Below the pieces are notes generated by a model, which did no database searches, had not been told where the DNA came from, and was given only the letters and a program-made list of their open reading frames with translations. A stretch of 64,000 nt of DNA from Bradyrhizobium sp. cir1 (lineage in GTDB: Bacteria > Pseudomonadota > Alphaproteobacteria > Rhizobiales > Xanthobacteraceae): positions 186,001 to 250,000 of the forward strand of contig NZ_JACIHE010000007.1 of assembly GCF_014198245.1 (NCBI RefSeq), given 5' to 3'. Positions 1-64,000 of this stretch are shown piece by piece (the first letter of the stretch is position 1; every line of letters starts with the position of its first letter). The position numbers and the translations under genes were made by a program.

Positions 1-997
1 CCACTTCATCGATCGATGATTGAATAAATGTGGTGGAGTCGTAGGCCACTTTCATCCTCACCGACGGCGGCAGGTTACGCTCAATTTCCGGAAACAGCGC
101 CCGAACGCCTTGCACTATGTTTAGCGGATTGCCCTGTGGGCTCGCCTGCACGCCGATAAAGACCGCGTGCTCGCCGTTCATCGTGACGCTAGTGTCTGTC
201 GTCTGCGCGGCAAGCTCGACCGTTGCAATGTCCTCCATGCGCACCAGTCCACCGTCATTGGCTTTGACGATCATGCGCTTGAAATCATCGACACTCCTCA
301 GATCTGTATTTGCCGTAACATCAGAGATAGTGAAATAGCCTTTGGTCTGACCGACCGCGGCCTGGAAGTTGTTAGCGGCAATTGCAGCCGAAACCTCAGC
401 CGGCGACACATCGTGCCCAGCCATTTTCGCAGGGTCGAGCCATAGCCGCATCGCAAAACTCTGGCCACCCAGCATCTCTGCAGTTGCGACCCCGTCGACC
501 GTTGAGATAACCGGTTGCACCACGCGCGAGAGGTAGTCGGAGATCGCGCTGGCCGCAAGTTCCTCGCTGGAGAAGGCAATAAACATGACAGCCGTGGCCT
601 GACCGGTCGACTTCGTGACGACAGGATCGTTTGATTCCTTAGGGATCAGGTATTTGACTGAGTTGACCTTGGAGAGCACCTCCGTGAGCGCTTCGTTGGA
701 GCTGAAATTAAGCTTGACATGAACTTGGATGGTCGAGGTACCAAGCACAGACGAGGAAGTGATGTAGTCGACGCCCTCGGCGGACGCGACTGCTTGCTCG
801 AGGGGAGTGGTGATGAACCCCTGGATCATGTCGGCGGAGGCACCAGGATAGGAAGTCGTGATATTGATGACCGTACTGGATAGCTTGGGATATTGCCGGA
901 TCGGCAGTAGGGTGGCGGCGCGCAGGCCGATCAGCAGGATCAGGAAACTGACGACGATAGACAATACCGGGCGTTTGATGAAAAGCTCGGTGGTCAT
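1..997 (-). CDS. RND multidrug efflux permease, 5' part (cut by window edge)
   Basis: Inner-membrane subunit of a tripartite RND (HAE1/AcrB-type) drug exporter. The minus-strand frame is open from an ATG at 997 to position 1, giving about 332 N-terminal residues. It begins MTTELFIKRPVLSIV, then a first membrane helix near residues 10-28, and continues into a porter domain with typical landmarks: SYPGASADMIQ, TPLEQAVASAEGVDYI, and later VVQPVISTVDGVA and IGVQASPQGNPL. Family members are about 1030-1050 residues, so roughly two thirds lie outside the window. An AAGGA sits about 10 nt before the ATG. The adaptor (membrane fusion) gene usually found directly upstream is not visible in the next several hundred bases. 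The gene borders the degenerate stretch and may belong to the same island. Confidence 0.9.
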   Translation of the reverse strand, partial: MTTELFIKRPVLSIVVSFLILLIGLRAATLLPIRQYPKLSSTVINITTSYPGASADMIQGFITTPLEQAVASAEGVDYITSSSVLGTSTIQVHVKLNFSSNEALTEVLSKVNSVKYLIPKESNDPVVTKSTGQATAVMFIAFSSEELAASAISDYLSRVVQPVISTVDGVATAEMLGGQSFAMRLWLDPAKMAGHDVSPAEVSAAIAANNFQAAVGQTKGYFTISDVTANTDLRSVDDFKRMIVKANDGGLVRMEDIATVELAAQTTDTSVTMNGEHAVFIGVQASPQGNPLNIVQGVRALFPEIERNLPPSVRMKVAYDSTTFIQSSIDEV

Positions 998-3556
998 GTC
1001 GACTCGTCCTTCGAAAGTGGGATGCAAATTCGCCGGCAACGTACACCAGCGAGGATCATCAATGCGGCGACTGTACTAAAGCCCCCAGCACAAGCGACGC
1101 GTTATTGGCTACTCTAAGGGCTCACACGCTCGCGAGCGCGGACGCTCTATCCTCCGCTTCCAATTTCGTCGCTCAAATAAATGCTATTCCGCTAATCTGG
1201 TGGCTGATCGCGATCTCGATAGTGGCACCTTCTAGAAAGCTCTTGCCCTTTTTGCGTGCAACAAGATGTTCGTCTCAACACCTGATTGGAACGCGCCGAC
1301 TTCTGGCAAGGCATCAGTTCAGACTTCGCACTGAACCGCAGATCGAATGATCCAGGTTCGACATCGAAAGTACAAACGATCTAACCGGCGCTCAACTCTA
1401 CAAAGGTAAGTGGGTGATATAGCATCGGCTACAAAATACTATACCAAGGTTTGTCGAATTGGCTGCTGATCGCCGCCGTAAGACTTGCGGGGTTTCCGAA
1501 CACAAGGTTCACGGCCCCACATATTTCGTGCGCACGCGCTGTCGCTTCGCTCACTCACGAACAAAGTAGTATCGGCGCTCGCCCTCTGCTACCAGCTCGG
1601 TACGCCTCTCGTAACAGTGGCTTGAGCGTTTCTTTCAGCTCGATATACTGCGCACGGTTTGGCTACTCATTGTGCTACCGAGTGGTCTCACAGACATCCT
1701 ATTCGAACCACTTGCCCCCGCTGCGACCCCTCTAGAAGCGCGCGTATGCGCGCAGCGATCTCCCGTGCTTCCTTCGGCCGCAGGTTGGGCTTCATGCAAT
1801 CGAGTATGGCTAGCATCGCCTGAACTTCGTCGATGTTAAATGCGGCGGCGTTGCGATCTGATCGTCCCAGAGACTGATCGGCGGCACGGGCTTGATTGGC
1901 CGCAAGCACCGCAAGGGCTTGCGACCGCAAGGACGTGATATGCCGCTCGAATACATGCATTTGTTGGCCTGTAGCTGCCCTGTGGGCATGGTGCCGCAAG
2001 CGCTGGCGGCCAACCCCGTCGCGAAGACTGGAGCTGGCCACCTTTGCTCCCGTGAGGCTCAAATTCTCAAGGCTATCAACTTGTATCTTCTAGAAGTACC
2101 GAAGGGCACCTACCAAAATCGGTCGGCCCCACCCCTCATCGGCAGCTCTCTAGGTTGGGGCCTTGCTTGGGAGAAACACCAGCATGTCCAGACAGGTGCG
2201 CTTTGCATGAACAAGAATGACGGGCCAAACACGCATGTGAGACGCAAGAATGTTGACGAAGTAAATCCAGACGGAACGCGATAGAAGCAGTCCCTTTGGA
2301 AAGATTATCCGAGACGCCGAAAGCCACGATAGGGAGTACCACGTTGAAGAATCGGCAACGCAGTCGGCGCCGTCGTCGCCACAAATGGCGGACACAATTG
2401 CACCAAGACAACAGCGGACGGGCTTCGCAGGCAATCTCCTCCCCTCCAGAGGGTTGGTGATGATTGATCGGAAGCAGTGCGGCGCGACTCGGCGTCGTTT
2501 GGTTGCACTACTGGAGCAGACGCTGTCACTGCCTGCCTCTACTGCTAGTTGAACTTGACACTCCGCGCTCGCCCCCCCACGGGGCAGCGCTGTCCCTGCA
2601 ACCCCGCTAACCGGCTCCAAGCTCAGCTAGCGGTGGCAAGATGCTGATCGGGAGCTCCGCAAAACGAGTAATACTGCCAGAACGAGACCTAACCCGAGTT
2701 GGAAGCGGTGCGAACGGGTCGACGCCTGACGGCCTGGGGGCATCATGAGGCACGATCCCTGCCGCATCCGCGGTGCAATGAGCTTAACGGAAGCGTAACT
2801 CGGCACATGGTGGTCCTTCAGCTCATGCGCTGTCCCTGCCACGCCCCCGTTAAACCCAATGATTGTTTATCGGGGCTGGCTTACAGAAAGCTGACAGACC
2901 TGCGCAGCAATTTACATAACGAAAAGTGGCCCCATGTGGCTGCTTGCCGCCAGAGCAATATCGACGTTTCCGCGTCAGACAGTAGCCACCCGGCATGCTT
3001 GCGATCACCGGCAGCCGCTCCGGGGCGACGCGCCGGATGGCGCGCAGCCAATCCACTGAACGTTTATGTCTGATTGACCTTACGCCCCCGGCCCGTGGGC
3101 CGTCGCCTCAGGGTACGGTGGGACTTTAGCGATAGAGCGTCCTCGGGTGACCTACCAGCATTGGTGGTCATGCACAGCAATCGAGAAACTGTTGGTCAAA
3201 CTTGAAGAGCGAGCGGGTTAACGCCGCTCAGTCCTCCAGAGCGATCAGACGACGCCAGGGCGCCGCTATCTCGCCGTATCTCTTCTTCAGCTGCGGTAAA
3301 TAAAAAAGACCGAGCACATCCAAAAGCGCGGCTAACCGCAGCACTCGTCGATCAAGCGGGGTGCGTTCTTGGCCGCCTAGCCTTCTACGCGAGCGATCTT
3401 GCGTTCGCTGAATCGTTCCCCACCCACCTGCGATGACGAGTTCGCGCGTCGGTCGATCTGTGAAGCGAAAGAATTCTTCTCAACCTTCTTCGGGCACCAA
3501 TGACGCTGATCCCGGACTGATTGGCCCTGCTCGGCCAGAAATTAGCGTTGACGACG
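998..3556. other. Gene-poor, probably degenerate DNA
   Basis: No open frame here has the codon bias, ribosome-binding site or recognisable motifs of a real gene, and base composition is visibly less GC-rich than after position 9500. One stop-to-stop stretch on the minus strand (about 3228-3479) could be the C-terminal end of a lost gene: it ends in a plausible amphipathic sequence (LLDVLGLFYLPQLKKRYGEI) but has no start codon. A minus-strand frame at 1688-2062 (ending LRPKEAREIAARIRALLEG) is another possible remnant. I cannot assign either. Confidence 0.5.
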
Positions 3557-3832
3557 TTAGGCCATGGCTTTTATTCTCTTCGACCAGTTCAACGCGGTAC
3601 GCTCGCCCATTTGCGCCGCCGTATCATACCAGAAGTGTACTCGCGCCCCAACCGAAAGCGAGACGTCGCAATTGATCACGGTTCGGTCTGTGAAATAATA
3701 ATCGCGCGTCTCGCCATCGGCATGCAGGAGGCCATAGTAGCCGCGATCGTTCGGCTTGATCTTGACGACTCGGCCAAGCGTTTCAGGCAATGGCAGAAGC
3801 CGAACGTTCCGCGCGCGCGGATTTCGACCCAT
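3557..3832 (-). CDS. Small hypothetical protein, possible OB-fold
   Basis: This 91-residue frame begins MGRNPRARN; the frame stays open upstream to an ATG at 3919. Its middle (GRVVKIKPNDRGYYGLL, later YYFTDRTV and LSVGARVHFWYD) has the alternating pattern of a cold-shock or S1-like beta barrel: a short strand, a Gly/aromatic-rich turn, then hydrophobic strands. That fold assignment is by eye only. No clear Shine-Dalgarno precedes either start. It follows another small minus-strand frame after 22 nt, so the two could be a remnant operon. It may equally be chance coding in a decayed region. Confidence 0.33.
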   Translation of the reverse strand: MGRNPRARNVRLLPLPETLGRVVKIKPNDRGYYGLLHADGETRDYYFTDRTVINCDVSLSVGARVHFWYDTAAQMGERTALNWSKRIKAMA

Positions 3833-3854
3833 ACGTCGTATGCCATAGTCGAAG

Positions 3855-4037
3855 CTAACCCTCGTATGCGGCGCGTCTATCTCGCTCGCGCCGCAGCCGA
3901 ACCAGATCGCGCTCGTCAAAGTAGACGGTTAGCTCACGGTCGCACCCCTTACCAAGCGCCGCGTCGACGATATCGTCGTAGTGCCGGCTCCGATTGTTGC
4001 GGTCTTCGGGGAAGACAATGATTCGACCCTCAGCCAT
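3855..4037 (-). CDS. Small hypothetical protein
   Basis: A 60-residue charged frame starting MAEGRIIVFPEDRN and rich in Arg and Asp, with a C-terminal basic/acidic helix (DLVRLRRERDRRAAYEG). It lies directly upstream of the possible OB-fold protein on the same strand. No ribosome-binding site is seen and I recognise no family. Listed because it is the more protein-like of the overlapping frames here; it may be a remnant. Confidence 0.25.
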   Translation of the reverse strand: MAEGRIIVFPEDRNNRSRHYDDIVDAALGKGCDRELTVYFDERDLVRLRRERDRRAAYEG

Positions 4038-7000
4038 GAGAGAAACTCGCGATCTCGTTTCAGGGAACCGGAGATTGCGTCAAACTCGGTACTGGCTTCA
4101 CTTCGAAGCGGCCGCTCAGCCACGAACGAATCAAACTTTTCAGGTGCGTCGGGGTGTCGCCGCCCCAGGAACCTCGGTCGAAAAATCGGTGGAAGCGCGA
4201 CACTGCCGCGACGCTGTCTCCATTGCGTTGCGACATTGGGTTTCGTGGTCACCTCAGCAGGGTTCTAGTTCTCGTCGGTTCATAAACCAATGTTTCAGCG
4301 TCGAGCACCGGTATCGGGCGCTGCTTAGCGCCGGCATGTTTACGTACAAGCATTAAAGCCCCTCGCTACACCGCGGCCTTTGCCGGCGATATACCTCTCA
4401 GCGCTGTTCGCGATTCCGGCAGCCTTCTCGTTCCCGGGCGCCTTCACGCCCCTTGCTTTTCGACAGACCAATGTGTGGCCGACCACGGATTGCGCAGCGA
4501 GCATTGGGTCGGAGCTTTTGTTACTCGGGCTAAGGTTTGCAGCGAGCTTCCCGCCGTTGTGGAGCGCAGTTGCGCGATGAAGTTCGCGGCGAACAGCTCG
4601 ATGTCAGGCAGAGCCTTTGGTTTGCAGAGAGGCGCAAGCGTCTGCATGCTCCTCTTATCCTTGAGCATCGGTCAACTCCTTCTCTCGCGGGCGACCAAAC
4701 AGTGTGCGTTCCCAAAAGGAAACGCGAGTAACGCGATGACGGCTATGCGTGCCACAATGCAGCTAGGCTTTTTGCGTACAGTCAGCGCATCGCTCTGAAT
4801 TCCGCAGGATCTTTCGATCCCGAGAATTCGCGCGGCCTCAACTTATGTGGCTGCGAAGCGATCAGTCTTGATGTTATCTGTGTTCGCATAGCTTTGGAAT
4901 TCGCGTCTGCCGGTTCGTCAACGGCATGCCACCATTTTGCTTCGTCGGGACTCGGCGGAACAACTGGTAATATTGCAAAGTGCGAATGTGCGGGATCGGC
5001 TGCGAAAATTGGCGCGGAAGAGAACGCTGCGTCGGCGGCCTTAGGGTTTGCCACGATTTACTTTGCGACCACGGTCGGAAAGGAGCTTGTAGCTGCGCAA
5101 CGCTCCGTTTGACTATTTGATTTACGCGTTTACCTCTTCGCTCTCGCCAAAAATCTCGACTCATCGGTGAGATCTGTACTTGCTGCAAAGGTCCGCTCGC
5201 CTGCCGGACCGCAAAGGCGCGCATCAATCGGCGGGCGCTTGGCGGAACCAGCATACTTCGGCCTCCTCTTCAGCTTAGGCGGGGTCGAGGGGGCAGTGAC
5301 CTATCGGATCTAAGAGGGCGCAAGCCGACGTCGCTCGTCGAGATCAGAGCCGCTGTCCATTGGGTGAAAGAGGCGATCTCGTGGGCGCTCGGTATCGTTG
5401 GGGAGCGCCTCAACTCATGATGACATTGGCCAAAGAACGTGTCGGCCCACTTATGCAGCAGATCGCGATAGTTACGCACCGCAGCGTAACTGGCTGCCAG
5501 CCGTTCAGCGTTTCGAGGTTCTGGCTGACAGGAATCGACGAGCAGGAATCGGATACGGCTAACCGGTTATTGTTTTGAAGTATTCCGAGCCCGGAAGGTC
5601 TAGAACTAGAGGGAAGGCAGCGCGGGCCGGCTCTGCGCGCTGTTCAAAGCGGCTGTAACTACCGGCTCCGCGCTGCCAGCGAAGTTAAATGACGACGTGA
5701 CTCGGCGCTCGTCGAAGAGGCCCTTGGAAAGCGCTGTCCCTATCACGTGCGCCACTAACTCCGCTCGCCAGCGTCACGGCATTGCAACGCTGCCACCTCG
5801 CACCCTTGGGCGGCTGCCCCAGGGCGCTCTGCCTTTTACCGTCGAGAAGTCCCGCAAGCCACCTGTCAGACTTAGTCGGTTGCGCTGGTTTACGAAGGAG
5901 AAGCTGGAGTGAAAACGACTCGTTGTGCCGACCAACCTGCCCCCGCCCCCACAGGAGGCCGGATCTGATTCGCGACTTCCGCATCATTGGAGCGCACGTG
6001 AAAGCCACCGGCCCTCTTTCAGGAATATCAAAATGTCAGAACCTGAAGGCGTTTCGCAGAATTCGCTATAAGCCCTCCATTTGAGACAAAATTCGGCAGA
6101 AAATCGTACCGCGCCCTATACTTACGGTGGTTGCGCCAATCCCCTATGAGAGTCTGTGTAAATTTCTCTTCCAAACCGGGGGGCTTCGGAAAAGGAATGA
6201 CGGTCCGATCATTGTCGCGATCAAACTGCGCCTTTCCAACTCACCAAAACTTTCTTTCAACACATCTATGCCAAGTACCATGGCTTGTCCTATCAAGCTG
6301 GAAAGCTGCATGCCCACATATCGCAGCCGCCTCTAAGCGGCGGCGCCTGTAGGAATAATGGGCAATCTGGATTGTAGAGTAGAAAAGTCCCGCAAGGCAC
6401 CTGCCAGATTTTATAGCTTCACACGACGTTAGCCGTCATGAGTTGTCGCACCAACATGCGCGTTTACTCCGCTAATCCCGGGCAGGTTGAACTTCCCCGC
6501 TGCTCCAATGGGTCCCCGGATGGATAGCTGATTACGGTGCCTCCTCAGCCTAGATTGCCCGCGGTGCTTCTCACCTCAGATAAGCAAGTGTGATGGGTTC
6601 TGGGATCTGGCGCTGAGGTCGATCGTACAGCGGTCATTCGATGCGCACCACGGCTGCCGCGAGCAATACCGCTAATTGTAAACCGTCTAGAACGGCGCGA
6701 CAGTCGATCCGTCCTCCGCGGTGGCGGACGTATTGAAGACGCATCAGAGCTCATCGGCACGATGAGACCCCCAATCCTCGGTGCAAACGGGAGTAAGAAT
6801 GGTCGCATCAAAGTCCCTTTAACAACGAGTTTGGTACGGTCGCTGCCTTTGGCCGTCACAGAGAGGCATGTAAGGACATCAATTCATCGGACCTTCGGGC
6901 CTCATCCTGTGGCTCGCCATTCCCGCCTCTCGTCGGTGCATCTTTCGCTCATGGGAACAAGGGTCGTGGGCCAGCGAAAGGCATCGATTTCGTCAAAGAT

Positions 7001-7741
7001 CGGTAGCTATGGTGCTCTTCGCTTGTTCGAACGCCTATTTCATCGAGGAAGTTATCTGGTGGCGAAGGGCCCACGAGGTAACTTCGTCAAACTTGAAGGT
7101 TGTCTCTCGACGTCGGTGACGATTGTGTCGAGCGCGTGGGTCTTACCGTGTGCCGCCGGTCCCTAGACCAAGATGCCGTTCGTAAGCTCTAACTGCAGCG
7201 AACAATATAGTTCCCGACGCGCTTGGCTCATCAGGTACGGCGAGATTGTCGGGTAAGGCAAGAAGCTTCGGGTGCCACGCACTATCCACCACCTCCTCGC
7301 CTACGGTCTAGCTACGGGCTCCAATCAGAGCGAACTGGTGGCGAAATCGATAGCTGGAACAGAGTCCCGTGACGGAGCCCGGAGTTTCCACCCTGGTATT
7401 CGCTAGATTAAGTCGATATGCCCTTCCCAGCAGTACCAATTCGGCGCAAGCAAAGCCGTTCGCTGCTCTCTTTTTCTTCGCTTAAGCATCCGATTGCACG
7501 ACGAGCTCATAGCGGCCGTTGCACTTAGTTATCATCCGAGCAGGATGCTCGAGATGATCAGCCCCCACCACCTCTTTTCGACTGGCGCCAGCGCAGGTGC
7601 GTGCACCTCGTTGAGCCGCGCGATGGCCTAGAGGCTCGATCGTGCGGGAAGCTGATCGCAAATTTTTCTTGCAGACGAATCCAGACAAGGCGATCTTACG
7701 TCTCGCGCGAGTACTTGCTCGTGTGGCCGCGAGGGAAGATC
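4038..7741. other. Gene-poor, degenerate island interior
   Basis: About 3.7 kb with no convincing intact gene. On the minus strand at about 7095-7200 a frame reads ELTNGILV, an in-frame TAG, then GPAAHGKTHALDTIV; this resembles the Walker A region of a GspE/PilB-type secretion ATPase broken by a stop codon. A roughly 30-nt sequence around 5850-5880 (containing agtcccgcaag) recurs imperfectly at 6385-6415 in the same direction, which may mark old mobile-element debris. Other frames show no recognisable domains. Confidence 0.5.
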
Positions 7742-9457
7742 ATGAAAGAGAGCTCGCCAATCGAAGAGACGACAAGGAAAAGAGCGACGATCTATGCTCG
7801 ATTCTCAACCGATCTGCAGAACGAGCGATCGATTGAGGATCAGCTTTCACTTTGTCAAAGCTATGCCGAGCGCGAAGGTTTAACTGTTGTCAGTACCCAT
7901 GAAGATCGGGCTCGTTCAGGCGGGTCCGTCATGGGCCGCGATGGCCTTCTGCGGATGTTGGACCAGGCGCGAGAGAGATCCTTCGACGTGGTAATCGTCG
8001 AAGCGCTCGATCGCCTCTCTCGCGATATGGAAGATCTCGCTGGCATTCATAAGCGGCTGTCATTTCTCGGGATCGAGATCCGGGCGGTCCACGAGGGAGT
8101 CGTTAACACCGTGCTGGTCGGCCTTCGCGGTTTGGTCGGACAACTCTATCGTGAGGACAATGCGCACAAAGTGCGTCGCGGCCAAGCGGGGCGGGTCAAG
8201 CAAGGTTTGGCTGGCGGCGGCCTGACATACGGGTACGCCGCGGTCACTGGAAGAAGTGGCGAACGAGTGGTTGTCGAGGCCGAGGCACAAGTGATCAAGC
8301 GCATATTTCAGGAATATGTGGACGGTCGTACGCCTCGGGAAATCGCGCATGATCTCAATAGGGAGAGGGTATCACCTCCGCGGGGGCGAGCCTGGAATGC
8401 CTCAACAATCAATGGCAATCATGAGAGGGGCGCCGGCATTCTGCTGAACGAACTTTATATGGGACGCCTTATCTGGAACAAAGTCAGGATGGTGAAAGAT
8501 CCCGACTCGGGAAAGCGCCTGTCACGACCGAATCCGAGGAGTGACTGGCAGATCGCTGAAGTGCCACATCTTGCAATTGTCAGTCCAGAGTTGTTCACAG
8601 CCGCCCAGCAACGCAAAGGGGAGCGCAGCCACGGCCACCCCAGCCATCAACGTCGGCCCCGTAGGATGCTATCTGGCTTACTCCGTTGCGGTTCATGCGG
8701 CTCGGGTATGGCAACGAATGGACGGGACAAATCGGGGCGCGTTCGGATTCGCTGCTCGGCGGCCACCGAAAGTGGCACGTGTCCTGACGCCAAGACGTTC
8801 TATTTAGACACGGTCGAGAGTGCAGTCCTCAGCGGGCTAAAGGCCGAATTGCGCGCGCCGAAGGTTCTTTCGGAGTACGTGCACACATATCTCGAGGAGC
8901 GGAAGCGCCTCGCAGCTACATCAAACGCAAAACGGCAGCGCCTTGAGCAGCAGCTTGGGCAATTAAACCGGGAGATCGAACGACTGGTGGATGCGATCGC
9001 AAAAGGACATGGCGATCCGTCTGTTCTCGGACCGCGATCAACCGCACTGGATGCCGAACGAAAGCGGATATCCGAGGAGTTGCAGAGTGAACCGCTCGCC
9101 CCGAAGGAAGTCGCGCTACATCCGGCCACCCTCAAACGATACGAGGAGCAACTCGGTCGGCTTGAAGAATCACTAGCAAAAGGTGTCAGTGCGGGCGACG
9201 GAGAGGCCGCAGAAGCCATCAGAGACCTGGTCGAGACGGTCACTGTGTTCCGCGATCCAACGCGCGGTGGTGTAGCTGTGAAGATAGCAGGCCGGCTAAA
9301 TGCCCTGCTCGGGGAAAGGGCCTATCCCAACCAAGTCGAAGGAGTGTGGGGAAAGGTGGTAGCGGGAGGGCGCTACCGCCAATCCCCCCAAGACGACGCG
9401 TCGGGGGTAAAGGTGGTAGCGGGGGAGGGACTCGAACCCCCGACCCCAGGATTATGA
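7742..9457 (+). CDS. Large serine recombinase (island integrase/excisionase)
   Basis: Site-specific DNA recombinase, 571 residues from the ATG at 7742; the frame is open further upstream but the extra residues are not family-like. The N-terminal resolvase domain (about 14-160) has the catalytic motif YARFSTDLQ with Ser22 as nucleophile and the arginine-rich EALDRLSRD segment. A recombinase domain follows (about 175-290), then a zinc ribbon (CGSCGSG ... RCSAATESGTC) and a charged coiled coil (about 380-440). This is the large-serine-recombinase layout used by phages and ICEs. The last 15 codons overlap the tRNA-Met gene on the opposite strand, and the stop codon is the complement of bases in its anticodon loop, so the present C-terminus was probably created by integration. 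The surrounding island looks decayed but this gene has no visible lesion. Confidence 0.9.
   Translation: MKESSPIEETTRKRATIYARFSTDLQNERSIEDQLSLCQSYAEREGLTVVSTHEDRARSGGSVMGRDGLLRMLDQARERSFDVVIVEALDRLSRDMEDLAGIHKRLSFLGIEIRAVHEGVVNTVLVGLRGLVGQLYREDNAHKVRRGQAGRVKQGLAGGGLTYGYAAVTGRSGERVVVEAEAQVIKRIFQEYVDGRTPREIAHDLNRERVSPPRGRAWNASTINGNHERGAGILLNELYMGRLIWNKVRMVKDPDSGKRLSRPNPRSDWQIAEVPHLAIVSPELFTAAQQRKGERSHGHPSHQRRPRRMLSGLLRCGSCGSGMATNGRDKSGRVRIRCSAATESGTCPDAKTFYLDTVESAVLSGLKAELRAPKVLSEYVHTYLEERKRLAATSNAKRQRLEQQLGQLNREIERLVDAIAKGHGDPSVLGPRSTALDAERKRISEELQSEPLAPKEVALHPATLKRYEEQLGRLEESLAKGVSAGDGEAAEAIRDLVETVTVFRDPTRGGVAVKIAGRLNALLGERAYPNQVEGVWGKVVAGGRYRQSPQDDASGVKVVAGEGLEPPTPGL
9352..9366 (+). repeat. 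Inner copy of tRNA-Met 3'-end repeat
   Basis: The 15-nt sequence aaaggtggtagcggg occurs here and again at 9409-9423, exactly 57 bp apart, and both copies are read as KVVAG in the recombinase frame. The second copy includes the last 10 bases of the tRNA gene with its CCA. This copy may be a relict attachment site left by an earlier insertion, or a local duplication. Confidence 0.6.
9409..9423 (+). repeat. tRNA-overlapping copy of the repeat, candidate att site
   Basis: This copy of aaaggtggtagcggg covers the CCA end, discriminator base and part of the acceptor stem of the tRNA-Met gene. Its place between recombinase and intact tRNA is where an island attachment junction is expected. The distal partner site would lie left of the window. 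Confidence 0.5.
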
Positions 9458-9490
9458 TTCCCGTGCTCTAACCAGCTGAGCTACCCCGCC
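9414..9490 (-). tRNA. tRNA-Met (anticodon CAT)
   Basis: Folds as a complete 77-nt cloverleaf including an encoded CCA. The acceptor stem is GGCGGGG/CCCCGCT (first pair G-U), the D arm is GCTC/GAGC, the anticodon stem is CGGGA/TCCTG around loop ATCATAA (anticodon CAT), the T stem is GGGGG/CCCTC with loop TTCGAGT, and the discriminator is A. The G1 acceptor pairing and D-loop fit elongator rather than initiator Met, though a tRNA-Ile2 with modified C34 cannot be excluded by eye. Its 3' end faces the serine recombinase and is probably the island insertion point. Confidence 0.93.
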
Positions 9491-9689
9491 ACAGGGTCGC
9501 GAACGGCGAAACGGCCGATCTCGCGAACGCGCGGCATATAAGGAAGGGGGCGGCGGGAAGTCAAGCAAAGTGGCGGCGATTGATGGGGTGAATTCGCTGA
9601 CGAAATCGCCCTGTTTGGGGGCCGATCTCGCCCTATTTCTCGCACCAGACTCGCGGAGCGCCCCCTCACCCGAAATCCGCATCCGCCAA

Positions 9690-9736
9690 GGCTTCCGCCT
9701 TCGCTAAAGCTTCGGCGGACAAGTCGGCGGGACAAG
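9690..9736. repeat. Short intergenic repeat module
   Basis: A near-palindromic segment (ttccgccttcgct ... agcttcggcggacaagtcg). A similar module (cttccgccttcgct ... cggcggacaagtcg) is embedded in the repeat at 45600-45640, so it is a dispersed element rather than part of a gene. Confidence 0.5.
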
Positions 9737-9763
9737 CGCGGGGAGAGGCAAAGGAGAAACCGC

Positions 9764-10120
9764 CTATTTCGGCCTCACATTCGGGTCGCCGCCGGGGCTG
9801 CCGGGGGGCGGGATGACCGGGGTGTTGGCGCCGGAGTCGGGGGCCGGGGCGTGCATTTCGGGGTCGACGCCCGAGGGCGGGCAGATCACGCCGTCGGATT
9901 TTGCGAGCTTGTCGCCGAGCGGTTCCCGGGACTGGCCGGTGGTGGTGCCATCGGCCTGGCGGTTCGGGCGGTCCTGCGGCGTGCAATTGGCCGCATGCTG
10001 CGGGGATGGCGGCGCGGTCTGTTGCGGCGGCGTCGCCGGGGCGGGCGGGGCCTGCGCGATCGCACTGCCGGAGGCGGCGATGAGGAGGCTTGCCAGGATG
10101 ATGTTTGATGTCGTGCGCAT
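9764..10120 (-). CDS. Secreted Pro-rich hypothetical protein
   Basis: A 118-residue protein starting MRTTSNIILASLLIAASG, a clear Sec signal peptide with likely cleavage after AIAQA. The mature part is low-complexity and rich in Pro, Ala, Gln and Gly (PPAPATPPQQTAPPSP, later PPPGSPGGDPN) with two cysteines. The start at 10120 was preferred to an ATG 52 codons upstream because it puts the signal peptide at the N-terminus and avoids overlap with the methyltransferase gene. It is probably a periplasmic or surface protein. I recognise no family. Confidence 0.7.
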   Translation of the reverse strand: MRTTSNIILASLLIAASGSAIAQAPPAPATPPQQTAPPSPQHAANCTPQDRPNRQADGTTTGQSREPLGDKLAKSDGVICPPSGVDPEMHAPAPDSGANTPVIPPPGSPGGDPNVRPK

Positions 10121-10164
10121 GGGAGGAAAACGCGCCGGCCTTGGCGCGCGTTCCCATCGCGCGA

Positions 10165-10803
10165 TCACGATTTGCGGTAGCGGATCAGCGAGAAATGGCC
10201 CATCGGCGGCATTGGGCGGCGCTCGGTGAGCGTGACGCCGCCGTGCCTGGCGGCCCAGTTGACGAGGCGGGCCCACGGGAATTCCGGGCGCCAGCCGAGA
10301 CGGCGGGCGACGGGGGCGAAGGCGAGCTCGGAGAGCTTGCGAAGACCCTTTTCCGCGCCGATGTGGTTGACGAGAATCAGCTCGCCGCCCGGCTTGAGCA
10401 CGCGGACGAACTCGTCGAGCGTGCCTTCCGGATCAGGCACGGCGGTGATGACATATTGCGCCACCACCGCGTCGAAGGCGTTGTCGGGGAAGGCGAGATT
10501 CTTCGCATCCATCACCGAGAGCACTTCGACATTGGAAAGCCGCAGCGCCCGCACGCGCGCCTGCGCCTTGCGCAGCATCGGCTCGGAGATGTCGACGCCG
10601 CAGATCTTTGTGGTGCGCGCGTAGTCGGAGAGCGAAAGACCCGTGCCGACGCCGACGTCGAGGATGCGGCCGCCGATGCGGTCGGCTTCCGCGATGGTCG
10701 ACTGCCGTCCGGCGTCGAAGACCTTGCCGAACACGAGATCGTAGACCGGCGCCCAGCGGCCATAGGCCTTCTCGACCCCCGCCCGCGAGATGTCTGCTGC
10801 CAT
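10165..10803 (-). CDS. Class I SAM-dependent methyltransferase, PmtA-like
   Basis: A 212-residue Rossmann methyltransferase. It starts MAADISRAGVEKAYGRW, followed by YDLVFGKVFDAGR, motif I ILDVGVGTGLSL, ICGVDISEPML after it, and the post-I motif DAVVAQYVITAVPDPE. The YxRWAPVYDxxFG opening and overall size match Rhodobacter-type phosphatidylethanolamine N-methyltransferases, which methylate PE on the way to phosphatidylcholine; related ubiquinone/menaquinone-type methyltransferases share much of this, so substrate is inferred. The Met at 10803 was chosen over one 6 codons upstream by fit to the family start. It is transcribed away from mnmA, with a palindromic repeat cluster between them. Confidence 0.8.
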   Translation of the reverse strand: MAADISRAGVEKAYGRWAPVYDLVFGKVFDAGRQSTIAEADRIGGRILDVGVGTGLSLSDYARTTKICGVDISEPMLRKAQARVRALRLSNVEVLSVMDAKNLAFPDNAFDAVVAQYVITAVPDPEGTLDEFVRVLKPGGELILVNHIGAEKGLRKLSELAFAPVARRLGWRPEFPWARLVNWAARHGGVTLTERRPMPPMGHFSLIRYRKS

Positions 10804-10872
10804 GCCCCCTGCCCTGAACAACTCTTAGAGTACGACCATCGGTGAAATCGACGTCAGCCCCGCATGCGCTGC

Positions 10873-10991
10873 ACCTCTCCCGCTTGCGGGAGAGGTCGGC
10901 ACGCAGTGCCGGGTGAGGGCTTTATCCGTTCGCGATATGTCGCTGGTGGAGAGAGCCCTCTCCCCAACCCTCTCCCGCAGGCGGGAGAGGG
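10873..10991. repeat. REP-like hairpins (ctctcccgc family)
   Basis: Two perfect hairpins: acctctcccgc/gcgggagaggt at 10873-10896 and ccctctcccgc/gcgggagaggg at 10968-10991. The same family recurs at 59070-59216. Confidence 0.75.
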
Positions 10992-11036
10992 GGCGCGCTT
11001 CCTTCGCGGTAGCAGGTGGGCCCGATCTCGGCAAGT

Positions 11037-12218
11037 TCAGCCGCGCACGGCTTCCGCGAGCGGGCGTGCCGCATTGCTCGCGACCTTCGCCGCGGCGCTT
11101 TGAATAAAACCGCCGCCGAGTACGCGGGCCTGGCCTGACGGGGCATCGTAGAACACGCAGGCCTGGCCGGGCGAGACGCCCTCTTCGCCGGCGACGAGCT
11201 CGACCTCGTAATGGCCGCCTCCGCCGCGCAGCCAGGCCGGCTGCGGCGAGCGGGTCGAGCGCACGCGCACGAACATTTCGAGGCCGCTTCCGATCGCGCC
11301 GTCGATGTCGCCGCCGCCGATCCAGTTGACGTCGCGCAAGCTGATGCGGTGCATCTTCAGCGCATCACGCGGGCCGACGACGACGCGGCGGTGCGCTGCA
11401 TCCAGCCGCACCACGAACAGCGGCGAGCCCGAGGCGATGCCGAGGCCGCGGCGCTGGCCGACGGTGAAATTGGCGATGCCGTGATGCTGGCCGAGCACGC
11501 GTCCCTCGAGATCGACGATGTCGCCGGGGTCCATCGCGTTCGGACGCAGGCGGGTGATGATGTCGGTGTAGCGGCCCGTCGGCACGAAGCAGATGTCCTG
11601 GCTGTCGTGCTTGTCGGCAACGCTGAGGCCAAAGCGCCGCGCGAGCTCGCGCGTCTCGGGCTTGGTCATGTCGCCAAGCGGAAAGCGCAGGAAGTCGAGC
11701 TGTTCCTGCGTGGTCGCGAACAGGAAATAGCTCTGGTCGCGGTCGGCGTCGGCGGCGCAGACCAGCGCGCGCGAGCCGTCGCCCTGGCGGCGCGAGGCGA
11801 CGTAATGGCCGGTGGCGAGCGCCTGCGCCCCTAACTCACGCGCGGTCTTCAGGAGGTCGCGGAATTTGACGCTGCGGTTGCACTCGATGCACGGCACCGG
11901 CGTTTCGCCGAGCGCGTAGCTGTCGGCGAAATTGTCGATGACGGACTCGCGAAAACGATCCTCGTAGTCGAGCACGTAATGGGGAATGCCGAGCTTGGCC
12001 GCGACGTCGCGGGCGTCGTGGATGTCCTGGCCGGCGCAGCAGGCACCCTTGCGATGGGTGGCCGCGCCATGGTCGTAAAGCTGCAGCGTGATGCCGACGA
12101 CGTCATAGCCTTCAGCCTTCAGCAGCGCAGCCGTCGTCGAGGAATCGACGCCGCCCGACATGGCGACGACGACCCTGGTGTCCTCAGGACGGCCTTCAAG
12201 ATCCAGACTGTTGAGCAT
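11037..12218 (-). CDS. mnmA: tRNA 2-thiouridine(34) synthase MnmA
   Basis: Cytoplasmic enzyme that activates U34 of tRNA-Lys, -Glu and -Gln with ATP and inserts sulfur from the persulfide relay to give 2-thiouridine. The 393-residue product has the PP-loop SGGVDSS at 21-27, the catalytic cysteine in TPVPCIECN, and the second, persulfide-accepting cysteine in SQDICFVP. The GHYVA and [11 protein letters not shown] segments are also family hallmarks. Length is slightly above the usual 360-380. The start MLNSLDLEG sits just before the PP-loop, as expected. It is a stand-alone gene divergent from the flagellar block. Confidence 0.96.
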
Positions 12219-12511
12219 GGGTTCTTAAGCTGTGACGGCGGTTCGGCGATCCGCGATTTGCTTCTGGCCGGGACATGAACGGTCCCGGGGGAACTTCGGT
12301 TCCCGCGGGGGCGCGACTTGCCCGGTCGAAAGCGGCTGAGAGCTGCCTCTTTAATATAGGCGGCATTCCGGTGAAGCAATCACAGGGCAGGCCTGCTTAG
12401 GGCAATTCTTGCCGGGGAGGCAGAAATGGCGGGGCTGTTGCGCCCCTCGCAGCTCGGCTGCCAATCCATTAATACATTGATTTTACTTGATAAAATCGTC
12501 ATCCAGGAGGC
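12219..12511. other. Intergenic region between mnmA and fliK
   Basis: Divergent promoter region. No gene is evident. At 12427-12441 TGGCGGGGCTGTTGC has sigma-54 spacing (GG and GC 10 nt apart) and could be a second, weaker promoter in addition to the one at 12512. An AT-rich stretch with ttgattttacttgataaaat lies at 12476-12497. Confidence 0.4.
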
Positions 12512-12526
12512 TGGCCCGCTCCTTGC
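12512..12526 (+). promoter_or_regulatory. Sigma-54 promoter upstream of fliK
   Basis: TGGCCCGCTCCTTGC matches the sigma-54 consensus TGGCAC-N5-TTGC with exact spacing between the -24 GG and -12 GC, and is followed by TA. The predicted start near 12538 leaves a short leader to the fliK GTG at 12563. FlbD, encoded at the end of this gene block, is the expected enhancer-binding activator. Confidence 0.75.
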
Positions 12527-12562
12527 TACCCCCAAGCCGAAGATGTTTCCAAGGGGTCGCCG

Positions 12563-14182
12563 GTGGTCAGTGTTTCGTCAGATCTAGCTGCCAGCGTACA
12601 GGTTTCGAGCGCGCAGCAGAAGCCTGCGCGCTCGCAAGGGCGGAAGGACAATTCGGCGAGCGACTCCTTCGGCTCTCTGGTCGACAGCAGCACCCAGGCG
12701 ATCAGCAACAACGCGCCGGCCCAGGACACCCCGCCGCGCCGGACCGATTCCGCCTCGTCGTCCTCCGCCTCCGACCGCAGCTCGCGCGGCACGTCCTCCA
12801 CCGACGCGGCAAAGGCCAGCGACGACACCGACGATTCCGCGCCGACCCGGAGCGATACCACGAGCGAGGCCAGCGACGATCCGGCCAAGGATCAGGTCAA
12901 GGATCCGCTCAAGGCCGGCAAGACCAAGGACAAGTCCGAGACCTCCGAGGCCAAATCGGCTGACAAGTCCGAGGAGACCAAGGGAGACAAGACCGACGGC
13001 AGCGATGGGATCGCCGCCATCGATACGGCAACCGCCGCGCAGGCGGACGCGACGCAGCCAGATCCGAACGCAATCGTGGTGGCGGCGCCCGTGGTGCCGG
13101 TCGATCCGAATGCGGCCGCAAGCCAGGCCGGCGATGCCGCCGCCTCGCCGCTGACGATCGCCGCCGCCGGCCTCGCCGCCAGCGCCTCCACCGCGGCGCA
13201 GATCGCCGGCACCAAGACCGATACCGCGACGCCCGGCGACAAGAGCGCCAAGACCGCCGGAGCGAAAGTCGACGCCGACACCTCGGCGACGCTGGCCGAT
13301 GCCGCCACCGGCGCGACCGACGGCACCGCGACCGATGCCAAAACCAATGGCGAGCTGATCACCGCTGTGGACCAGGGCACGCCAAAAACCTCGTTCAAGG
13401 CCGCCGCCACCGCGCAGGCGCAGACCGACATCTCCAATATCGGCCAGGACGCGGGCAAAGCGAACGCCGCGCTCACGCCAGCGAATGCGACAGCCGCCAA
13501 CGCCGCACATCCGCAAGCCGCCAAGCCGCAGGCCGATGGCAGTGCGACCGACACAAAGCCCGGCGCCGCGGACCGTGCGCCCGATGCGATCCCGGCCGCA
13601 CCGGCCGCCCACGCCCATGCCAATGCGCAGGCCGCTTTCAACGCGACCGACAGCAGCGCACAGGCCGCCGCCATTCAGGCCCCGCTGACCACGACCACTT
13701 CGGCGGCGACCGCATCGACCGCAACACTGACCGCGACCGCGGCGACCTCGACGGCGGTGCCGATCAACGCCGTGCCGATCGAGATCGCGGCCGCCGCGCG
13801 CGCCGGCAAGACGCGGTTCGACATCAGCCTCGATCCGGTCGATCTCGGCCGCATCGACGTCCGCATCAATGTCGACCGCAACGGCCAGGTCACCTCGCAT
13901 CTCACGGTGGAGAAGCCGGAGACGCTGCAGATGCTGCGGCAGGACGCGCCGCAATTGCAGCGCGCGCTCGACGATGCCGGCTTCAAGACCGGCAGCAACG
14001 GGCTGTCCTTCAGTCTGCGCGACCAGAATTCGTCGGGCCAGAACTCCGGCCAGAACAACGACAATGGCGGCAATGCCCGCCGGCTGATCATCAGCGAGGA
14101 CGACAGCGTTCCCGCAGCGCCCGTGGGGCGCGGCTACGGCCGCATGCTCGGATCGAGCAGCGGCGTCGACATCAGAGTGTGA
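12563..14182 (+). CDS. fliK: Flagellar hook-length control protein FliK
   Basis: Exported molecular ruler that sets hook length and switches export specificity to filament proteins. The 539-residue product starts at a GTG preceded by AAGGGG. Its first three quarters are low-complexity, Ala/Thr/Asp/Lys-rich and disordered-looking, as in other FliKs. The C-terminal domain (about 400-500) is the conserved Flg_hook core: TRFDISLDPVDLGRIDVRI, then HLTVEKPETLQMLR and LQRALDDAGF. The Gly/Asn/Gln tail is also typical. flgD follows after 13 nt, so the two are almost certainly co-transcribed from the sigma-54 promoter. Confidence 0.9.
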   Translation: MVSVSSDLAASVQVSSAQQKPARSQGRKDNSASDSFGSLVDSSTQAISNNAPAQDTPPRRTDSASSSSASDRSSRGTSSTDAAKASDDTDDSAPTRSDTTSEASDDPAKDQVKDPLKAGKTKDKSETSEAKSADKSEETKGDKTDGSDGIAAIDTATAAQADATQPDPNAIVVAAPVVPVDPNAAASQAGDAAASPLTIAAAGLAASASTAAQIAGTKTDTATPGDKSAKTAGAKVDADTSATLADAATGATDGTATDAKTNGELITAVDQGTPKTSFKAAATAQAQTDISNIGQDAGKANAALTPANATAANAAHPQAAKPQADGSATDTKPGAADRAPDAIPAAPAAHAHANAQAAFNATDSSAQAAAIQAPLTTTTSAATASTATLTATAATSTAVPINAVPIEIAAAARAGKTRFDISLDPVDLGRIDVRINVDRNGQVTSHLTVEKPETLQMLRQDAPQLQRALDDAGFKTGSNGLSFSLRDQNSSGQNSGQNNDNGGNARRLIISEDDSVPAAPVGRGYGRMLGSSSGVDIRV

Positions 14183-14195
14183 GGAGTATTCGACT

Positions 14196-14903
14196 ATGAC
14201 CACCACGAATGCCGCCACCGCGCCTTCCGTCGTCTCCGGCACGACCGACATCCCGAAATCCTCATCGAGCTCGAACATGAGCTCGACCACGGGCTCGACG
14301 CTCGCCGGCAACTTCCAGACCTTCCTGACGCTGCTGACGACGCAGCTGCAGAATCAGAACCCGCTCGATCCGCTCGACACCAACCAGTTCACCCAGCAGT
14401 TGGTGCAGTTCGCCGGCGTCGAGCAGCAGCTCAAGACCAACGACTCGCTGGCCCAGCTCGTCACCCTGCAGCAGACCACGCAGGCGACCCAGGCGCTGGG
14501 CTTCGTCGGCAAGACCGCGCTGGTCGACGGCTCGACCGCGACCATGACGAAGTCGTCGGCGACCTGGCATCTCAACGTGCCCACCGATTCCACCGTCGAC
14601 ATCACCGTCGCCAATGCGAGCGGCCAGACCGTGTTCACCGGCAAATACACCGCCGCCGCCGGCACCGACATTCCCTTCACCTGGAACGGCATGGGCAATG
14701 ACGGCACGCAATGGCCCGACGGCAAATACACGATCTCGGCCACGGGCAAGGACGTCGCGAACAATAATGTCGGCATCGCCGCGCAGGTGCAGGGTGTGGT
14801 GTCGTCCGTCGACCTGACCCAGTCGCCGCCGCTGCTCACCATTGACGGCGCCAGCTACACGCTGAGCCAGGTGAAGAGCATTATTGCGACGAGCAGCAAT
14901 TGA
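14196..14903 (+). CDS. flgD: Flagellar hook assembly scaffold FlgD
   Basis: Hook-capping protein that sits at the tip of the growing hook and guides FlgE polymerisation. The product is 235 residues, normal for the family. The N-terminal capping motif FLTLLTTQLQNQNPLDPLD is intact at about 32-50, followed by QFTQQLVQFAGVEQQLKTN. The C-terminal half has the FlgD Ig-like/TUDOR pattern, with FTWNGMGNDGTQWPDGKY as the FLGD-type signature. GAGGAG is spaced well before the ATG. Confidence 0.95.
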   Translation: MTTTNAATAPSVVSGTTDIPKSSSSSNMSSTTGSTLAGNFQTFLTLLTTQLQNQNPLDPLDTNQFTQQLVQFAGVEQQLKTNDSLAQLVTLQQTTQATQALGFVGKTALVDGSTATMTKSSATWHLNVPTDSTVDITVANASGQTVFTGKYTAAAGTDIPFTWNGMGNDGTQWPDGKYTISATGKDVANNNVGIAAQVQGVVSSVDLTQSPPLLTIDGASYTLSQVKSIIATSSN

Positions 14904-14931
14904 GGCTGGCCACGCTCGCCACATACGAGAT

Positions 14932-15090
14932 GTCATCCCCGCCTAGTGCGCAATTGCGCACGGGGGGCGGGGATCCATAACCCCAGGAAGTCGTTTTCGC
15001 GTGAGGTCGTAACCCCGAGTCGTCGTCAAACTACTCCCTGGGGTTATGGGTCCCGGGCTCGCGCTACGCGCGCCCCGGGACGACGGTTTG
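14932..15090. repeat. Dispersed palindromic repeat cluster
   Basis: Contains the 16-bp perfect palindrome gtgcgcaattgcgcac (14946-14961), an inverted pair around ataacccca/tggggttat, and cgtcccgggg-type arms. The region at 61381-61505 shares the tgcgcaattgcgca core, so this is a repeat family. Nothing else is seen in the flgD-sciP gap. Confidence 0.65.
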
Positions 15091-15309
15091 AGGGCTTTGC
15101 AGCGTCCCGTGCAGGCCTCGTCGTTAGTAAAGTATTTACCTTCTGCCCCGCCCGGCCGGCTCGAACCATGCTGTTCCGCCCGCCAGGCCGGCCGCGTTCC
15201 CGCAAGTTTCAACGAGAATTGTATTGAAGCCTTAGGCTTAGCGGATTTTTAAGCCGCCGGGGTTACGGTTACGGCGTGAGTTCAGTGGTTGAGAGTTTGT
15301 GAGTACGCC

Positions 15310-15585
15310 ATGACAGAACCCCATCGCCCGAGGGTAAAATACGTCATCGGGCCGGACGGCAGTCCGCTGACGATTGCAGATCTGCCCGCGCCCGGCACCA
15401 AACGCTGGGTCATCCGCCGCAAGGCCGAGGTCGTCGCCGCTGTGCGTGGCGGACTTCTCTCCCTCGAGGAGGCCTGCAGCCGTTACACCCTGACGGTCGA
15501 CGAATTCCTCTCCTGGCAGTTTTCCATCGACCAGCACGGTCTGGCGGGTCTTCGCACCACCCGCATCCAGCAATATCGCCAGTAA
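15310..15585 (+). CDS. sciP: CtrA inhibitor SciP (DUF1153)
   Basis: Small helix-turn-helix protein, 91 residues, matching the alphaproteobacterial DUF1153 family, whose Caulobacter member SciP binds DNA/CtrA and blocks activation of CtrA-dependent promoters. Diagnostic segments are MTEPHRPRVKYVIGPDG, LPAPGTKRWVIRRKAEVV, GLLSLEEACSRYTLTVDEF and LGGLRTTRIQQYRQ-like ending (here GLAGLRTTRIQQYRQ). The ATG at 15310 was chosen over an upstream in-frame start because MTEP is the family N-terminus. A strong terminator follows, so it is probably a single-gene unit between flgD and fliF. Confidence 0.9.
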   Translation: MTEPHRPRVKYVIGPDGSPLTIADLPAPGTKRWVIRRKAEVVAAVRGGLLSLEEACSRYTLTVDEFLSWQFSIDQHGLAGLRTTRIQQYRQ

Positions 15586-15616
15586 GCGATCCGGAAATCT
15601 GCGGCTTTTGACGAAA

Positions 15617-15647
15617 ATCGGCCTCGCCTAGCGAGGCCGATTTTTTT
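15617..15647 (+). terminator. Rho-independent terminator after sciP
   Basis: Perfect 11-bp stem atcggcctcgc/gcgaggccgat with a 3-nt loop, followed by a run of seven T. It isolates sciP from the fliF transcript. Confidence 0.92.
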
Positions 15648-15672
15648 CATGACGCGACTTTTGTCCGACCTC

Positions 15673-15690
15673 TTAACCTTCGTTAACCAT
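15673..15690 (+). promoter_or_regulatory. CtrA-like binding site upstream of fliF
   Basis: TTAACCTTCGTTAACCAT contains two TTAA boxes and the exact half-site TTAACCAT. The gap between the two TTAA is 6 nt rather than the usual 7. It lies about 75 nt before fliF, which is a CtrA-dependent promoter in Caulobacter, and directly after the gene for the CtrA antagonist SciP. Confidence 0.5.
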
Positions 15691-15764
15691 ATCGAAACCA
15701 TCCCCTAGGCAATAATTGCCCAGTCGACCGCTCGGTTGCGGATCGAATTGGTCGGGGCGGTTGC

Positions 15765-17372
15765 TTGCAAGGTCTTGGGGACTTCTTAAAAAGTATCGGC
15801 GCCGCCCGGTTCGGGGCGATGATCGCGGTCACCGCCGCGCTCATCGGCTTCTTCGCGTTCGTCATCATGCGGGTCACCACGCCGCAGATGACGACGCTGT
15901 TCACCGACCTCAGCGTCGAAGATTCTTCCAGCATTATCAAGGATCTGGAACGCCAGGGCATCCAGTTCGAGATCCGCAATGAGGGCTCCATCATCATGGT
16001 GCCCAAGGACAAGGTCACGCGCCTGCGGATGAAGCTCGCCGAAGGCGGCCTGCCCAAGGGCGGCGGCGTCGGCTACGAGGTGTTCGACAAGTCGGACGCG
16101 CTCGGCACCACCTCCTTCGTCCAGAACATCAATCATCTCCGCGCGCTGGAAGGCGAGCTCGCCCGCACCATCCGCGCCATCGACCGCATCCAGGCCGCCC
16201 GCGTCCACCTCGTGCTGCCCGAGCGCCCGCTGTTCGCGCGCGAGGCGCCGGAGCCGTCGGCCTCGATCGTGGTGCGCGTCCGCGGTTCACTCGAGGCGCA
16301 GCAGATCCGCGCCATCCGCCATCTCGTCGCCTCCGCCGTCAACGGGCTGAAGCCGCAGCGCGTCTCGATCGTGGACGAGGCCGGCCAGCTGCTCGCCGAC
16401 GGCGCCCAGACTGATCCGGAGCAGGCGCTCGGCGACGAGCGCCGCACCGCCTTCGAGAAGCGGATGCGCAAGCAGGTCGAGGACATCGTCTCCTCGGTGG
16501 TCGGCTCCGGCCGCGCCCGCGTCCAGCTCTCCGCCGATTTCGACTTCAACAAGATCACCCAGACCTCGGACAAGTTCGACCCCGAGGGCCGCGTGCTGCG
16601 CTCGAGCCAGACCCGCGAAGAAAGCAGCATGACCGCCGACAACAACGGCCAGGTCACCGTCAACAACGAGCTGCCCGGCAACCAGCAGAACAACGGCGTC
16701 GCGGCCAAGGACCAGAGCAAGAAGACCGAGGAGACCAACAATTACGAGATCTCCCGCACCACCAAGACCGAGGTGACCGAGGCCGGCCGGGTCAACCGCA
16801 TCTCGGTCGCGGTGCTGGTCGACGGCATCTACACCAAGAACGACAAGGGCGAGCTGGCCTACCAGGACCGCACCAAGGAGCAGCTCGACCGCATCGCCAC
16901 CCTGGTGCGCTCGGCGATCGGCTTCGACCAGAGGCGCGGTGACCAGGTCGAGGTCGTCAATTTGCGCTTTGCCGATGCCCCCTCCACCGCCCCGATCGGC
17001 GAACCTGGCGGCTTCCTCGGCATGCTGCAGTTCACCAAGGACGACGTCATGTACTTCGTCGAGCTCGGCGTGATGATGCTGCTCGGCCTCGTCGTGCTGT
17101 TCATGGTGATCCGCCCGCTGGTCAAGCGCATCCTCGCCTCCGACGAAGTCGCCGCCGCCATCTCCGGCGTGCTCGCCGGCCCCGCCGCCTCCGAAGAGAC
17201 AGCGCCCGCCCCGGCCCTGCTGCCCGGCGGCGCCGCCAGCGCGATCGACGTCGCCACCATCCAGGGCCAGGTCCACGCCCAGTCCGTTCATCGCGTCGGC
17301 GAGCTCGCCGAGCGCAACCCCAACGAAACCGTCGCCATCATCCGCCAGTGGCTCACCGAGCCAACGAAGTAA
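15765..17372 (+). CDS. fliF: Flagellar MS-ring protein FliF
   Basis: Inner-membrane ring protein, the base of the flagellar motor and of the export gate. The product is 535 residues, starting MQGLGDFLKSIGAARFG from a TTG; no ATG or GTG fits the conserved N-terminus. It has a first membrane helix at about 19-40 (MIAVTAALIGFFAFVIM), the YscJ/FliF domain, including FVQNINHLRALEGELARTI and IQAARVHLVLPERPLF, a disordered linker, a second helix at about 425-447 (LGVMMLLGLVVLFMVI), and a C-terminal FliG-binding tail. fliG follows after 29 nt. Confidence 0.95.
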   Translation: MQGLGDFLKSIGAARFGAMIAVTAALIGFFAFVIMRVTTPQMTTLFTDLSVEDSSSIIKDLERQGIQFEIRNEGSIIMVPKDKVTRLRMKLAEGGLPKGGGVGYEVFDKSDALGTTSFVQNINHLRALEGELARTIRAIDRIQAARVHLVLPERPLFAREAPEPSASIVVRVRGSLEAQQIRAIRHLVASAVNGLKPQRVSIVDEAGQLLADGAQTDPEQALGDERRTAFEKRMRKQVEDIVSSVVGSGRARVQLSADFDFNKITQTSDKFDPEGRVLRSSQTREESSMTADNNGQVTVNNELPGNQQNNGVAAKDQSKKTEETNNYEISRTTKTEVTEAGRVNRISVAVLVDGIYTKNDKGELAYQDRTKEQLDRIATLVRSAIGFDQRRGDQVEVVNLRFADAPSTAPIGEPGGFLGMLQFTKDDVMYFVELGVMMLLGLVVLFMVIRPLVKRILASDEVAAAISGVLAGPAASEETAPAPALLPGGAASAIDVATIQGQVHAQSVHRVGELAERNPNETVAIIRQWLTEPTK

Positions 17373-17401
17373 CCGCCAAGTGAATCAAGAAGTGATCTGA
17401 C

Positions 17402-18499
17402 ATGGCCGCCTCCTTGCAAAACGCCAACTCCACCGACATCACCAGCGTGATCTCCACGCTGGGCCAGCGTGCCGGCAACCGGGCCAAGGATGGCAAGGGC
17501 GCCGAGCAGCTGTCCGGACCGCGCCGCGCCGCGATCCTGATGCTGGCGCTGGGCGAGCAATATGGCGGCAAGATCTGGGGCCTGCTCGACGACGACGAGG
17601 TGCGCCAGCTCTCGCTGGAGATGTCGACGCTCGGCACCGTCGAGGTCGACACCGTCGAGGACATGCTGCTCGAATTCGTCTCGCGCATGTCGGCCTCGGG
17701 CGCGCTGATGGGCAATTTCGACGCCACCGAGCGCCTGCTGCAGCAGTATCTGCCGCCGGAGCGCGTCAACGGCATCATGGACGAGATCCGCGGCCCGGCC
17801 GGCCGCAACATGTGGGAGAAGCTCTCCAACGTGCAGGAAGAGGTGCTCGCCAACTACCTCAAGAACGAATATCCGCAGACCATCGCGGTGGTGCTGTCGA
17901 AGCTGAAGCCGGAGCACGCCGCCCGCGTGCTCGGCATCTTCCCGGAGGAACTCGCGCTCGACGTCGTCAATCGCATGCTGAAGATGGAGGCGGTCCAGAA
18001 GGAGGTGATCGAGAGCGTCGAGAAGACGCTGCGCACCGAGTTCATGTCCAATTTGTCGCAGACCCGCCGCCGCGACGCCCACGAGGTGATGGCCGAAATC
18101 TTCAACAATTTTGACCGCCAGACCGAAACCCGCTTCATCACCTCGCTGGAAGAGGACAACCGCGAATCGGCCGAGCGCATCAAGGCGCTGATGTTCACCT
18201 TCGACGACCTCGTGAAGCTGGATTCCGGCTCGGCCCAGACCCTGATGCGCAACGTCGACAAGGACAAGCTCGGCGTCGCGCTGAAGAGCGCCAACGAGGA
18301 CGTCCGCAACTTCTTCTTCGGCAACATGTCCTCGCGCGCGGCCAAGATGCTCCAGGACGACATGGCGGCGATGGGCCCGGTGCGCCTGCGCGACGTCGAC
18401 GAGGCCCAGGCGCTGCTGGTCAATCTCGCAAAGGACCTCGCCGCCAAGGGTGAGATCATGCTGACCAAGAACCGCGCCGACGACGAGCTGGTGTATTGA
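17402..18499 (+). CDS. fliG: Flagellar motor switch protein FliG
   Basis: C-ring rotor protein that contacts FliF, FliM and the stator. The 365-residue product has the three armadillo-like domains: an N-terminal one after [15 protein letters not shown], a middle one with [20 protein letters not shown] and [18 protein letters not shown], and a C-terminal one with [11 protein letters not shown] and the charged torque helix region [18 protein letters not shown]. Length is a little above the usual 330-350 because of an N-terminal extension, common in this group. Its stop codon overlaps the fliH start (TGATG). Confidence 0.96.
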
Positions 18500-19122
18500 T
18501 GGCCGCTCCGGCAAAATTCCTGTTCGATACCGACTTCGCGGCGCCCGAGCGGACGACGCGTGAGAAGGCTGCGACCGCCGCCGAGATCGCCCAGAAGATC
18601 GCGGAAGCCGAGGCGCGCGCCTATCAGGACGGCTTTGCCGCCGGCCAGCGCGAGGCCAAGGCCGAGAGCGACCGCCGCGTCGCGCTCGCCATGGAGGAGA
18701 TCAACATCGGCATCCGGGGCATCGCATCCGGCATCGGCAACATCGAGTCCAGGATGGAGACCGAGGCGGTCGACGTCGCGGTCGCGGTGGCGCGCAAGCT
18801 GTGCGCCGACCTCGTCGCCGCCGAGCCGCTCGGCGAGATCGTCGCGCTGGTCAAGGACTGCTTCTCGCATCTGGTCGCGACACCGCATCTCGTCGTCCGC
18901 ATCAACGATGCGCTCTACGACAGCGCGCGCGAGAAGATCGATCGGCTGGCCAAGCAGAGCGGCTTCGAAGGCCGGCTGGTGATCCTGGCCGAGCCGGAAA
19001 TTGCCACCGGCGACTGCCGGATCGAATGGGCCGATGGCGGTGTCGTGCTGGAGCGCGGCGCCATCGCGGCCAAGATCGACGACATGGTCGGACGCTATAT
19101 CGCGTCCCGGAGGGGGAGCTAA
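18499..19122 (+). CDS. fliH: Flagellar assembly protein FliH
   Basis: Cytoplasmic regulator of the export ATPase FliI. The product is 207 residues, with a variable N-terminus and a coiled-coil segment (TAAEIAQKIAEAEARAYQDG, then GQREAKAESDRR) carrying the GxxxG-like spacing typical of FliH. The C-terminal half (VAVARKLCADLVAAEPLGEI, HLVVRINDALYD, GDCRIEWADGGV) matches the FliH/HrpE domain. Translation is coupled to fliG by a 1-nt overlap. An ATG three bases after an in-frame TTG was taken as start. Confidence 0.88.
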   Translation: MAAPAKFLFDTDFAAPERTTREKAATAAEIAQKIAEAEARAYQDGFAAGQREAKAESDRRVALAMEEINIGIRGIASGIGNIESRMETEAVDVAVAVARKLCADLVAAEPLGEIVALVKDCFSHLVATPHLVVRINDALYDSAREKIDRLAKQSGFEGRLVILAEPEIATGDCRIEWADGGVVLERGAIAAKIDDMVGRYIASRRGS

Positions 19123-19125
19123 GCC

Positions 19126-19476
19126 ATGAGCGACACCGACGGACAGGTCCCGCTGCCCGATCTCAACGGCCCGATGCCGCCTGCCGGCACCGATGTCGGC
19201 TACAACGAGGACGAATATGCGGCGCGCGCCGCCGCCGACCTCGAAGCCGTGTTCGACGTGCCGGTGCAGGTCTCGGCCGTGCTCGGCCGCTCCAAGATGG
19301 ACGTCAGCGAGCTGCTCAAACTCGGGCCCGGCACGGTGCTCGAGCTCGACCGCCGCGTCGGCGAGGCCATCGACATCTACGTCAACAACAAGCTGGTTGC
19401 CCGCGGCGAAGTCGTCCTGGTCGAGGACAAGCTCGGCGTGACCATGACCGAAATCATCAAGACCGAACGCACGTGA
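19126..19476 (+). CDS. fliN: Flagellar motor switch protein FliN
   Basis: C-ring protein of the SpoA (SPOA/FliMN_C) family, forming the bottom of the switch complex and a docking site for FliH. The product is 116 residues. An acidic N-terminus precedes the domain core: FDVPVQVSAVLGRSKMDVSE, LLKLGPGTVLELDRRVGE, DIYVNNKLVARGEVVLVED, and the ending LGVTMTEIIK. It starts 3 nt after fliH. Confidence 0.95.
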   Translation: MSDTDGQVPLPDLNGPMPPAGTDVGYNEDEYAARAAADLEAVFDVPVQVSAVLGRSKMDVSELLKLGPGTVLELDRRVGEAIDIYVNNKLVARGEVVLVEDKLGVTMTEIIKTERT

Positions 19477-19515
19477 TGACGCACGGCAGCGCGACCAGAC
19501 GGACAGGAGACTGAC

Positions 19516-20898
<1,383 letters not shown>

Positions 20899-20944
20899 GC
20901 AAACAGCTCTTCGATCCCATCACCCGGACCTTCACATGAAGCGT

Positions 20945-20973
20945 GCGATGGCCGGGACGAGCCCGGCCATCGC
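20945..20973. terminator. Bidirectional terminator between flbD and GYD gene
   Basis: Perfect 12-bp stem gcgatggccggg/cccggccatcgc with a 5-nt loop, placed between two convergent genes. The T-rich tract is weak on the plus side (gtgtctt), so efficiency is uncertain. Confidence 0.65.
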
Positions 20974-21005
20974 GTGTCTTATGGCGGCGCCACGCTCACG
21001 CCAGG

Positions 21006-21338
21006 CTACTTGCCAGGCGGAACATAGACGCTGGCAAGCTTCGCGGCCTTTTCCGCGATTCCCTTGAAATCAGCCATCTTCCAGGCGCGTACGGTTTCGA
21101 TCTTGGCGATGGCGCCGCTCGCCGCGGCCGCCATTCCGATGGCGACAGCATCGGCTCCGTCGGGCAACTCAGCAACGACGACCGCATCATGTGCGCCTGT
21201 CGTCATGAACGCTCCCTGGAGCTTCCCGCCGGCCTTCTCGATCATCGCTCCGATGACCGCGGTGCGATCGGCCGGCTTGTCGACCATTCCCTTGATGCCG
21301 GAAGTTGAGTAAGAGACGTACGAGATGAACAGCGGCAT
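21006..21338 (-). CDS. GYD domain-containing protein
   Basis: A 110-residue soluble protein of the GYD family: MPLFISYVSYSTSGIKGM at the start, an N-terminal strand-helix with IGAMIEKAGGKLQGAFMTTG, then HDAVVVAELPDGADAVAI. The family has a ferredoxin-like dimeric alpha-beta barrel fold and no established function. It converges on flbD and shares the terminator. Nothing nearby indicates its role. Confidence 0.85.
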   Translation of the reverse strand: MPLFISYVSYSTSGIKGMVDKPADRTAVIGAMIEKAGGKLQGAFMTTGAHDAVVVAELPDGADAVAIGMAAAASGAIAKIETVRAWKMADFKGIAEKAAKLASVYVPPGK

Positions 21339-21682
21339 GTTTTCTCTCCGTCGAAGTTAGAGCGGCAACACCTGTAGTTTTGAAAAGAGCTCTCCGAGCG
21401 AGAGCAAGGCACGGCCTGCCGACAGCACGCGAGCTGCCCTTGAAGATAGAGCTGCGGACCTCGGCACATCCAACTGGCAGCTTGTGGCGACTATAACCGA
21501 CTCCGCAATGCAGCGCGAACGGTAAGCGAGCCTACCCATTTGGAGCGCGACTATCGTGCCGCCGCGAGTGAAGCAGTTCACTAGCGATACGCATCAGGAT
21601 CTGTAGAATTTTAGAGTGAGGTGATGTCGGCCAAATGCCGCGTCCGCCTTCGCGAAAGTCCTTCAAATCGAAAGGGCAAGCC
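21339..21682. other. Intergenic region, no gene seen
   Basis: Divergent promoter region for the GYD and haloperoxidase-like genes. AT content is higher than in the neighbouring genes. No repeat, hairpin or promoter consensus stood out. Confidence 0.4.
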
Positions 21683-22933
21683 ATGAAATACCCTTTGTCG
21701 ATGATCTCCCACTTATCGCTGATTGCAACGCTGATCGCAGCAGCGGCGCCGCTTGCGCGCGCCGACGTGATCATGGACTGGAATGCAAAGGCCGACGCGA
21801 TCGCTGCCGAGAAGCAGATCCCGCCGGCGCCGTACAGCCGCGTCTTGTCCATGATGCACGTTGCGATGTTCGAGGCCGTCAATGCGATCGACCGCCGCTA
21901 CGCGCCATACAAGATCTCGTTGTCCGCGGACCGTTCGACCTCGCGGGAGGCCGCAGCGGCAGTTGCGGCGCACGATGTGCTGCTGTCGATCTATCCCGAC
22001 CTCAAGTCGGACCTGAGCTCGGCGCTGACAAGCTCTCTGGCGCCGATCGCTGACGGTGAGTCCAAGACCGCCGGCATCGCCCTCGGGAAAGAGGCGGCCG
22101 TGCAGATCATCCAGCTTCGTGCGAAGGATGGCAGCGCCGCCGTGGAAACGTACCGGCCCCTGACCACGCCCGGCGCCTATGTTCCAACCGTCGTCCCGCT
22201 TTTCTCGACCACAGGTGCGACGACGCCGTGGGTCATGACGTCGGGATCGCAGTTCCGCCCCGGACCACCGCCCGCGCTCGATTCAGAGGTCTGGACCAGG
22301 GACGTCAACGAAATCCGCGAAGTCGGCAGCCGAGCGAGCCCGGCCCGGACGCCTGAGCAAACGACGATCGGCCGCTTCTGGTTCTTTGTCGGCGCCCGCA
22401 CCTACAATCCCATCGTGAGGCAGGCTGCGATGGCCAAGGGAATGGATCTCGTCGACTGTGCCCGCCTGTTCGCCTTGACGTCGATCACCGGCAACGATGC
22501 CATCGTCGCCGTGTTCGACGCCAAGTATCACTACAATTTCTGGCGCCCGGTCACGGCCATACGCAACGCCGATCTGACCTCGAATGCCGCGACGCCCCGC
22601 GATGCCTCCTGGCTGCCGCTCGGGGACACGCCGATGCATCCGGAATATCCCTGCGCGCACTGCATCGTCTCGGCCGCGATTTCGACCGTGCTCCAGACTG
22701 TCGTTGGAGATTTTGGCGAATTCTCCCTGACCAGCCCGACGGCACCGGGGGTCACACGCAAATGGTCGCGACTGCAGGACTATAGCGACGAAGTCTCCAA
22801 TGCGCGGATCTGGGCCGGTTTTCACTACCGGTTCTCGACCGAAGTCGGCAAGGACATGGGCCGGAAGATCGGCGCGTTGGTCGTCGCGACGCAGCTTCGC
22901 GGTGTCGAGGCAATGGCGCAGCCAAGCCGCTAA
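21683..22933 (+). CDS. Secreted vanadium haloperoxidase-like / PAP2-fold protein
   Basis: A 416-residue exported protein. It has a Sec signal peptide (MKYPLSMISHLSLIATLIA ... LARA, cleavage before DVIMDW). The body is all-helical with the PAP2/vanadium-haloperoxidase anion-site pattern: KYHYNFWRP (Lys281, Arg288), then YPCAHC, and RIWAGFHYRFSTEVGKDMGR. The central motif, normally SGH, reads CAH here, keeping His326 but replacing Ser-Gly. This may mean altered or lost haloperoxidase chemistry, or phosphatase-like activity. The ATG at 21683 was chosen because it places the signal peptide correctly and has AAGGGC before it. Confidence 0.8.
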   Translation: MKYPLSMISHLSLIATLIAAAAPLARADVIMDWNAKADAIAAEKQIPPAPYSRVLSMMHVAMFEAVNAIDRRYAPYKISLSADRSTSREAAAAVAAHDVLLSIYPDLKSDLSSALTSSLAPIADGESKTAGIALGKEAAVQIIQLRAKDGSAAVETYRPLTTPGAYVPTVVPLFSTTGATTPWVMTSGSQFRPGPPPALDSEVWTRDVNEIREVGSRASPARTPEQTTIGRFWFFVGARTYNPIVRQAAMAKGMDLVDCARLFALTSITGNDAIVAVFDAKYHYNFWRPVTAIRNADLTSNAATPRDASWLPLGDTPMHPEYPCAHCIVSAAISTVLQTVVGDFGEFSLTSPTAPGVTRKWSRLQDYSDEVSNARIWAGFHYRFSTEVGKDMGRKIGALVVATQLRGVEAMAQPSR

Positions 22934-23040
22934 ACCGGCCGCTTTTTTTGAGCGCCTAACACATGGCCGCACCGCATCCGGCGACTAGGTCACGCCAGCG
23001 CAAGGCCCTATAACCCCGCGTGAGAACCACGAGGGTACAT

Positions 23041-24189
23041 ATGTCTGAAGCTCAAATCACGGACTGGCTGGCATCGCAGAAGCAGGCGATGATCGATCTC
23101 TTGCGCGATGTCGTGAACATCGATTCCGGATCCTATGACAAGGAAGGCGTCGATGCGGTCGGTGCGCGGTTCGAGCGGCATTTTGCCGAGCACGGCATTC
23201 CGTTCCGGCGCGAGGGCGACAGCACCTTCGGCGATGCGATCCATGCCGAGGTGGCAAAGCCCGGCAGCAACGAGAAGCCGGTGCTGCTGATGGGGCATCG
23301 TGACACCGTGTTCGGCAAGGGCGAGGCGGGGCGGCGTCCGTTCACCATCAAGGATGGCCGCGCCTATGGCCCCGGCGTCGCCGACATGAAGTCCGGCCTC
23401 GTCATGAACGTGTTCGTGGCGACCGCCTTCCACAAGTTCGGCGGCTCACCGCATCCGATCAAGGTGCTGATCACCTCGGACGAGGAGATCGGTTCGCCCT
23501 CCTCGCGTCCCGTCATCGAGCGCGAGGGGCGCGCTGCGCGCGCCGTGTTCAATTCCGAGCCGGGACGGCCCACGGGCAATGTCGTGACGGGGCGCAAGGG
23601 CGGCATCTTCATGCACATGGCCATCACCGGCAAGGCCGCGCATTCCGGCGCCAATTTCGCCGCCGGCGTCAGCGCGATCGGCGAGCTCGCGCACAAGATC
23701 GTGCAGATCCACGCGCTGACCGATCTCGACAAGGGCATCACGCTCAATGTCGGCCTCGTCTCGGGCGGACAGTCCGTCAACACGACGGCGCCTTACGCCG
23801 AAGGCCAGATCGATCTGCGCTATGTCGATCCTGCCGATCGCGCGCGGATCATGGGTGCGATCGAAAAGATCGTCGCGACCTCTTACGTGCCGGGCACCAG
23901 CGCGACACTGACGATCAAGGGCGAGTTCGTGCCGGTGGTGCAGAGCGCGGAATCGAAGGCACTGTTCGAAGGCTATCAGGCCGCCGCAAGACAGGTGGGC
24001 CTCACCACGCTGCAGGGCGAGTTCTCCGGCGGCTGCGCCGATTCCGGCTTCACCGCCGCCGTGGGTACGCCGACCATCTGCGGCCTCGGCCCGGTCGGCG
24101 GGCTCGCGCACACGCCGGAGGAATATCTCGAGATCGACAGCATCGTGCCGCGCGCACAGGCGCTGGCGCTGGCGATTTTAAAGGGGTGA
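23041..24189 (+). CDS. M20 family metallopeptidase (glutamate carboxypeptidase-like)
   Basis: Dinuclear zinc hydrolase of the ArgE/DapE/CPG2 group, 382 residues. Metal ligands and catalytic residues are all visible: LLMGHRDTV (His, then Asp), GPGVADMKSG (bridging Asp), TSDEEIGS (catalytic Glu-Glu), NSEPGRPTG (ligand Glu) and the C-terminal GLAHTPEEY (ligand His). A dimerisation/lid domain sits between (GKAAHSGANFAAGVSAI). The pattern with DEEIGS and SEP is closest to carboxypeptidase G2, which removes C-terminal glutamate from peptides or folates; substrate here is inferred. No signal peptide is seen. The start was taken at ATG 23041. Confidence 0.9.
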   Translation: MSEAQITDWLASQKQAMIDLLRDVVNIDSGSYDKEGVDAVGARFERHFAEHGIPFRREGDSTFGDAIHAEVAKPGSNEKPVLLMGHRDTVFGKGEAGRRPFTIKDGRAYGPGVADMKSGLVMNVFVATAFHKFGGSPHPIKVLITSDEEIGSPSSRPVIEREGRAARAVFNSEPGRPTGNVVTGRKGGIFMHMAITGKAAHSGANFAAGVSAIGELAHKIVQIHALTDLDKGITLNVGLVSGGQSVNTTAPYAEGQIDLRYVDPADRARIMGAIEKIVATSYVPGTSATLTIKGEFVPVVQSAESKALFEGYQAAARQVGLTTLQGEFSGGCADSGFTAAVGTPTICGLGPVGGLAHTPEEYLEIDSIVPRAQALALAILKG

Positions 24190-24212
24190 GGGAGGTGCCG
24201 TAACGACGGTGC

Positions 24213-24304
24213 CGTAGGGTGGGCAAAGGCGCCCTTGCGCCGTGCCCACCATCTCTCTCGATCACGAAAAATGCGTGGGCACGCTTCGCTTTGCCCACCC
24301 TACG
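24213..24304. repeat. Intergenic inverted repeat (gtagggtgggcaaag family)
   Basis: Ends in perfect 16-bp inverted arms (cgtagggtgggcaaag / ctttgcccaccctacg) and contains internal copies of cgtgcccacc/gcgtgggcacg. Related copies lie at 45527-45655 and 61515-61551. Confidence 0.85.
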
Positions 24305-24318
24305 AGACCTGCCAAGGT

Positions 24319-24474
24319 CTACGAATAACTCGGCGCGTCGGGCTTGCGGAAGATGTGGATGGGATCGCCCGGCACGATCGGCTGTCCCGAGAACATCGCG
24401 TAGGCGTAGAGCGCGAGATAGGCGATCGCGAGCGCGCCGATGGCGTAGAAGGCTAGGGTCGCGACGCGCTTCAT
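24319..24474 (-). CDS. Small single-span membrane protein
   Basis: A 51-residue protein starting MKRVATLAFYAIGALAIA, with one membrane helix at about 5-28 (FYAIGALAIAYLALYAYAMF), then a short soluble tail with Pro, His and Lys (SGQPIVPGDPIHIFRKPD). Too short for standard gene callers at 60 residues, but codon use and the conserved-looking tail support it. Function is unknown. Confidence 0.6.
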   Translation of the reverse strand: MKRVATLAFYAIGALAIAYLALYAYAMFSGQPIVPGDPIHIFRKPDAPSYS

Positions 24475-24567
24475 CGATCCGCTCCATGGCCATCCCGGAG
24501 GGAAGGCTCAAGCAGCGCTTCTAGAGCGATGAGGCGGAAAAGGCCAGCCGGCGCCTGCCGGCGGCGA

Positions 24568-25149
24568 TCAAATGCCGCGCCCGCCGCGCGCGGGAACGCT
24601 GACATCGGCAAGCCTTGCGGCGTCCTCGTCCTGGTCGACCGCCACATACTGGCCGTGCCAATAGGCGAGCGCCGCATTGCGCGTCGAGTTCCTGACGTCC
24701 CGGACACGGCCGATGACGATGCCGTGCGAGTGCCGCTCGACGATCTCCTCGACCTCACAGTCGAACACCGACAACGCACCGACCAGCAGCGGGATTCCCG
24801 AGACTGATGTCACCCACTTGGCGCCCGCGAAGCGGTCGGCGCCCTTCAGCCCGCCCTTGCCGGCAAAGCGCTCGGCAATGTCGAGCTGGTCGGCATTGAG
24901 GATGTTTACCCCGAAGGCGCCATGGCGCTTGATCAGCGGAAAGGACGAGGCATCGCGGTTGATGCTGACCAGCAGGGTCGGCGGCTCGACCGACAGCGAG
25001 GTCACCGAGGTCACCGTCATGCCGGTGATGTCCTTGCCCCGCCCGGCGGTGATGACGCTGACGCCGCCGGTGAGGTGGCGCATGGCGCCGCGGAAATCGG
25101 CGGGCGAAACGGGGATTTCAGTCATGAGATCGCGGGGCACTACATTCAT
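24568..25149 (-). CDS. Flavin reductase (FMN-binding), Ssu-associated
   Basis: NAD(P)H:FMN reductase of the flavin-reductase-like (split-barrel) family, 193 residues. Landmarks: FRGAMRHLTGGVSVITAG, GMTVTSVTSLSVEPPTLLVSI, NRDASSFPLIKRHGAFGVNIL, FDCEVEEIVERHSHGIVIGRV. It lies 32 nt after ssuB at the end of the alkanesulfonate operon, so it is likely the partner supplying FMNH2 to SsuD in place of the NADPH-dependent SsuE found in enterics. The start MNVVPRDL is used; a Met 8 residues later (MTEIPV) is an alternative. Confidence 0.85.
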   Translation of the reverse strand: MNVVPRDLMTEIPVSPADFRGAMRHLTGGVSVITAGRGKDITGMTVTSVTSLSVEPPTLLVSINRDASSFPLIKRHGAFGVNILNADQLDIAERFAGKGGLKGADRFAGAKWVTSVSGIPLLVGALSVFDCEVEEIVERHSHGIVIGRVRDVRNSTRNAALAYWHGQYVAVDQDEDAARLADVSVPARGGRGI

Positions 25150-25181
25150 GGCATGGTCCCCGAGCGGGGTTCCCTCTCTAT

Positions 25182-26018
25182 TTAGGTACGATCGTCCGCC
25201 GACAACAGGTGGCTCAGGATCGAGCCTTCGAGGCCCGCAAGCTCGGCTGAGCCGCGCTGGCGCGGCCGGGCCACGTTAACCACGACGTCGTGGGCAATGC
25301 GGCCCTCCTCGATGACCAGCACCCGGTCGGCCAGGGCGACGGCTTCGGCGACGTCGTGGGTGACCAGGATCGCGGTAAAGCCCTGGTCGCGCCAGACGCG
25401 CTCCAGAAGGCGCTGCATCGAGATGCGGGTCAGCGCGTCCAGCGCGCCGAGCGGCTCGTCGAAGGCGAGCACGCGCGGACGGGACACCAGCGCGCGGCCG
25501 AGCGCGACGCGCTGCTTCTGGCCGCCCGACAGCACCGACGGCCACTGGTCGCGCTTGTCGGCGAGGCCAACCTCGGTCAGCGCCTTCTCGGCGCGGGCAT
25601 GCGCATCCTTCGAGGCGCGATCGCGGCCGAGACCGACCTCGACATTGGCGAGCACGCGGGCCCAGGGTAGCAGTCGCGGCTCCTGGAACATCACGCGGAT
25701 GTCTTCGGGCTGGATATCCTGGCCGAAGCTGACGCTGCCGGCATCGATCTTGTCCAGGCCGGCGATCAGACGCAGCAGCGTGCTCTTGCCGCAGCCGCTT
25801 TTTCCCACGATCGCGACGAACTGACCCGCGGGGATGTGCAGATCGATGCCACGCAGCACCTCGTTGTCGCCGAAGGACTTTCGCAGGCCACGGATGCTGA
25901 GCGGCAGGCCGCTGGTATGAATCGGCCGCTCCTCGCGGACCACGCGGGCGTGGGGCGCGAAATTGGCGGGGCTGGCGAGCTCGGTCTCGGGAAGGGAGGT
26001 ACGAAGCGCTGTCTGCAT
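25182..26018 (-). CDS. ssuB: Aliphatic sulfonate ABC transporter ATP-binding protein
   Basis: ATPase of the sulfonate importer, 278 residues. Walker [12 protein letters not shown]-loop [11 protein letters not shown], signature [15 protein letters not shown], Walker [14 protein letters not shown] and the H-loop VTHDVAEA are all intact. The N-terminal 40 residues form a variable extension often seen in SsuB. The frame is open far upstream but that part is antisense to ssuC; the ATG at 26018, 20 nt after the ssuC stop, is the sensible start. Subfamily assignment rests on the operon with ssuD. Confidence 0.93.
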
Positions 26019-26038
26019 GTGATTCCCAGTATTTCTGC

Positions 26039-26845
26039 TCAACGTTTCTGGAAGGCGGGGTGCCAGAAGAGCGTCGCCCGCTCCAGCACGCGGGAGGCGC
26101 TGTCGGCGAGCTTGCCGAGCAGGGCGTAGATCAGGATCGAGAGCACCACGACGTCGATCAGCATGAACTCGCGCGCCTGCATTGCCATGTAGCCGAGGCC
26201 CGATGACGCTGCGATGGTCTCGGCCACGATCAGCGTCAGCCACATGATGCCGAGCGCGAAGCGGATGCCGACGAAGATCGAGGGCAGCGCGCCGGGGAAG
26301 ATGACGCGGCGGAACAACTCGCCGTCGGTCATGCCGTAGATGCGGCCCATCTCGATCAGCTGCGGATCGACCGTGCGGATGCCGTGCAGCGTGTTGAGGT
26401 AGATCGGGAAGAACACGCCCAGCGCCACCAGGAACAGCTTGGCGCTCTCGTCGATGCCGAACCACAGGATGACCAGCGGGATCAGCGCCAGATGCGGCAC
26501 GTTGCGCACCATCTGCAGCGTGGTGTCGGTGAGCTTGGCCGAGATCTGCGACAGGCCGTTGGCGAGCCCGAAGGCGAAGCCGATGCTGCCGCCGATCAGA
26601 AAGCCGATCGAGGCGCGCCAGAACGAGACCCAGATGTTGCGGACGAGTTCGCCGGAGAGCAGCAGCTTCCAGCCCGCCAGCGCGACGTCGCTCGGTGCCG
26701 GCAGCACGCGCGTCGGCACGAAGCCGGTGACGGAGGCGATTTGCCAGATCGCGATGATGGCAAGCGGCACGATCCACTGGACCAGGCCGTCGACCCGCGG
26801 CAGGCGGACGCTGCGAGGAAGAGAGATGCTGTCGATGAGGCTCAT
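26039..26845 (-). CDS. ssuC: Aliphatic sulfonate ABC transporter permease
   Basis: Inner-membrane channel subunit, 268 residues with about six membrane helices. It has the BPD_transp_1 EAA-type loop ([15 protein letters not shown]) and typical SsuC stretches ([51 protein letters not shown]). Overlaps ssuD by 4 nt and precedes ssuB, so the three are translationally coupled. Confidence 0.93.
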
Positions 26846-28005
26846 GATTGCGACACCCGATGCTGCGGACGGAAATCGCTGCCGACGGTCTCGCCGAAAG
26901 GACCGCCGTTGAAATGAAGCTTCGTCACGTTGCTGGGCTGCTCCAGCGAAAGCAGCGGGAACACCAGCTCGGCGAAGCGATAGGCTTCCTCCAGATGCGG
27001 GTAGCCCGACATGATGAACGTATCGATGCCGAGATCCTGATACTCCTTGATCCGCGCCGCGACGGTCTGGGCGTCACCGACCAGCGCCGTGCCGGCGCCG
27101 CCGCGGACGAGGCCGACACCGGCCCACAGGTTCGGGGCGATCTCGAGCTTGTCGCGCTTGCCGCCATGAAGCTGCGCCATGCGCTGCTGGCCGACGGAGT
27201 CCATGCGGGCAAAGTTCTTCTGCGCCAGCGCGATGGTGTCGTCGCTGACATGCTTGATCAATTCGTTGGCCGCGCGCCAGGCCTCGTCATTGGTCTCGCG
27301 GACGATCACGTGAAGGCGGATACCGAAGGAGAGTTTTCGGCCGCGCGCGGCGGCAACCTCCCTCACCTTGGCGATCTTCTCGGCAACCAGGGCCGGCGGT
27401 TCGCCCCAGGTCAGATATTTGTCGACGGTGTCGACGGCGACGTCGATGCCGGCATCCGACGAGCCGCCGAAATACAGCGGCGGACGCGGCGACTGCACGG
27501 GAGGAAACAGAAGCTTGCCGTCCTCGATGCGGATGTGCTTGCCCTCGACATTCACGGTCTTGCCGGCGAGCAGGTCGCTATAGACGTTGAGGAACTCGCG
27601 GGTGACCTCGTAGCGCTCGTCGTGAGCGAGGAAGACGCCATCGCCCTTGTTCTCGACGGGATCGCCGCCGGTGACGACGTTGACGAGAAGCCGGCCATTG
27701 GTGACACGGTCGAGCGTCGCGGTCATGCGCGCGGCGACGCTCGGCGATTGCAGGCCGGGGCGAACGGCGACGAGATAGCGCAGCCGCTCGGTGAACGGCG
27801 CGACGCTGGAAGCAACGATCCAGGAATCCTCGCAAGACCGTCCCGTCGGCAGCAGCACGCCGAAATAGCCGAGCTGGTCGGCGGCCTGCGCGATCTGGCG
27901 CAGATAGTTGAAATTGACCTCGCGGCCGCCGATGCCGGTACCGAGATAGCGGCCGTCGCCATGGGTCGGCAGGAACCAGAGGATGTTGGCGCTCGATTGG
28001 CTCAT
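26842..28005 (-). CDS. ssuD: FMNH2-dependent alkanesulfonate monooxygenase
   Basis: Cleaves C1-C10 alkanesulfonates to aldehyde and sulfite using FMNH2 and O2, supplying sulfur when sulfate is scarce. The 387-residue product has the luciferase-like TIM barrel with SsuD hallmarks: [64 protein letters not shown]-type segment ([18 protein letters not shown]) and [18 protein letters not shown] near the end. Length matches E. coli SsuD (381). Confidence 0.96.
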
Positions 28006-28015
28006 GGATGTGCCC

Positions 28016-28102
28016 CTAGCCGTAGGTCGTGCCGACGGCGGCGGCGACGATGCCGATCGACAGCACGATGGCTGCGATCACGCGTTGAACGATGCGCTTC
28101 AT
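28016..28102 (-). CDS. Micro-ORF between ssuA and ssuD
   Basis: A 28-residue hydrophobic peptide starting [18 protein letters not shown], with a basic N-terminus and one membrane-spanning stretch, ending GTTYG. It lies 10 nt upstream of ssuD and 38 nt after ssuA on the same strand. It could be a real small membrane protein of the operon or a translational leader. Too short for reliable prediction. Confidence 0.45.
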
Positions 28103-28140
28103 GTTCACACCTTTTGAAATGGGAAGATCGGTCGGCACGG

Positions 28141-29091
28141 TCAGGCTGCCGGGTTGCGCCAGACGATGTCGCGGATGACGATCGGCTTGGGGATCAGGCC
28201 GAGCTTGTAGAAGCGGTCGGCGACGGCCTGCTGGGTCACGACGATATCGTCGGTGACAGGACCGACGACGAAGTTCGCGCGATTGGCGGCGACGGTCTGG
28301 ATGTCCAGCGGGACGCCGGTGATCGCCGCAAGCGATTTGGCCACTTCGTCGCGGTGCTGTTCGGCCCATTTGCCGGCCGCCGTCGTTACATCGACGATCT
28401 GCTGCAGGATGGCGCCATGGTTCTTCGCGAAATCGCGATTGGCGAGGTAGAAGGAGTTGGTCTTGGTGACCTCGCGCGCGTTGATCAGGATGCGGCCGTT
28501 CTGCTTGGTCTCGCCGATGGCGAAATACGGATCCCAGATCGCCCAGGCCTCGATGCTGCCATTGGCAAAGGCGGGGCCGGCGTCCGGCGGCGTCAGATAG
28601 ACCGGCGTGATGTCGGCATAGGTGAGGCCGGCCTTCTCCAGCGTCTGCACCACGACGTTGTGCGCGCTGGAGCCCTTGGTGAAGCCGATGCGCTTGCCCT
28701 TCAAGTCGGCGATGGAGCGGATCGGCGAGTCCTTCGGCACCAGGATGCCCTGGCCGTTGGTGATGGGCTGGCCGGCGGCATAGACGATCGCCGCGCCCGC
28801 GGCCTGGGCGAACACCGGCGGGGAATCGCCGACCGCGCCAAAATCGACGCTGCCGACGTTCATCGCCTCCATCATCGGAGGCCCCGACGAGAACTCGATC
28901 CATTTCACCTCGATGCCTTGCGGCGTGAAATGTTTTTCCAGGGAAGCCTGCTGGCGCGTGATGACCAGCACGCCGGTCTTCTGGTAGCCGATACGAATTT
29001 CCTTCACGGCGCCCTGCGCGTTGGCGCGTGAGGCGAAGGCAGCGGCGGCCGCTGTTCCCATCGACAGTTTCAGAAAGTCTCGACGCAGCAT
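28141..29091 (-). CDS. ssuA: Sulfonate ABC transporter substrate-binding protein
   Basis: Periplasmic binding protein for aliphatic sulfonates, 316 residues. The N-terminus MLRRDFLKLSMGTAAAAAF is a twin-arginine signal, which was used to place the start at 29091. The mature part has the SsuA/NMT1-like fold: IRIGYQKTGVLVITRQQ, VKWIEFSSGPPMMEAM, VDFGAVGDSPPVFAQAAGA, and KDSPIRSIADLKGKRIGFTK. It heads the operon ssuA-micro-ORF-ssuD-ssuC-ssuB-flavin reductase. Confidence 0.92.
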   Translation of the reverse strand: MLRRDFLKLSMGTAAAAAFASRANAQGAVKEIRIGYQKTGVLVITRQQASLEKHFTPQGIEVKWIEFSSGPPMMEAMNVGSVDFGAVGDSPPVFAQAAGAAIVYAAGQPITNGQGILVPKDSPIRSIADLKGKRIGFTKGSSAHNVVVQTLEKAGLTYADITPVYLTPPDAGPAFANGSIEAWAIWDPYFAIGETKQNGRILINAREVTKTNSFYLANRDFAKNHGAILQQIVDVTTAAGKWAEQHRDEVAKSLAAITGVPLDIQTVAANRANFVVGPVTDDIVVTQQAVADRFYKLGLIPKPIVIRDIVWRNPAA

Positions 29092-29461
29092 TCCAAACTC
29101 CCGGCCACCCGCGGCCGTCATCATCCAGGTTTCGGGAATGATGGTGCGGGTTAGGAAAGCTGTCGAGACGCGCGGGAAAATAGCGATGCGCGCACTGCGC
29201 GTGTGGCGCAGCGCATGATTAATCTTTCAAGCGGCGGAGCGAATGAAGATGGAATTTTTCTGCACGCGAATGTGAGAGCTGCACGGATTCGGCCCAACGC
29301 TCCTGGGGCCGGAACATAAAATGCGAAAACAACCCCATGCACAGTAGCCGGGGCTTGCGAAAACAATGACTTGCGCATTATCCGAAATTTGTTTGACTCG
29401 TCGGGCAAAACAGGAGCAAAATGGCACCATGGCGGCGCTCGGGACGGAGGGTCCCGCCGGG
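29092..29461. other. Intergenic region upstream of ssuA
   Basis: Promoter region of the ssu operon (reading left) and 3' end of the P450 gene. Noticeably AT-richer than its flanks. No recognisable operator or hairpin. Confidence 0.4.
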
Positions 29462-30628
29462 CTAATGCCGCCACTTCACCGGCAAGTTCTGCAGACCTCG
29501 GAACGCCCAGCCGCCGATCCGCACCGGCTCGTCATCGGCGATCTCGAACCGTTTGGCGCGAGCGAACAATGTCGGCAGCGCGACGTCGGCGATCATCGCG
29601 CGCGAAGCGAAGGCGCCGGCGCAGAAATGCGGGCCGGCGCCGAAGGCGACGCTCCTGGTGGTGTCTCGCCTCACATCAAATTCGTCGGCGCGTTCAAAAT
29701 GCTTCTCGTCGCGGTTGGCGGAGCCGAACATCAGGAACACGCGCTCGTCGAGCTCGAACGACACATCGCGGATGCTCCACGGCTTTGCGATGCGCCGCGG
29801 CGACATGCCGATCGGCGAGATCCAGCGGGCATATTCCTCGAAGGCCTGCAGCCAGCTCACTTCGCCGCGCAGGACCAGATCGAGCTGGTCGGGATGGGAG
29901 AGCAGCGCCCACACCGTGCCAGCAATCGCCTTGCGCGGCTCGTTCTGGCCGCCTGAGATCGCGAGCTTGACGTTGGCGCGCACGCTCTCCATCGGCATGC
30001 CCGAAGCGAGGAGCACGCCCAAAATGCTCTGGTCGGGATGCTTGCGCATCACCGGCAGGATGTCGTCGATCGCGGCATCGATGCCCGCCGTCGCGGCGTG
30101 GCAGCGCGCCTCGACCGCGGGATCGCCGGCGTAATTGGCGATGCCCTCGATCATTCCCTGCGACCACGCATCCATGTCCTCAAAGCCGATATTGGTGAGG
30201 CCGGTGATCGACTTCAGGCATTCGCCGGAGAACGGCAGCGCGAAGTCGCGCATGAAGTCGATCCGGCCCGGTCCGATGCCGTCGATGATGCGGTCGGCAT
30301 GGGCCTGGAACAGCGCGGTCCAATGCGCCTTCACCGTCTTCGGCGACACCGTCGGAAACATCGCGCGACGCTCGACCTGATGCGCCTCGCCGTCCTTGCG
30401 CATCATGTTGTGGCCCATCAGCCGGTTCATCAGGCCGGCGGGCTGGTGCGAGGAGAACACGTCGATCTGCTTCTCGGAAATCGAGATGTCGTCGCGGCTA
30501 GTCAGCAGCGTCGAGCCGAGCTGCGGCACGAACGCGATCGGCGCCTCCTGGCGCATTTTCGCCAGCATCGGATAGGGATCGGCCCAGAATGTACCAGGGT
30601 CGATGTCGATGCGCGGCGCGGTGCTCAA
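29462..30628 (-). CDS. Cytochrome P450
   Basis: Haem monooxygenase of the soluble bacterial type. The haem-thiolate motif FGAGPHFCAGAFASR is intact, as are the K-helix region WLQAFEEYARWISPIGMSPRR and an I-helix-like LAISGGQNEPRKAIAGTVW (a Gln-Asn replaces the common acid/Thr pair). Family homologues begin at (M/L)STAPRIDIDP, so I place the start at a TTG at 30628, giving 388 residues. The frame is open to 31015, but the extra 129 residues look like an unrelated gene remnant plus a translated intergenic segment holding a palindrome. Redox partners are not nearby and the substrate is unknown. Confidence 0.85.
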   Translation of the reverse strand: MSTAPRIDIDPGTFWADPYPMLAKMRQEAPIAFVPQLGSTLLTSRDDISISEKQIDVFSSHQPAGLMNRLMGHNMMRKDGEAHQVERRAMFPTVSPKTVKAHWTALFQAHADRIIDGIGPGRIDFMRDFALPFSGECLKSITGLTNIGFEDMDAWSQGMIEGIANYAGDPAVEARCHAATAGIDAAIDDILPVMRKHPDQSILGVLLASGMPMESVRANVKLAISGGQNEPRKAIAGTVWALLSHPDQLDLVLRGEVSWLQAFEEYARWISPIGMSPRRIAKPWSIRDVSFELDERVFLMFGSANRDEKHFERADEFDVRRDTTRSVAFGAGPHFCAGAFASRAMIADVALPTLFARAKRFEIADDEPVRIGGWAFRGLQNLPVKWRH

Positions 30629-30689
30629 GACGGCGGCCCCTGGATTCTCGTTTCCTCCTGGCCAGACTAGCGAAATCCGGCGCCGGCGT

Positions 30690-30711
30690 CTGTCCCCAGC
30701 GATTGGGACAG
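30690..30711. promoter_or_regulatory. Inverted repeat upstream of the P450 gene
   Basis: ctgtccc-N8-gggacag lies 62-83 nt before the proposed P450 start and looks like a dimeric-regulator operator. Its presence supports reading this stretch as promoter DNA rather than coding. Confidence 0.4.
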
Positions 30712-30719
30712 GCGGCATC

Positions 30720-30994
30720 AGCCCTGTCACCACAAGTCGGATGCTCGCCGCAAAGGCCAGCTGCACCCAGATTCGAGAGAGGCTTTTCTTGACACGCTGG
30801 TAATGAAGAGGAGCAGACGGTTCGATCAACCGAAGCGCGGCTTCAACGCGTTGCAGGATTCGCTCGGGATCATCCGATAGAAAACTTCCAATCCAAAGGC
30901 CATCGATCACGCGGCCGTTCGACAGCCACAGCTCGATTTTCTCGGTAAGCGAAGGTCTTTTCACCGAGGAGCCGCGAGACATGGTGGCCAACAT
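30720..30994 (-). pseudogene. Fragment of a hypothetical gene fused in frame to P450
   Basis: About 90 residues from an ATG at 30994 (MLATMSRGSS) with a helical segment DDPERILQRVEAALRLIE and HYQRVKKSLSRIWVQL. From memory it resembles the N-terminus of a Bradyrhizobium hypothetical family that continues into a zinc-peptidase-like domain; here that continuation is missing and the frame runs straight into the P450 leader. It is most likely a truncated remnant. Confidence 0.35.
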
Positions 30995-31140
30995 CTCTTC
31001 CGACCAAGTTAGCAATCTCGAAACTGATACGGGGGCTCCACTTCGGCGGGTTTAACGAACTAATTCGAACTTATCGATTGTTTGGGCATGACCACTTCGT
31101 GGGCAACAGGCCGTGGCTGCCGAAATCGTCTCACGTGGAT

Positions 31141-32928
31141 TCACAGATCGACGCGTTCGATGCTCCAGTCGATCAAGGGCAGTTTCGGCATCTCGCGTCC
31201 GTCGTCGACGCCGATCTCCACCTTGATCGTTCGTTCGAGCTTGTCACTCATTGCGGCGATCAGCAAAGCGTTGCCGGCCCTGTCCACGGCCAGGTTCTTC
31301 ATCTCGTCAGGATCGTTATTCAGATCAAACAGTTCGACGTCGTTGTGCTTGTACAGCTCGTCCAGGCTTGCGGGACGATTGCGCTCTCCGGGAGCGAAAT
31401 AGCGCGTGAACTTGTAGCGGCCGTCAAACATGGAACGCAGGCTGCCGCGCTTCTTCAGGTCAGGCTTGAACCCGTGCTTGAGGAGCTCCAACGCGGGTTT
31501 CTTGCCTGCAACGCGCGCATCCGAAACGACCTGCCACAAGGTGCTGTCATTGGCGCCAAGGCCGCTATACGTGAACAGGATCGCCTCGCGCAGCGCATGA
31601 ACATCCGCCGCACCCGGGTTGGTCAGCAGGCTCGTCATGTCTTTCCCGGGCAAGGTGCGTCCGGCGATCTCGCCCGACTTGCTCGCGGGTATGCCGGCGA
31701 CCGACAGCAGCGTCGGCACGACATCGATATGTCCCGTCAGCGCGTGGCATTCCTGTCCTCCGCGGACATCCGGATGCACCATGTAGAACGGGAGATGGAT
31801 CGTCTCCTCGTAGGCGAACGGGCCTTTGCCGTGCAAACCATGCGCTCCCGCCATCTCTCCGTGATCGGAGGTGAAGCAGATGACGGTATTATCGGTCAGC
31901 CCGAGCGCATCCAGCTCCTGCAGGACCCGGTCGACCTGCAAATCAACAGAACGCGTGCAATTGACATAATAGTCGTGGAAGCGCCGCCAACGCTCCTCCT
32001 CGGGCGGAATATGGCCGAGCACGTAGTCCCAGATCTTCAGAAATTCGCCGTGAGCCTTCGGGCGCCCGGTTGCGTCCATGGGCTCCTTGATGTTCTTCGG
32101 CAGTGAGACGTCCCAGGTGGCCTTGAACATCTGGTGCTCGGGCGCGCGCGCCGCGTGCTTGATCAAGGCCCCGGTGTCCTGGACCTTTTCCCCGGGACGA
32201 TCAGTATTGAAATACATGACGTCGTGCGGATTGACGAGGCTCACGAACAGGGCCCACGGCTTGCTGTCATCGGTCAGCGGACGTCCATGGCGGCGCAGCC
32301 AGGTGATCGCGCTGCTGGCAATCAACGGATCGAACTGATATCCGCCGAGCGTGTGACCGATGATGTCGCCGGCGGAGAAATAATCCGAGAAGCCGTATTC
32401 ATCCATTTCCTTGGTGAACAGCCGGTCCGGATCCTCGCTGTCGAACTTGCGGTTCAGGTGCCATTTGCCCTTATAAGCCGTGTAGTAGCCGGCCTTCCGC
32501 AACATGTGGCCGATGGTCGGTATCTTGGTCGAGAGATTCTTGACCCATGGCACGTCGCAATTTTCGAACATCCGGTTGTCGGGTGTTTGAAGTCCGGTCA
32601 AGAGCACAGCACGCGAAGACGTGCACATCACCGCCGGACAATAGTGATGGTGAAAGGTTACGCCCGTTTTCTGCAGGCGCTCATGAGCGGGCAAGGACAG
32701 ACCCGGAGCCCATTTCGTGCTGTAGCGCTCCTGGTCCGTGAAGATAAAGAGAATGTTGGGTCTGCCCTGGCTCGTCCGCTTGCGCGGCAATTCAGGCGAC
32801 GTTTCCGCCTGCGCCGTCCGCAGCGCGGAATCCAACGTCGTGCCCCCCATGGCCGCCGCTGCCGCGCCGGCTAGCCCAAGAAATTCGCGTCTCGAACTCC
32901 CTCCGGATGCCGTGCCGTCGTCCTTCAT
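31141..32928 (-). CDS. Tat-exported type I sulfatase
   Basis: Sulfate ester hydrolase of the alkaline-phosphatase superfamily, 595 residues. It starts at ATG 32928 after a GGAGG. The N-terminus carries a twin-arginine signal (SSRREFLGLAGAAAAAMGG). The mature domain opens with NILFIFTDQER (metal ligand Asp65), then MCTSSRAVLLTG, the formylglycine motif with Cys102 as the residue to be oxidised, followed by YKGKWHL and TSDHGEMAGAHGL (metal ligands). Conversion of Cys needs a formylglycine-generating enzyme, not seen here. The neighbouring sulfonate operon suggests a shared role in sulfur scavenging. Substrate is unknown. Confidence 0.92.
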   Translation of the reverse strand: MKDDGTASGGSSRREFLGLAGAAAAAMGGTTLDSALRTAQAETSPELPRKRTSQGRPNILFIFTDQERYSTKWAPGLSLPAHERLQKTGVTFHHHYCPAVMCTSSRAVLLTGLQTPDNRMFENCDVPWVKNLSTKIPTIGHMLRKAGYYTAYKGKWHLNRKFDSEDPDRLFTKEMDEYGFSDYFSAGDIIGHTLGGYQFDPLIASSAITWLRRHGRPLTDDSKPWALFVSLVNPHDVMYFNTDRPGEKVQDTGALIKHAARAPEHQMFKATWDVSLPKNIKEPMDATGRPKAHGEFLKIWDYVLGHIPPEEERWRRFHDYYVNCTRSVDLQVDRVLQELDALGLTDNTVICFTSDHGEMAGAHGLHGKGPFAYEETIHLPFYMVHPDVRGGQECHALTGHIDVVPTLLSVAGIPASKSGEIAGRTLPGKDMTSLLTNPGAADVHALREAILFTYSGLGANDSTLWQVVSDARVAGKKPALELLKHGFKPDLKKRGSLRSMFDGRYKFTRYFAPGERNRPASLDELYKHNDVELFDLNNDPDEMKNLAVDRAGNALLIAAMSDKLERTIKVEIGVDDGREMPKLPLIDWSIERVDL

Positions 32929-33189
32929 CGCCGCCTCCAATAGAATTATTGCTACACGAGCTGAAAATCCTTCGATTATCTTCATCGGCGTATTGAATGG
33001 ATCAGAGCTTAGATTGCCGCGCCACTCAAGTCGTCCAAGCCGGTACAATGGTGAGGCATCCGTCAGGCAGTCGTTTGAGACAACCAGTTGTCGGGACGCG
33101 GCCGGACTGCTCTACCGTGCTGCTTGATTGTGTCAGCCGCATTTGGTGCTCACCTTCGAGTGTGTGCTCATCGGGTGTGAACGTCGCCC

Positions 33190-33480
33190 TCAATCGATGC
33201 GCCCGGCACGCGCGAACACGGTCGGCAGCGCGACATCGGCGATCATAGCGCGAGGCGCAGTGGCGAAGCCGAACATCAGGAACACGCGCTCATCCGGCTC
33301 AAAAGATACGTCGCGGATGGTCCAGGGCTTTGCGATACGCCGCGGCGACATGCCGATCAGCGAGATCCAGCGGGCATATTCCTCGAACGCCTGGAGCCAG
33401 GTCACCTCACACTTGCGCACGAGATCGAGTTGCTCCGGATGGCTCAGCAGCGCCCAGACCGTGGCTGCGATCGCCTTGCA
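33190..33480 (-). pseudogene. Truncated P450 copy lacking the haem segment
   Basis: Closely matches the central and C-terminal part of the P450 at 29462: KAIAATVWALLSHPEQLDLV, WLQAFEEYARWISLIGMSPRR and RDVSFEPDERVFLMFG. It then jumps directly to RAMIADVALPTVFARA, deleting about 40 residues that include the haem-ligand Cys. The N-terminal two thirds are absent. It cannot be a working P450. It lies in the same orientation as the intact gene, with the sulfatase between. Confidence 0.85.
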
Positions 33481-33482
33481 AC

Positions 33483-33710
33483 TCAGATGGCAGCTCCGGC
33501 CAGCAAGAAAGCGCCGCCAAGCGCGACCATCACCAGTCCAGGCCAGTTCGATTTGACGCCGAAGCCGCTACCGGGCCTTTCAGGCTCCAGCGTGTCACGC
33601 CCGGAGCGAAGCCACTTCCCACCGCTGAATCGGCCTCGCCAAATGGGCTGATACGCCATTTGGAAGATGCCGCCGAAAACAAGGAGCACTCCAAGCCATA
33701 TGAGAGTCAT
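33483..33710 (-). CDS. Small two-span membrane protein
   Basis: A 75-residue protein with two hydrophobic segments (MTLIWLGVLLVFGGIFQMAY and WPGLVMVALGGAFLLAGAAI) joined by a basic, Gly/Pro-containing loop. GGAGG lies 5 nt before the ATG at 33710, which decides the start over a GTG two codons upstream. Function is unknown. Confidence 0.65.
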   Translation of the reverse strand: MTLIWLGVLLVFGGIFQMAYQPIWRGRFSGGKWLRSGRDTLEPERPGSGFGVKSNWPGLVMVALGGAFLLAGAAI

Positions 33711-33890
33711 GCTCACCTCCTCTATCCGCGAACGCCGATAGATTGCTGCGCCGAGAACCGTGGTCCATTCAACGTCTGCCCGCTGCTCTCGGAATCAGAC
33801 CGACCTTGAAAGCCGCCGGGCGGACCAGCGCGCTGCACGCAGGCTGGAGATCGCACTCACCGAAGCTCAGACTATGTCCAAGCGTCCTGC

Positions 33891-34070
33891 TTAGTCCTCG
33901 TCCGGCTCGCGCACGACCGCCGGTTCGTCGGTTTGGTTTTCTTCATCGTCTTGCTCGTCCTCCTCATCCTCTTCGTCGTCATCAGGATCTCGGGGCGGCA
34001 TCGTGTTGGTCATGACCGCGAAGACATGCCGGTCGATCCCAGCAGTAACCAGCTCAGGAAGTAGGGTCAT
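33891..34070 (-). CDS. Small acidic low-complexity protein
   Basis: A 59-residue protein: a short ordinary N-terminus (MTLLPELVTAGIDRHVFAVM), then MTNTMPPRDP and a run almost entirely of Asp, Glu, Gln and Asn (DDDEEDEEDEQDDEEN), ending VREPDED. A start at the internal MTNTM is possible. Acidic tails of this kind can bind basic proteins or cations, but no function can be claimed. Confidence 0.5.
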   Translation of the reverse strand: MTLLPELVTAGIDRHVFAVMTNTMPPRDPDDDEEDEEDEQDDEENQTDEPAVVREPDED

Positions 34071-34637
34071 GTTGTTGCTCCTCGGATGTGACCCTGGGAC
34101 ACTCTACCCCTATTCGGCGGAGCAGACACGAAATTGGCTGCCGCCGCGGGCGAGGTCCGGTCATCTCTGTCAGACGAGCTAGAGACGCGTGTCCGAGTTC
34201 GTCGCATTCGGGTCACTCGCGTCGGCTTGCCCACGTCTCCCCACTGGGCGGTCTGGTCTCAGCCGCGGACACGCTGGACACGATGGCGATGTTCGCCTTC
34301 GGGTATCACGCCGGTCTGCCCCTGCGCGCCATTTTCGATCTGCGGCGACAAGCCGACGTTTTCCGCTCGCCGGCATGGTTTCAAACAGAGGCGCCCCGCC
34401 AACGGCCGGCTGGAGCCCGGCGATCACCTGTGCCGGGATAACCTCAGACCTCTCAAATAGTTGAAATATGGACATGTTTTCTGCCAGCCGTCCAGCCGGG
34501 CCATATCGGGAAAAAGTAGCAATTGAGTTCCCCTGAAGCGGGTTGGTATCAAGGCCCTGGACGAGCACGAAGCCTCATGCGGAAATGCACGTCGCGCGTC
34601 TGAAAGATCGGTCGAATCTGATGGGTCCATCGTGGCA
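34071..34637. other. Intergenic region, no gene seen
   Basis: About 570 bp before the LuxR-type gene. Frames here have no family-like sequence or ribosome-binding site. No strong hairpin was noticed. It may carry the regulator's promoter. Confidence 0.4.
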
Positions 34638-35750
34638 ATGACGGGCATCGATTTCGAGCACATTGTGGATCGCATCCACGAGGCTGCGACTGCTCCCGAG
34701 CTCTGGCCGGACGTTCTGGAAGACATCGCTCATGCCGCAGGTGCGCACGGCATGGTCATGATCACCACGGACTCCGATCAGTGGTCCGGCGTCTGGAATG
34801 GTGTCGTGACGTCGCCGTCGATCCGCGAGGCCTTCTCGGCGTTCCTGCATAGCGACCTCTCCAGCCGGACGGAGACGACCCCGCGACTCCTGGCGCTTGA
34901 TCACCCCGGCTTCGTTGGCGAGCAGGAGGCGTTTTCGCCGGAGGAATGGGAGCGCGATCCATATCGGATGGAATGGAGCAAGAAGTGGGGCTTCGAGCAC
35001 GCTTGCGCGACGGCGGTCCGCAGCCCTTCCGGTGAGATCATCGTCTTCCATATGGAAAGATTGGCCGGCCGCCCCGCCTTTTCGCGGCAAGACGTCGATT
35101 TTCTCGACCGGTTTCGCCCCCATCTCGCGCGGGCGGCTCTGCTGTCAACGCGCTGGCGTCTCACCCGGATGCGGGCGGCGACCGAGGCGTTGTCGCTGGT
35201 CGGTTTGCCGGCCCTCGCGATCACGCGCTCCGGACGGGTTCTGGCAGCGAACGCCCTGATCGAGGGCATGACGGACGTTCTGCACTGGTTGCCGAAGGAC
35301 CGGATCGCCATAAAAGACCGCGCGGCCGACACGCTGCTGCGCGCCGGCCTGGCTCAACTGGATTCGCCGGACAAAGCCGTCTGCTCCTTCGCCGCGCGTC
35401 GCACAAGCGATCTTGATCGGGTGGTCCTTCATCTCGTTTCGATGCCGGGTGAAGCACGCGATCTGTTTGACGGGGCGGTTGGCCTTCTCATTGCGACGCC
35501 AGTCACCGCCTCCCAGGCGCCGAGCCTGGCGCTCATTCGTGGCCTGTTCGATCTCACCCCCAGCGAGGCGCGCGTTGCGCGCGGAATCGCGCAAGGACAG
35601 ACGATCGGCGACATCGCGGCGCATCACGGACTAAGTCGCGAGACGATCCGCACGCAGATCAAGGCCGTCCTTGCCAAGACGGGAGCACGCAACCAGAAGA
35701 GCGCAGCTGCGCTCTTCGGTGCCATCCCCAGATTGCCGCTTAAGGACTGA
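34638..35750 (+). CDS. LuxR-type transcriptional regulator
   Basis: A 370-residue regulator with a C-terminal LuxR helix-turn-helix: LTPSEARVARGIAQGQTIG, then IAAHHGLSRETIRTQIKAVLAKTG. The N-terminal part is a GAF/PAS-like sensory region (IVDRIHEAATAPELWPDVLE, then FSRQDVDFLDRFRPHLARAA), a layout common in alphaproteobacterial orphan LuxR proteins. There is no autoinducer-binding signature I can recognise. The start is ATG 34638; a GTG two codons earlier is an alternative. Confidence 0.85.
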   Translation: MTGIDFEHIVDRIHEAATAPELWPDVLEDIAHAAGAHGMVMITTDSDQWSGVWNGVVTSPSIREAFSAFLHSDLSSRTETTPRLLALDHPGFVGEQEAFSPEEWERDPYRMEWSKKWGFEHACATAVRSPSGEIIVFHMERLAGRPAFSRQDVDFLDRFRPHLARAALLSTRWRLTRMRAATEALSLVGLPALAITRSGRVLAANALIEGMTDVLHWLPKDRIAIKDRAADTLLRAGLAQLDSPDKAVCSFAARRTSDLDRVVLHLVSMPGEARDLFDGAVGLLIATPVTASQAPSLALIRGLFDLTPSEARVARGIAQGQTIGDIAAHHGLSRETIRTQIKAVLAKTGARNQKSAAALFGAIPRLPLKD

Positions 35751-35881
35751 GGCCAGACTTATCCAGCCAGACCGGATTTACCCTGGTACCGGCAAGCTCG
35801 CCTTCACCCAAATGGGTGAAGACACAGATCGGCCCTCCGGGTTCAACTCCGCCTCAGTTGGATGTCTGACGAGCGGCGGGG

Positions 35882-36085
35882 ATGGTGGCACCGGAATTTC
35901 CGATTTTCGAAGTGACCCTGGCACAGCGCAGGCGGAGGAGTTGGAGCTGGAGCGTCTGCACCGTCCAAGGCGCGGTCGTGATGCAGGGCCGGGAATCCAG
36001 TCGACCCGCCGCAAAGTACCAGGCCGAAAGAGCGCTTTTCATGCTGCTGCTCACCGCGCCCTACCGGTCGCGGCTTTCCGTATAG
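35882..36085 (+). CDS. Small conserved hypothetical protein
   Basis: A 67-residue protein: FPIFEVTLAQRRRRSWSWSV, then VVMQGRESSRPAAKYQAERALF and LLLTAPYRSR at the end. The pattern of beta strand, Trp-rich turn, VVMxGxE and a final helix ending LLLTAPY is, from memory, that of a small family abundant in Bradyrhizobium with no known function. GGCGGGG precedes the ATG. Confidence 0.6.
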   Translation: MVAPEFPIFEVTLAQRRRRSWSWSVCTVQGAVVMQGRESSRPAAKYQAERALFMLLLTAPYRSRLSV

Positions 36086-36122
36086 CAAGGCGCTCGTTGA
36101 GGCTGCAGGGTTTGCCGGCGCC

Positions 36123-36225
36123 TAAAGCACGATGAGATTTGGATGAATCGTCATCGCGCTTTAGGTTGTTGTCTACGCATGATCTTTCCGGAAAACCGCT
36201 TCGCACTTTTCCGGATCATGCTCTA
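36123..36225. repeat. Intergenic palindromic repeat (gcatgatc family)
   Basis: A compound element: aaagc ... gatga/tcatc ... gcttt arms, then gcatgatc-ggaaaaccgcttcgc-gatcatgc. It overlaps the stop codon of the LuxR-type gene at 36223. Related copies lie at 37363, 47495 and 55137. Confidence 0.8.
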
Positions 36226-37005
36226 GTTCAGGCTGCGCGTGAGCAGACGCAGCACGATCGCAAACAGCTCGCTCTGCGAGGAGATGCCGAGCCGCTCATA
36301 GGCGCGCTTGCGGTAGGTCAGCGTCGAATGCAGGCTGATGCCGAGCGCTTGCGAGATCGCCTCGGAGCTGAAGCCTGCGAGGATGCGGCGGCAGACTTCC
36401 TGCTCGCGCGGCGTCAGCGCGGAGAGCGGCGCGCGCGTGGCGAACAACGCGGCGAGGTTCTGGTCGGGCGTCGCGGTCTCCGCCCGCTGGAAATGACGCG
36501 CGACGCTGGCCACGATCGCCGGCGCGATCGCTCCAAGCCGCTCGCGCTGCGCAGCGCTGAAACGGCCCTGCGCGGCGATGCGGTAGAAATTGACATAGAA
36601 GCAGGTGTCGCCGGTCCAGATCGCGGTCGCGCATTTGTCGACGATGCCGGAATCCTGGAAGAAGATCTTGCGGTAGCGCGCGCCGTACATGCGCGGCGCG
36701 AACGCCGGCAGCATGATCGGCGCGCCGCCCTCGCCTTCGAACAGCGCATCGCGGTTCGGATCGGATTCGTGAAACTGGCCGGCATAGGCCGCGCCGAGAT
36801 CGCCGCCGATCGGGATATTGCCGGCATCGAGCAGGCAGTGTGCGGCACCGCCGCGGCTCAGCGAAAACACCATGCAATGACCGACGTCCGCCTGCCGGCG
36901 CAGCGTGTCGATCAGGATCTTTGGGAAATCGGAGCGGCCGATGGCGAGCACCGCGGACGTGACATCACCCGCCGACGGATTTGTGGGCACCGCCCGAGAC
37001 CGCAT
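36223..37005 (-). CDS. LuxR-type transcriptional regulator
   Basis: A 260-residue regulator starting MRSRAVPTNPSAGD after GGAGGAAACA. The C-terminal LuxR helix-turn-helix is clear: LSALTPREQEVCRRILAGFS, then ISQALGISLHSTLTYRKRAYERLG. The N-terminal two thirds have no recognised ligand domain (contains FFQDSGIVDKCATAIW and CFYVNFYRIA). It is not similar to the other LuxR-type regulator at 34638 outside the HTH. Target genes are unknown. Confidence 0.85.
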   Translation of the reverse strand: MRSRAVPTNPSAGDVTSAVLAIGRSDFPKILIDTLRRQADVGHCMVFSLSRGGAAHCLLDAGNIPIGGDLGAAYAGQFHESDPNRDALFEGEGGAPIMLPAFAPRMYGARYRKIFFQDSGIVDKCATAIWTGDTCFYVNFYRIAAQGRFSAAQRERLGAIAPAIVASVARHFQRAETATPDQNLAALFATRAPLSALTPREQEVCRRILAGFSSEAISQALGISLHSTLTYRKRAYERLGISSQSELFAIVLRLLTRSLN

Positions 37006-37067
37006 TGTTTCCTCCGCAAGTCGTTTTGCGGGAGGATAGCAGCAAGGTGATTTTTGCGGAAGGCAGA

Positions 37068-37095
37068 GGGGCCTGTGTCTGCGGACACAGGCCCC
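37068..37095. promoter_or_regulatory. Long perfect hairpin upstream of LuxR-type gene
   Basis: ggggcctgtgtc / gacacaggcccc form a perfect 12-bp stem with a 4-nt loop, 63 nt before the start of the regulator gene. There is no T-run in either direction typical of a terminator, so an operator or a leader hairpin is more likely. Confidence 0.45.
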
Positions 37096-37362
37096 GATCA
37101 CGTTCCGGGAGTACGCAAGGGCGACGAGAAGCGTCAGGCAGGTCGGCTCCGGGGCATCAACGGAATTCGATACCCGGTCGATCGATTCCGATTCACCAGT
37201 CCAAGCCTACCTAGGTATGGCCCCTTCATACCCGTGCGCAATGGAGCCAAGCGAATGCCGATGCTACCAATAAATCCAGAGTGAAAAGCAACGGAACCGG
37301 GCCCGCGAGCCGGCAGTTGCGGAGCGGGGTCGGCGGCGTAACGCCCGCCGGCCTTTCTCGAC

Positions 37363-37452
37363 CTTTAGGTTGTTTGTTTACGCATGATCTTTCCGGAAAA
37401 CCGCTTCGCACTTTGCGCTAGCGCGGCCCTTCGGGTCCGGATCATGCTTTAG
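37363..37452. repeat. Intergenic palindromic repeat (gcatgatc family)
   Basis: Second copy of the element at 36123: ctttaggttgttt, then gcatgatc ... ggaaaaccgcttcgcacttt, an inserted gcgctagcgc palindrome, and ggatcatgctttag. Confidence 0.8.
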
Positions 37453-37509
37453 CGGCGCATTGCCGCTCAATTGGTGTCTACTGCCACGCTTGGCCGCAGA
37501 GAACACGCC

Positions 37510-37671
37510 ATGAGAAACATCGCCGATCTCCTCATGCGGTTCTGGCAAGAGAGCCAGCCCGCATCCGATACTCAGGTTGCGGCTGTTGCCGAAAACCGGG
37601 ATCGATCCAGCATGGCTGATTTTGTCCGGATCCTGCAGTCCTACGATCAAGACCAGCACGGCAGCAGTTAG
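37510..37671 (+). CDS. Possible small protein
   Basis: A 53-residue frame starting MRNIADLLMRFWQESQ, with an amphipathic N-terminal helix and a polar tail. Only GCAGAGAA lies upstream as a weak ribosome-binding site. No family is recognised. It is the best coding candidate in an otherwise empty gap. Confidence 0.3.
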   Translation: MRNIADLLMRFWQESQPASDTQVAAVAENRDRSSMADFVRILQSYDQDQHGSS

Positions 37672-37746
37672 GAGCTGCCGCGTCGGTTCGTGATGCGATT
37701 GTCCGAGCAAGACGAAGCTCGGGACTTGAGCTTCCGCGCGGCATGT

Positions 37747-38241
37747 TCAGCCCACCGGTCCCAATGTCCAATCGTCTCCTGAAAGCGGGCTGACTTTCAC
37801 GTCCTTGATCACTCCGCGCTCCATGCTCGGATCGAAATGGCGCATCGTCCGCTCGTTGAGGTCGATGATGCGGCCGGGCCTGAGCGGTCCCACGTCATTG
37901 ATCTTGACGATGACCTTCTTGCCGACGGCCTCGACGAGGGCATATGTCGGCCTCACACCGAATTGGACCCCTCCGAATTTCCGGCGCAGAGTCGTCTTGA
38001 TGGCAGCCGTCCAGGCAGAGGGATCATAACGCTCTCCGGAGGCTGTGCGCGGACCGCCCTCCTCCTTGCCGGGCTTGAACGGATTGTAGGTGGATGCAGC
38101 GCCGACGACCGCATCCCCGGAAGCGGCATCGACGACGGCATTTGCGTGAAATTCACGCGATTCACTTCGGGCAACAGTGACAGAAACGGCAAGCGCAACC
38201 AGGGCGCCGCAGAATGCGGCGCTCGAGCGGAACAGCATCAT
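37747..38241 (-). CDS. RlpA-like septal-ring/DPBB protein
   Basis: A 164-residue exported protein with a Sec signal peptide (MMLFRSSAAFCGALVALAV, cleavage near ARSES). The rest is a double-psi beta-barrel as in RlpA: GAASTYNPFKPGKEEGGPRTASGERYDPSAWTAA (visible in pieces), KKVIVKINDVGPLRPGRIIDL and NERTMRHF. RlpA proteins bind or cleave denuded peptidoglycan glycan strands at the septum. It has no SPOR domain, so septal targeting is not supported by sequence. It stands alone. Confidence 0.82.
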   Translation of the reverse strand: MMLFRSSAAFCGALVALAVSVTVARSESREFHANAVVDAASGDAVVGAASTYNPFKPGKEEGGPRTASGERYDPSAWTAAIKTTLRRKFGGVQFGVRPTYALVEAVGKKVIVKINDVGPLRPGRIIDLNERTMRHFDPSMERGVIKDVKVSPLSGDDWTLGPVG

Positions 38242-38456
38242 AACTCCTGTGATTTTTTAGATCGCCGGTTCCCGACACCGCAAACAAGCACAAGCGAACG
38301 CGGACGCGTTCATGAAGCTTGCACCGGATTTTTACGGGTTCGTGCCAACCCCTTGGCTATGGAACCGATGTGCGAACCAGAGTGGTTCCCACGCAGTGTT
38401 TTACGTTGTCCCGACTAAGACAGAGAATGCGTCAGCAACATGACTTAACGAGCATC

Positions 38457-39662
38457 CTATTCTGCAGCGGTCTTCACTGGGGCGACATTGATCGCGAGCT
38501 TGCCGTAGCGATCCGTAAAAGCCCGGGTGTCGATCTCTTCCAGCTTGATTTCGCCGCTCATTACGCCCTGTTTCCACGCCGCCTGCGCCGGATCGTTCTG
38601 GAACTCCGGCATCACCTCGCGGCCGAACAGCTCGAGCGATTCGCAGATGTGCTCGTGGCTGTTCTTGCCGGCCTGGTTGAGCAGGATGACCTGGTCGATA
38701 TGCGAAGCCTGGAAGCGCTTCAGCTTCTTTCGGATCGTCTCGGGCGAGCCGATCAGGCCGCCGCGCAGCGCGGCCTCCTGCGCTTCCGGATTGTCGCGCT
38801 TCCACTTGTTGTACTCGTCCCACATGTTGACGGTGTAGGGCGCGGGACGCTGGCGGTTCTGCGAGGCGCCGTAGTAGCGCAGCGCGAACTGGAAGAAGGT
38901 GGCGCCGTCGGCGCGCGCACGCGCCTCTTCATCCGTCTTCGCGCACATGAAGAACGAGACCAGCGCCACGTTCGGGTTGATCTCGTAGTCGGCAAGCTTG
39001 TGCAGGCGCTTGGTCATGGCATTGTAATAGGCGTGCACCCAGGCATGCGCAGCATCGGCGCTGACGAACTGGAAGCCGAGCGCGCCGAATCCATGACGGC
39101 CGGCGCGCTCGATGGTCGGCAGCTGCGAGCAGGCCATCCACAGCGGCGGATGCGGCTTCTGCACCGGCTTCGGCACGACGTTGCGCAGGGGAATGTCGAA
39201 ATACTTGCCGTGGTGCTCGGCGCCTGCATCCCTGAACATCGGGAAGATCGCAGCGACGGCCTCCTCGAACACCTCCTTCTTGGTCTCCATGTCGCGGCCG
39301 AACGGCTCGAGCTCGGTGATGGACGCGCTCTCGCCCATGCCGAACTCGCAGCGCCCGTTGCTGAGCAGATCGAGCACCGCGACACGTTCGGCGACGCGCG
39401 CCGGGTGATTGGTGGTGAGCTGGAGGATGCCGTGGCCGAGGCGGATGTTCTTCGTGCGCTGGCTCGCGGCGGCCAGGAAGGATTCCGGCGAGGGCGAGTG
39501 GGAATATTCCTCGAGGAAGTGATGCTCGACGACCCAGGCGTGGTCGTAGCCGAGCCTGTCGGCGAGTTCCATCTGCGAGAGGGCATTCTGGTAGAGTCTG
39601 AGCTCGTCGCCGGCCACCCAGGGCCGCGGCAGCTGCAGCTCATAGAAGATGCCGAACTTCAT
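38457..39662 (-). CDS. Luciferase-like (LLM) flavin-dependent oxidoreductase
   Basis: Class F420/FMN-type TIM-barrel monooxygenase, 401 residues. It starts MKFGIFYELQLPRPW, then LADRLGYDHAWVVEHHF, LGHGILQLTTNHPARVAERVA, and GRCEFGMGESASITELEPFG. The C-terminal part (GGLIGSPETIRKKLKRFQ, then VILLNQAGKNSHEHICESLELF) is typical of bacterial-luciferase relatives. The frame is open far upstream on the opposite strand from nap; the ATG at 39662 is the family start. It is divergent from the nap operon and could share its regulatory region. Substrate is unknown. Confidence 0.88.
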   Translation of the reverse strand: MKFGIFYELQLPRPWVAGDELRLYQNALSQMELADRLGYDHAWVVEHHFLEEYSHSPSPESFLAAASQRTKNIRLGHGILQLTTNHPARVAERVAVLDLLSNGRCEFGMGESASITELEPFGRDMETKKEVFEEAVAAIFPMFRDAGAEHHGKYFDIPLRNVVPKPVQKPHPPLWMACSQLPTIERAGRHGFGALGFQFVSADAAHAWVHAYYNAMTKRLHKLADYEINPNVALVSFFMCAKTDEEARARADGATFFQFALRYYGASQNRQRPAPYTVNMWDEYNKWKRDNPEAQEAALRGGLIGSPETIRKKLKRFQASHIDQVILLNQAGKNSHEHICESLELFGREVMPEFQNDPAQAAWKQGVMSGEIKLEEIDTRAFTDRYGKLAINVAPVKTAAE

Positions 39663-39824
39663 GACGCCTCTCCCGCTTCTTGTTGTTGAGGTCATCTTAA
39701 AGTGTGAAGCGGAGCTGTCTACGCAGTCGCAATTCCGCGGCGCGGGAGAATGATTCCGAGCCTGGCATCGCCGCGCATGTCCGCCCTCGGCACTGCCGCT
39801 GCGACATCCGCGCAAGTCGACAGG

Positions 39825-39838
39825 TTGATCCAGATCAA
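39825..39838 (+). promoter_or_regulatory. FixK/FNR-type box upstream of napE
   Basis: TTGATCCAGATCAA is a perfect palindromic match to the FNR/FixK consensus TTGAT-N4-ATCAA, centred about 102 nt before the napE ATG. In Bradyrhizobium, napEDABC is known to need FixK2 under low oxygen. Confidence 0.88.
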
Positions 39839-39932
39839 CGCCGCAACGGCCCGAATGCCTCAAATGTGCATCAAGGCAACGGCCCGGATGCCGTCCCGAT
39901 TCCCCATCATTACCATCCCGAAGAGACCGAAT

Positions 39933-40118
39933 ATGTCGGCCCCTGACGACACGACGTCGCGCGTGCGCCGTAAGCGCATGGAGATTTTCGCTTTCCTGTT
40001 TCTGACCGCGGTCGTGATGCCCGTCCTCGCGGTCGGAACGGTCGGCTCCTACGGGCTCGGCGTCTGGATCTACCAGATGTTTGCCGGCCCTCCCGGCCCG
40101 CCGACCTCCGCGCATTGA
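39933..40118 (+). CDS. napE: Periplasmic nitrate reductase accessory NapE
   Basis: Small inner-membrane protein of the NapE family, 61 residues. Polar N-terminus, then RKRMEIFAFLFLTAVVMPVL and a single membrane span, GSYGLGVWIYQMFAGPPGPP at the end. Role is unknown, but it is regularly first in nap operons of this type. The ATG at 39933 was chosen because the upstream extension is not conserved-looking. Confidence 0.92.
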   Translation: MSAPDDTTSRVRRKRMEIFAFLFLTAVVMPVLAVGTVGSYGLGVWIYQMFAGPPGPPTSAH

Positions 40119-40145
40119 TCGTTCGAACAGCGAAAGACAGGCATC

Positions 40146-40475
40146 ATGGCCCAAGCCACAGTCAACAGAACCGCACTCAACCGCCGTGCACTGATCACCG
40201 GCCGCGTGCTCAGCGCCGACCGCATCGTGCCGCCGCCGGGCGCCGAGATCGCCAGCATCATCGTGCAGGCGCGCCCCGAGCGGCTCGCCGAGGTCGAAGC
40301 CGAGATCACGGCGCTGCCCGGCTGCGAGATTCACGGCCGCGACCCGCGCGGCAAGCTCGTCGTCGTGACCGAAGCGCCCGATGCCGGCAGCCTCGGCACC
40401 ATGCTCAACACCATCCAGTCGCTGCAACACGTCTATTCCGCGGCGCTGGTCTTCCACGCCATCGAAACCGCCTGA
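40146..40475 (+). CDS. napD: Nap chaperone NapD
   Basis: Cytoplasmic chaperone that binds the Tat signal of NapA and delays export until the cofactor is loaded. The 109-residue product has the ferredoxin-like fold pattern: [57 protein letters not shown], and [20 protein letters not shown] polar N-terminal extension of about 20 residues is usual for alphaproteobacterial NapD. Confidence 0.93.
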
Positions 40476-40491
40476 GTCAGGAAGAGCCATC

Positions 40492-43005
40492 ATGACATCG
40501 CCGAAGCTCGACCGCCGCCAGATGCTGAAGCTCGAGGCCGCCGCGATCGCCGCGGCCGCCGCCGGCCTCCCGGCACCGGCGCTCGCCGCCAACCTCGCCG
40601 CCGAGCGCGAGGTGAGCGAATTGAAATGGGACAAGGCCGCCTGCCGCTTCTGCGGCACCGGCTGCTCGGTGATGGTCGCGACCAAGGACAACCGCGTCGT
40701 CGCCACGCACGGCGACATCAAGGCCGAGGTCAATCGCGGCCTCAACTGCGTCAAGGGCTACTTCCTCTCCAAGATCATGTACGGCCACGACCGCCTGACC
40801 CAGCCGATGCTGCGCAAGAGAGGCGGCAAGTACGACAAGAACGGCGACTTCACGCCCGTGTCCTGGACCGAAGCCTTCGACATCATGGAGCTGAAGTGGA
40901 AGGAGGCGATCAGGAAGCGCGGGCCGAACGGCGTCGCCATGTTCGGCTCCGGCCAGTGGACGATCTGGGAGGGCTATGCGGCGTCGAAGCTGTTCAAGGC
41001 CGGCTTCCGCACCAACAACATCGACCCCAATGCGCGGCACTGCATGGCCTCGGCCGTCGCCGGCATGATGCGCACCTTCGGCATCGACGAGCCGCCCGGC
41101 TGCTATGACGACATCGAGGCCACCGACGCCTTCGTGCTGTGGGGCTCCAACATGGCGGAGATGCACCCGATTCTGTGGACGCGCCTGACCGACCGCCGGC
41201 TGTCCGCGCCGCATGTCCGCGTCGCCGTGCTCTCCACCTTCGAGCACCGCTCGTTCGACCTCGCCGACATCGGCATGGTGTTCAAGCCGCAGACCGATCT
41301 CTACATCCTCAACGCCATCGCCAACCACATCATCAAGACCGGCCGCGTCAAAAAGGATTTTGTTGCCGCGCATACGGTGTTCAAGCGTGGCCAGACCGAC
41401 ATCGGCTATGGCCTGCGGCCCGAGCACCCGCTGCAGAAGAAGGCGACGGGCGCGGCGAAGCCAAACGACTCCACCGACATGAGCTATGACGAGTACGTCA
41501 AGTTCGTCTCGGAATACACGCTGGAGAAGGCCGCCGAGATGTCCGGCGTGCCGCTGAACCGGCTGGAAGCGCTCGCCGAGCTCTACGCCGATCCAAAAAC
41601 AAAAGTGGTCTCGTTCTGGACCATGGGGTTCAACCAGCACACCCGCGGCGTCTGGTGCAACAACCTCGTCTACAACATCCACCTTCTGACCGGAAAGATC
41701 TCCGCGCCCGGCAACAGTCCGTTCTCGCTGACCGGCCAGCCCTCCGCCTGCGGCACCGCGCGCGAGGTCGGCACGTTCTCACACCGCCTGCCCGCCGACA
41801 TGGTCGTGACCAACAAGGCGCATCGCGACCACGCCGAGCACATCTGGCAGCTGCCCGCGGGCACCATTCCCGACAAGCCCGGCGCGCACGCCGTGCTGCA
41901 GAGCCGGATGCTGAAGGACGGCCTGATCAACGCCTATTGGGTGCAGGTCAACAACAACCTCCAGGCCGGCCCCAACGCCAACGAGGAGACCTATCCGGGC
42001 TTCCGAAACCCCGACAATTTCATCGTGGTGTCGGATGCCTATCCGTCGGTGACGGCGCTCGCGGCCGATTTGATCCTGCCAACCGCGATGTGGGTGGAGA
42101 AGGAAGGCGCCTATGGCAATGCCGAGCGGCGCACCCAGTTCTGGCACCAGCTCGTCTCCGCGCCCGGCGAGTCGAAGTCGGATCTCTGGCAGCTCATGGA
42201 GTTCTCCAAGCGCTTCAAGATCGAGGAGGTCTGGCCCGAGGAGCTGATCGCCAAGAAGCCGGAATATCGCGGCAAGACGCTGTTCGACGTGCTCTACAGG
42301 AACGGCCAGGTCGACAAATTCCCTGTGACCGACATCGAGGCGGGCTATCTCAACGACGAGTCCAAGGCGTTCGGCTTCTACGTCCACAAGGGCCTGTTCG
42401 AGGAATACGCCAGCTTCGGCCGCGGCCATGGCCACGACCTCGCGCCGTTCGACGCCTATCACCGGGAGCGCGGCCTGCGCTGGCCGGTGGTCAACGGCCA
42501 GGAAACGAAGTGGCGTTTCCGCGAGGGCAGCGACCCCTATGTCAAGCAGGGCACCGACGTGCAGTTCTACGGCTATCCCGACGGCAAGGCGCGCATCTTC
42601 GCGCTGCCTTACGAGCCGCCGGCGGAATCCCCCGACAACGAATATCCCTACTGGCTCTCGACCGGCCGCGTGCTGGAGCACTGGCATTCCGGCACCATGA
42701 CGCGCCGCGTGCCCGAGCTCTACAAGGCATTCCCCGAGGCGGTGTGCTTCATGCATCCGGACGACGCGCAGGACATGAAGCTGCGGCGCGGCGATGAGGT
42801 GAAGGTGGTCTCGCGCCGCGGCTTCATCCGCGCCCGCGTCGAGACGCGCGGCCGCGACCGGCCGCCGCGCGGCCTCGTGTTCGTGCCGTGGTTCGACGAA
42901 TCCAAGCTGATCAACAAGGTGACGCTGGACGCCACCGATCCGATCTCGCTGCAAACCGATTTCAAGAAATGCGCCGTGCGCATCGAGCGGGTGAACGTGT
43001 CATGA
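40492..43005 (+). CDS. napA: Periplasmic nitrate reductase catalytic subunit NapA
   Basis: Molybdenum bis-MGD enzyme that reduces nitrate to nitrite in the periplasm. The 837-residue product starts with a Tat signal ([19 protein letters not shown]). A [4Fe-4S] site is formed by Cys51, 54, 58 and 86 (CRFCGTGC ... NCVKG). The Mo ligand is Cys184 in ARHCMASA. C-terminal segments [17 protein letters not shown] and [19 protein letters not shown] are typical NapA. The frame is open upstream but that part overlaps napD. The stop overlaps the napB ATG. Confidence 0.97.
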
Positions 43006-43472
43006 TGAAACGATTTGGTATCGCCCTGCTCGCGGTCGCGATTGCCGCCGGCGCGAGTTCGCTGACCGCGCAGACGGTGACTTCGGGGCTGCGCGGCGCC
43101 GCGCCGCTCAATGACGAGGGCCCGGCACCGCCGATGCTGCCCAACCGCAATACGTCCGAGAAGGAGGTGCGCAACTATCCGGAGCAGCCGCCCGTCATCC
43201 CGCACACGATCGACGGCTACCAGATCGACCTCAACGGCAACAAATGCCTGTCCTGCCACGCGCGGGCGCGCACCGCGGAATCGCAGGCGCCGATGGTGTC
43301 GATCACGCACTTCATGGACCGCGACGGCCAGTTCCTGGCCTCGATCTCGCCGCGCCGCTTCTTCTGCACCGAATGCCATGTGCCGCAGAACACGGCCAAT
43401 CCGCCCGTCAGCAACGACTTCACCGACATCGACACGCTGCTGTCGCGCGCAAGCCCCGGTGGCCGCCGATGA
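43002..43472 (+). CDS. napB: Nap dihaem cytochrome c subunit NapB
   Basis: Periplasmic electron donor to NapA, 156 residues. Sec signal peptide ([20 protein letters not shown]), then two c-type haem motifs: CLSCH and CTECH, each preceded by the usual NapB context ([15 protein letters not shown] and [15 protein letters not shown]). It overlaps napA by 4 nt (ATGA), so the pair is translationally coupled. Confidence 0.95.
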
Positions 43473-44122
43473 CGACGACTGCTGACGAGCCCAATGCAGA
43501 ACTGAAAGCCAAGCGCGGCTTCATCGCGCGAAGCGGGGATTTCGTGCGCGAACTCTGGGGCGTGCTGACCCGGCCGAGCTCGGTGTTTGCGCTCGGCACG
43601 CTGGTGCTCGCGGGCTTCATGGCCGGCGTGATCTTCTGGGGCGGCTTCAACACCGCGCTGGAAATCACCAACACCGAGAAGTTCTGCACCGGCTGCCACG
43701 AGATGAAGGACAACGTCTTCGCCGAGCTGAAGTCGACCATCCACTTCACCAACCGCTCCGGCGTGCGCGCGACCTGCCCGGACTGCCACGTGCCGCACAA
43801 CTGGACCGACAAGATCGCGCGCAAGATGCAGGCCTCCAAGGAGGTCTGGGGCAAGATCTTCGGCACGATCGACACGAGAGAGAAATTCCTTGACCACCGG
43901 CTCGAGCTCGCCGCGCATGAATGGGCGCGCTTCAAGGCCAATGATTCCCTGGAATGCCGCAACTGCCACAGCGCCGATTCCATGGACATCACCAAACAGT
44001 CGCCGCGGGCCTCGGTGGCGCACCAGCGCTTCCTGTTCACCAAGGAAAAGACCTGCATCGACTGCCACAAGGGCATCGCCCACCAGCTGCCCGACATGCG
44101 CGGCGTTCCCGGCTGGCAGTAG
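43469..44122 (+). CDS. napC: Tetrahaem quinol dehydrogenase NapC
   Basis: Membrane-anchored NapC/NirT-family cytochrome that passes electrons from quinol to NapAB, 217 residues. One N-terminal membrane helix ([20 protein letters not shown]) precedes four haem c motifs: CTGCH, CPDCH, CRNCH and CIDCH. Overlaps napB by 4 nt. No napF, napG or napH is present; NapC alone connects to the quinone pool, as in other napEDABC operons. Confidence 0.96.
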
Positions 44123-44169
44123 GGGCCGGCCTCTTCCTAGCGGCGTTTTGGCGAGGTCCGAGCAAGCGC

Positions 44170-44310
44170 CTCGTCCTTCGAGACGACCGCTTACGCGGTC
44201 TCCTCAGGATGAGGCTGAGTGGCGTCCTTGCCTGCCGAAACTGCCGCCGCGCACTCCGTCCTCATCCTGAGGGCCCGCCAAAGGCGGGTGTCTCGAAGGA
44301 TGGGCCGCAC
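44170..44310. repeat. Paired inverted intergenic repeats
   Basis: tccttcgagac-gaccgcttacgcggtc-tcctcaggatgag faces, about 70 bp later, its inverse (ctcatcctgagg-gcccgccaaaggcggg-tgtctcgaagga). Typical REP-like pair between nap and the helicase gene. Confidence 0.75.
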
Positions 44311-44400
44311 GGAGACGGCCTCCCCGCGCTTGAACCGGCGGGGGGAATGGTTAGTTTTGGGGGTGGCGAATCGCGTCGTTTCGCACCTCTCAAGACAGAC

Positions 44401-45516
44401 ATGGCCACTTTCACCCCGCATCAGGATGCCGCTCTCAAGGCCGTCGGCGACTGGCTCAAAGCCAAACCCGGCCGCAACGGCACGCCGCCGGTCTTCCGCC
44501 TGTTCGGCTTTGCCGGCACCGGCAAGACCACGCTGGCGCGGCATATCGCCGAGGGTGTGGACGGCGAGGTGAAATTCGCCGCCTTCACCGGCAAGGCGGC
44601 CCTCGTCATGCGCAACAAGGGCTGCGACGAGGCCTCCACCATCCACTCGCTGATCTACCGCGCCCGCGAATCCGGCGAGGAGCAGCCGAGCTTCGAATTG
44701 TGGGACGACGCGCCGGCCTCGAAGGCCAAGCTGATCGTGATCGACGAATGCTCCATGGTCGATGCCGAGCTCGGCCGCGACCTGATGTCGTTCGACTGTC
44801 CGCTGCTGGTGCTGGGCGATCCCGCGCAGCTGCCGCCGATCCAGGGCGGCGGCTTCTTCACCAATTCAGAGCCCGACGCGATGCTGACCGAGGTGCACCG
44901 CCAGGCCCAGGACGATCCGATCGTGCGGATGTCGATGGACGTGCGCGAGGGCCGCGAGCTCGACATCGGCCGCTACGGCGAGAGCGAGGTGGTGTCGCGG
45001 AAAGAGCTCGACCCCGATCGCGTCATGGGCGCCGATCAGGTCCTGGTCGGGCGCAACAACACGCGACGCGCGTACAACATGCGGGTGCGCCAGCGCCAGA
45101 ACATCGAGGATCAATTTCCCGTCGCCGGCGACAAGCTGGTGTGCCTGCGCAACAACCGCAAGAAGGGTCTGTTCAACGGCGGCCTGTGGCGCGTGAAGTC
45201 GCGCAACACCTCGCGCTCGAAATCGCGCATCCTCTCCATGCGGCTGTCACCGGACGAGGATTTCGGGCACAAGGTGACCAAGGTGTCCGTGCGCGCCGAC
45301 TGCTTCGAGGGCGGCGTCGAGCAGATCGCCTGGGAGCAGCGCAAGCCTTACGACGAGTTCGACTACGGCTACGTGCTGACCGTGCACAAATCGCAGGGCT
45401 CGCAATGGGACGACGTCGTGTTGTTCGACGAGAGCTTTGCGTTTGGGGATAGCCGGGCACGGTGGCTGTATACGGGCATTACGCGCGCGGCGAAAAGGCT
45501 GAGTATCGTCGTTTAG
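44401..45516 (+). CDS. ATP-dependent RecD-like helicase
   Basis: SF1B DNA helicase, 371 residues. Motif I GFAGTGKTTLARHIAEG, Ia/Ib TIHSLIYRAR, motif II IVIDECSMVDAELG, motif III LVLGDPAQLPPI, motif IV-like HRQAQDDPIVRMS, and motifs V/VI LTVHKSQGSQWDDVVLF and WLYTGITRAAKRL are all present. It is shorter than RecD2 and lacks its N-terminal domain, resembling the stand-alone AAA_30/UvrD_C_2 proteins. The start is ATG 44401; an in-frame extension upstream is repeat DNA. Confidence 0.9.
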   Translation: MATFTPHQDAALKAVGDWLKAKPGRNGTPPVFRLFGFAGTGKTTLARHIAEGVDGEVKFAAFTGKAALVMRNKGCDEASTIHSLIYRARESGEEQPSFELWDDAPASKAKLIVIDECSMVDAELGRDLMSFDCPLLVLGDPAQLPPIQGGGFFTNSEPDAMLTEVHRQAQDDPIVRMSMDVREGRELDIGRYGESEVVSRKELDPDRVMGADQVLVGRNNTRRAYNMRVRQRQNIEDQFPVAGDKLVCLRNNRKKGLFNGGLWRVKSRNTSRSKSRILSMRLSPDEDFGHKVTKVSVRADCFEGGVEQIAWEQRKPYDEFDYGYVLTVHKSQGSQWDDVVLFDESFAFGDSRARWLYTGITRAAKRLSIVV

Positions 45517-45526
45517 AACTCCGCTG

Positions 45527-45711
45527 CCGTCGGGTGGGCAAAGGCGCAGCGCGCCGTGCCCACCATCTCTCTCCATAAGCAAATAAACGCGTGGGCACGC
45601 TTCCGCCTTCGCTCTTCGAGCTACGGCGGACAAGTCGCTTTGCCCACCCTGACGGCACCACTGCCTACCCTGTCATTCCGGGGCGATGCGAAGCATCGAA
45701 CCCGGAATGAC
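45527..45711. repeat. Intergenic inverted repeats, two families
   Basis: At 45527-45655, imperfect ends cgtcgggtgggcaaag/ctttgcccaccctgacg match the 24213 family and enclose the cttccgcc module seen at 9690. At 45672-45711, gtcattccgggg ... cccggaatgac is a second family, found again at 52043. Confidence 0.75.
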
Positions 45712-45739
45712 GAATTGAGTTGCTCAGCAACCCAATTCG

Positions 45740-47425
45740 TCACTTCCCCGCAACGAAATAGAAGTCCTCACGCCCCGGCGGCGAGCCATAGGTGAAGGGC
45801 TGCTGCTCGTGCCTGGTGGCGGCCCAGACGTCGTCGCGGATGATGTCGAACAGCTTTCTGATCTCGACGCGCGGCTCCCTGATCTCGCGGGCGAGCGCGG
45901 TGGCGAACGGGCTGTTGGCGCTGCCGTCGCCGTCCATCGCGGTCTCGCCGTGCTTGGCGGCGTAGACCACCATGAAGCCGGCGCCGGGCTCGATGTTGGA
46001 AAAGCCCTTGTCGACCAGCTTCAGCGACAAGGTGCGCTGCATGGTCGGCGCGAACGGATTGTCACGGCAGGCATCCAGGACCACCAGACGCATCTTTCGC
46101 GCGGCACCGACTGCGGCGATCACCTGCTCCAGCGCGACCGCCTGCGTCTCGGCGTCCCTGTCGGCGGCAAGCCTGGCATCGACCGGAACGAGATAGTTCA
46201 CGCCGCCGATCTCAAAACCGTGGCCGGCGTAATAGACCACGGCCCAGTCGGCCTTCTCCGCTTCCTCCGCGAAGGCCTTCAGTGCGTCGAAGAACTTGTC
46301 GCGGGTGAGATCGCTGACGGAGATCACGGTCTGGAAGCCGACATCGCGCAGCACGCCTGCGATCAATTTCGAATCTCGCGGCGGATTGGGCAGAGCGTGG
46401 ACGTTCTTGTAGGCGCCGTTGCCGATCACCAGCGCGACGCGGCGCCCGCCGGGCGCACCCGCCGGCGCTTGCGGCGTCAGCGCGGCGAGCCGCTCCTGCG
46501 CTATGGTGCGGGCGCGCGCGACATCGATCTCGTCGAACCTCGTCAGCGAGTAGGCCGCCGCGCGATAGTCGGCTCTAGCCTGGGCGAGATCCTTCTTGCG
46601 CTCGTAGATCTGGCCGCGGCCGGAATGGGCGCGGACATTGTTCGGGTTGATCTCGATCGCCGTGTTGTAGTCCTTCAGCGCGGCCTCGAGGTCGCCCTTC
46701 ATCATGCTGACGTCGGCGCGGTTGTTGATCGCGTACACGTTCTTCGGCTGTCGCTCGATCAGGCCGTTGCAGTCGGCGAAGGCCTGCTCATACTTGCCCA
46801 TCATGCCCCAGGTGATGCAGCGGTTGCTGGCGATCTGCGGCGCGGCCGGATCGATCTTCTCCGCTTCCGCAAAGTCGGCGATCGCGCCATTGAAATCCTT
46901 CATCAGCGTGCGCACGCGGGCACGATTGGTCCAGCCGAGCAGGAATTTCGGGGTGTATTTGATCGACAGGTTGAAATCGTCGAGCGCGCTTTGCAGCGCG
47001 CCCCGGCGCGCGTGGATGACGCCGCGATTGTTGTAGGGGACACCGTAGGTCGGCCGCTTCTGGAGCGCGAGGTTGTAGTCGGCCATCGCGAGATCGTCCT
47101 GGCCCTTGCGCTCATAGGCAAGGCCGCGCAGGTTGAGCGCAATGACGTAATCAGGATCGAGGTCGACGGCGATGGACAGGGTCTCGATGGCGTGGACGTA
47201 GTCGCGCTTGTTGATCAGGGTATTGCCGCGCACGGACAGCGCGATGGCCTTGTCCTTGCCGGTGAGGCGATCGGCGTTGAGCAGATTGTCGCAGGCCGGT
47301 GCGCGGGCCTGCATGTCCGCCTGGCGATCGCGGCAGATGGCGAGATCGTCGCTGACTTGATCTGCCGCGGCGAGCGCAACACTGGCAATCAGGGTAACGA
47401 GGGTCAGGGAAACGACGCGCAGCAT
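45740..47425 (-). CDS. Secreted TPR-caspase-like protein
   Basis: A 561-residue exported protein with three parts. A Sec signal peptide (MLRVVSLTLVTLIASVALA) is followed by about seven TPR units (residues 60-300; e.g. ALSVRGNTLINKRDYVHAIE, VPYNNRGVIHARRGALQSAL). The C-terminal caspase/peptidase C14 domain (about 325-561) opens RVALVIGNGAYKN and has the catalytic dyad His402 (YYAGHGFEIGG) and Cys453 (LDACRDNPF). Such proteins are common in Rhizobiales, and their substrates are unknown. With a signal peptide it would act in the periplasm. No obvious partner gene is adjacent. Confidence 0.9.
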   Translation of the reverse strand: MLRVVSLTLVTLIASVALAAADQVSDDLAICRDRQADMQARAPACDNLLNADRLTGKDKAIALSVRGNTLINKRDYVHAIETLSIAVDLDPDYVIALNLRGLAYERKGQDDLAMADYNLALQKRPTYGVPYNNRGVIHARRGALQSALDDFNLSIKYTPKFLLGWTNRARVRTLMKDFNGAIADFAEAEKIDPAAPQIASNRCITWGMMGKYEQAFADCNGLIERQPKNVYAINNRADVSMMKGDLEAALKDYNTAIEINPNNVRAHSGRGQIYERKKDLAQARADYRAAAYSLTRFDEIDVARARTIAQERLAALTPQAPAGAPGGRRVALVIGNGAYKNVHALPNPPRDSKLIAGVLRDVGFQTVISVSDLTRDKFFDALKAFAEEAEKADWAVVYYAGHGFEIGGVNYLVPVDARLAADRDAETQAVALEQVIAAVGAARKMRLVVLDACRDNPFAPTMQRTLSLKLVDKGFSNIEPGAGFMVVYAAKHGETAMDGDGSANSPFATALAREIREPRVEIRKLFDIIRDDVWAATRHEQQPFTYGSPPGREDFYFVAGK

Positions 47426-47494
47426 GTTGTCAGGTCAGCTCCAGCCAGCACTTTTCCAGGTCTATCGTCGATGGCGCGGGTTCATCACTTGTTT

Positions 47495-47543
47495 GAGCAT
47501 GATCTTTGCGGAAAACCGCTTCACACTTTTTCGGATCATGCTC
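47495..47543. repeat. Intergenic palindromic repeat (gcatgatc family)
   Basis: gagcatgatc ... ggaaaaccgcttcacac ... gatcatgctc, a single-hairpin copy of the element at 36123. Confidence 0.8.
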
Positions 47544-47732
47544 TTAGCGCGGAGCTCCCCACCCCGCCAAGCCGGCTGTCTCAGGCCGCCGCTTTCACAG
47601 ACTCGTGTCCGTGCCGGCGTAACAATCGGTGCCTGTCGCCGTATCTCCGGTGACTGAAATGCGGCCGGGCAGGCTGTTCGCCCGGCGCCAACCGACCTAG
47701 ACTGCTCCACCATCCGGAAAGAGGCCTCCGCC

Positions 47733-48437
47733 ATGCGTCGTCCTGCCCTCCTGACCCTGCTCGCCGCCACCGCCGCCGCGACATTGGCCTTTGCCATGCC
47801 GTCCCGCGCCGCCGAGGACGCCGTCGTGATCCCCGCCCCCGCCGTGGACGCAGCACCCGCAAGCGGCATCCAGACCGCGGTGGTTGCCGGCGGCTGCTTC
47901 TGGGGCGTGCAGGGCGTCTTCCAGCACACCGCCGGCGTCGTCAACGCGGTCTCCGGTTATGCCGGCGGCACCAAGGCGACCGCCGACTATCAGACCGTCT
48001 CGAGCGGCCGGACCGGCCACGCGGAATCGGTCGAGATCAAGTACGACCCGAAGAAGATCTCTTACGGAAAGATCCTCCAGATCTACTTCTCGGTGGTGCA
48101 CGACCCGACCCAGCTCAACCGCCAGGGCCCCGACATCGGCACGCAGTATCGCTCGGCGATCTTCACCACCTCGGACGAGCAGAAGAAGGTGGCGGAGGCC
48201 TATATCGCCCAGCTCAACGGCGCCAAGGTGTTCGGCAAGCCGATCGTGACCAAGGTCGGCGCGCTGGAGGCGTTCTATCCGGCGGAGGCCTACCACCAGG
48301 ATTATCTGACGCTGCACCCGAACCAGCCCTACATCGCCTATAACGACCTGCCCAAGGTCGAGAACCTGAAAAAGCTGTTCGCGGATAACTACATCGAGAA
48401 GCCGACGCTGGTGAATGCCAGCAAGGCTACCAACTGA
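47733..48437 (+). CDS. msrA: Exported peptide-methionine (S)-S-oxide reductase MsrA
   Basis: Repairs methionine-S-sulfoxide in proteins. The 234-residue product has a Sec signal peptide (LLTLLAATAAATLAFA, cleavage near SRAAE), so it should act in the periplasm. The catalytic motif is GGCFWGVQ with Cys55. GYAGGTKATADYQTVSSGRTGH and YHQDYLTLHPNQPYI are standard MsrA blocks. Only one family Cys is evident, so regeneration would need a periplasmic disulfide reductase. msrB follows after 45 nt. Confidence 0.94.
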   Translation: MRRPALLTLLAATAAATLAFAMPSRAAEDAVVIPAPAVDAAPASGIQTAVVAGGCFWGVQGVFQHTAGVVNAVSGYAGGTKATADYQTVSSGRTGHAESVEIKYDPKKISYGKILQIYFSVVHDPTQLNRQGPDIGTQYRSAIFTTSDEQKKVAEAYIAQLNGAKVFGKPIVTKVGALEAFYPAEAYHQDYLTLHPNQPYIAYNDLPKVENLKKLFADNYIEKPTLVNASKATN

Positions 48438-48482
48438 TCGCAAGATCACCGAAAGCAAGATCATCGAAGAAACGGGAGACCC

Positions 48483-48902
48483 ATGCCCGACACCAGAACA
48501 AAAACCACCGACGACAAGGTCATCAAGAGCGACGAGCAGTGGCGGCGCGAGTTGACGCCGATGCAGTACGCGGTGCTGCGCGAGAAGGCGACCGAGCGTC
48601 CCTTCTCCGGCGAATATGAGCACGACCACCGTGCCGGCACCTATGTCTGCGCCGGGTGCGGCAACGTGCTGTTCGAGTCCGATGCCAAGTTCGATTCCGG
48701 CTGCGGCTGGCCGAGCTTCACCCAGCCCGCCGCCGAGAGCCATATCGACGAGGAGCGGGATCTGAGCCACGGCATGATCCGCACCGAGGTGCTCTGCTCC
48801 AAGTGCAGCGGCCATCTCGGCCACGTCTTCCCCGACGGCCCCGGGCCGACCGGCCTGCGCTACTGCATCAACTCCGCGGCGCTCAAGCTCGAGCCCAAAT
48901 AA
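48483..48902 (+). CDS. msrB: Peptide-methionine (R)-S-oxide reductase MsrB
   Basis: Repairs methionine-R-sulfoxide. The 139-residue product has the zinc site of paired CxxC motifs (YVCAGCGN and LCSKCSGH), the core [10 protein letters not shown], and catalytic Cys128 in [22 protein letters not shown] is also typical. No signal peptide is present, unlike its neighbour MsrA, so the two may work in different compartments. A strong terminator follows. Confidence 0.95.
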
Positions 48903-48907
48903 CCCGG

Positions 48908-48955
48908 CGCGCGGCCGGGTTCCCCCGTGGAACCCGGCCGCGCGATGTGCTTTTC
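48908..48955 (+). terminator. Terminator after msrB
   Basis: Perfect 16-bp GC-rich stem (cgcgcggccgggttcc/ggaacccggccgcgcg) with a 5-nt loop, followed by a T-rich tract (gtgcttttc). Confidence 0.85.
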
Positions 48956-49009
48956 TCCTCTGGCGGTCCGGCCGATCATCGCATTTCGGTGGCCGCCAGG
49001 GAGGATGCC

Positions 49010-49174
49010 ATGACGCTTGGGACCATCCTGATCATCCTCGTGATCATCTATCTGCTCGGCGGCCTGTCCGGCCGGTTCGGTGGCTACGGCTATGGCCTCG
49101 GCCATTCCGGCATGGGCATCGGCGGGGTCGTGCTGGTGGTGCTGATCGTGCTGCTGCTTGCTGGCAAAGTGTAA
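49010..49174 (+). CDS. Small DUF3309-like membrane protein
   Basis: A 54-residue hydrophobic protein: MTLGTILIILVIIYLLGG, a Gly/Tyr-rich loop (RFGGYGYGLGHSGMG), then a second span GVVLVVLIVLLLAGKV. This is the DUF3309 pattern. GGGAGG precedes the ATG. Function is unknown. Confidence 0.75.
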   Translation: MTLGTILIILVIIYLLGGLSGRFGGYGYGLGHSGMGIGGVVLVVLIVLLLAGKV

Positions 49175-49388
49175 ACCATCTAAGTCATTGAAATAGCTTC
49201 GATTACCGCGATTGCGGGGCTGCCATGCGTGGATTCATCATCTCGCATCGCAGGGGTCGCATTTTTGTCAAAACGGCCTATATTAGGGGGCGAAAATGAC
49301 ATGTGCGGCGGGCTCGCTCGAGTGTGGCCCCTGCCCTCCCAAACCCCACGCGCTTAAAGCCCCAGAGAAGATCACGAGGTCTTTGACC

Positions 49389-49682
49389 ATGCGTCCACTG
49401 CGTCCGTTCAACTTCAACACCTCCGCCGAACTCTTTCCCGCCGCGATCCGCAAGAAGAAGCGTGCGGGCTTCACCTATCGCCGGTTCGGCACCGCGGCCG
49501 AAGCCGTGCAGTTCGCGATGGAGCAGTTGCCGACGGATTCGCTGAACGGCGCCTATCTCCAGGTCGAGGAAGCGCGCTTCGACCAGAACGGCATCCGCTC
49601 GCTCTATGAGAGTGAAGCCTTCCCGCTGCCCCGCCGGCCCAAGCCCGCGCCGGCCGCCCAGACCGACGCCGACGCGGCGTAA
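49389..49682 (+). CDS. Conserved hypothetical protein
   Basis: A 97-residue soluble basic protein starting [19 protein letters not shown], with [21 protein letters not shown] and [21 protein letters not shown], and an Ala/Pro-rich tail. It is a compact single-domain protein; I recognise no function. A strong terminator follows. Confidence 0.7.
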
Positions 49683-49712
49683 GTTTTCGCCAAGCCTTAC
49701 GATGTGCGCGGA

Positions 49713-49745
49713 AAGCGCGATGGCCGAAAGGCCGTCGCGCTTTTT
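49713..49745 (+). terminator. Rho-independent terminator
   Basis: 14-bp stem aaagcgcgatggcc/ggccgtcgcgcttt (one G-U pair) with a GAAA tetraloop and a T tract. Ends the transcript of the gene at 49389. Confidence 0.85.
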
Positions 49746-49810
49746 GCGTTTTGGAGGCACGCTCTGTCATCTCCCTCGCCCCGCTCTTGCGGGGAGAGGC
49801 GAAGAGGCCG

Positions 49811-50353
49811 CTACATCCGCGGCTGCTTGTCGAGCCAGCGGCGCAAGAGCCGCACGTTGCGCATGTTGGCGCGGAACATGACGTCGAAGGCATCGCCTGC
49901 GAACGGGACCATGCCGACCACGCCGTCGACCGCGACATTGCCGAGCATGCGCGCGGTGATGTACCAGGGCGCGCCCAGCGCCCGCGCCTCGCGCACCAGC
50001 CACAGCGAGATCGCGGTGGTGATGATGTCGCCGACCACGGGGATCAGCCCGATCAGCCCGTCGATGCCGTAGCGGATGTTGGTGCCGGGCAGGATGAAGG
50101 CAACGTCGAGCAGTTTTGCGATGGCCTCGATCCGCGCGATCCGTTGCTCGCGGGTGAGATTGCCGAATGGGCCTGCTTGCCCGAACTCGAAACGAAACTC
50201 GCGAAATCCCTGCTCCAGCGTCTCGGGCCGGATCTCATGGCCGTCCTGGTCGATGATCGGCCCGCGCGCCTCGGCACCCGAGAAGCTCGCATGCGAGGCT
50301 CGCCCGGAACGGGGCCCGCGTCTCGTCACAATGTCATCGTCAGACATGGTCAT
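49811..50353 (-). CDS. DUF4112 membrane protein
   Basis: A 180-residue protein starting MTMSDDDIVTRRG. The core is the DUF4112 domain: IEAIAKLLDVAFILPGTNIRYGIDGLIGLIPVVGD, then TAISLWLVREARALGAPW and NVAVDGVVGMVPFAGDAFD (given in parts), with two hydrophobic segments. The ending FRANMRNVRLLRRWLDKQ is also typical. No function is known. The ATG at 50353 was preferred to upstream Mets in Arg-rich sequence. Confidence 0.78.
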   Translation of the reverse strand: MTMSDDDIVTRRGPRSGRASHASFSGAEARGPIIDQDGHEIRPETLEQGFREFRFEFGQAGPFGNLTREQRIARIEAIAKLLDVAFILPGTNIRYGIDGLIGLIPVVGDIITTAISLWLVREARALGAPWYITARMLGNVAVDGVVGMVPFAGDAFDVMFRANMRNVRLLRRWLDKQPRM

Positions 50354-50414
50354 CGTCCAGAGCAAACGCGCATGCGCCGGCAGGGTTGCTGCGCCGCGCC
50401 CGAACGCCGCGCGT

Positions 50415-50840
50415 TCAGGTCGGTGCCGCCGCCGCTTGCGGCTCCTCGACATATCTATGCACGAGCCAGGAGGAAATCACCGACGGCACGAAGCCGACCA
50501 TGCCGTACAGGATGAACTGCACCACCCCCGAATCCGGCCCGCGCGAGCTGTAGGTCAGCGAGGCCAGCACGAAGGCGAACAGGCCGACGAGGAGCATCCG
50601 CAGGCCCGGGCCGATCCGGCGGACATGGATCAGGATGTCGTCGACCGCGCCGATCATCAGCGAGGGCAGGAAGCCGAACAGATAGCTGTATTGCAGGGTC
50701 TTGAAGAACACCACGAACAGCTTGCCGACCTCGCCGAGACTGGTCTGGGTCCAATAGCCGGACTGGTAGGTCGTCGTCAGCAGCAGCAGGAACCCGCCGA
50801 CGAACGGGCCGACCAGCGCAAACACCAGATAGCGTTTCAT
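50415..50840 (-). CDS. Four-span membrane protein, unknown
   Basis: A 141-residue membrane protein with about four helices: MKRYLVFALVGPFVGGFLLL, SYLFGFLPSLMIGAVDDI, LRMLLVGLFAFVLASLTYS, and FILYGMVGFVPSVISSWLV. A short Pro/Ala tail follows. The start is at ATG 50840, since the upstream extension is not membrane-like. I cannot name the family with certainty. Confidence 0.7.
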   Translation of the reverse strand: MKRYLVFALVGPFVGGFLLLLTTTYQSGYWTQTSLGEVGKLFVVFFKTLQYSYLFGFLPSLMIGAVDDILIHVRRIGPGLRMLLVGLFAFVLASLTYSSRGPDSGVVQFILYGMVGFVPSVISSWLVHRYVEEPQAAAAPT

Positions 50841-50987
50841 CAAATACCCCTCACACGTCGCCCCCGTTATAGCAGCGCGGCGGGAACCTTGAACAGCGGG
50901 GCGGCGGGCCGCCTTGAGGGGAACAAGTGGCAAGGCGACGAGTTCAGACAGGACCTGGAAATCATCCCAGTCGGACTGGAGCCGCCG

Positions 50988-51230
50988 ATGTCCCGTAAAT
51001 TTATCCTGGCGACGATCACGCTGGTCGCGCTGAGCGGCCCGTCGGGCGCACCCGCTTTCGCCCAAGGCCACATGGGCACGCCGCAGGAGCAGAATGCCTG
51101 CTCGCGCGATGCGTCGCGGCTCTGCCGCAAGGAACTCGGCAATGACGGCGCAGTGCAGAGCTGCCTGCAGGCCAACCGGGCCAAGCTGTCGAGATCATGC
51201 AGCAAGGTGTTCGCCAGCCACGGCATGTGA
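50988..51230 (+). CDS. Secreted Cys-rich small protein
   Basis: An 80-residue exported protein: signal peptide MSRKFILATITLVALSG ... AFA, then a mature part with four cysteines in CSRDASRLC ... SCLQANRAKLSRSC. This C-x3-D-x2-R-x-C ... C-x9-C pattern is shared with the protein at 51756. The motif resembles cysteine-rich repeat proteins seen in Bradyrhizobium, where two disulfides probably form. Function is unknown. Confidence 0.7.
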   Translation: MSRKFILATITLVALSGPSGAPAFAQGHMGTPQEQNACSRDASRLCRKELGNDGAVQSCLQANRAKLSRSCSKVFASHGM

Positions 51231-51266
51231 GGATCGGAAACAGCCCTGTGAACGGAAAGTGAAGCC

Positions 51267-51497
51267 ATGCTGCGCGACGAACAACTCTCGATCCTCAGGG
51301 ACATCAGCCAGTCCATTGCCTTCGCCGACGACCGCCACGGCAAGATCGGCGAGCTGATCGCCGCCGGCTATGTGATGAAGGACGGCGATCTGTTCGAGCT
51401 CACCGCGAAGGGCGTCACGGCGGTCGAGGAACATGCCGCCTCGCTCGGTGCGAGCGATACGGAACAAGCGAGCGCATCATCCGACCGGCTGATCTGA
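51267..51497 (+). CDS. Small hypothetical protein
   Basis: A 76-residue soluble protein starting MLRDEQLSILRDISQSIAFA, with GKIGELIAAGYVMKDGDLFEL and TAKGVTAVEEHAASL, suggesting a small winged-helix-like shape with a beta hairpin; this is by eye. A purine-rich stretch (ggaaagtgaag) precedes the ATG. It lies 36 nt after the Cys-rich protein gene and may be co-transcribed. Confidence 0.55.
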   Translation: MLRDEQLSILRDISQSIAFADDRHGKIGELIAAGYVMKDGDLFELTAKGVTAVEEHAASLGASDTEQASASSDRLI

Positions 51498-51755
51498 TCG
51501 CCCCACCCCGCTTGCTGCGTGACGTGCGCGCAACAATTGCGAATTCCTTTGCGATGACCATTGCAGGCCCGTGACAATGGCGCATACTTCGCTCGGGCGG
51601 CGCAGCACTTTCGATTCGACATCACACGTAATCGAGCGACCACATGCGGGATTAGGATCCCGGCGTGAAGGCTGTGACATGCGGCAGGTCAAGCCGCGTG
51701 CGGCGCCCCAAAACCAAGCGGCTCAAGCCCTAGGGAACTCGGGGACCCATCCTTC

Positions 51756-52028
51756 ATGACACGCTATCAAACCATCGCTTCGCTGTTCGCCTTCTCCGCT
51801 GCCATCGCACTCCAGACATCGCCCGGCCTCGCCTTCTCGTCCGAAGCGCAGCAGATGTGCTCGGCCGACGCGATGCGGCTGTGCTCCAGTGAAATCCCTG
51901 ACATCCCGCGCATTACCGCCTGCATGGTCAGGAACAAGGCGCATGTCAGCCCCGGCTGCCGCGCCGTGATGGACCGCGAGCACGCCGCCGCCGCGGCAGC
52001 CCGCAAGCGGGAAGCGGCGGCGCAGTAG
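51756..52028 (+). CDS. Secreted Cys-rich small protein (paralogue)
   Basis: A 90-residue exported protein: signal peptide MTRYQTIASLFAFSAAIALQ ... GLAFS, then CSADAMRLCSSEIPDIPRIT, ACMVRNKAHVSPGC and an Ala/Arg-rich helical tail. The four Cys and Asp/Arg spacing match the protein at 50988, so they are probably paralogues. Function is unknown. Confidence 0.7.
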   Translation: MTRYQTIASLFAFSAAIALQTSPGLAFSSEAQQMCSADAMRLCSSEIPDIPRITACMVRNKAHVSPGCRAVMDREHAAAAAARKREAAAQ

Positions 52029-52042
52029 TCATCCATCCAGGA

Positions 52043-52145
52043 TGTCATTCCGGGGCGGTGCGCAGCACCGAACCCGGAATCCACTTCTGACGTCACGTGC
52101 TGCGCAATGGATTCCGGGTTCGTGCTTCGCACGCCCCGGAATGAC
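52043..52145. repeat. Intergenic inverted repeat (attccggg family)
   Basis: gtcattccgggg (52043) and ccccggaatgac (52134) are 12-bp terminal arms; internal cgaacccggaatcc/ggattccgggttcg form a second inverted pair. Same family as 45672. Confidence 0.8.
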
Positions 52146-52154
52146 AGCAGCGCC

Positions 52155-53771
52155 TCAATCGCCCCACTGCGCGAAGGCGTCGTTGAAGGCGCGCTCGCCG
52201 GGGGCGCCCTTCTCGATGGCGATGATGGCGCGGCGCTGGTTGGCGTAGACCAGGGGCACGTCGAACCAGGAACGCTCCTTCAGGAGCTGGACGTTGCGGG
52301 CGCGGTCGGCGTCGACATTGGAGAGGCCGACCAGGAAGAAGCCGTCGGTGACCTTGACCGCGAGGCCGGCGAGCGGCGTGCCGCGCGCCTGCTCGTTCGA
52401 CTTCATCAGGATGCCCGGCACGTTGGAGACGCTGCCGCCCGGAAAATCCGGCGGCAGGATGAAGGTCAGTTCCGCGGTGTGGCTCGCCGGCAGCGAGGAG
52501 TCGGTATTGCGGCGGAACGACATCGTCATCTTGAACTTGCGGTCGGGGATCTCGATCTCGGCGCGCACGGCGACGTCGGCCTTCTGGTTGCCCGACGCCT
52601 TGATCGGCTCGAGCCGCCACACCACCGAGCCGACATATTGCTTGCCCTTCGGGTCGGACGGGTCCTCGTCATAGAGCACGACCTTCTGCGCCACCGGCGC
52701 AACCGGCTGGTCGCTCGCCGAGGGCTGGCCGACGCGGTCGGGGATCTTCGGCTTGCTCTGCGGCTGCGACGAATCCTTCGGCGCCTCCACCACCTGGGTC
52801 GGTGAGGACTTGAACAGGTTGGTGGCGGTCTGGAGCAACGGCTTGCCCCAGAGGATGCCGGCGCCGACCAGGATCAGCACGATGCCGACGGCGATCGCAC
52901 TCTTGAACGGGAACGCGGAGCCGCCGCGCTTGGCCTTCTTGGCGTCGCGGTCGGGCGCGATACGCGGACGCGGCGAAGGCGGCTGCGGCGCGTAGCGCTC
53001 GGCCTCCTCGATCGACTCGTCATAGGAATAGGGCGCGTCCTGCTCGCCGGCGCGGTTCTCCAGGCTCGGCTCGAGCCGGTCGAATTCCGGCGAGGGCGAG
53101 GGTACGTTGGCATAGGTGCGGCGTGCGGCGCGGTTGGCCTGTGCGGCAGCGCCGCCGAGATCGTTGGCATCGGCCGTGATGTCGCGGAAACCGCGCACCC
53201 CCGGAGCCGGCGGCAGCGCCGGCGGCGGTCCGATGTCCGGCGGACGGCGCCCACCCGCACGATCGCGGCCGGCCGGCGGCGGCTCCGGCATCGATGGCGG
53301 CGCGGGCGGACCGGGCTGGCGCGGCGCGTCGAAACGCGGCGCGCGCGGCGGACGCTGGGCATCGCCGCCCTGGTCATCGACGTTGAAGGACGGACGGTCG
53401 GCCCGCGGCGGCGGCGGGGCCGGACGGGTGCGCGGCGGTGCACCGGGCTGGGATGCGGGCGGATTGCCCTCGGCGGCACGGGTGCTGGCGCGGCGGAAGG
53501 CGTCGCCGCTGCCGCCGCTGCGCCCCGCCCCGCCGGGGCGCGAGGCGTCGCGGGCGCGCTGGGCCGCCTCCGATTCGACCTTGCGGACGGCCTCTTCCAG
53601 CGACAGCCGTTCGCGGGTGATCTCGGATTCGGAAAGCGGCGGCTGCACGCTGCGCAGCTGCGCGATCAGGGCCGTGCGCGCCCGCTCATAGAGCGCGCGA
53701 CGGCTTTCGCCGGGAGCGTTGGGGTCCAGGGCGGCAATAGCGCGGGCGATCAGCGGATAGTAATCAGCCAT
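52155..53771 (-). CDS. Pro-rich single-span membrane protein, unknown
   Basis: A 538-residue protein in three parts: an N-terminal helical domain (MADYYPLIARAIAALDPN, ALYERARTALIAQLRSV), a long disordered Pro/Arg/Gly-rich linker (about 85-260), and one membrane helix near 290-312 (SAIAVGIVLILVGAGILW), followed by a C-terminal domain of about 190 residues rich in beta pattern (YVGSVVWRLEPI, KMTMSFRRNTDSSLPASH). The first block is common as the N-terminus of Bradyrhizobium hypothetical proteins. By topology the C-terminal domain would be periplasmic if the N-terminal one is cytoplasmic. I do not know its function. It precedes purA on the same strand's far side and is not obviously linked to it. 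Confidence 0.75.
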   Translation of the reverse strand: MADYYPLIARAIAALDPNAPGESRRALYERARTALIAQLRSVQPPLSESEITRERLSLEEAVRKVESEAAQRARDASRPGGAGRSGGSGDAFRRASTRAAEGNPPASQPGAPPRTRPAPPPPRADRPSFNVDDQGGDAQRPPRAPRFDAPRQPGPPAPPSMPEPPPAGRDRAGGRRPPDIGPPPALPPAPGVRGFRDITADANDLGGAAAQANRAARRTYANVPSPSPEFDRLEPSLENRAGEQDAPYSYDESIEEAERYAPQPPSPRPRIAPDRDAKKAKRGGSAFPFKSAIAVGIVLILVGAGILWGKPLLQTATNLFKSSPTQVVEAPKDSSQPQSKPKIPDRVGQPSASDQPVAPVAQKVVLYDEDPSDPKGKQYVGSVVWRLEPIKASGNQKADVAVRAEIEIPDRKFKMTMSFRRNTDSSLPASHTAELTFILPPDFPGGSVSNVPGILMKSNEQARGTPLAGLAVKVTDGFFLVGLSNVDADRARNVQLLKERSWFDVPLVYANQRRAIIAIEKGAPGERAFNDAFAQWGD

Positions 53772-53808
53772 TTCTACTCAACTATGCGCGCGTCCCGGTA
53801 AGATATCG

Positions 53809-55101
53809 TTAAGCCTCAAACGGATTTTGCACCAGGATAGTATCCTCGCGTTCGGGGCTGGTGGAAAGCAGCGCGACGGGGCACCCCACCAATTCCTCGA
53901 TCCGGCGGACATATTTGATGGCCTGGGCCGGCAGCTGAGCCCATGACCGGGCGTTGGCGGTCGGCTCCTTCCAGCCCTCGATGGTCTCGTAGATCGGCTC
54001 GACCCGGGCCTGGGCGCCCTCGCCGGCCGGGAAATGGTCGATCTCCTTGCCGTCGAGCTTGTAGCCGGTGCAGACCTCGATCGAATCGAAGCCGTCGAGG
54101 ATGTCGAGCTTGGTCAGCGCGAGGCCGTTGATGCCGCAGGTGCGGACCGCCTGGCGGACCAGCACGGCGTCGAACCAGCCGCAGCGGCGGGGCCGGCCGG
54201 TATTGGTGCCGAACTCGCGGCCGCGCTCGCCGATCTTGCGGCCGATCTCGTTGTCCTGCTCGGTCGGGAACGGGCCCTGGCCGACGCGGGTCGTGTAGGC
54301 CTTGCACAGGCCAAGCACATAACCGACCGCGCCCGGCCCGAGGCCGGCGCCGGTCGCAGCCTGCGCCGCCACCGTGTTGGACGATGTGACGTAGGGATAG
54401 GTGCCGTGGTCGACGTCGAGCAGCGCGCCCTGCGCGCCCTCGAACAGCATGCGCTTGCCGGCGCGCCGCTCGATGTCGAGCAGGCGCCACACCGTCTCTG
54501 CATAAGGCAGCAGCTGCGGCGCCAGCGCGCTCAGCTCTTTCAGGATCTCCTTGCCGTCGAACTCCGGCAGGTTGAGACCGCGGCGCAAGGCGTTGTGGTG
54601 CGCCAGCAGCCGGTCGATCTTGTGCGGCAGGGTGTTGAGATCGGCGAGGTCCATCAGGCGGATGGCGCGGCGGCCGACCTTGTCTTCATACGCCGGGCCA
54701 ATACCGCGGCGGGTGGTGCCGATCGCAGTCGCCGCGTTGGAGGACTCGCGCAAGGCGTCGAGTTCGCGGTGCAGCGGCAGGATCAGGGTGACGTTCTCGG
54801 CGACACGCAGATTATCGGGCGAGACTGCGACGCCCTGCGAGCGCAGCTTGGTGACCTCGTCGAGGAAGGCGGCGGGATCGAACACCACGCCGTTGCCGAT
54901 CACCGACAGTTTCTGGTCGCGCAGCACGCCGGAGGGCAGCAGCGCGAGCTTGTAGGTCTTGCCGTTGATGACCAGCGTGTGGCCGGCGTTATGGCCGCCC
55001 TGGAAGCGGACGACGATGTCCGCCTGCTCCGACAACCAGTCGACGATCTTGCCCTTCCCTTCGTCGCCCCACTGGGCGCCGACGACGACAACGTTGGCCA
55101 T
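53809..55101 (-). CDS. purA: Adenylosuccinate synthase
   Basis: Joins IMP and aspartate with GTP to give adenylosuccinate, the first step to AMP. The 430-residue product starts [21 protein letters not shown], the GTP-binding loop and catalytic Asp. GHNAGHT (catalytic His), [39 protein letters not shown]-type segment and the C-terminal GTP-recognition block (STSPERED) are all intact. The Met at 55101 matches the family N-terminus, seven codons inside the longest frame. Confidence 0.97.
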
Positions 55102-55136
55102 TCGCGGGTAATCCCTGTTCAATCTGTCTCAAGGAG

Positions 55137-55183
55137 GCATGATCCTCGCGGAAAACCGGTGCCCACTTTTCCGGGATCATGCC
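55137..55183. repeat. Intergenic palindromic repeat (gcatgatc family)
   Basis: ggcatgatcc ... cggaaaaccggtgcccac ... ggatcatgcc. Fourth copy of the element in the window. The rest of the 370-bp gap to the next gene shows nothing I can identify. Confidence 0.8.
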
Positions 55184-55474
55184 TGACGCCCAGCCAATCC
55201 GCGGCCCAGGACCGCTCGCACGCAAGGCAGCCAACCGGATAAAGGAAGCGGCCCCTCTAGGCAAGCAAGAACGAGGCTTTTTCGGGGTCCGAAAGGCCCC
55301 CCAAGCCTTTGATATCCCCTTAAAATCTCGCAACCTTGGCAGCCGGCAGGCAGCCCGATTGACCCGCATCAACCGTTCCGGCCCGCAATTGCGCCAAGGG
55401 ATAGCCAAGGGACGGCTGTCACCTCCGCAGCTTACCCTTCCCAATCCTTGAACCCTCGATTTTTCGGACATGCC

Positions 55475-57973
55475 GTGACCAAGCCACCGGACAGCCAAGC
55501 GAGCCAGTTCTGGCGCCTGTCGACCGATGCGCTCTGCGCCCGGCTCGGCTGCTCCCTGCAGGGCTTGAGCGCCAGCGAAGCCGCCGAACGCCTCGGCCGT
55601 TTCGGACCGAACAGCGATGCGCCGCCGCGCATCGAGGGCACGATGCGCGCGATCCTGCGCCGGCTGCTGGAGCCGCTGTCGCTGATCCTGCTGGTCGCCG
55701 GCATCGTCTCGATGCTGACCGGCGACGACATCGGCGGGCTCATCATCGTGCTGATCCTCGCAGGCTCGATCGGGCTCGACACCGTCCAGGAGGGGCATGC
55801 GGTCCGTGCCGCCGAGATCCTTCGCCGCTCGGTGGCGCTGAAGGCTGAGGTCAAGCGTGACGGCGCCTTCCGCGAGATCGACGTCGAGCGCGTCGTTCCC
55901 GGCGATCTCCTGCGCGTCCGCGCCGGCGACATCATCCCTGCCGACGCGCTGGTGCTGGAGAGCACCGCCTTCGCCGCGGGTGAAGCGGCGCTGACGGGCG
56001 AGCCCTATCCGGTGCAGAAGCACGCCGGCGCCGTCACCGATCCCGACGACACCTCGAACGCGCTGTTCCGCGGCGCCGTGGCGCAGACCGGCGAGGCGAT
56101 CGCGCTCGTGGTCGGGACCGGCCGCAACAGCGTGTTCGGCGCGGCGGCCGCGGCGCTTGCCGAGACGCAGGCTCCCTCCCCCTTCGAGCGCGACCTGCGC
56201 GAATTCGGCTTCGTGGTGGCGCGCGCCACGCTGGCGCTGGTGCTGGTCGTGCTCACCGTTCGCGTCCTGCTCGGCCGCGAGATCCTGGATTCGCTGCTGT
56301 TCGCGGTCGCGCTCGCGGTCGGGCTGACGCCGGAACTGCTGCCGATGATCACTACGGTGACGCTGTCGCGCGGCGCGCTGCGCATGGCCGGCCGCAAGGT
56401 GATCGTGAAGCGGCTGGCTGCGATCCACGACCTCGGGGCCATGACGGTGCTGTGCACGGACAAGACCGGCACGCTGACTTCCGCCGAGATCACGCTCGCC
56501 AGGAGCATCGATGCCGAGGGCAAGGACGAGCCGCGCGCAGCGCAGCTCGGCGCCATCGCCGCATCGCTCGGCGGCGGCCGCGGCTCGCTCGATGCCGCCC
56601 TCACCGCCGGCCGGGTAGATGCCGCGCAAGGCTGGCGGCTCGCCGGGCGGCAGGCGTTCGACTTCTCGCGCCGGCTGGGATCGGTGCTCGCCACCGGCCC
56701 GGAAGGTGCGCTGCTGATCGTCAAGGGCGCGCCGGAAGCGGTGCTCGCATTGTGCACGATGGACGACCGCGCGCGCGAGGCGGCCATGGCACGCGTGCGC
56801 GAGCTCGCACGCGAGGGCCTGCGGACCGTGGCGATCGCCTCGCGGGCGTGGATCGGTACGCTGCGCGAGGTCGAGACGGAGGATGAGATCGATCTCGCCT
56901 TCGAAGGTCTTTGCGCCTTTGCCGATCCGCCGAAGCCGACCGCTGCGGCAGCGATTGCGCAGCTCGCTGCCAGCGGCGTGCGGCTGAAAATCCTCTCGGG
57001 CGACGATCCCGTGGTGGTGAAGCGGCTTGCGGGCCTGGTCGGGCTCAATCCCGAGCGCGTGCTGTCGGGGGCCGACATTGCCGCGCTCAGCGACGAGGCC
57101 CTCGCGGTGCAGGTGCGCTCCAGCGATGCGTTCGGCCGCCTCGCGCCGGACCAGAAGTCACGCATCGTGAAGGCGCTGCAGGCCGGCGGCGAGGTGGTCG
57201 GCTTCCTCGGCGACGGCATCAACGACGCACCGGCCCTGAAGGTCGCCGATGTCGGCTTGTCGGTCGACGGCGCGACCGGCGTGGCGCAGGCCGCCGCCGA
57301 CATGATCCTGCTGGCTTCGGACCTCGAAGTCGTCGCCGACGGTGTCGAGGAAGGACGGCGCACCTTCGCCAACATCCTCAAATATGTCCGCATGGGCGCC
57401 AGCTCCAATTTCGGCAACATGCTGTCGATGGCGGCCGCCTCGATCGCCCTGCCGTTCCTGCCGATGCTGCCGACGCAGATCCTGCTCAACAATCTGCTCT
57501 ACGATCTCTCCGAGCTCGGCATTCCCTTCGACCGGGTCTCGGCACAGGCAACGGCCCGGCCGCAGGTGTGGAGCATGTCGCGCCTGGTGCGGTTCGCCGC
57601 GATCATGGGACTACTGTCGTCGGTGTTCGACGCCCTGACCTTCGTCGCGCTGCTGGTGCTGTTCAAGGCCTCGCCCGAGGAATTCCGCACGGCCTGGTTC
57701 GTGGAATCGATGGCGACGCAGATCCTCGTGATCTTCATCATCCGCACCAATGGCCGGCCCTGGCGCAACTGGCCCGATCCCGCGCTCGCGGCGTCCTCGC
57801 TGGTCGCACTGCTCGCCGCGATGGTGCTGCCGTTCACGCCGCTCGGGGCCTGGTTCGGCTTCGTCACGCCGCCGCCGGCCATGATGGCCGGCATCGCGCT
57901 GCTCGTCGTCGTCTATCTCGCCTGCGCCGAGTTCGTGAAGCCCTTCGCGATCCGCAGCCGACGAAAGCACTGA
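55475..57973 (+). CDS. MgtA-like P-type cation ATPase
   Basis: P3B-type ATPase closest by motif to Mg2+ importers (MgtA/MgtB), about 832 residues. Actuator motif AALTGEPYPVQKHAG, phosphorylation site LCTDKTGTLTSAEIT (Asp about 329), hinge LGDGINDAPALKVADVGLSV, and the M5-M6 block SSNFGNMLSMAAASIALPFL with PTQILLNNLLYDLSELGIPFD, which is distinctive for MgtA. About ten membrane helices are seen, plus the N-terminal RLGRFGPNSDAP cation-ATPase segment. It is somewhat shorter than MgtA (about 900). The start is either the GTG at 55475 or a TTG at 55448. No Mg-sensing leader was recognised, so ion specificity is inferred. Confidence 0.87.
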   Translation: MTKPPDSQASQFWRLSTDALCARLGCSLQGLSASEAAERLGRFGPNSDAPPRIEGTMRAILRRLLEPLSLILLVAGIVSMLTGDDIGGLIIVLILAGSIGLDTVQEGHAVRAAEILRRSVALKAEVKRDGAFREIDVERVVPGDLLRVRAGDIIPADALVLESTAFAAGEAALTGEPYPVQKHAGAVTDPDDTSNALFRGAVAQTGEAIALVVGTGRNSVFGAAAAALAETQAPSPFERDLREFGFVVARATLALVLVVLTVRVLLGREILDSLLFAVALAVGLTPELLPMITTVTLSRGALRMAGRKVIVKRLAAIHDLGAMTVLCTDKTGTLTSAEITLARSIDAEGKDEPRAAQLGAIAASLGGGRGSLDAALTAGRVDAAQGWRLAGRQAFDFSRRLGSVLATGPEGALLIVKGAPEAVLALCTMDDRAREAAMARVRELAREGLRTVAIASRAWIGTLREVETEDEIDLAFEGLCAFADPPKPTAAAAIAQLAASGVRLKILSGDDPVVVKRLAGLVGLNPERVLSGADIAALSDEALAVQVRSSDAFGRLAPDQKSRIVKALQAGGEVVGFLGDGINDAPALKVADVGLSVDGATGVAQAAADMILLASDLEVVADGVEEGRRTFANILKYVRMGASSNFGNMLSMAAASIALPFLPMLPTQILLNNLLYDLSELGIPFDRVSAQATARPQVWSMSRLVRFAAIMGLLSSVFDALTFVALLVLFKASPEEFRTAWFVESMATQILVIFIIRTNGRPWRNWPDPALAASSLVALLAAMVLPFTPLGAWFGFVTPPPAMMAGIALLVVVYLACAEFVKPFAIRSRRKH

Positions 57974-58130
57974 CGGTTCCTGCCGTATCGCCTGCGCATG
58001 GAGGCGATGCGCCTCGCCCCATTGATATCGGGGACATTTCCGTGTCTTTGGGCTGGCCGGGCGATTGAAGCCGGCCCGGATATCGCCGGGCCGGGGCCTC
58101 GGCGCATGATGCGGGGCCATAACAACCACA

Positions 58131-59060
58131 ATGTCCGCCACCGGCCAGACCACGAGCGCCGACACATCCGGTCACTGGGTCGCCAACCAGCCTTACCTGC
58201 TGCTCAGCATCACCGCGCTGTGCTGGGCCGGCAACGCCATCGTCGGCCGGCTCGCCGCGGGCCACATCCCGCCGGTGACGCTGTCATTCCTGCGCTGGCT
58301 GTTCGCGTTCCTGCTGGTGCTGCCGTTCGCCTGGAAACATCTGGTGCAGGACTGGCCCGCGATCCGCGGGCGGCTCGGCCTGATGGTCACGCTCTCGGTC
58401 ACCGGCATCGGCGCCTTCAACACGCTGCAATACTGGGCGCTCGAGCACACGCAGGCGCTCAACACGCTGCTGCTGCAGTCGGCCGCGCCGCTGCTGGTGG
58501 CGCTGTGGTCGCTGGTCATCCTCGGCATCCGCCTCACCGCGGCGCAGGCCTTCGGCGTGCTGCTGTCGATGTGCGGCGTGCTGACCATCCTCCTGCATGG
58601 CGACTTCACCACGCTGTCGAATATCGAGTTCAACAAGGGCGACCTCATCTTCCTGCTCGCGCTGTTGATCTTCGCGCTTTATTCGGTGCTGAGCCTGAAG
58701 CGGCCGGCGATGCATGGCCTGTCGTTCCTCGCCTTCACCTTCGGCGCCGGCGCCGCATGCCTGATCCCGCTGGAGATCTGGGAGCTCTCCGCGCGTCCGG
58801 TGATGAAGCTCGATGCGCCGAACCTGCTCACCTTGTTCTATGTCGCGGTGTTTCCCTCCACGCTCGCCTATCTCTGCTTCAATCGCGGCGTGCGCCTGAT
58901 CGGCGCCAACCGCGCCGCGCCGTTCTTCCACGTCGTACCGGTGTTCGGCTCGATCATGGCAATGGTGTTCCTGGGTGAGCACCCGCAAGCGTTCCACTTC
59001 ATCGGCTTCGCGCTGGTGCTGTCGGGCGTGTTCGCCGCGTCAAGGAAGCAGGCGGGGTAG
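58131..59060 (+). CDS. EamA-family DMT transporter
   Basis: Inner-membrane exporter of the drug/metabolite transporter superfamily, 309 residues, ten predicted helices in two EamA repeats: PYLLLSITALCWAGNAIVGRLA for the first, and DLIFLLALLIFALYSVLSLK for the second. The ending AFHFIGFALVLSGVFAASRK is typical. It is similar throughout to the protein at 59356, a paralogue 295 bp downstream. Substrate unknown. Confidence 0.9.
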   Translation: MSATGQTTSADTSGHWVANQPYLLLSITALCWAGNAIVGRLAAGHIPPVTLSFLRWLFAFLLVLPFAWKHLVQDWPAIRGRLGLMVTLSVTGIGAFNTLQYWALEHTQALNTLLLQSAAPLLVALWSLVILGIRLTAAQAFGVLLSMCGVLTILLHGDFTTLSNIEFNKGDLIFLLALLIFALYSVLSLKRPAMHGLSFLAFTFGAGAACLIPLEIWELSARPVMKLDAPNLLTLFYVAVFPSTLAYLCFNRGVRLIGANRAAPFFHVVPVFGSIMAMVFLGEHPQAFHFIGFALVLSGVFAASRKQAG

Positions 59061-59069
59061 TTTCTTCCT

Positions 59070-59216
59070 CCTCCCCTTGTGGGAGAAGGTGGCACGAAGC
59101 GCCGGATGAGGGGTATCTATCCGCGCATTCAAATTAGAATTGGACTCGCGGACAGGTACCCCTCACCCGTCTCGCCGCTCCGCGGCGAGCCACCCTCTCC
59201 CGCAAGGGGAGAGGGG
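59070..59216. repeat. REP-like hairpins (ctctcccgc family)
   Basis: Partial and complete copies of cctctcccgc/aagggagaggg-type arms with cctcacccg, matching 10873-10991. Occupies most of the gap between the two DMT genes. Confidence 0.65.
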
Positions 59217-59355
59217 AAGAGCGCGCACTGCATCAAGGACGCGTCCAACATATTAGCCGCGGACGCCGCGCCCCGGCTCATGCCTGCATTGTAGCATTGC
59301 GGCGGCGTGACTTGTGCCACCGTCGCGATCAGGGGCAAGGTTGCATCAGACACCC

Positions 59356-60291
59356 ATGACGATTGCTTCGCCCGCGCCACCGGCCGCCAGTCCGGCCAGT
59401 TGGCTCAACAACCAGCCTTATCTGCTGCTCAGCCTGAGCTCGCTGTTCTGGGCCGGCAACATCGTGCTCGCGCGCCATGTCGGCGCGCATGTGCCGCCGC
59501 TGACGATGACCACGATCCGCTGGTTCGGCGTGTTCCTGATCCTGTTGCCGTTCGCCTGGCCGCACCTGAAGCGCGACTGGCCCGCTTTGCGCAGGAGCCT
59601 GCCGCTGATGCTGTTCCTGTCGCTGGTGGGCTTCGCCTTCAACAACGCGATCTCGTACTGGGCGATGCAGTACACCGAGGCGCTGAATGCGCTGCTGATC
59701 CAATCGGCGGGTCCCCTGTTCGTGGCGCTGTGGTCGCTGGTGCTGTTCGGCGTGCGGCTGACCGGCGGGCAGCTCGCCGGCATCGCGATCTCGCTGCTCG
59801 GCGTGCTGATCATCATCCTGCGCGGCGATCTCGCGGCGCTGGCCGGCATCAGCTTCAACCGGGGCGATCTCATGTTCGCCTCCTCGCTGATCGCCTTCGG
59901 CCTCTACTCCGCCTTCATCCCGCGCCGGCCCAGGATCCACCAGCTGTCCTTTCTGTCCTTCACCACCTGCTGCGGCGCGATGATGCTGCTGCCCGCGGCA
60001 GCCTGGGAAGCCTCCAGCGGCCGCATCCTGCAATTCGACACCGTGACGCTGGCAACGCTGGGCTACATCCTGATCTTTCCGTCGACGCTGGCTTATCTCT
60101 TCTTCAACCGCGGCGTCGCGCTGATCGGCCCGAACCGGGCCGCACCGTTCTTCCATCTGGTGCCGGTGTTCGGCTCGGCGATGGCGATCCTGCTGCTCGG
60201 CGAAAAGCTGCAGCCGTTTCACCTGATCGGCTACGCCCTGGTGCTCGCCGGCGTCGTGATCGCCTCGCGCCAGGGCCCGGCGGCGAAGTAA
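59356..60291 (+). CDS. EamA-family DMT transporter (paralogue)
   Basis: A 311-residue DMT exporter with the same ten-helix plan as its neighbour at 58131. Shared landmarks include LNNQPYLLLSLSSLFWAGN, LNALLIQSAGPLFVALWSLV, IISLLGVLIIILRGDL-like region and LAYLFFNRGVALIGPNRAAPFFHLVPVFGS. The Met at 59356 gives the same N-terminus as the paralogue. Substrate unknown; divergence at many positions suggests different substrates or an old duplication. Confidence 0.9.
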   Translation: MTIASPAPPAASPASWLNNQPYLLLSLSSLFWAGNIVLARHVGAHVPPLTMTTIRWFGVFLILLPFAWPHLKRDWPALRRSLPLMLFLSLVGFAFNNAISYWAMQYTEALNALLIQSAGPLFVALWSLVLFGVRLTGGQLAGIAISLLGVLIIILRGDLAALAGISFNRGDLMFASSLIAFGLYSAFIPRRPRIHQLSFLSFTTCCGAMMLLPAAAWEASSGRILQFDTVTLATLGYILIFPSTLAYLFFNRGVALIGPNRAAPFFHLVPVFGSAMAILLLGEKLQPFHLIGYALVLAGVVIASRQGPAAK

Positions 60292-60381
60292 TTCCGTGGC
60301 GCGGGCGACAAACTCCCGCCTTCCGATTTCAGCGAAGAGAAGCTAGGTTCCCCGCCAACGAAAAAGAGGGAACGACCAGAC

Positions 60382-61356
60382 ATGCTTTCAGCGTTGATTC
60401 GAAACCTGCGCATCATCGGCACGGCCGCGCTTTGTCTCGGCGCGTCCGCTGCCCAGGCCGACAATTACCCCAGCCGCAACATCACGCTGGTGCTGCCGTT
60501 CGCGGCCGGCAGCGGCACCGACACCACGACGCGGCTGATCTCGCAGCATCTGTCGCAGGCGCTCGGCGTCGGCATCGTGATCGAGAACAAGGCCGGCGCC
60601 AACGGCATGATCGCGGCGACCTATGTCGCGCGCGCCGCACCCGACGGCTACACGCTGCTGGTGACGACCAACACCACGCATTCGGCCAATCCCTATCTGC
60701 TCAAGAGCCTCACTTACGATCCCGTCAAGGATTTCACCCCGATCGCCCGCACCGGCGACCTGCCCTTCATGCTGGTCGTTCACCCCGAGGTGCCCGCCAA
60801 GACCGTCGGCGAGCTCGTCGCCTACGGCAAGGCCAATCCGGGCAAGCTGAGCTACGCCTCGGGCTCGTCCTCGGCGATCGTGTCGGGTGCGACGTTTGCG
60901 CACAATGCCGGGCTCGACCTCTTGCACGTGCCCTACAAGAGCTCGCCGCCGGCGCTCAACGACGTCATGGGCGGGCGCGTCTCGATGATGTTCGTGGACA
61001 TCCTGACCGGCCTGCCGCACGTCCAGGGCAACGCGCTGCGCGCGCTCGCCGTCACCACCAAGGACCGCTCGCCGCTGGTGCCGAACCTGCCCTCGATGCA
61101 GGAGGCCGGCGTGCCCGATTTCGACATCTCGTCGTGGCAGGGCTATTTCGGTCCCGCCGGCATGCCGAAGGAGATCGTGACGCGGCTCAACGCCGAGATC
61201 CGCAAGATCGTCGAGAAGCCGGAGATCAAGGCCCAGCTGGCGACGCTCGGCATGGATGCCTTCTCGGGCACGCCGGAGCAGCTCGGCACGTTCGTGAACG
61301 AGCAGTTGGTGTTGTGGGAGAGACTGATCCGCGACGCGGGGATCGAGAAGCAGTAG
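60382..61356 (+). CDS. Bug/TctC-family periplasmic solute-binding protein
   Basis: A 324-residue periplasmic binding protein of the tripartite tricarboxylate transporter (Bug) family. Sec signal peptide (LRIIGTAALCLGASAAQA), then NYPSRNITLVLPFAAGSGTD, VIENKAGANGMIAATYVARA, TNTTHSANPYLLKSLTYDPV and the C-terminal LNAEIRKIVEKPEIKAQL. TctA and TctB membrane partners are not adjacent, which is common for orphan Bug proteins. Ligand unknown, usually carboxylates. Confidence 0.93.
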   Translation: MLSALIRNLRIIGTAALCLGASAAQADNYPSRNITLVLPFAAGSGTDTTTRLISQHLSQALGVGIVIENKAGANGMIAATYVARAAPDGYTLLVTTNTTHSANPYLLKSLTYDPVKDFTPIARTGDLPFMLVVHPEVPAKTVGELVAYGKANPGKLSYASGSSSAIVSGATFAHNAGLDLLHVPYKSSPPALNDVMGGRVSMMFVDILTGLPHVQGNALRALAVTTKDRSPLVPNLPSMQEAGVPDFDISSWQGYFGPAGMPKEIVTRLNAEIRKIVEKPEIKAQLATLGMDAFSGTPEQLGTFVNEQLVLWERLIRDAGIEKQ

Positions 61357-61380
61357 AGGTGCGAACTCCGGTGATGCTGT

Positions 61381-61556
61381 CATCGTCCGCCTTATGCGCA
61401 ATTGCGCACTGGGGCGGACGATCCAGCAATCCGAGACGGTTGTGATTGAACCGATGGGCCGCGGCGTACTGGATGCCCCGCCTTCGCGGGGCATGACGGT
61501 CGCTCAAAAACGAAAAGGTGGGCACGACGCTTTCGCCTCTTTGCCCACCTTACGAA
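61381..61556. repeat. Intergenic repeats, two families
   Basis: 61395-61408 is the perfect palindrome tgcgcaattgcgca shared with 14946. At 61515-61551, aaggtgggca ... tgcccacctt are the arms of the gtgggcaaag family seen at 24213. Confidence 0.75.
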
Positions 61557-61570
61557 TTCAGCGCAAGAAT

Positions 61571-63256
61571 TTACGCCGCGCGAACCTTGGCGAGGAAGCC
61601 GTCCACCGCATTGCGCAACGCGCCGGATTGGCTGTCCAGCTCGCGGGCGTTGGTGAGCACGTCGCCGGCCGCGGTGCCGGTCGCTTCCGCGGCCGAGGTG
61701 ACGCTGCCGATATTGGCGTTGATCTCGCTCGAGCCGGCCGCGACCGATTGGATGTTGCGGGCGATCTCGCGCGTCGCCTCGCCCTGCTGCTCGATCGAGG
61801 CGGAAATGCCCGCCGTGATTTCGCTCATCTCGGCGATGGTCTGGGTGATGCCGCCGATCGCCGCGACCGCGTCGCTGGTCGAGGTCTGCATCGCCGCCAC
61901 CTGGGCCGAGATTTCCTCGGTCGCCTTGGCGGTCTGGTTGGCGAGCGCCTTGACCTCGGAGGCGACGACGGCGAAGCCGCGGCCGGACTCGCCGGCGCGC
62001 GCCGCCTCGATGGTGGCGTTGAGCGCCAGGAGATTGGTCTGCGCCGCGATCGAGTGAATGAGCTTGACCACCTCGCCGATCTTCTCGGCACCGGTGGAGA
62101 GCTCCTGCACCGTGGCGTTGGTGCGCTCGGCATCGCTGACGGCACGGCTCGCAACTTCAGTCGAGCGCGTCACCTGGCGGGAGATTTCCGCAACGGAGCT
62201 CGACAGCTCCTCGGCGGCGGCCGCAACGGTGCCGACGTTGCCGGACGCCTTCTGCGAGGCGGCACCGACGGTCGCCGCGCGCGAGGAGGCGTCGCTCGCG
62301 GTCGCGGTCATCGACTGCGCCGTGCTCTGCATGCCGGCCGCGGCCGAGGAGACCGAGCGGACGATGCCGTTGACGCTGCGCTCGAAGTCGTTGGCGATCT
62401 CTTCCATGGCGCTGCGACGTTCCGCCGCGGCGCGCTCCTTGGTATCCGCCTCGGTCTTCTCGAGGTCGCGGATGCGGACCGCGTTGTCCTTGAAGATCTG
62501 GACGGTCGAGGCCATCGCGCCGACCTCGTCGGCGCGGCCGACGCCGGGAATGTCACCCTCGAGCTTGCCGTCGGCGAGATCCTTCATGCGCATGCCGAGC
62601 AGCGCCAACGGACGGCTGATGCTGCGACCGATCATCCAGGCGACGCTGCCGGCAACGATGACGATGCCGAGCATGGCAAGGCCGAGCAGCCAGTAGACCG
62701 GACCCATCTTCTCGTCGATGTCCTCGAGATAGGCGCCGGTGCCGAGGTACATCTCGAAACCGGGCACCGCGACGGCGTAGCCGAGCTTGCGAATGGGCTT
62801 GTCCTGACCGGGCTTCATATATTCATAGAACAGCAGGATCTCGCCGTTGGCCTTGACCCCGTCCATGAGCTCGCGCGACAGCTTCCGTCCGTTCGTCTCC
62901 GTGTCCATGCGGTTCTGGCCGATCATCTTCGGATCGGGCGCAAGCTGCGTGATGCCGTCATAGGACGTGCCGAACAGATAACCGGTGTTCTTGTCGTAGG
63001 TCATGGCATTGCCGTAACGACGAAGCTCCGCGAACGCGGCATCCTTCGTCATCTCGCCGGCATTGACGCGCTTCATCAAGGCAGCCGCATAGTTGCGCGC
63101 CATCTCGACGATCGCCTTGGTCTGGTCGATGCGTGCATTCACCATCTCGCGCTTCATCAGGTAGCCGGCGAGAACTCCGGAGATGCAAAGGCCGAACAGG
63201 GTGACGCCGACAAGAATGCCAAGCTTGGGGGCGATCTTCAGATTGCTCAACTTCAC
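61571..63256 (-). CDS. Methyl-accepting chemotaxis protein
   Basis: Membrane chemoreceptor, 561 residues. It starts at a GTG ([13 protein letters not shown]) with the first membrane helix at about 12-33. The periplasmic sensor is a single Cache-type domain ([58 protein letters not shown]). A second helix ([22 protein letters not shown]) leads into HAMP and the signalling domain with the hairpin [17 protein letters not shown]. The sCache-type pattern with GTGAY is common in rhizobial MCPs that sense small organic ligands; ligand unknown. The start could alternatively be 20 codons upstream. Confidence 0.92.
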
Positions 63257-63508
63257 GGGATAGCTCCGGCAAAAAAGGATACGGGTACGCGAGCGAATGG
63301 ATCGAAATTGAATCAACTTTTAGGGAGCGACCCCTTAGCAAGTTACTTACGCGCCTCCGTAGAAGCCCCGACAAATGCCGGCGAAAACGGCAATATTCAT
63401 CGCTCCGGACAACCGGCAATTGTACGCACCCGCCTCGATTTCGCGTAAAAGACGCAAAGGCCCGGGAGAAGGCCGGGTCACAACAAGAAACCAAATCGGG
63501 AGCAGGAA

Positions 63509-64000
63509 ATGCCGAAATACAGGGTGGTGACGCCGAAGGGTGCGAGCTTCACGGTCGCGGGCAGCGATTATTCCTTTGAGCGCGAGGCGCTCGATCCGAT
63601 CGATGCCGAGATCGTCGAGGCCCCCGCGAACGAGGCCGAGTTCATCGCCGCCGCGAAGGATGCCGACGCCATCTATGCCAAGGGCATCCCGATCACCAAG
63701 ACCATCATCGACAGCCTGCAGAGCTGCAAGGTCATCACGCTCGGCTCGGTCGGCGTCGACAGCGTCGACGTGAAGGCCGCCACCGCCCGCGGAATTCCGG
63801 TGACCAACATTCCCGACACCTTCATCGAGGAGGTCGCCGACCACGCCATGATGCTGCTGCTCGCCGGCTTCCGCCGCCTGGTCGAGCAGGACCGCATGGT
63901 ACGCGACGGCCGCTGGGCCGAGGGCCGGCCGGCGCTGCTCAAGATTCCGAGGCTGATGGGCCAGACGCTCGGCTTCATCTCGTTCGGACGCGTGGCGCGT
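63509..64000 (+). CDS. D-2-hydroxyacid dehydrogenase, 5' part (cut by window edge)
   Basis: N-terminal 164 residues of an NAD-dependent D-isomer 2-hydroxyacid dehydrogenase (phosphoglycerate dehydrogenase-like). MPKYRVVTPKGASFTVAG opens the substrate-binding domain; KVITLGSVGVDSVDVKAATA, GIPVTNIPDTFIEEVADHAM and LLLAGFRRL follow, then GQTLGFISFGRVAR begins the Rossmann domain (GxGxxG-like). GCAGGAA precedes the ATG. The catalytic C-terminus is outside the window. Confidence 0.9.
   Translation, partial: MPKYRVVTPKGASFTVAGSDYSFEREALDPIDAEIVEAPANEAEFIAAAKDADAIYAKGIPITKTIIDSLQSCKVITLGSVGVDSVDVKAATARGIPVTNIPDTFIEEVADHAMMLLLAGFRRLVEQDRMVRDGRWAEGRPALLKIPRLMGQTLGFISFGRVAR

Follow-up and report, generated by a model that had tools for sequence, protein, structure and literature searches.

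Bradyrhizobium sp. cir1 carries a large serine recombinase (LSR) gene that reads into a tRNA-Met gene, which raises the question of whether an island was inserted here, whether the LSR itself made the junction, and whether the present C-terminus of the protein is a product of that event. The window, which is the whole stretch of DNA analysed, is 64,000 nt long (G000:C7:186001-250000, contig NZ_JACIHE010000007.1). Its features, numbered within the window, are:

1-9413, no strand: right-hand end of element A of the island, extending left along C7 (G+C, collinearity, nifH)
7742-9457, + strand: LSR gene in its integrated form, 571 aa, C-terminus ...VVAGEGLEPPTPGL then stop
9343-9367, + strand: recombinase-side half of a 50 bp attP (P arm and core start), from symmetry with the C8 arm
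9357-9413, + strand: 57 bp in-frame unit with a second att core and arms resembling another element type
9414-9427, + strand: 14 bp att core TGGTAGCGGGGGAG, common to attB (G122), attR (C8), and attL
9414-9490, - strand: tRNA-Met(CAT), the restored target gene (attB/attL), found by ARAGORN and Rfam RF00005
9491-10300, no strand: chromosomal flank kept beside tRNA-Met across the genus (query 9409-10300)

Overlap of the recombinase gene with tRNA-Met

The LSR frame runs on the + strand from an ATG at 7742 to a TGA at 9455-9457, and an in-frame GTG at 7601 would give a longer frame. With the tRNA gene at 9414-9490 on the - strand, the overlap is 44 bp and the stop codon falls on the anticodon triplet. 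The first-pass annotation had placed the LSR end 44 bp inside tRNA-Met, with the stop opposite the anticodon loop, and this is exact by ARAGORN, Rfam, and the frame coordinates. The tRNA gene encodes its CCA end (ARAGORN), matches RF00005 at 64.6 bits, and reads, from inspection of its sequence, as an elongator tRNA-Met. The catalytic motifs, described in the same annotation as intact, are indeed so: the domains expected of a serine integrase are all found (Pfam Resolvase, Recombinase, and Zn_ribbon_recom), and Tyr18, Arg20, Ser22, Asp90, Arg91, and Arg94, which we take to be the catalytic residues, are invariant in an alignment of 44 sequences. The best match of the LSR profile to a solved structure is YokA, the SPbeta integrase (E 6.4e-29).

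A scan of GTDB species genomes gave 204 LSR relatives, the best 80 of which (44–93% identity) were analysed. Sixty-six of these 80 end within a complete tRNA-Met, with an overlap of 44 bp in 65 and 58 bp in one, although the query included the tRNA-encoded tail and could slightly favour integrated copies. Such homologues extend down to 44% identity. One other copy has a tail of the tRNA type and no complete tRNA, one runs off its contig, and 12 close without a tRNA, with other tails or broken frames; none of the best 80 ends in a complete tRNA other than tRNA-Met. Occurrence of the same recombinase at non-tRNA sites had been named as a point that would speak against the proposal, and these counts are the answer to it. 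The hosts of the 80 include Bradyrhizobium, Mesorhizobium, Methylocystis, Roseibium, Rhodobacteraceae, and sphingomonad MAGs, among others. Among the best 80 of 92 relatives on viral contigs, 22 stop inside a complete tRNA-Met, at 44 bp in 21 cases and at 43 bp in one. Another 33 show a tail of the tRNA type at an end that is cut, four run off, and 21 close otherwise, of which one (L374) also has a tail of this type.

Antisense frames of tRNA genes are frequently open, so that an LSR lying beside a tRNA by chance could lose its stop codon and be translated into the tRNA gene. That such an accident explains the overlap is scarcely credible, as the same 44 bp recurs in 65/66 tRNA-ending homologues, at identities as low as 44%, and matching att junctions are present at the other end of the island. 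With 66 of the best 80 homologues closing inside tRNA-Met, all but one of these after 44 bp, the overlap exceeds chance and is what this clade normally shows.

There are attP-like recombinase ends away from tRNA-Met in G129 (L053, G129:C1:8824894), G162 (L085, G162:C1:2568007), and G194 (L078, G194:C1:1244161), the recombinases in the first two being frame-broken or partial. These ends may be junctions between stacked elements.

Island ends and an island-free relative

The tRNA-Met gene and its right flank (query 9409-10300) are matched, in part or whole, in 195/195 genomes of the genus. In 2.5 kb steps the G+C is 0.55–0.63 to the left of tRNA-Met and 0.61–0.69 to its right. Twenty-nine relatives were compared with DNA up to 1.5 kb left of tRNA-Met (two with much less), and an LSR homologue is present there in seven, six at 81–93% identity and one at 45%, and absent in 22. 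In strain G076 there are two tRNA-Met(CAT) genes approximately 410 bp apart at the same locus (L023).

A palindromic att pattern, allowing up to two mismatches, was used to find island ends in 195 genomes. It has two sites in the cir1 genome, the window and C8:164931-164951. The 15,008 bp from C8:164951 onward match, at 95.5% identity, the stretch immediately left of tRNA-Met in G122, a complete genome without this island. The insertion of an island at tRNA-Met, as had been proposed, is thereby supported, and the comparison with an empty-site relative that had been called for is provided by the same genome. The core TGGTAGCGGGGGAG is present in attB of G122, in attR on C8, and in attL here, as well as in attL of G056, and 37 of the 40 positions preceding it are identical between G122 and C8. 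An older att-like site lies 28.8 kb further left of tRNA-Met in G122, so its site is island-free but not pristine.

A repeat of the tRNA 3' end had been expected to the left of the window. The far junction with TGGTAGCGGGGGAG does exist, on contig C8, but there is no second copy on C7, where only a 15 bp repeat 57 bp away and weak 11–15 bp matches were found. An initial att pattern built on 23 bp of identity with the tRNA did not pick up this junction. Numbers of genomes that match the att pattern are not counted as evidence, because a reversed-pattern control matched in 30/195 by hand count, against 95/195 for the pattern itself. A candidate far end at C2:244647 was rejected as a degenerate relict; here (L004) a far-end arm is fused to a sequence resembling a tRNA T-arm.

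A restored tRNA, a 3' fragment displaced to the other end, and an island-free relative mark this as a tRNA-targeting genomic island, and the junction at tRNA-Met was probably made by the LSR that the island carries. It had been stated that serine recombinases at tRNA genes are less common, and this agrees with a 2011 survey in which, in the part available, serine integration into tRNA genes is called rare, with mycobacterial tRNA-Leu elements and phiRSM1 as instances (PMC3218068). The available text of a 2014 tRNA-island database paper has only tyrosine integrases known to target tRNA genes (PMC4383910), and among Mesorhizobium ICEs and IMEs tyrosine integrases are reported in 73/79 and serine in six (PMC8627217). 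As is proposed for the cir1 LSR, the integrases of the phiRSM filamentous phages and of mycobacterial AICEs at tRNA-Leu are described as serine enzymes acting at tRNA genes (PMC3218068, PMC3816273), although these use other tRNAs, the phiRSM Int is described as resolvase-like, and the phiRSM attP is placed between ORF14 and ORF15.

With tRNA sites usually owned by tyrosine integrases, another integrase, for example of that class, might have inserted the island at tRNA-Met with the LSR as a passenger. A tyrosine-integrase-like gene is present on C8, and the recombinases of G189 and G027 precede 48 and 59 bp, respectively, of the 3' part of the tRNA, beyond which the DNA is foreign. The 14 bp core is, however, central in a palindrome that abuts the LSR, as would be expected for a serine integrase, the clade sits at tRNA-Met in diverse hosts, and the C8 gene adjoins tRNA-Pro instead. 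A passenger LSR is very unlikely in this light, and insertion by the LSR is preferred.

In G189 (L077) and G027 (L079) the whole tRNA-Met is found 174 or 225 kb beyond the 48/59 bp fragment that is linked to the recombinase. The fragments suggest that other elements have also used tRNA-Met, cutting deeper, as later insertions.

attP within the gene and the exchanged tail

The recombinase-side half of attP in the window has its mate at the far island end on C8. Joined, the two arms form a 50 bp imperfect palindrome centred in the core, with 21/25 positions symmetric, as good as which there were 0/2000 shuffles. A natural attP-like site in G162 has 20/25 and strain RP6 has 15 (P 0.0065). A short core within a symmetric attP of about 50 bp, as in serine integrases, is therefore seen here, the symmetry in the att region of Rhizobium phage RR1-A not being significant (12/25, P 0.15).

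In its integrated form the LSR has a tail read from the antisense strand of the tRNA, EGLEPPTPGL then stop. In copies outside tRNA-Met the frame runs past the core into a different tail, and joining the cir1 island ends at the core gives ...VVAGERYHLSPHQPNLRYLIQSYA then stop. The far ends of integrated islands encode a tail of this kind, RYRLSPHxxNLRYLIQSxA then stop (19 codons) in the first type and RYLRSPRxxSAEFLVSVA then stop in the other (type B). The recombinase of the free phage RR1-A ends in ...VVAGERFEQSPQIILGRFVA then stop, and that of Microcystis phage Mae-JY30 in ...VVAEVRSNPSPPFRFGVIAA then stop. The earlier reading of the present C-terminus as an integration product is supported, in that the joined ends give another tail and RR1-A carries a tail of that kind. 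With attP within the LSR gene and the other tail at the far end, integration is taken, from the sequence of both forms, to exchange the C-terminus of the LSR.

That integration can swap the 3' end of an integrase gene is known for Myxococcus phage Mx8, in which attP lies within int and the new 3' end is reported to alter specificity (PMC6070905), and the SSV integrases are described as having the same arrangement (PMC6070905, PMC4383910). Those are tyrosine integrases, whereas this is a serine recombinase at tRNA-Met on a symbiosis island. The inducible Paracoccus prophage phiPam-6 is reported to have a serine recombinase and a tRNA-Met site with the 17 bp repeat CCCTCCTCCGCTACCAT (PMC3925955), which overlaps the TGGTAGCGGGGGAG core of the cir1 island. 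phiPam-6 is a phage, its likeness to the cir1 LSR is by description, and no tail exchange is described in the available part of that paper. No report of an exchange of this type in a serine recombinase was found in the accessible text of the open-licence literature.

Conservation of the tail was assessed from 84 distinct far arms, of which 43 belong to family 1 (40 picked by motif and three added by hand) and 11 to type B; another 30, made up of other types, relicts, or chance matches, lay outside the test. The 19-codon frame is kept in 36/43 family-1 arms; the seven in which it is lost were excluded. In the 36, codons 9–19 have 0.236, 0.199, and 0.435 differences per site at codon positions 1, 2, and 3, with pN/pS of 0.37 and a permutation P of 0.0038 for the position-3 excess, and pN/pS is 0.36 for the 11 type-B arms, the sequence pairs in these statistics not being independent. 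After the tail stop the similarity is close to random, in a region that is near saturation and does not serve as a control for rate. These differences show an alternative 19-residue tail under constraint at the codon level. As the tail DNA of an integrated island sits at the far end, off the gene, the constraint should act in the excised form.

It might instead be that attP overlaps the gene merely by adjacency, that a protein-binding site accounts for the conservation of the far end, and that the tail is functionless. Codons 1–7 of the far arm hardly vary at any codon position, which is how a binding site would look, and the tail is predicted to be disordered. Variation mostly at third positions in codons 9–19, a drop in similarity right after the stop, and two element types with different but internally conserved tails argue that this is unlikely.

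Predicted models have pLDDT below 50 from residue 519 onward in the free form and 526 in the integrated form, so both tails are predicted to be disordered and any effect of the tail would concern binding, stability, or regulation and not folding. The exchange may affect the activity, stability, or direction of the LSR. A bolder reading, possible but tentative, is that the tail acts as a sensor of the integration state, a switch common to the phage and ICE recombinases of this clade across the Alphaproteobacteria. If so, the LSR's own 19-residue tail, carried in the circle and the free phage, would favour insertion into tRNA-Met, and the tRNA-encoded tail would make the enzyme less active, less stable, or, with a partner, biased to excision. 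This natural exchange gives a means of testing directly if the direction or level of serine integrase activity is under the control of the tail.

Between the LSR att half-site and tRNA-Met is a 57 bp unit (9357-9413), missed in the first-pass annotation, that starts with a second att core. Identical 57 bp spacing of an in-frame double core before tRNA-Met is seen in another recombinase subfamily, in L278, in L279, and in L113, which is the same as L274. The unit may be a relict of a second insertion or element.

The apparently split island and its content

Along C7, collinear blocks of 78–97% identity are shared with G056 and G162. The nifH gene is at C7:117249-118067, 77 kb from tRNA-Met, in element A, and is 74–169 kb left of the LSR in G056 (which has a second nifH elsewhere), G162, G189, G129, and G027; nodC is on contig C17, unlinked to the island in this draft. 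Matches among ten long C7 ORFs scanned include nitrogenase component 1, HypF, and FHIPEP, and ten from C8, in element B, include a conjugative coupling protein, VirB4/TrbE, TrbL, and TrbI. With nifH in A and type IV secretion genes in B, the cargo is that of a symbiosis ICE.

On C8, tRNA-Pro (104892-104968) is followed by a 60 kb segment and then the tRNA-Met far junction. A 61 bp repeat of the 3' part of tRNA-Pro, 98% identical, is at C11:182191-182251, and the DNA after it is homologous to the flank that lies downstream of tRNA-Pro in G122 and G056. The C8 protein beside tRNA-Pro has a weak tyrosine-integrase match, 24.5 bits against a Pfam cut-off of 27.1. The island appears to be split into two elements, with tRNA-Pro as the second site: two att pairs with swapped flanks, as in a bipartite ICE, are seen at the C8, C11, and C7 ends, element A being unlinked end to end because the genome is a draft. 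Such a layout would result from two recombinations that divide the element and invert the chromosomal segment lying between the two sites. In the complete genome G189, tRNA-Pro and its repeat are on opposite strands, 5.0 Mb apart, and in G056, G162, G129, G027, and G189 the LSR and att-like far sites are on opposite strands, megabases apart.

The split layout is not general, since in G117, G122, G080, G126, G058, G147, and G094 att-like sites are on the tRNA-Met strand, 15–250 kb away. Nor is tRNA-Pro the second site of all relatives. This was rejected because tRNA-Pro in G056 and G162 is without the repeat, so that their second site is something other than tRNA-Pro, and the repeats of G129 and G027 are on the strand of the gene, at distances of 10 kb and 1.3 kb from it.

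In the proposed sequence of events, the LSR would recombine attP, which spans the 3' end of its own gene, with the tRNA-Met 3' end at TGGTAGCGGGGGAG. This would restore tRNA-Met, give the LSR its tRNA-antisense tail, and place the 19-codon tail of the free form at the other end of the island, on C8; excision would rejoin the gene with that tail. A second recombination at tRNA-Pro, probably by the tyrosine-integrase-like C8 protein, would split the ICE into A (nif and T3SS) and B (conjugation genes). Taken as a whole, an island at tRNA-Met by way of an attP in the LSR gene, with tail exchange and a split at tRNA-Pro, is a very probable account of these sequences.

Bipartite symICEs are described in Bradyrhizobium at tRNA-Val and ybgC and at tRNA-Arg and ybgC (PMC9174649, PMC9239051), and are like the cir1 island, as read here, in being symbiosis ICEs divided between two att sites, with a segment of the chromosome inverted. 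In cir1, however, the sites are tRNA-Met and tRNA-Pro and one of the systems is a serine recombinase; the available text of PMC9239051 has no occurrence of "tRNA-Met", "serine", or "recombinase". The symbiosis island of Bradyrhizobium sp. Lb8 also has a met-tRNA at one end, as well as a partially duplicated met-tRNA, and is a single 1,015 kb region for which the available part of the paper states no integrase type and does not use "recombinase" (PMC7020250). A broad clade of serine recombinases is associated with a single tRNA gene; island finders limited to tyrosine integrases would miss it, and with it a split nitrogen-fixation island. The clade is also a source of attP/attB pairs that lie in a conserved gene.

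Element B has, close to its far end (L128:527-7365, G000:C8:155527-162365), two cytochrome P450 genes and a protein with a weak squalene-hopene-cyclase match, an arrangement that we take to be reminiscent of a gibberellin cluster.
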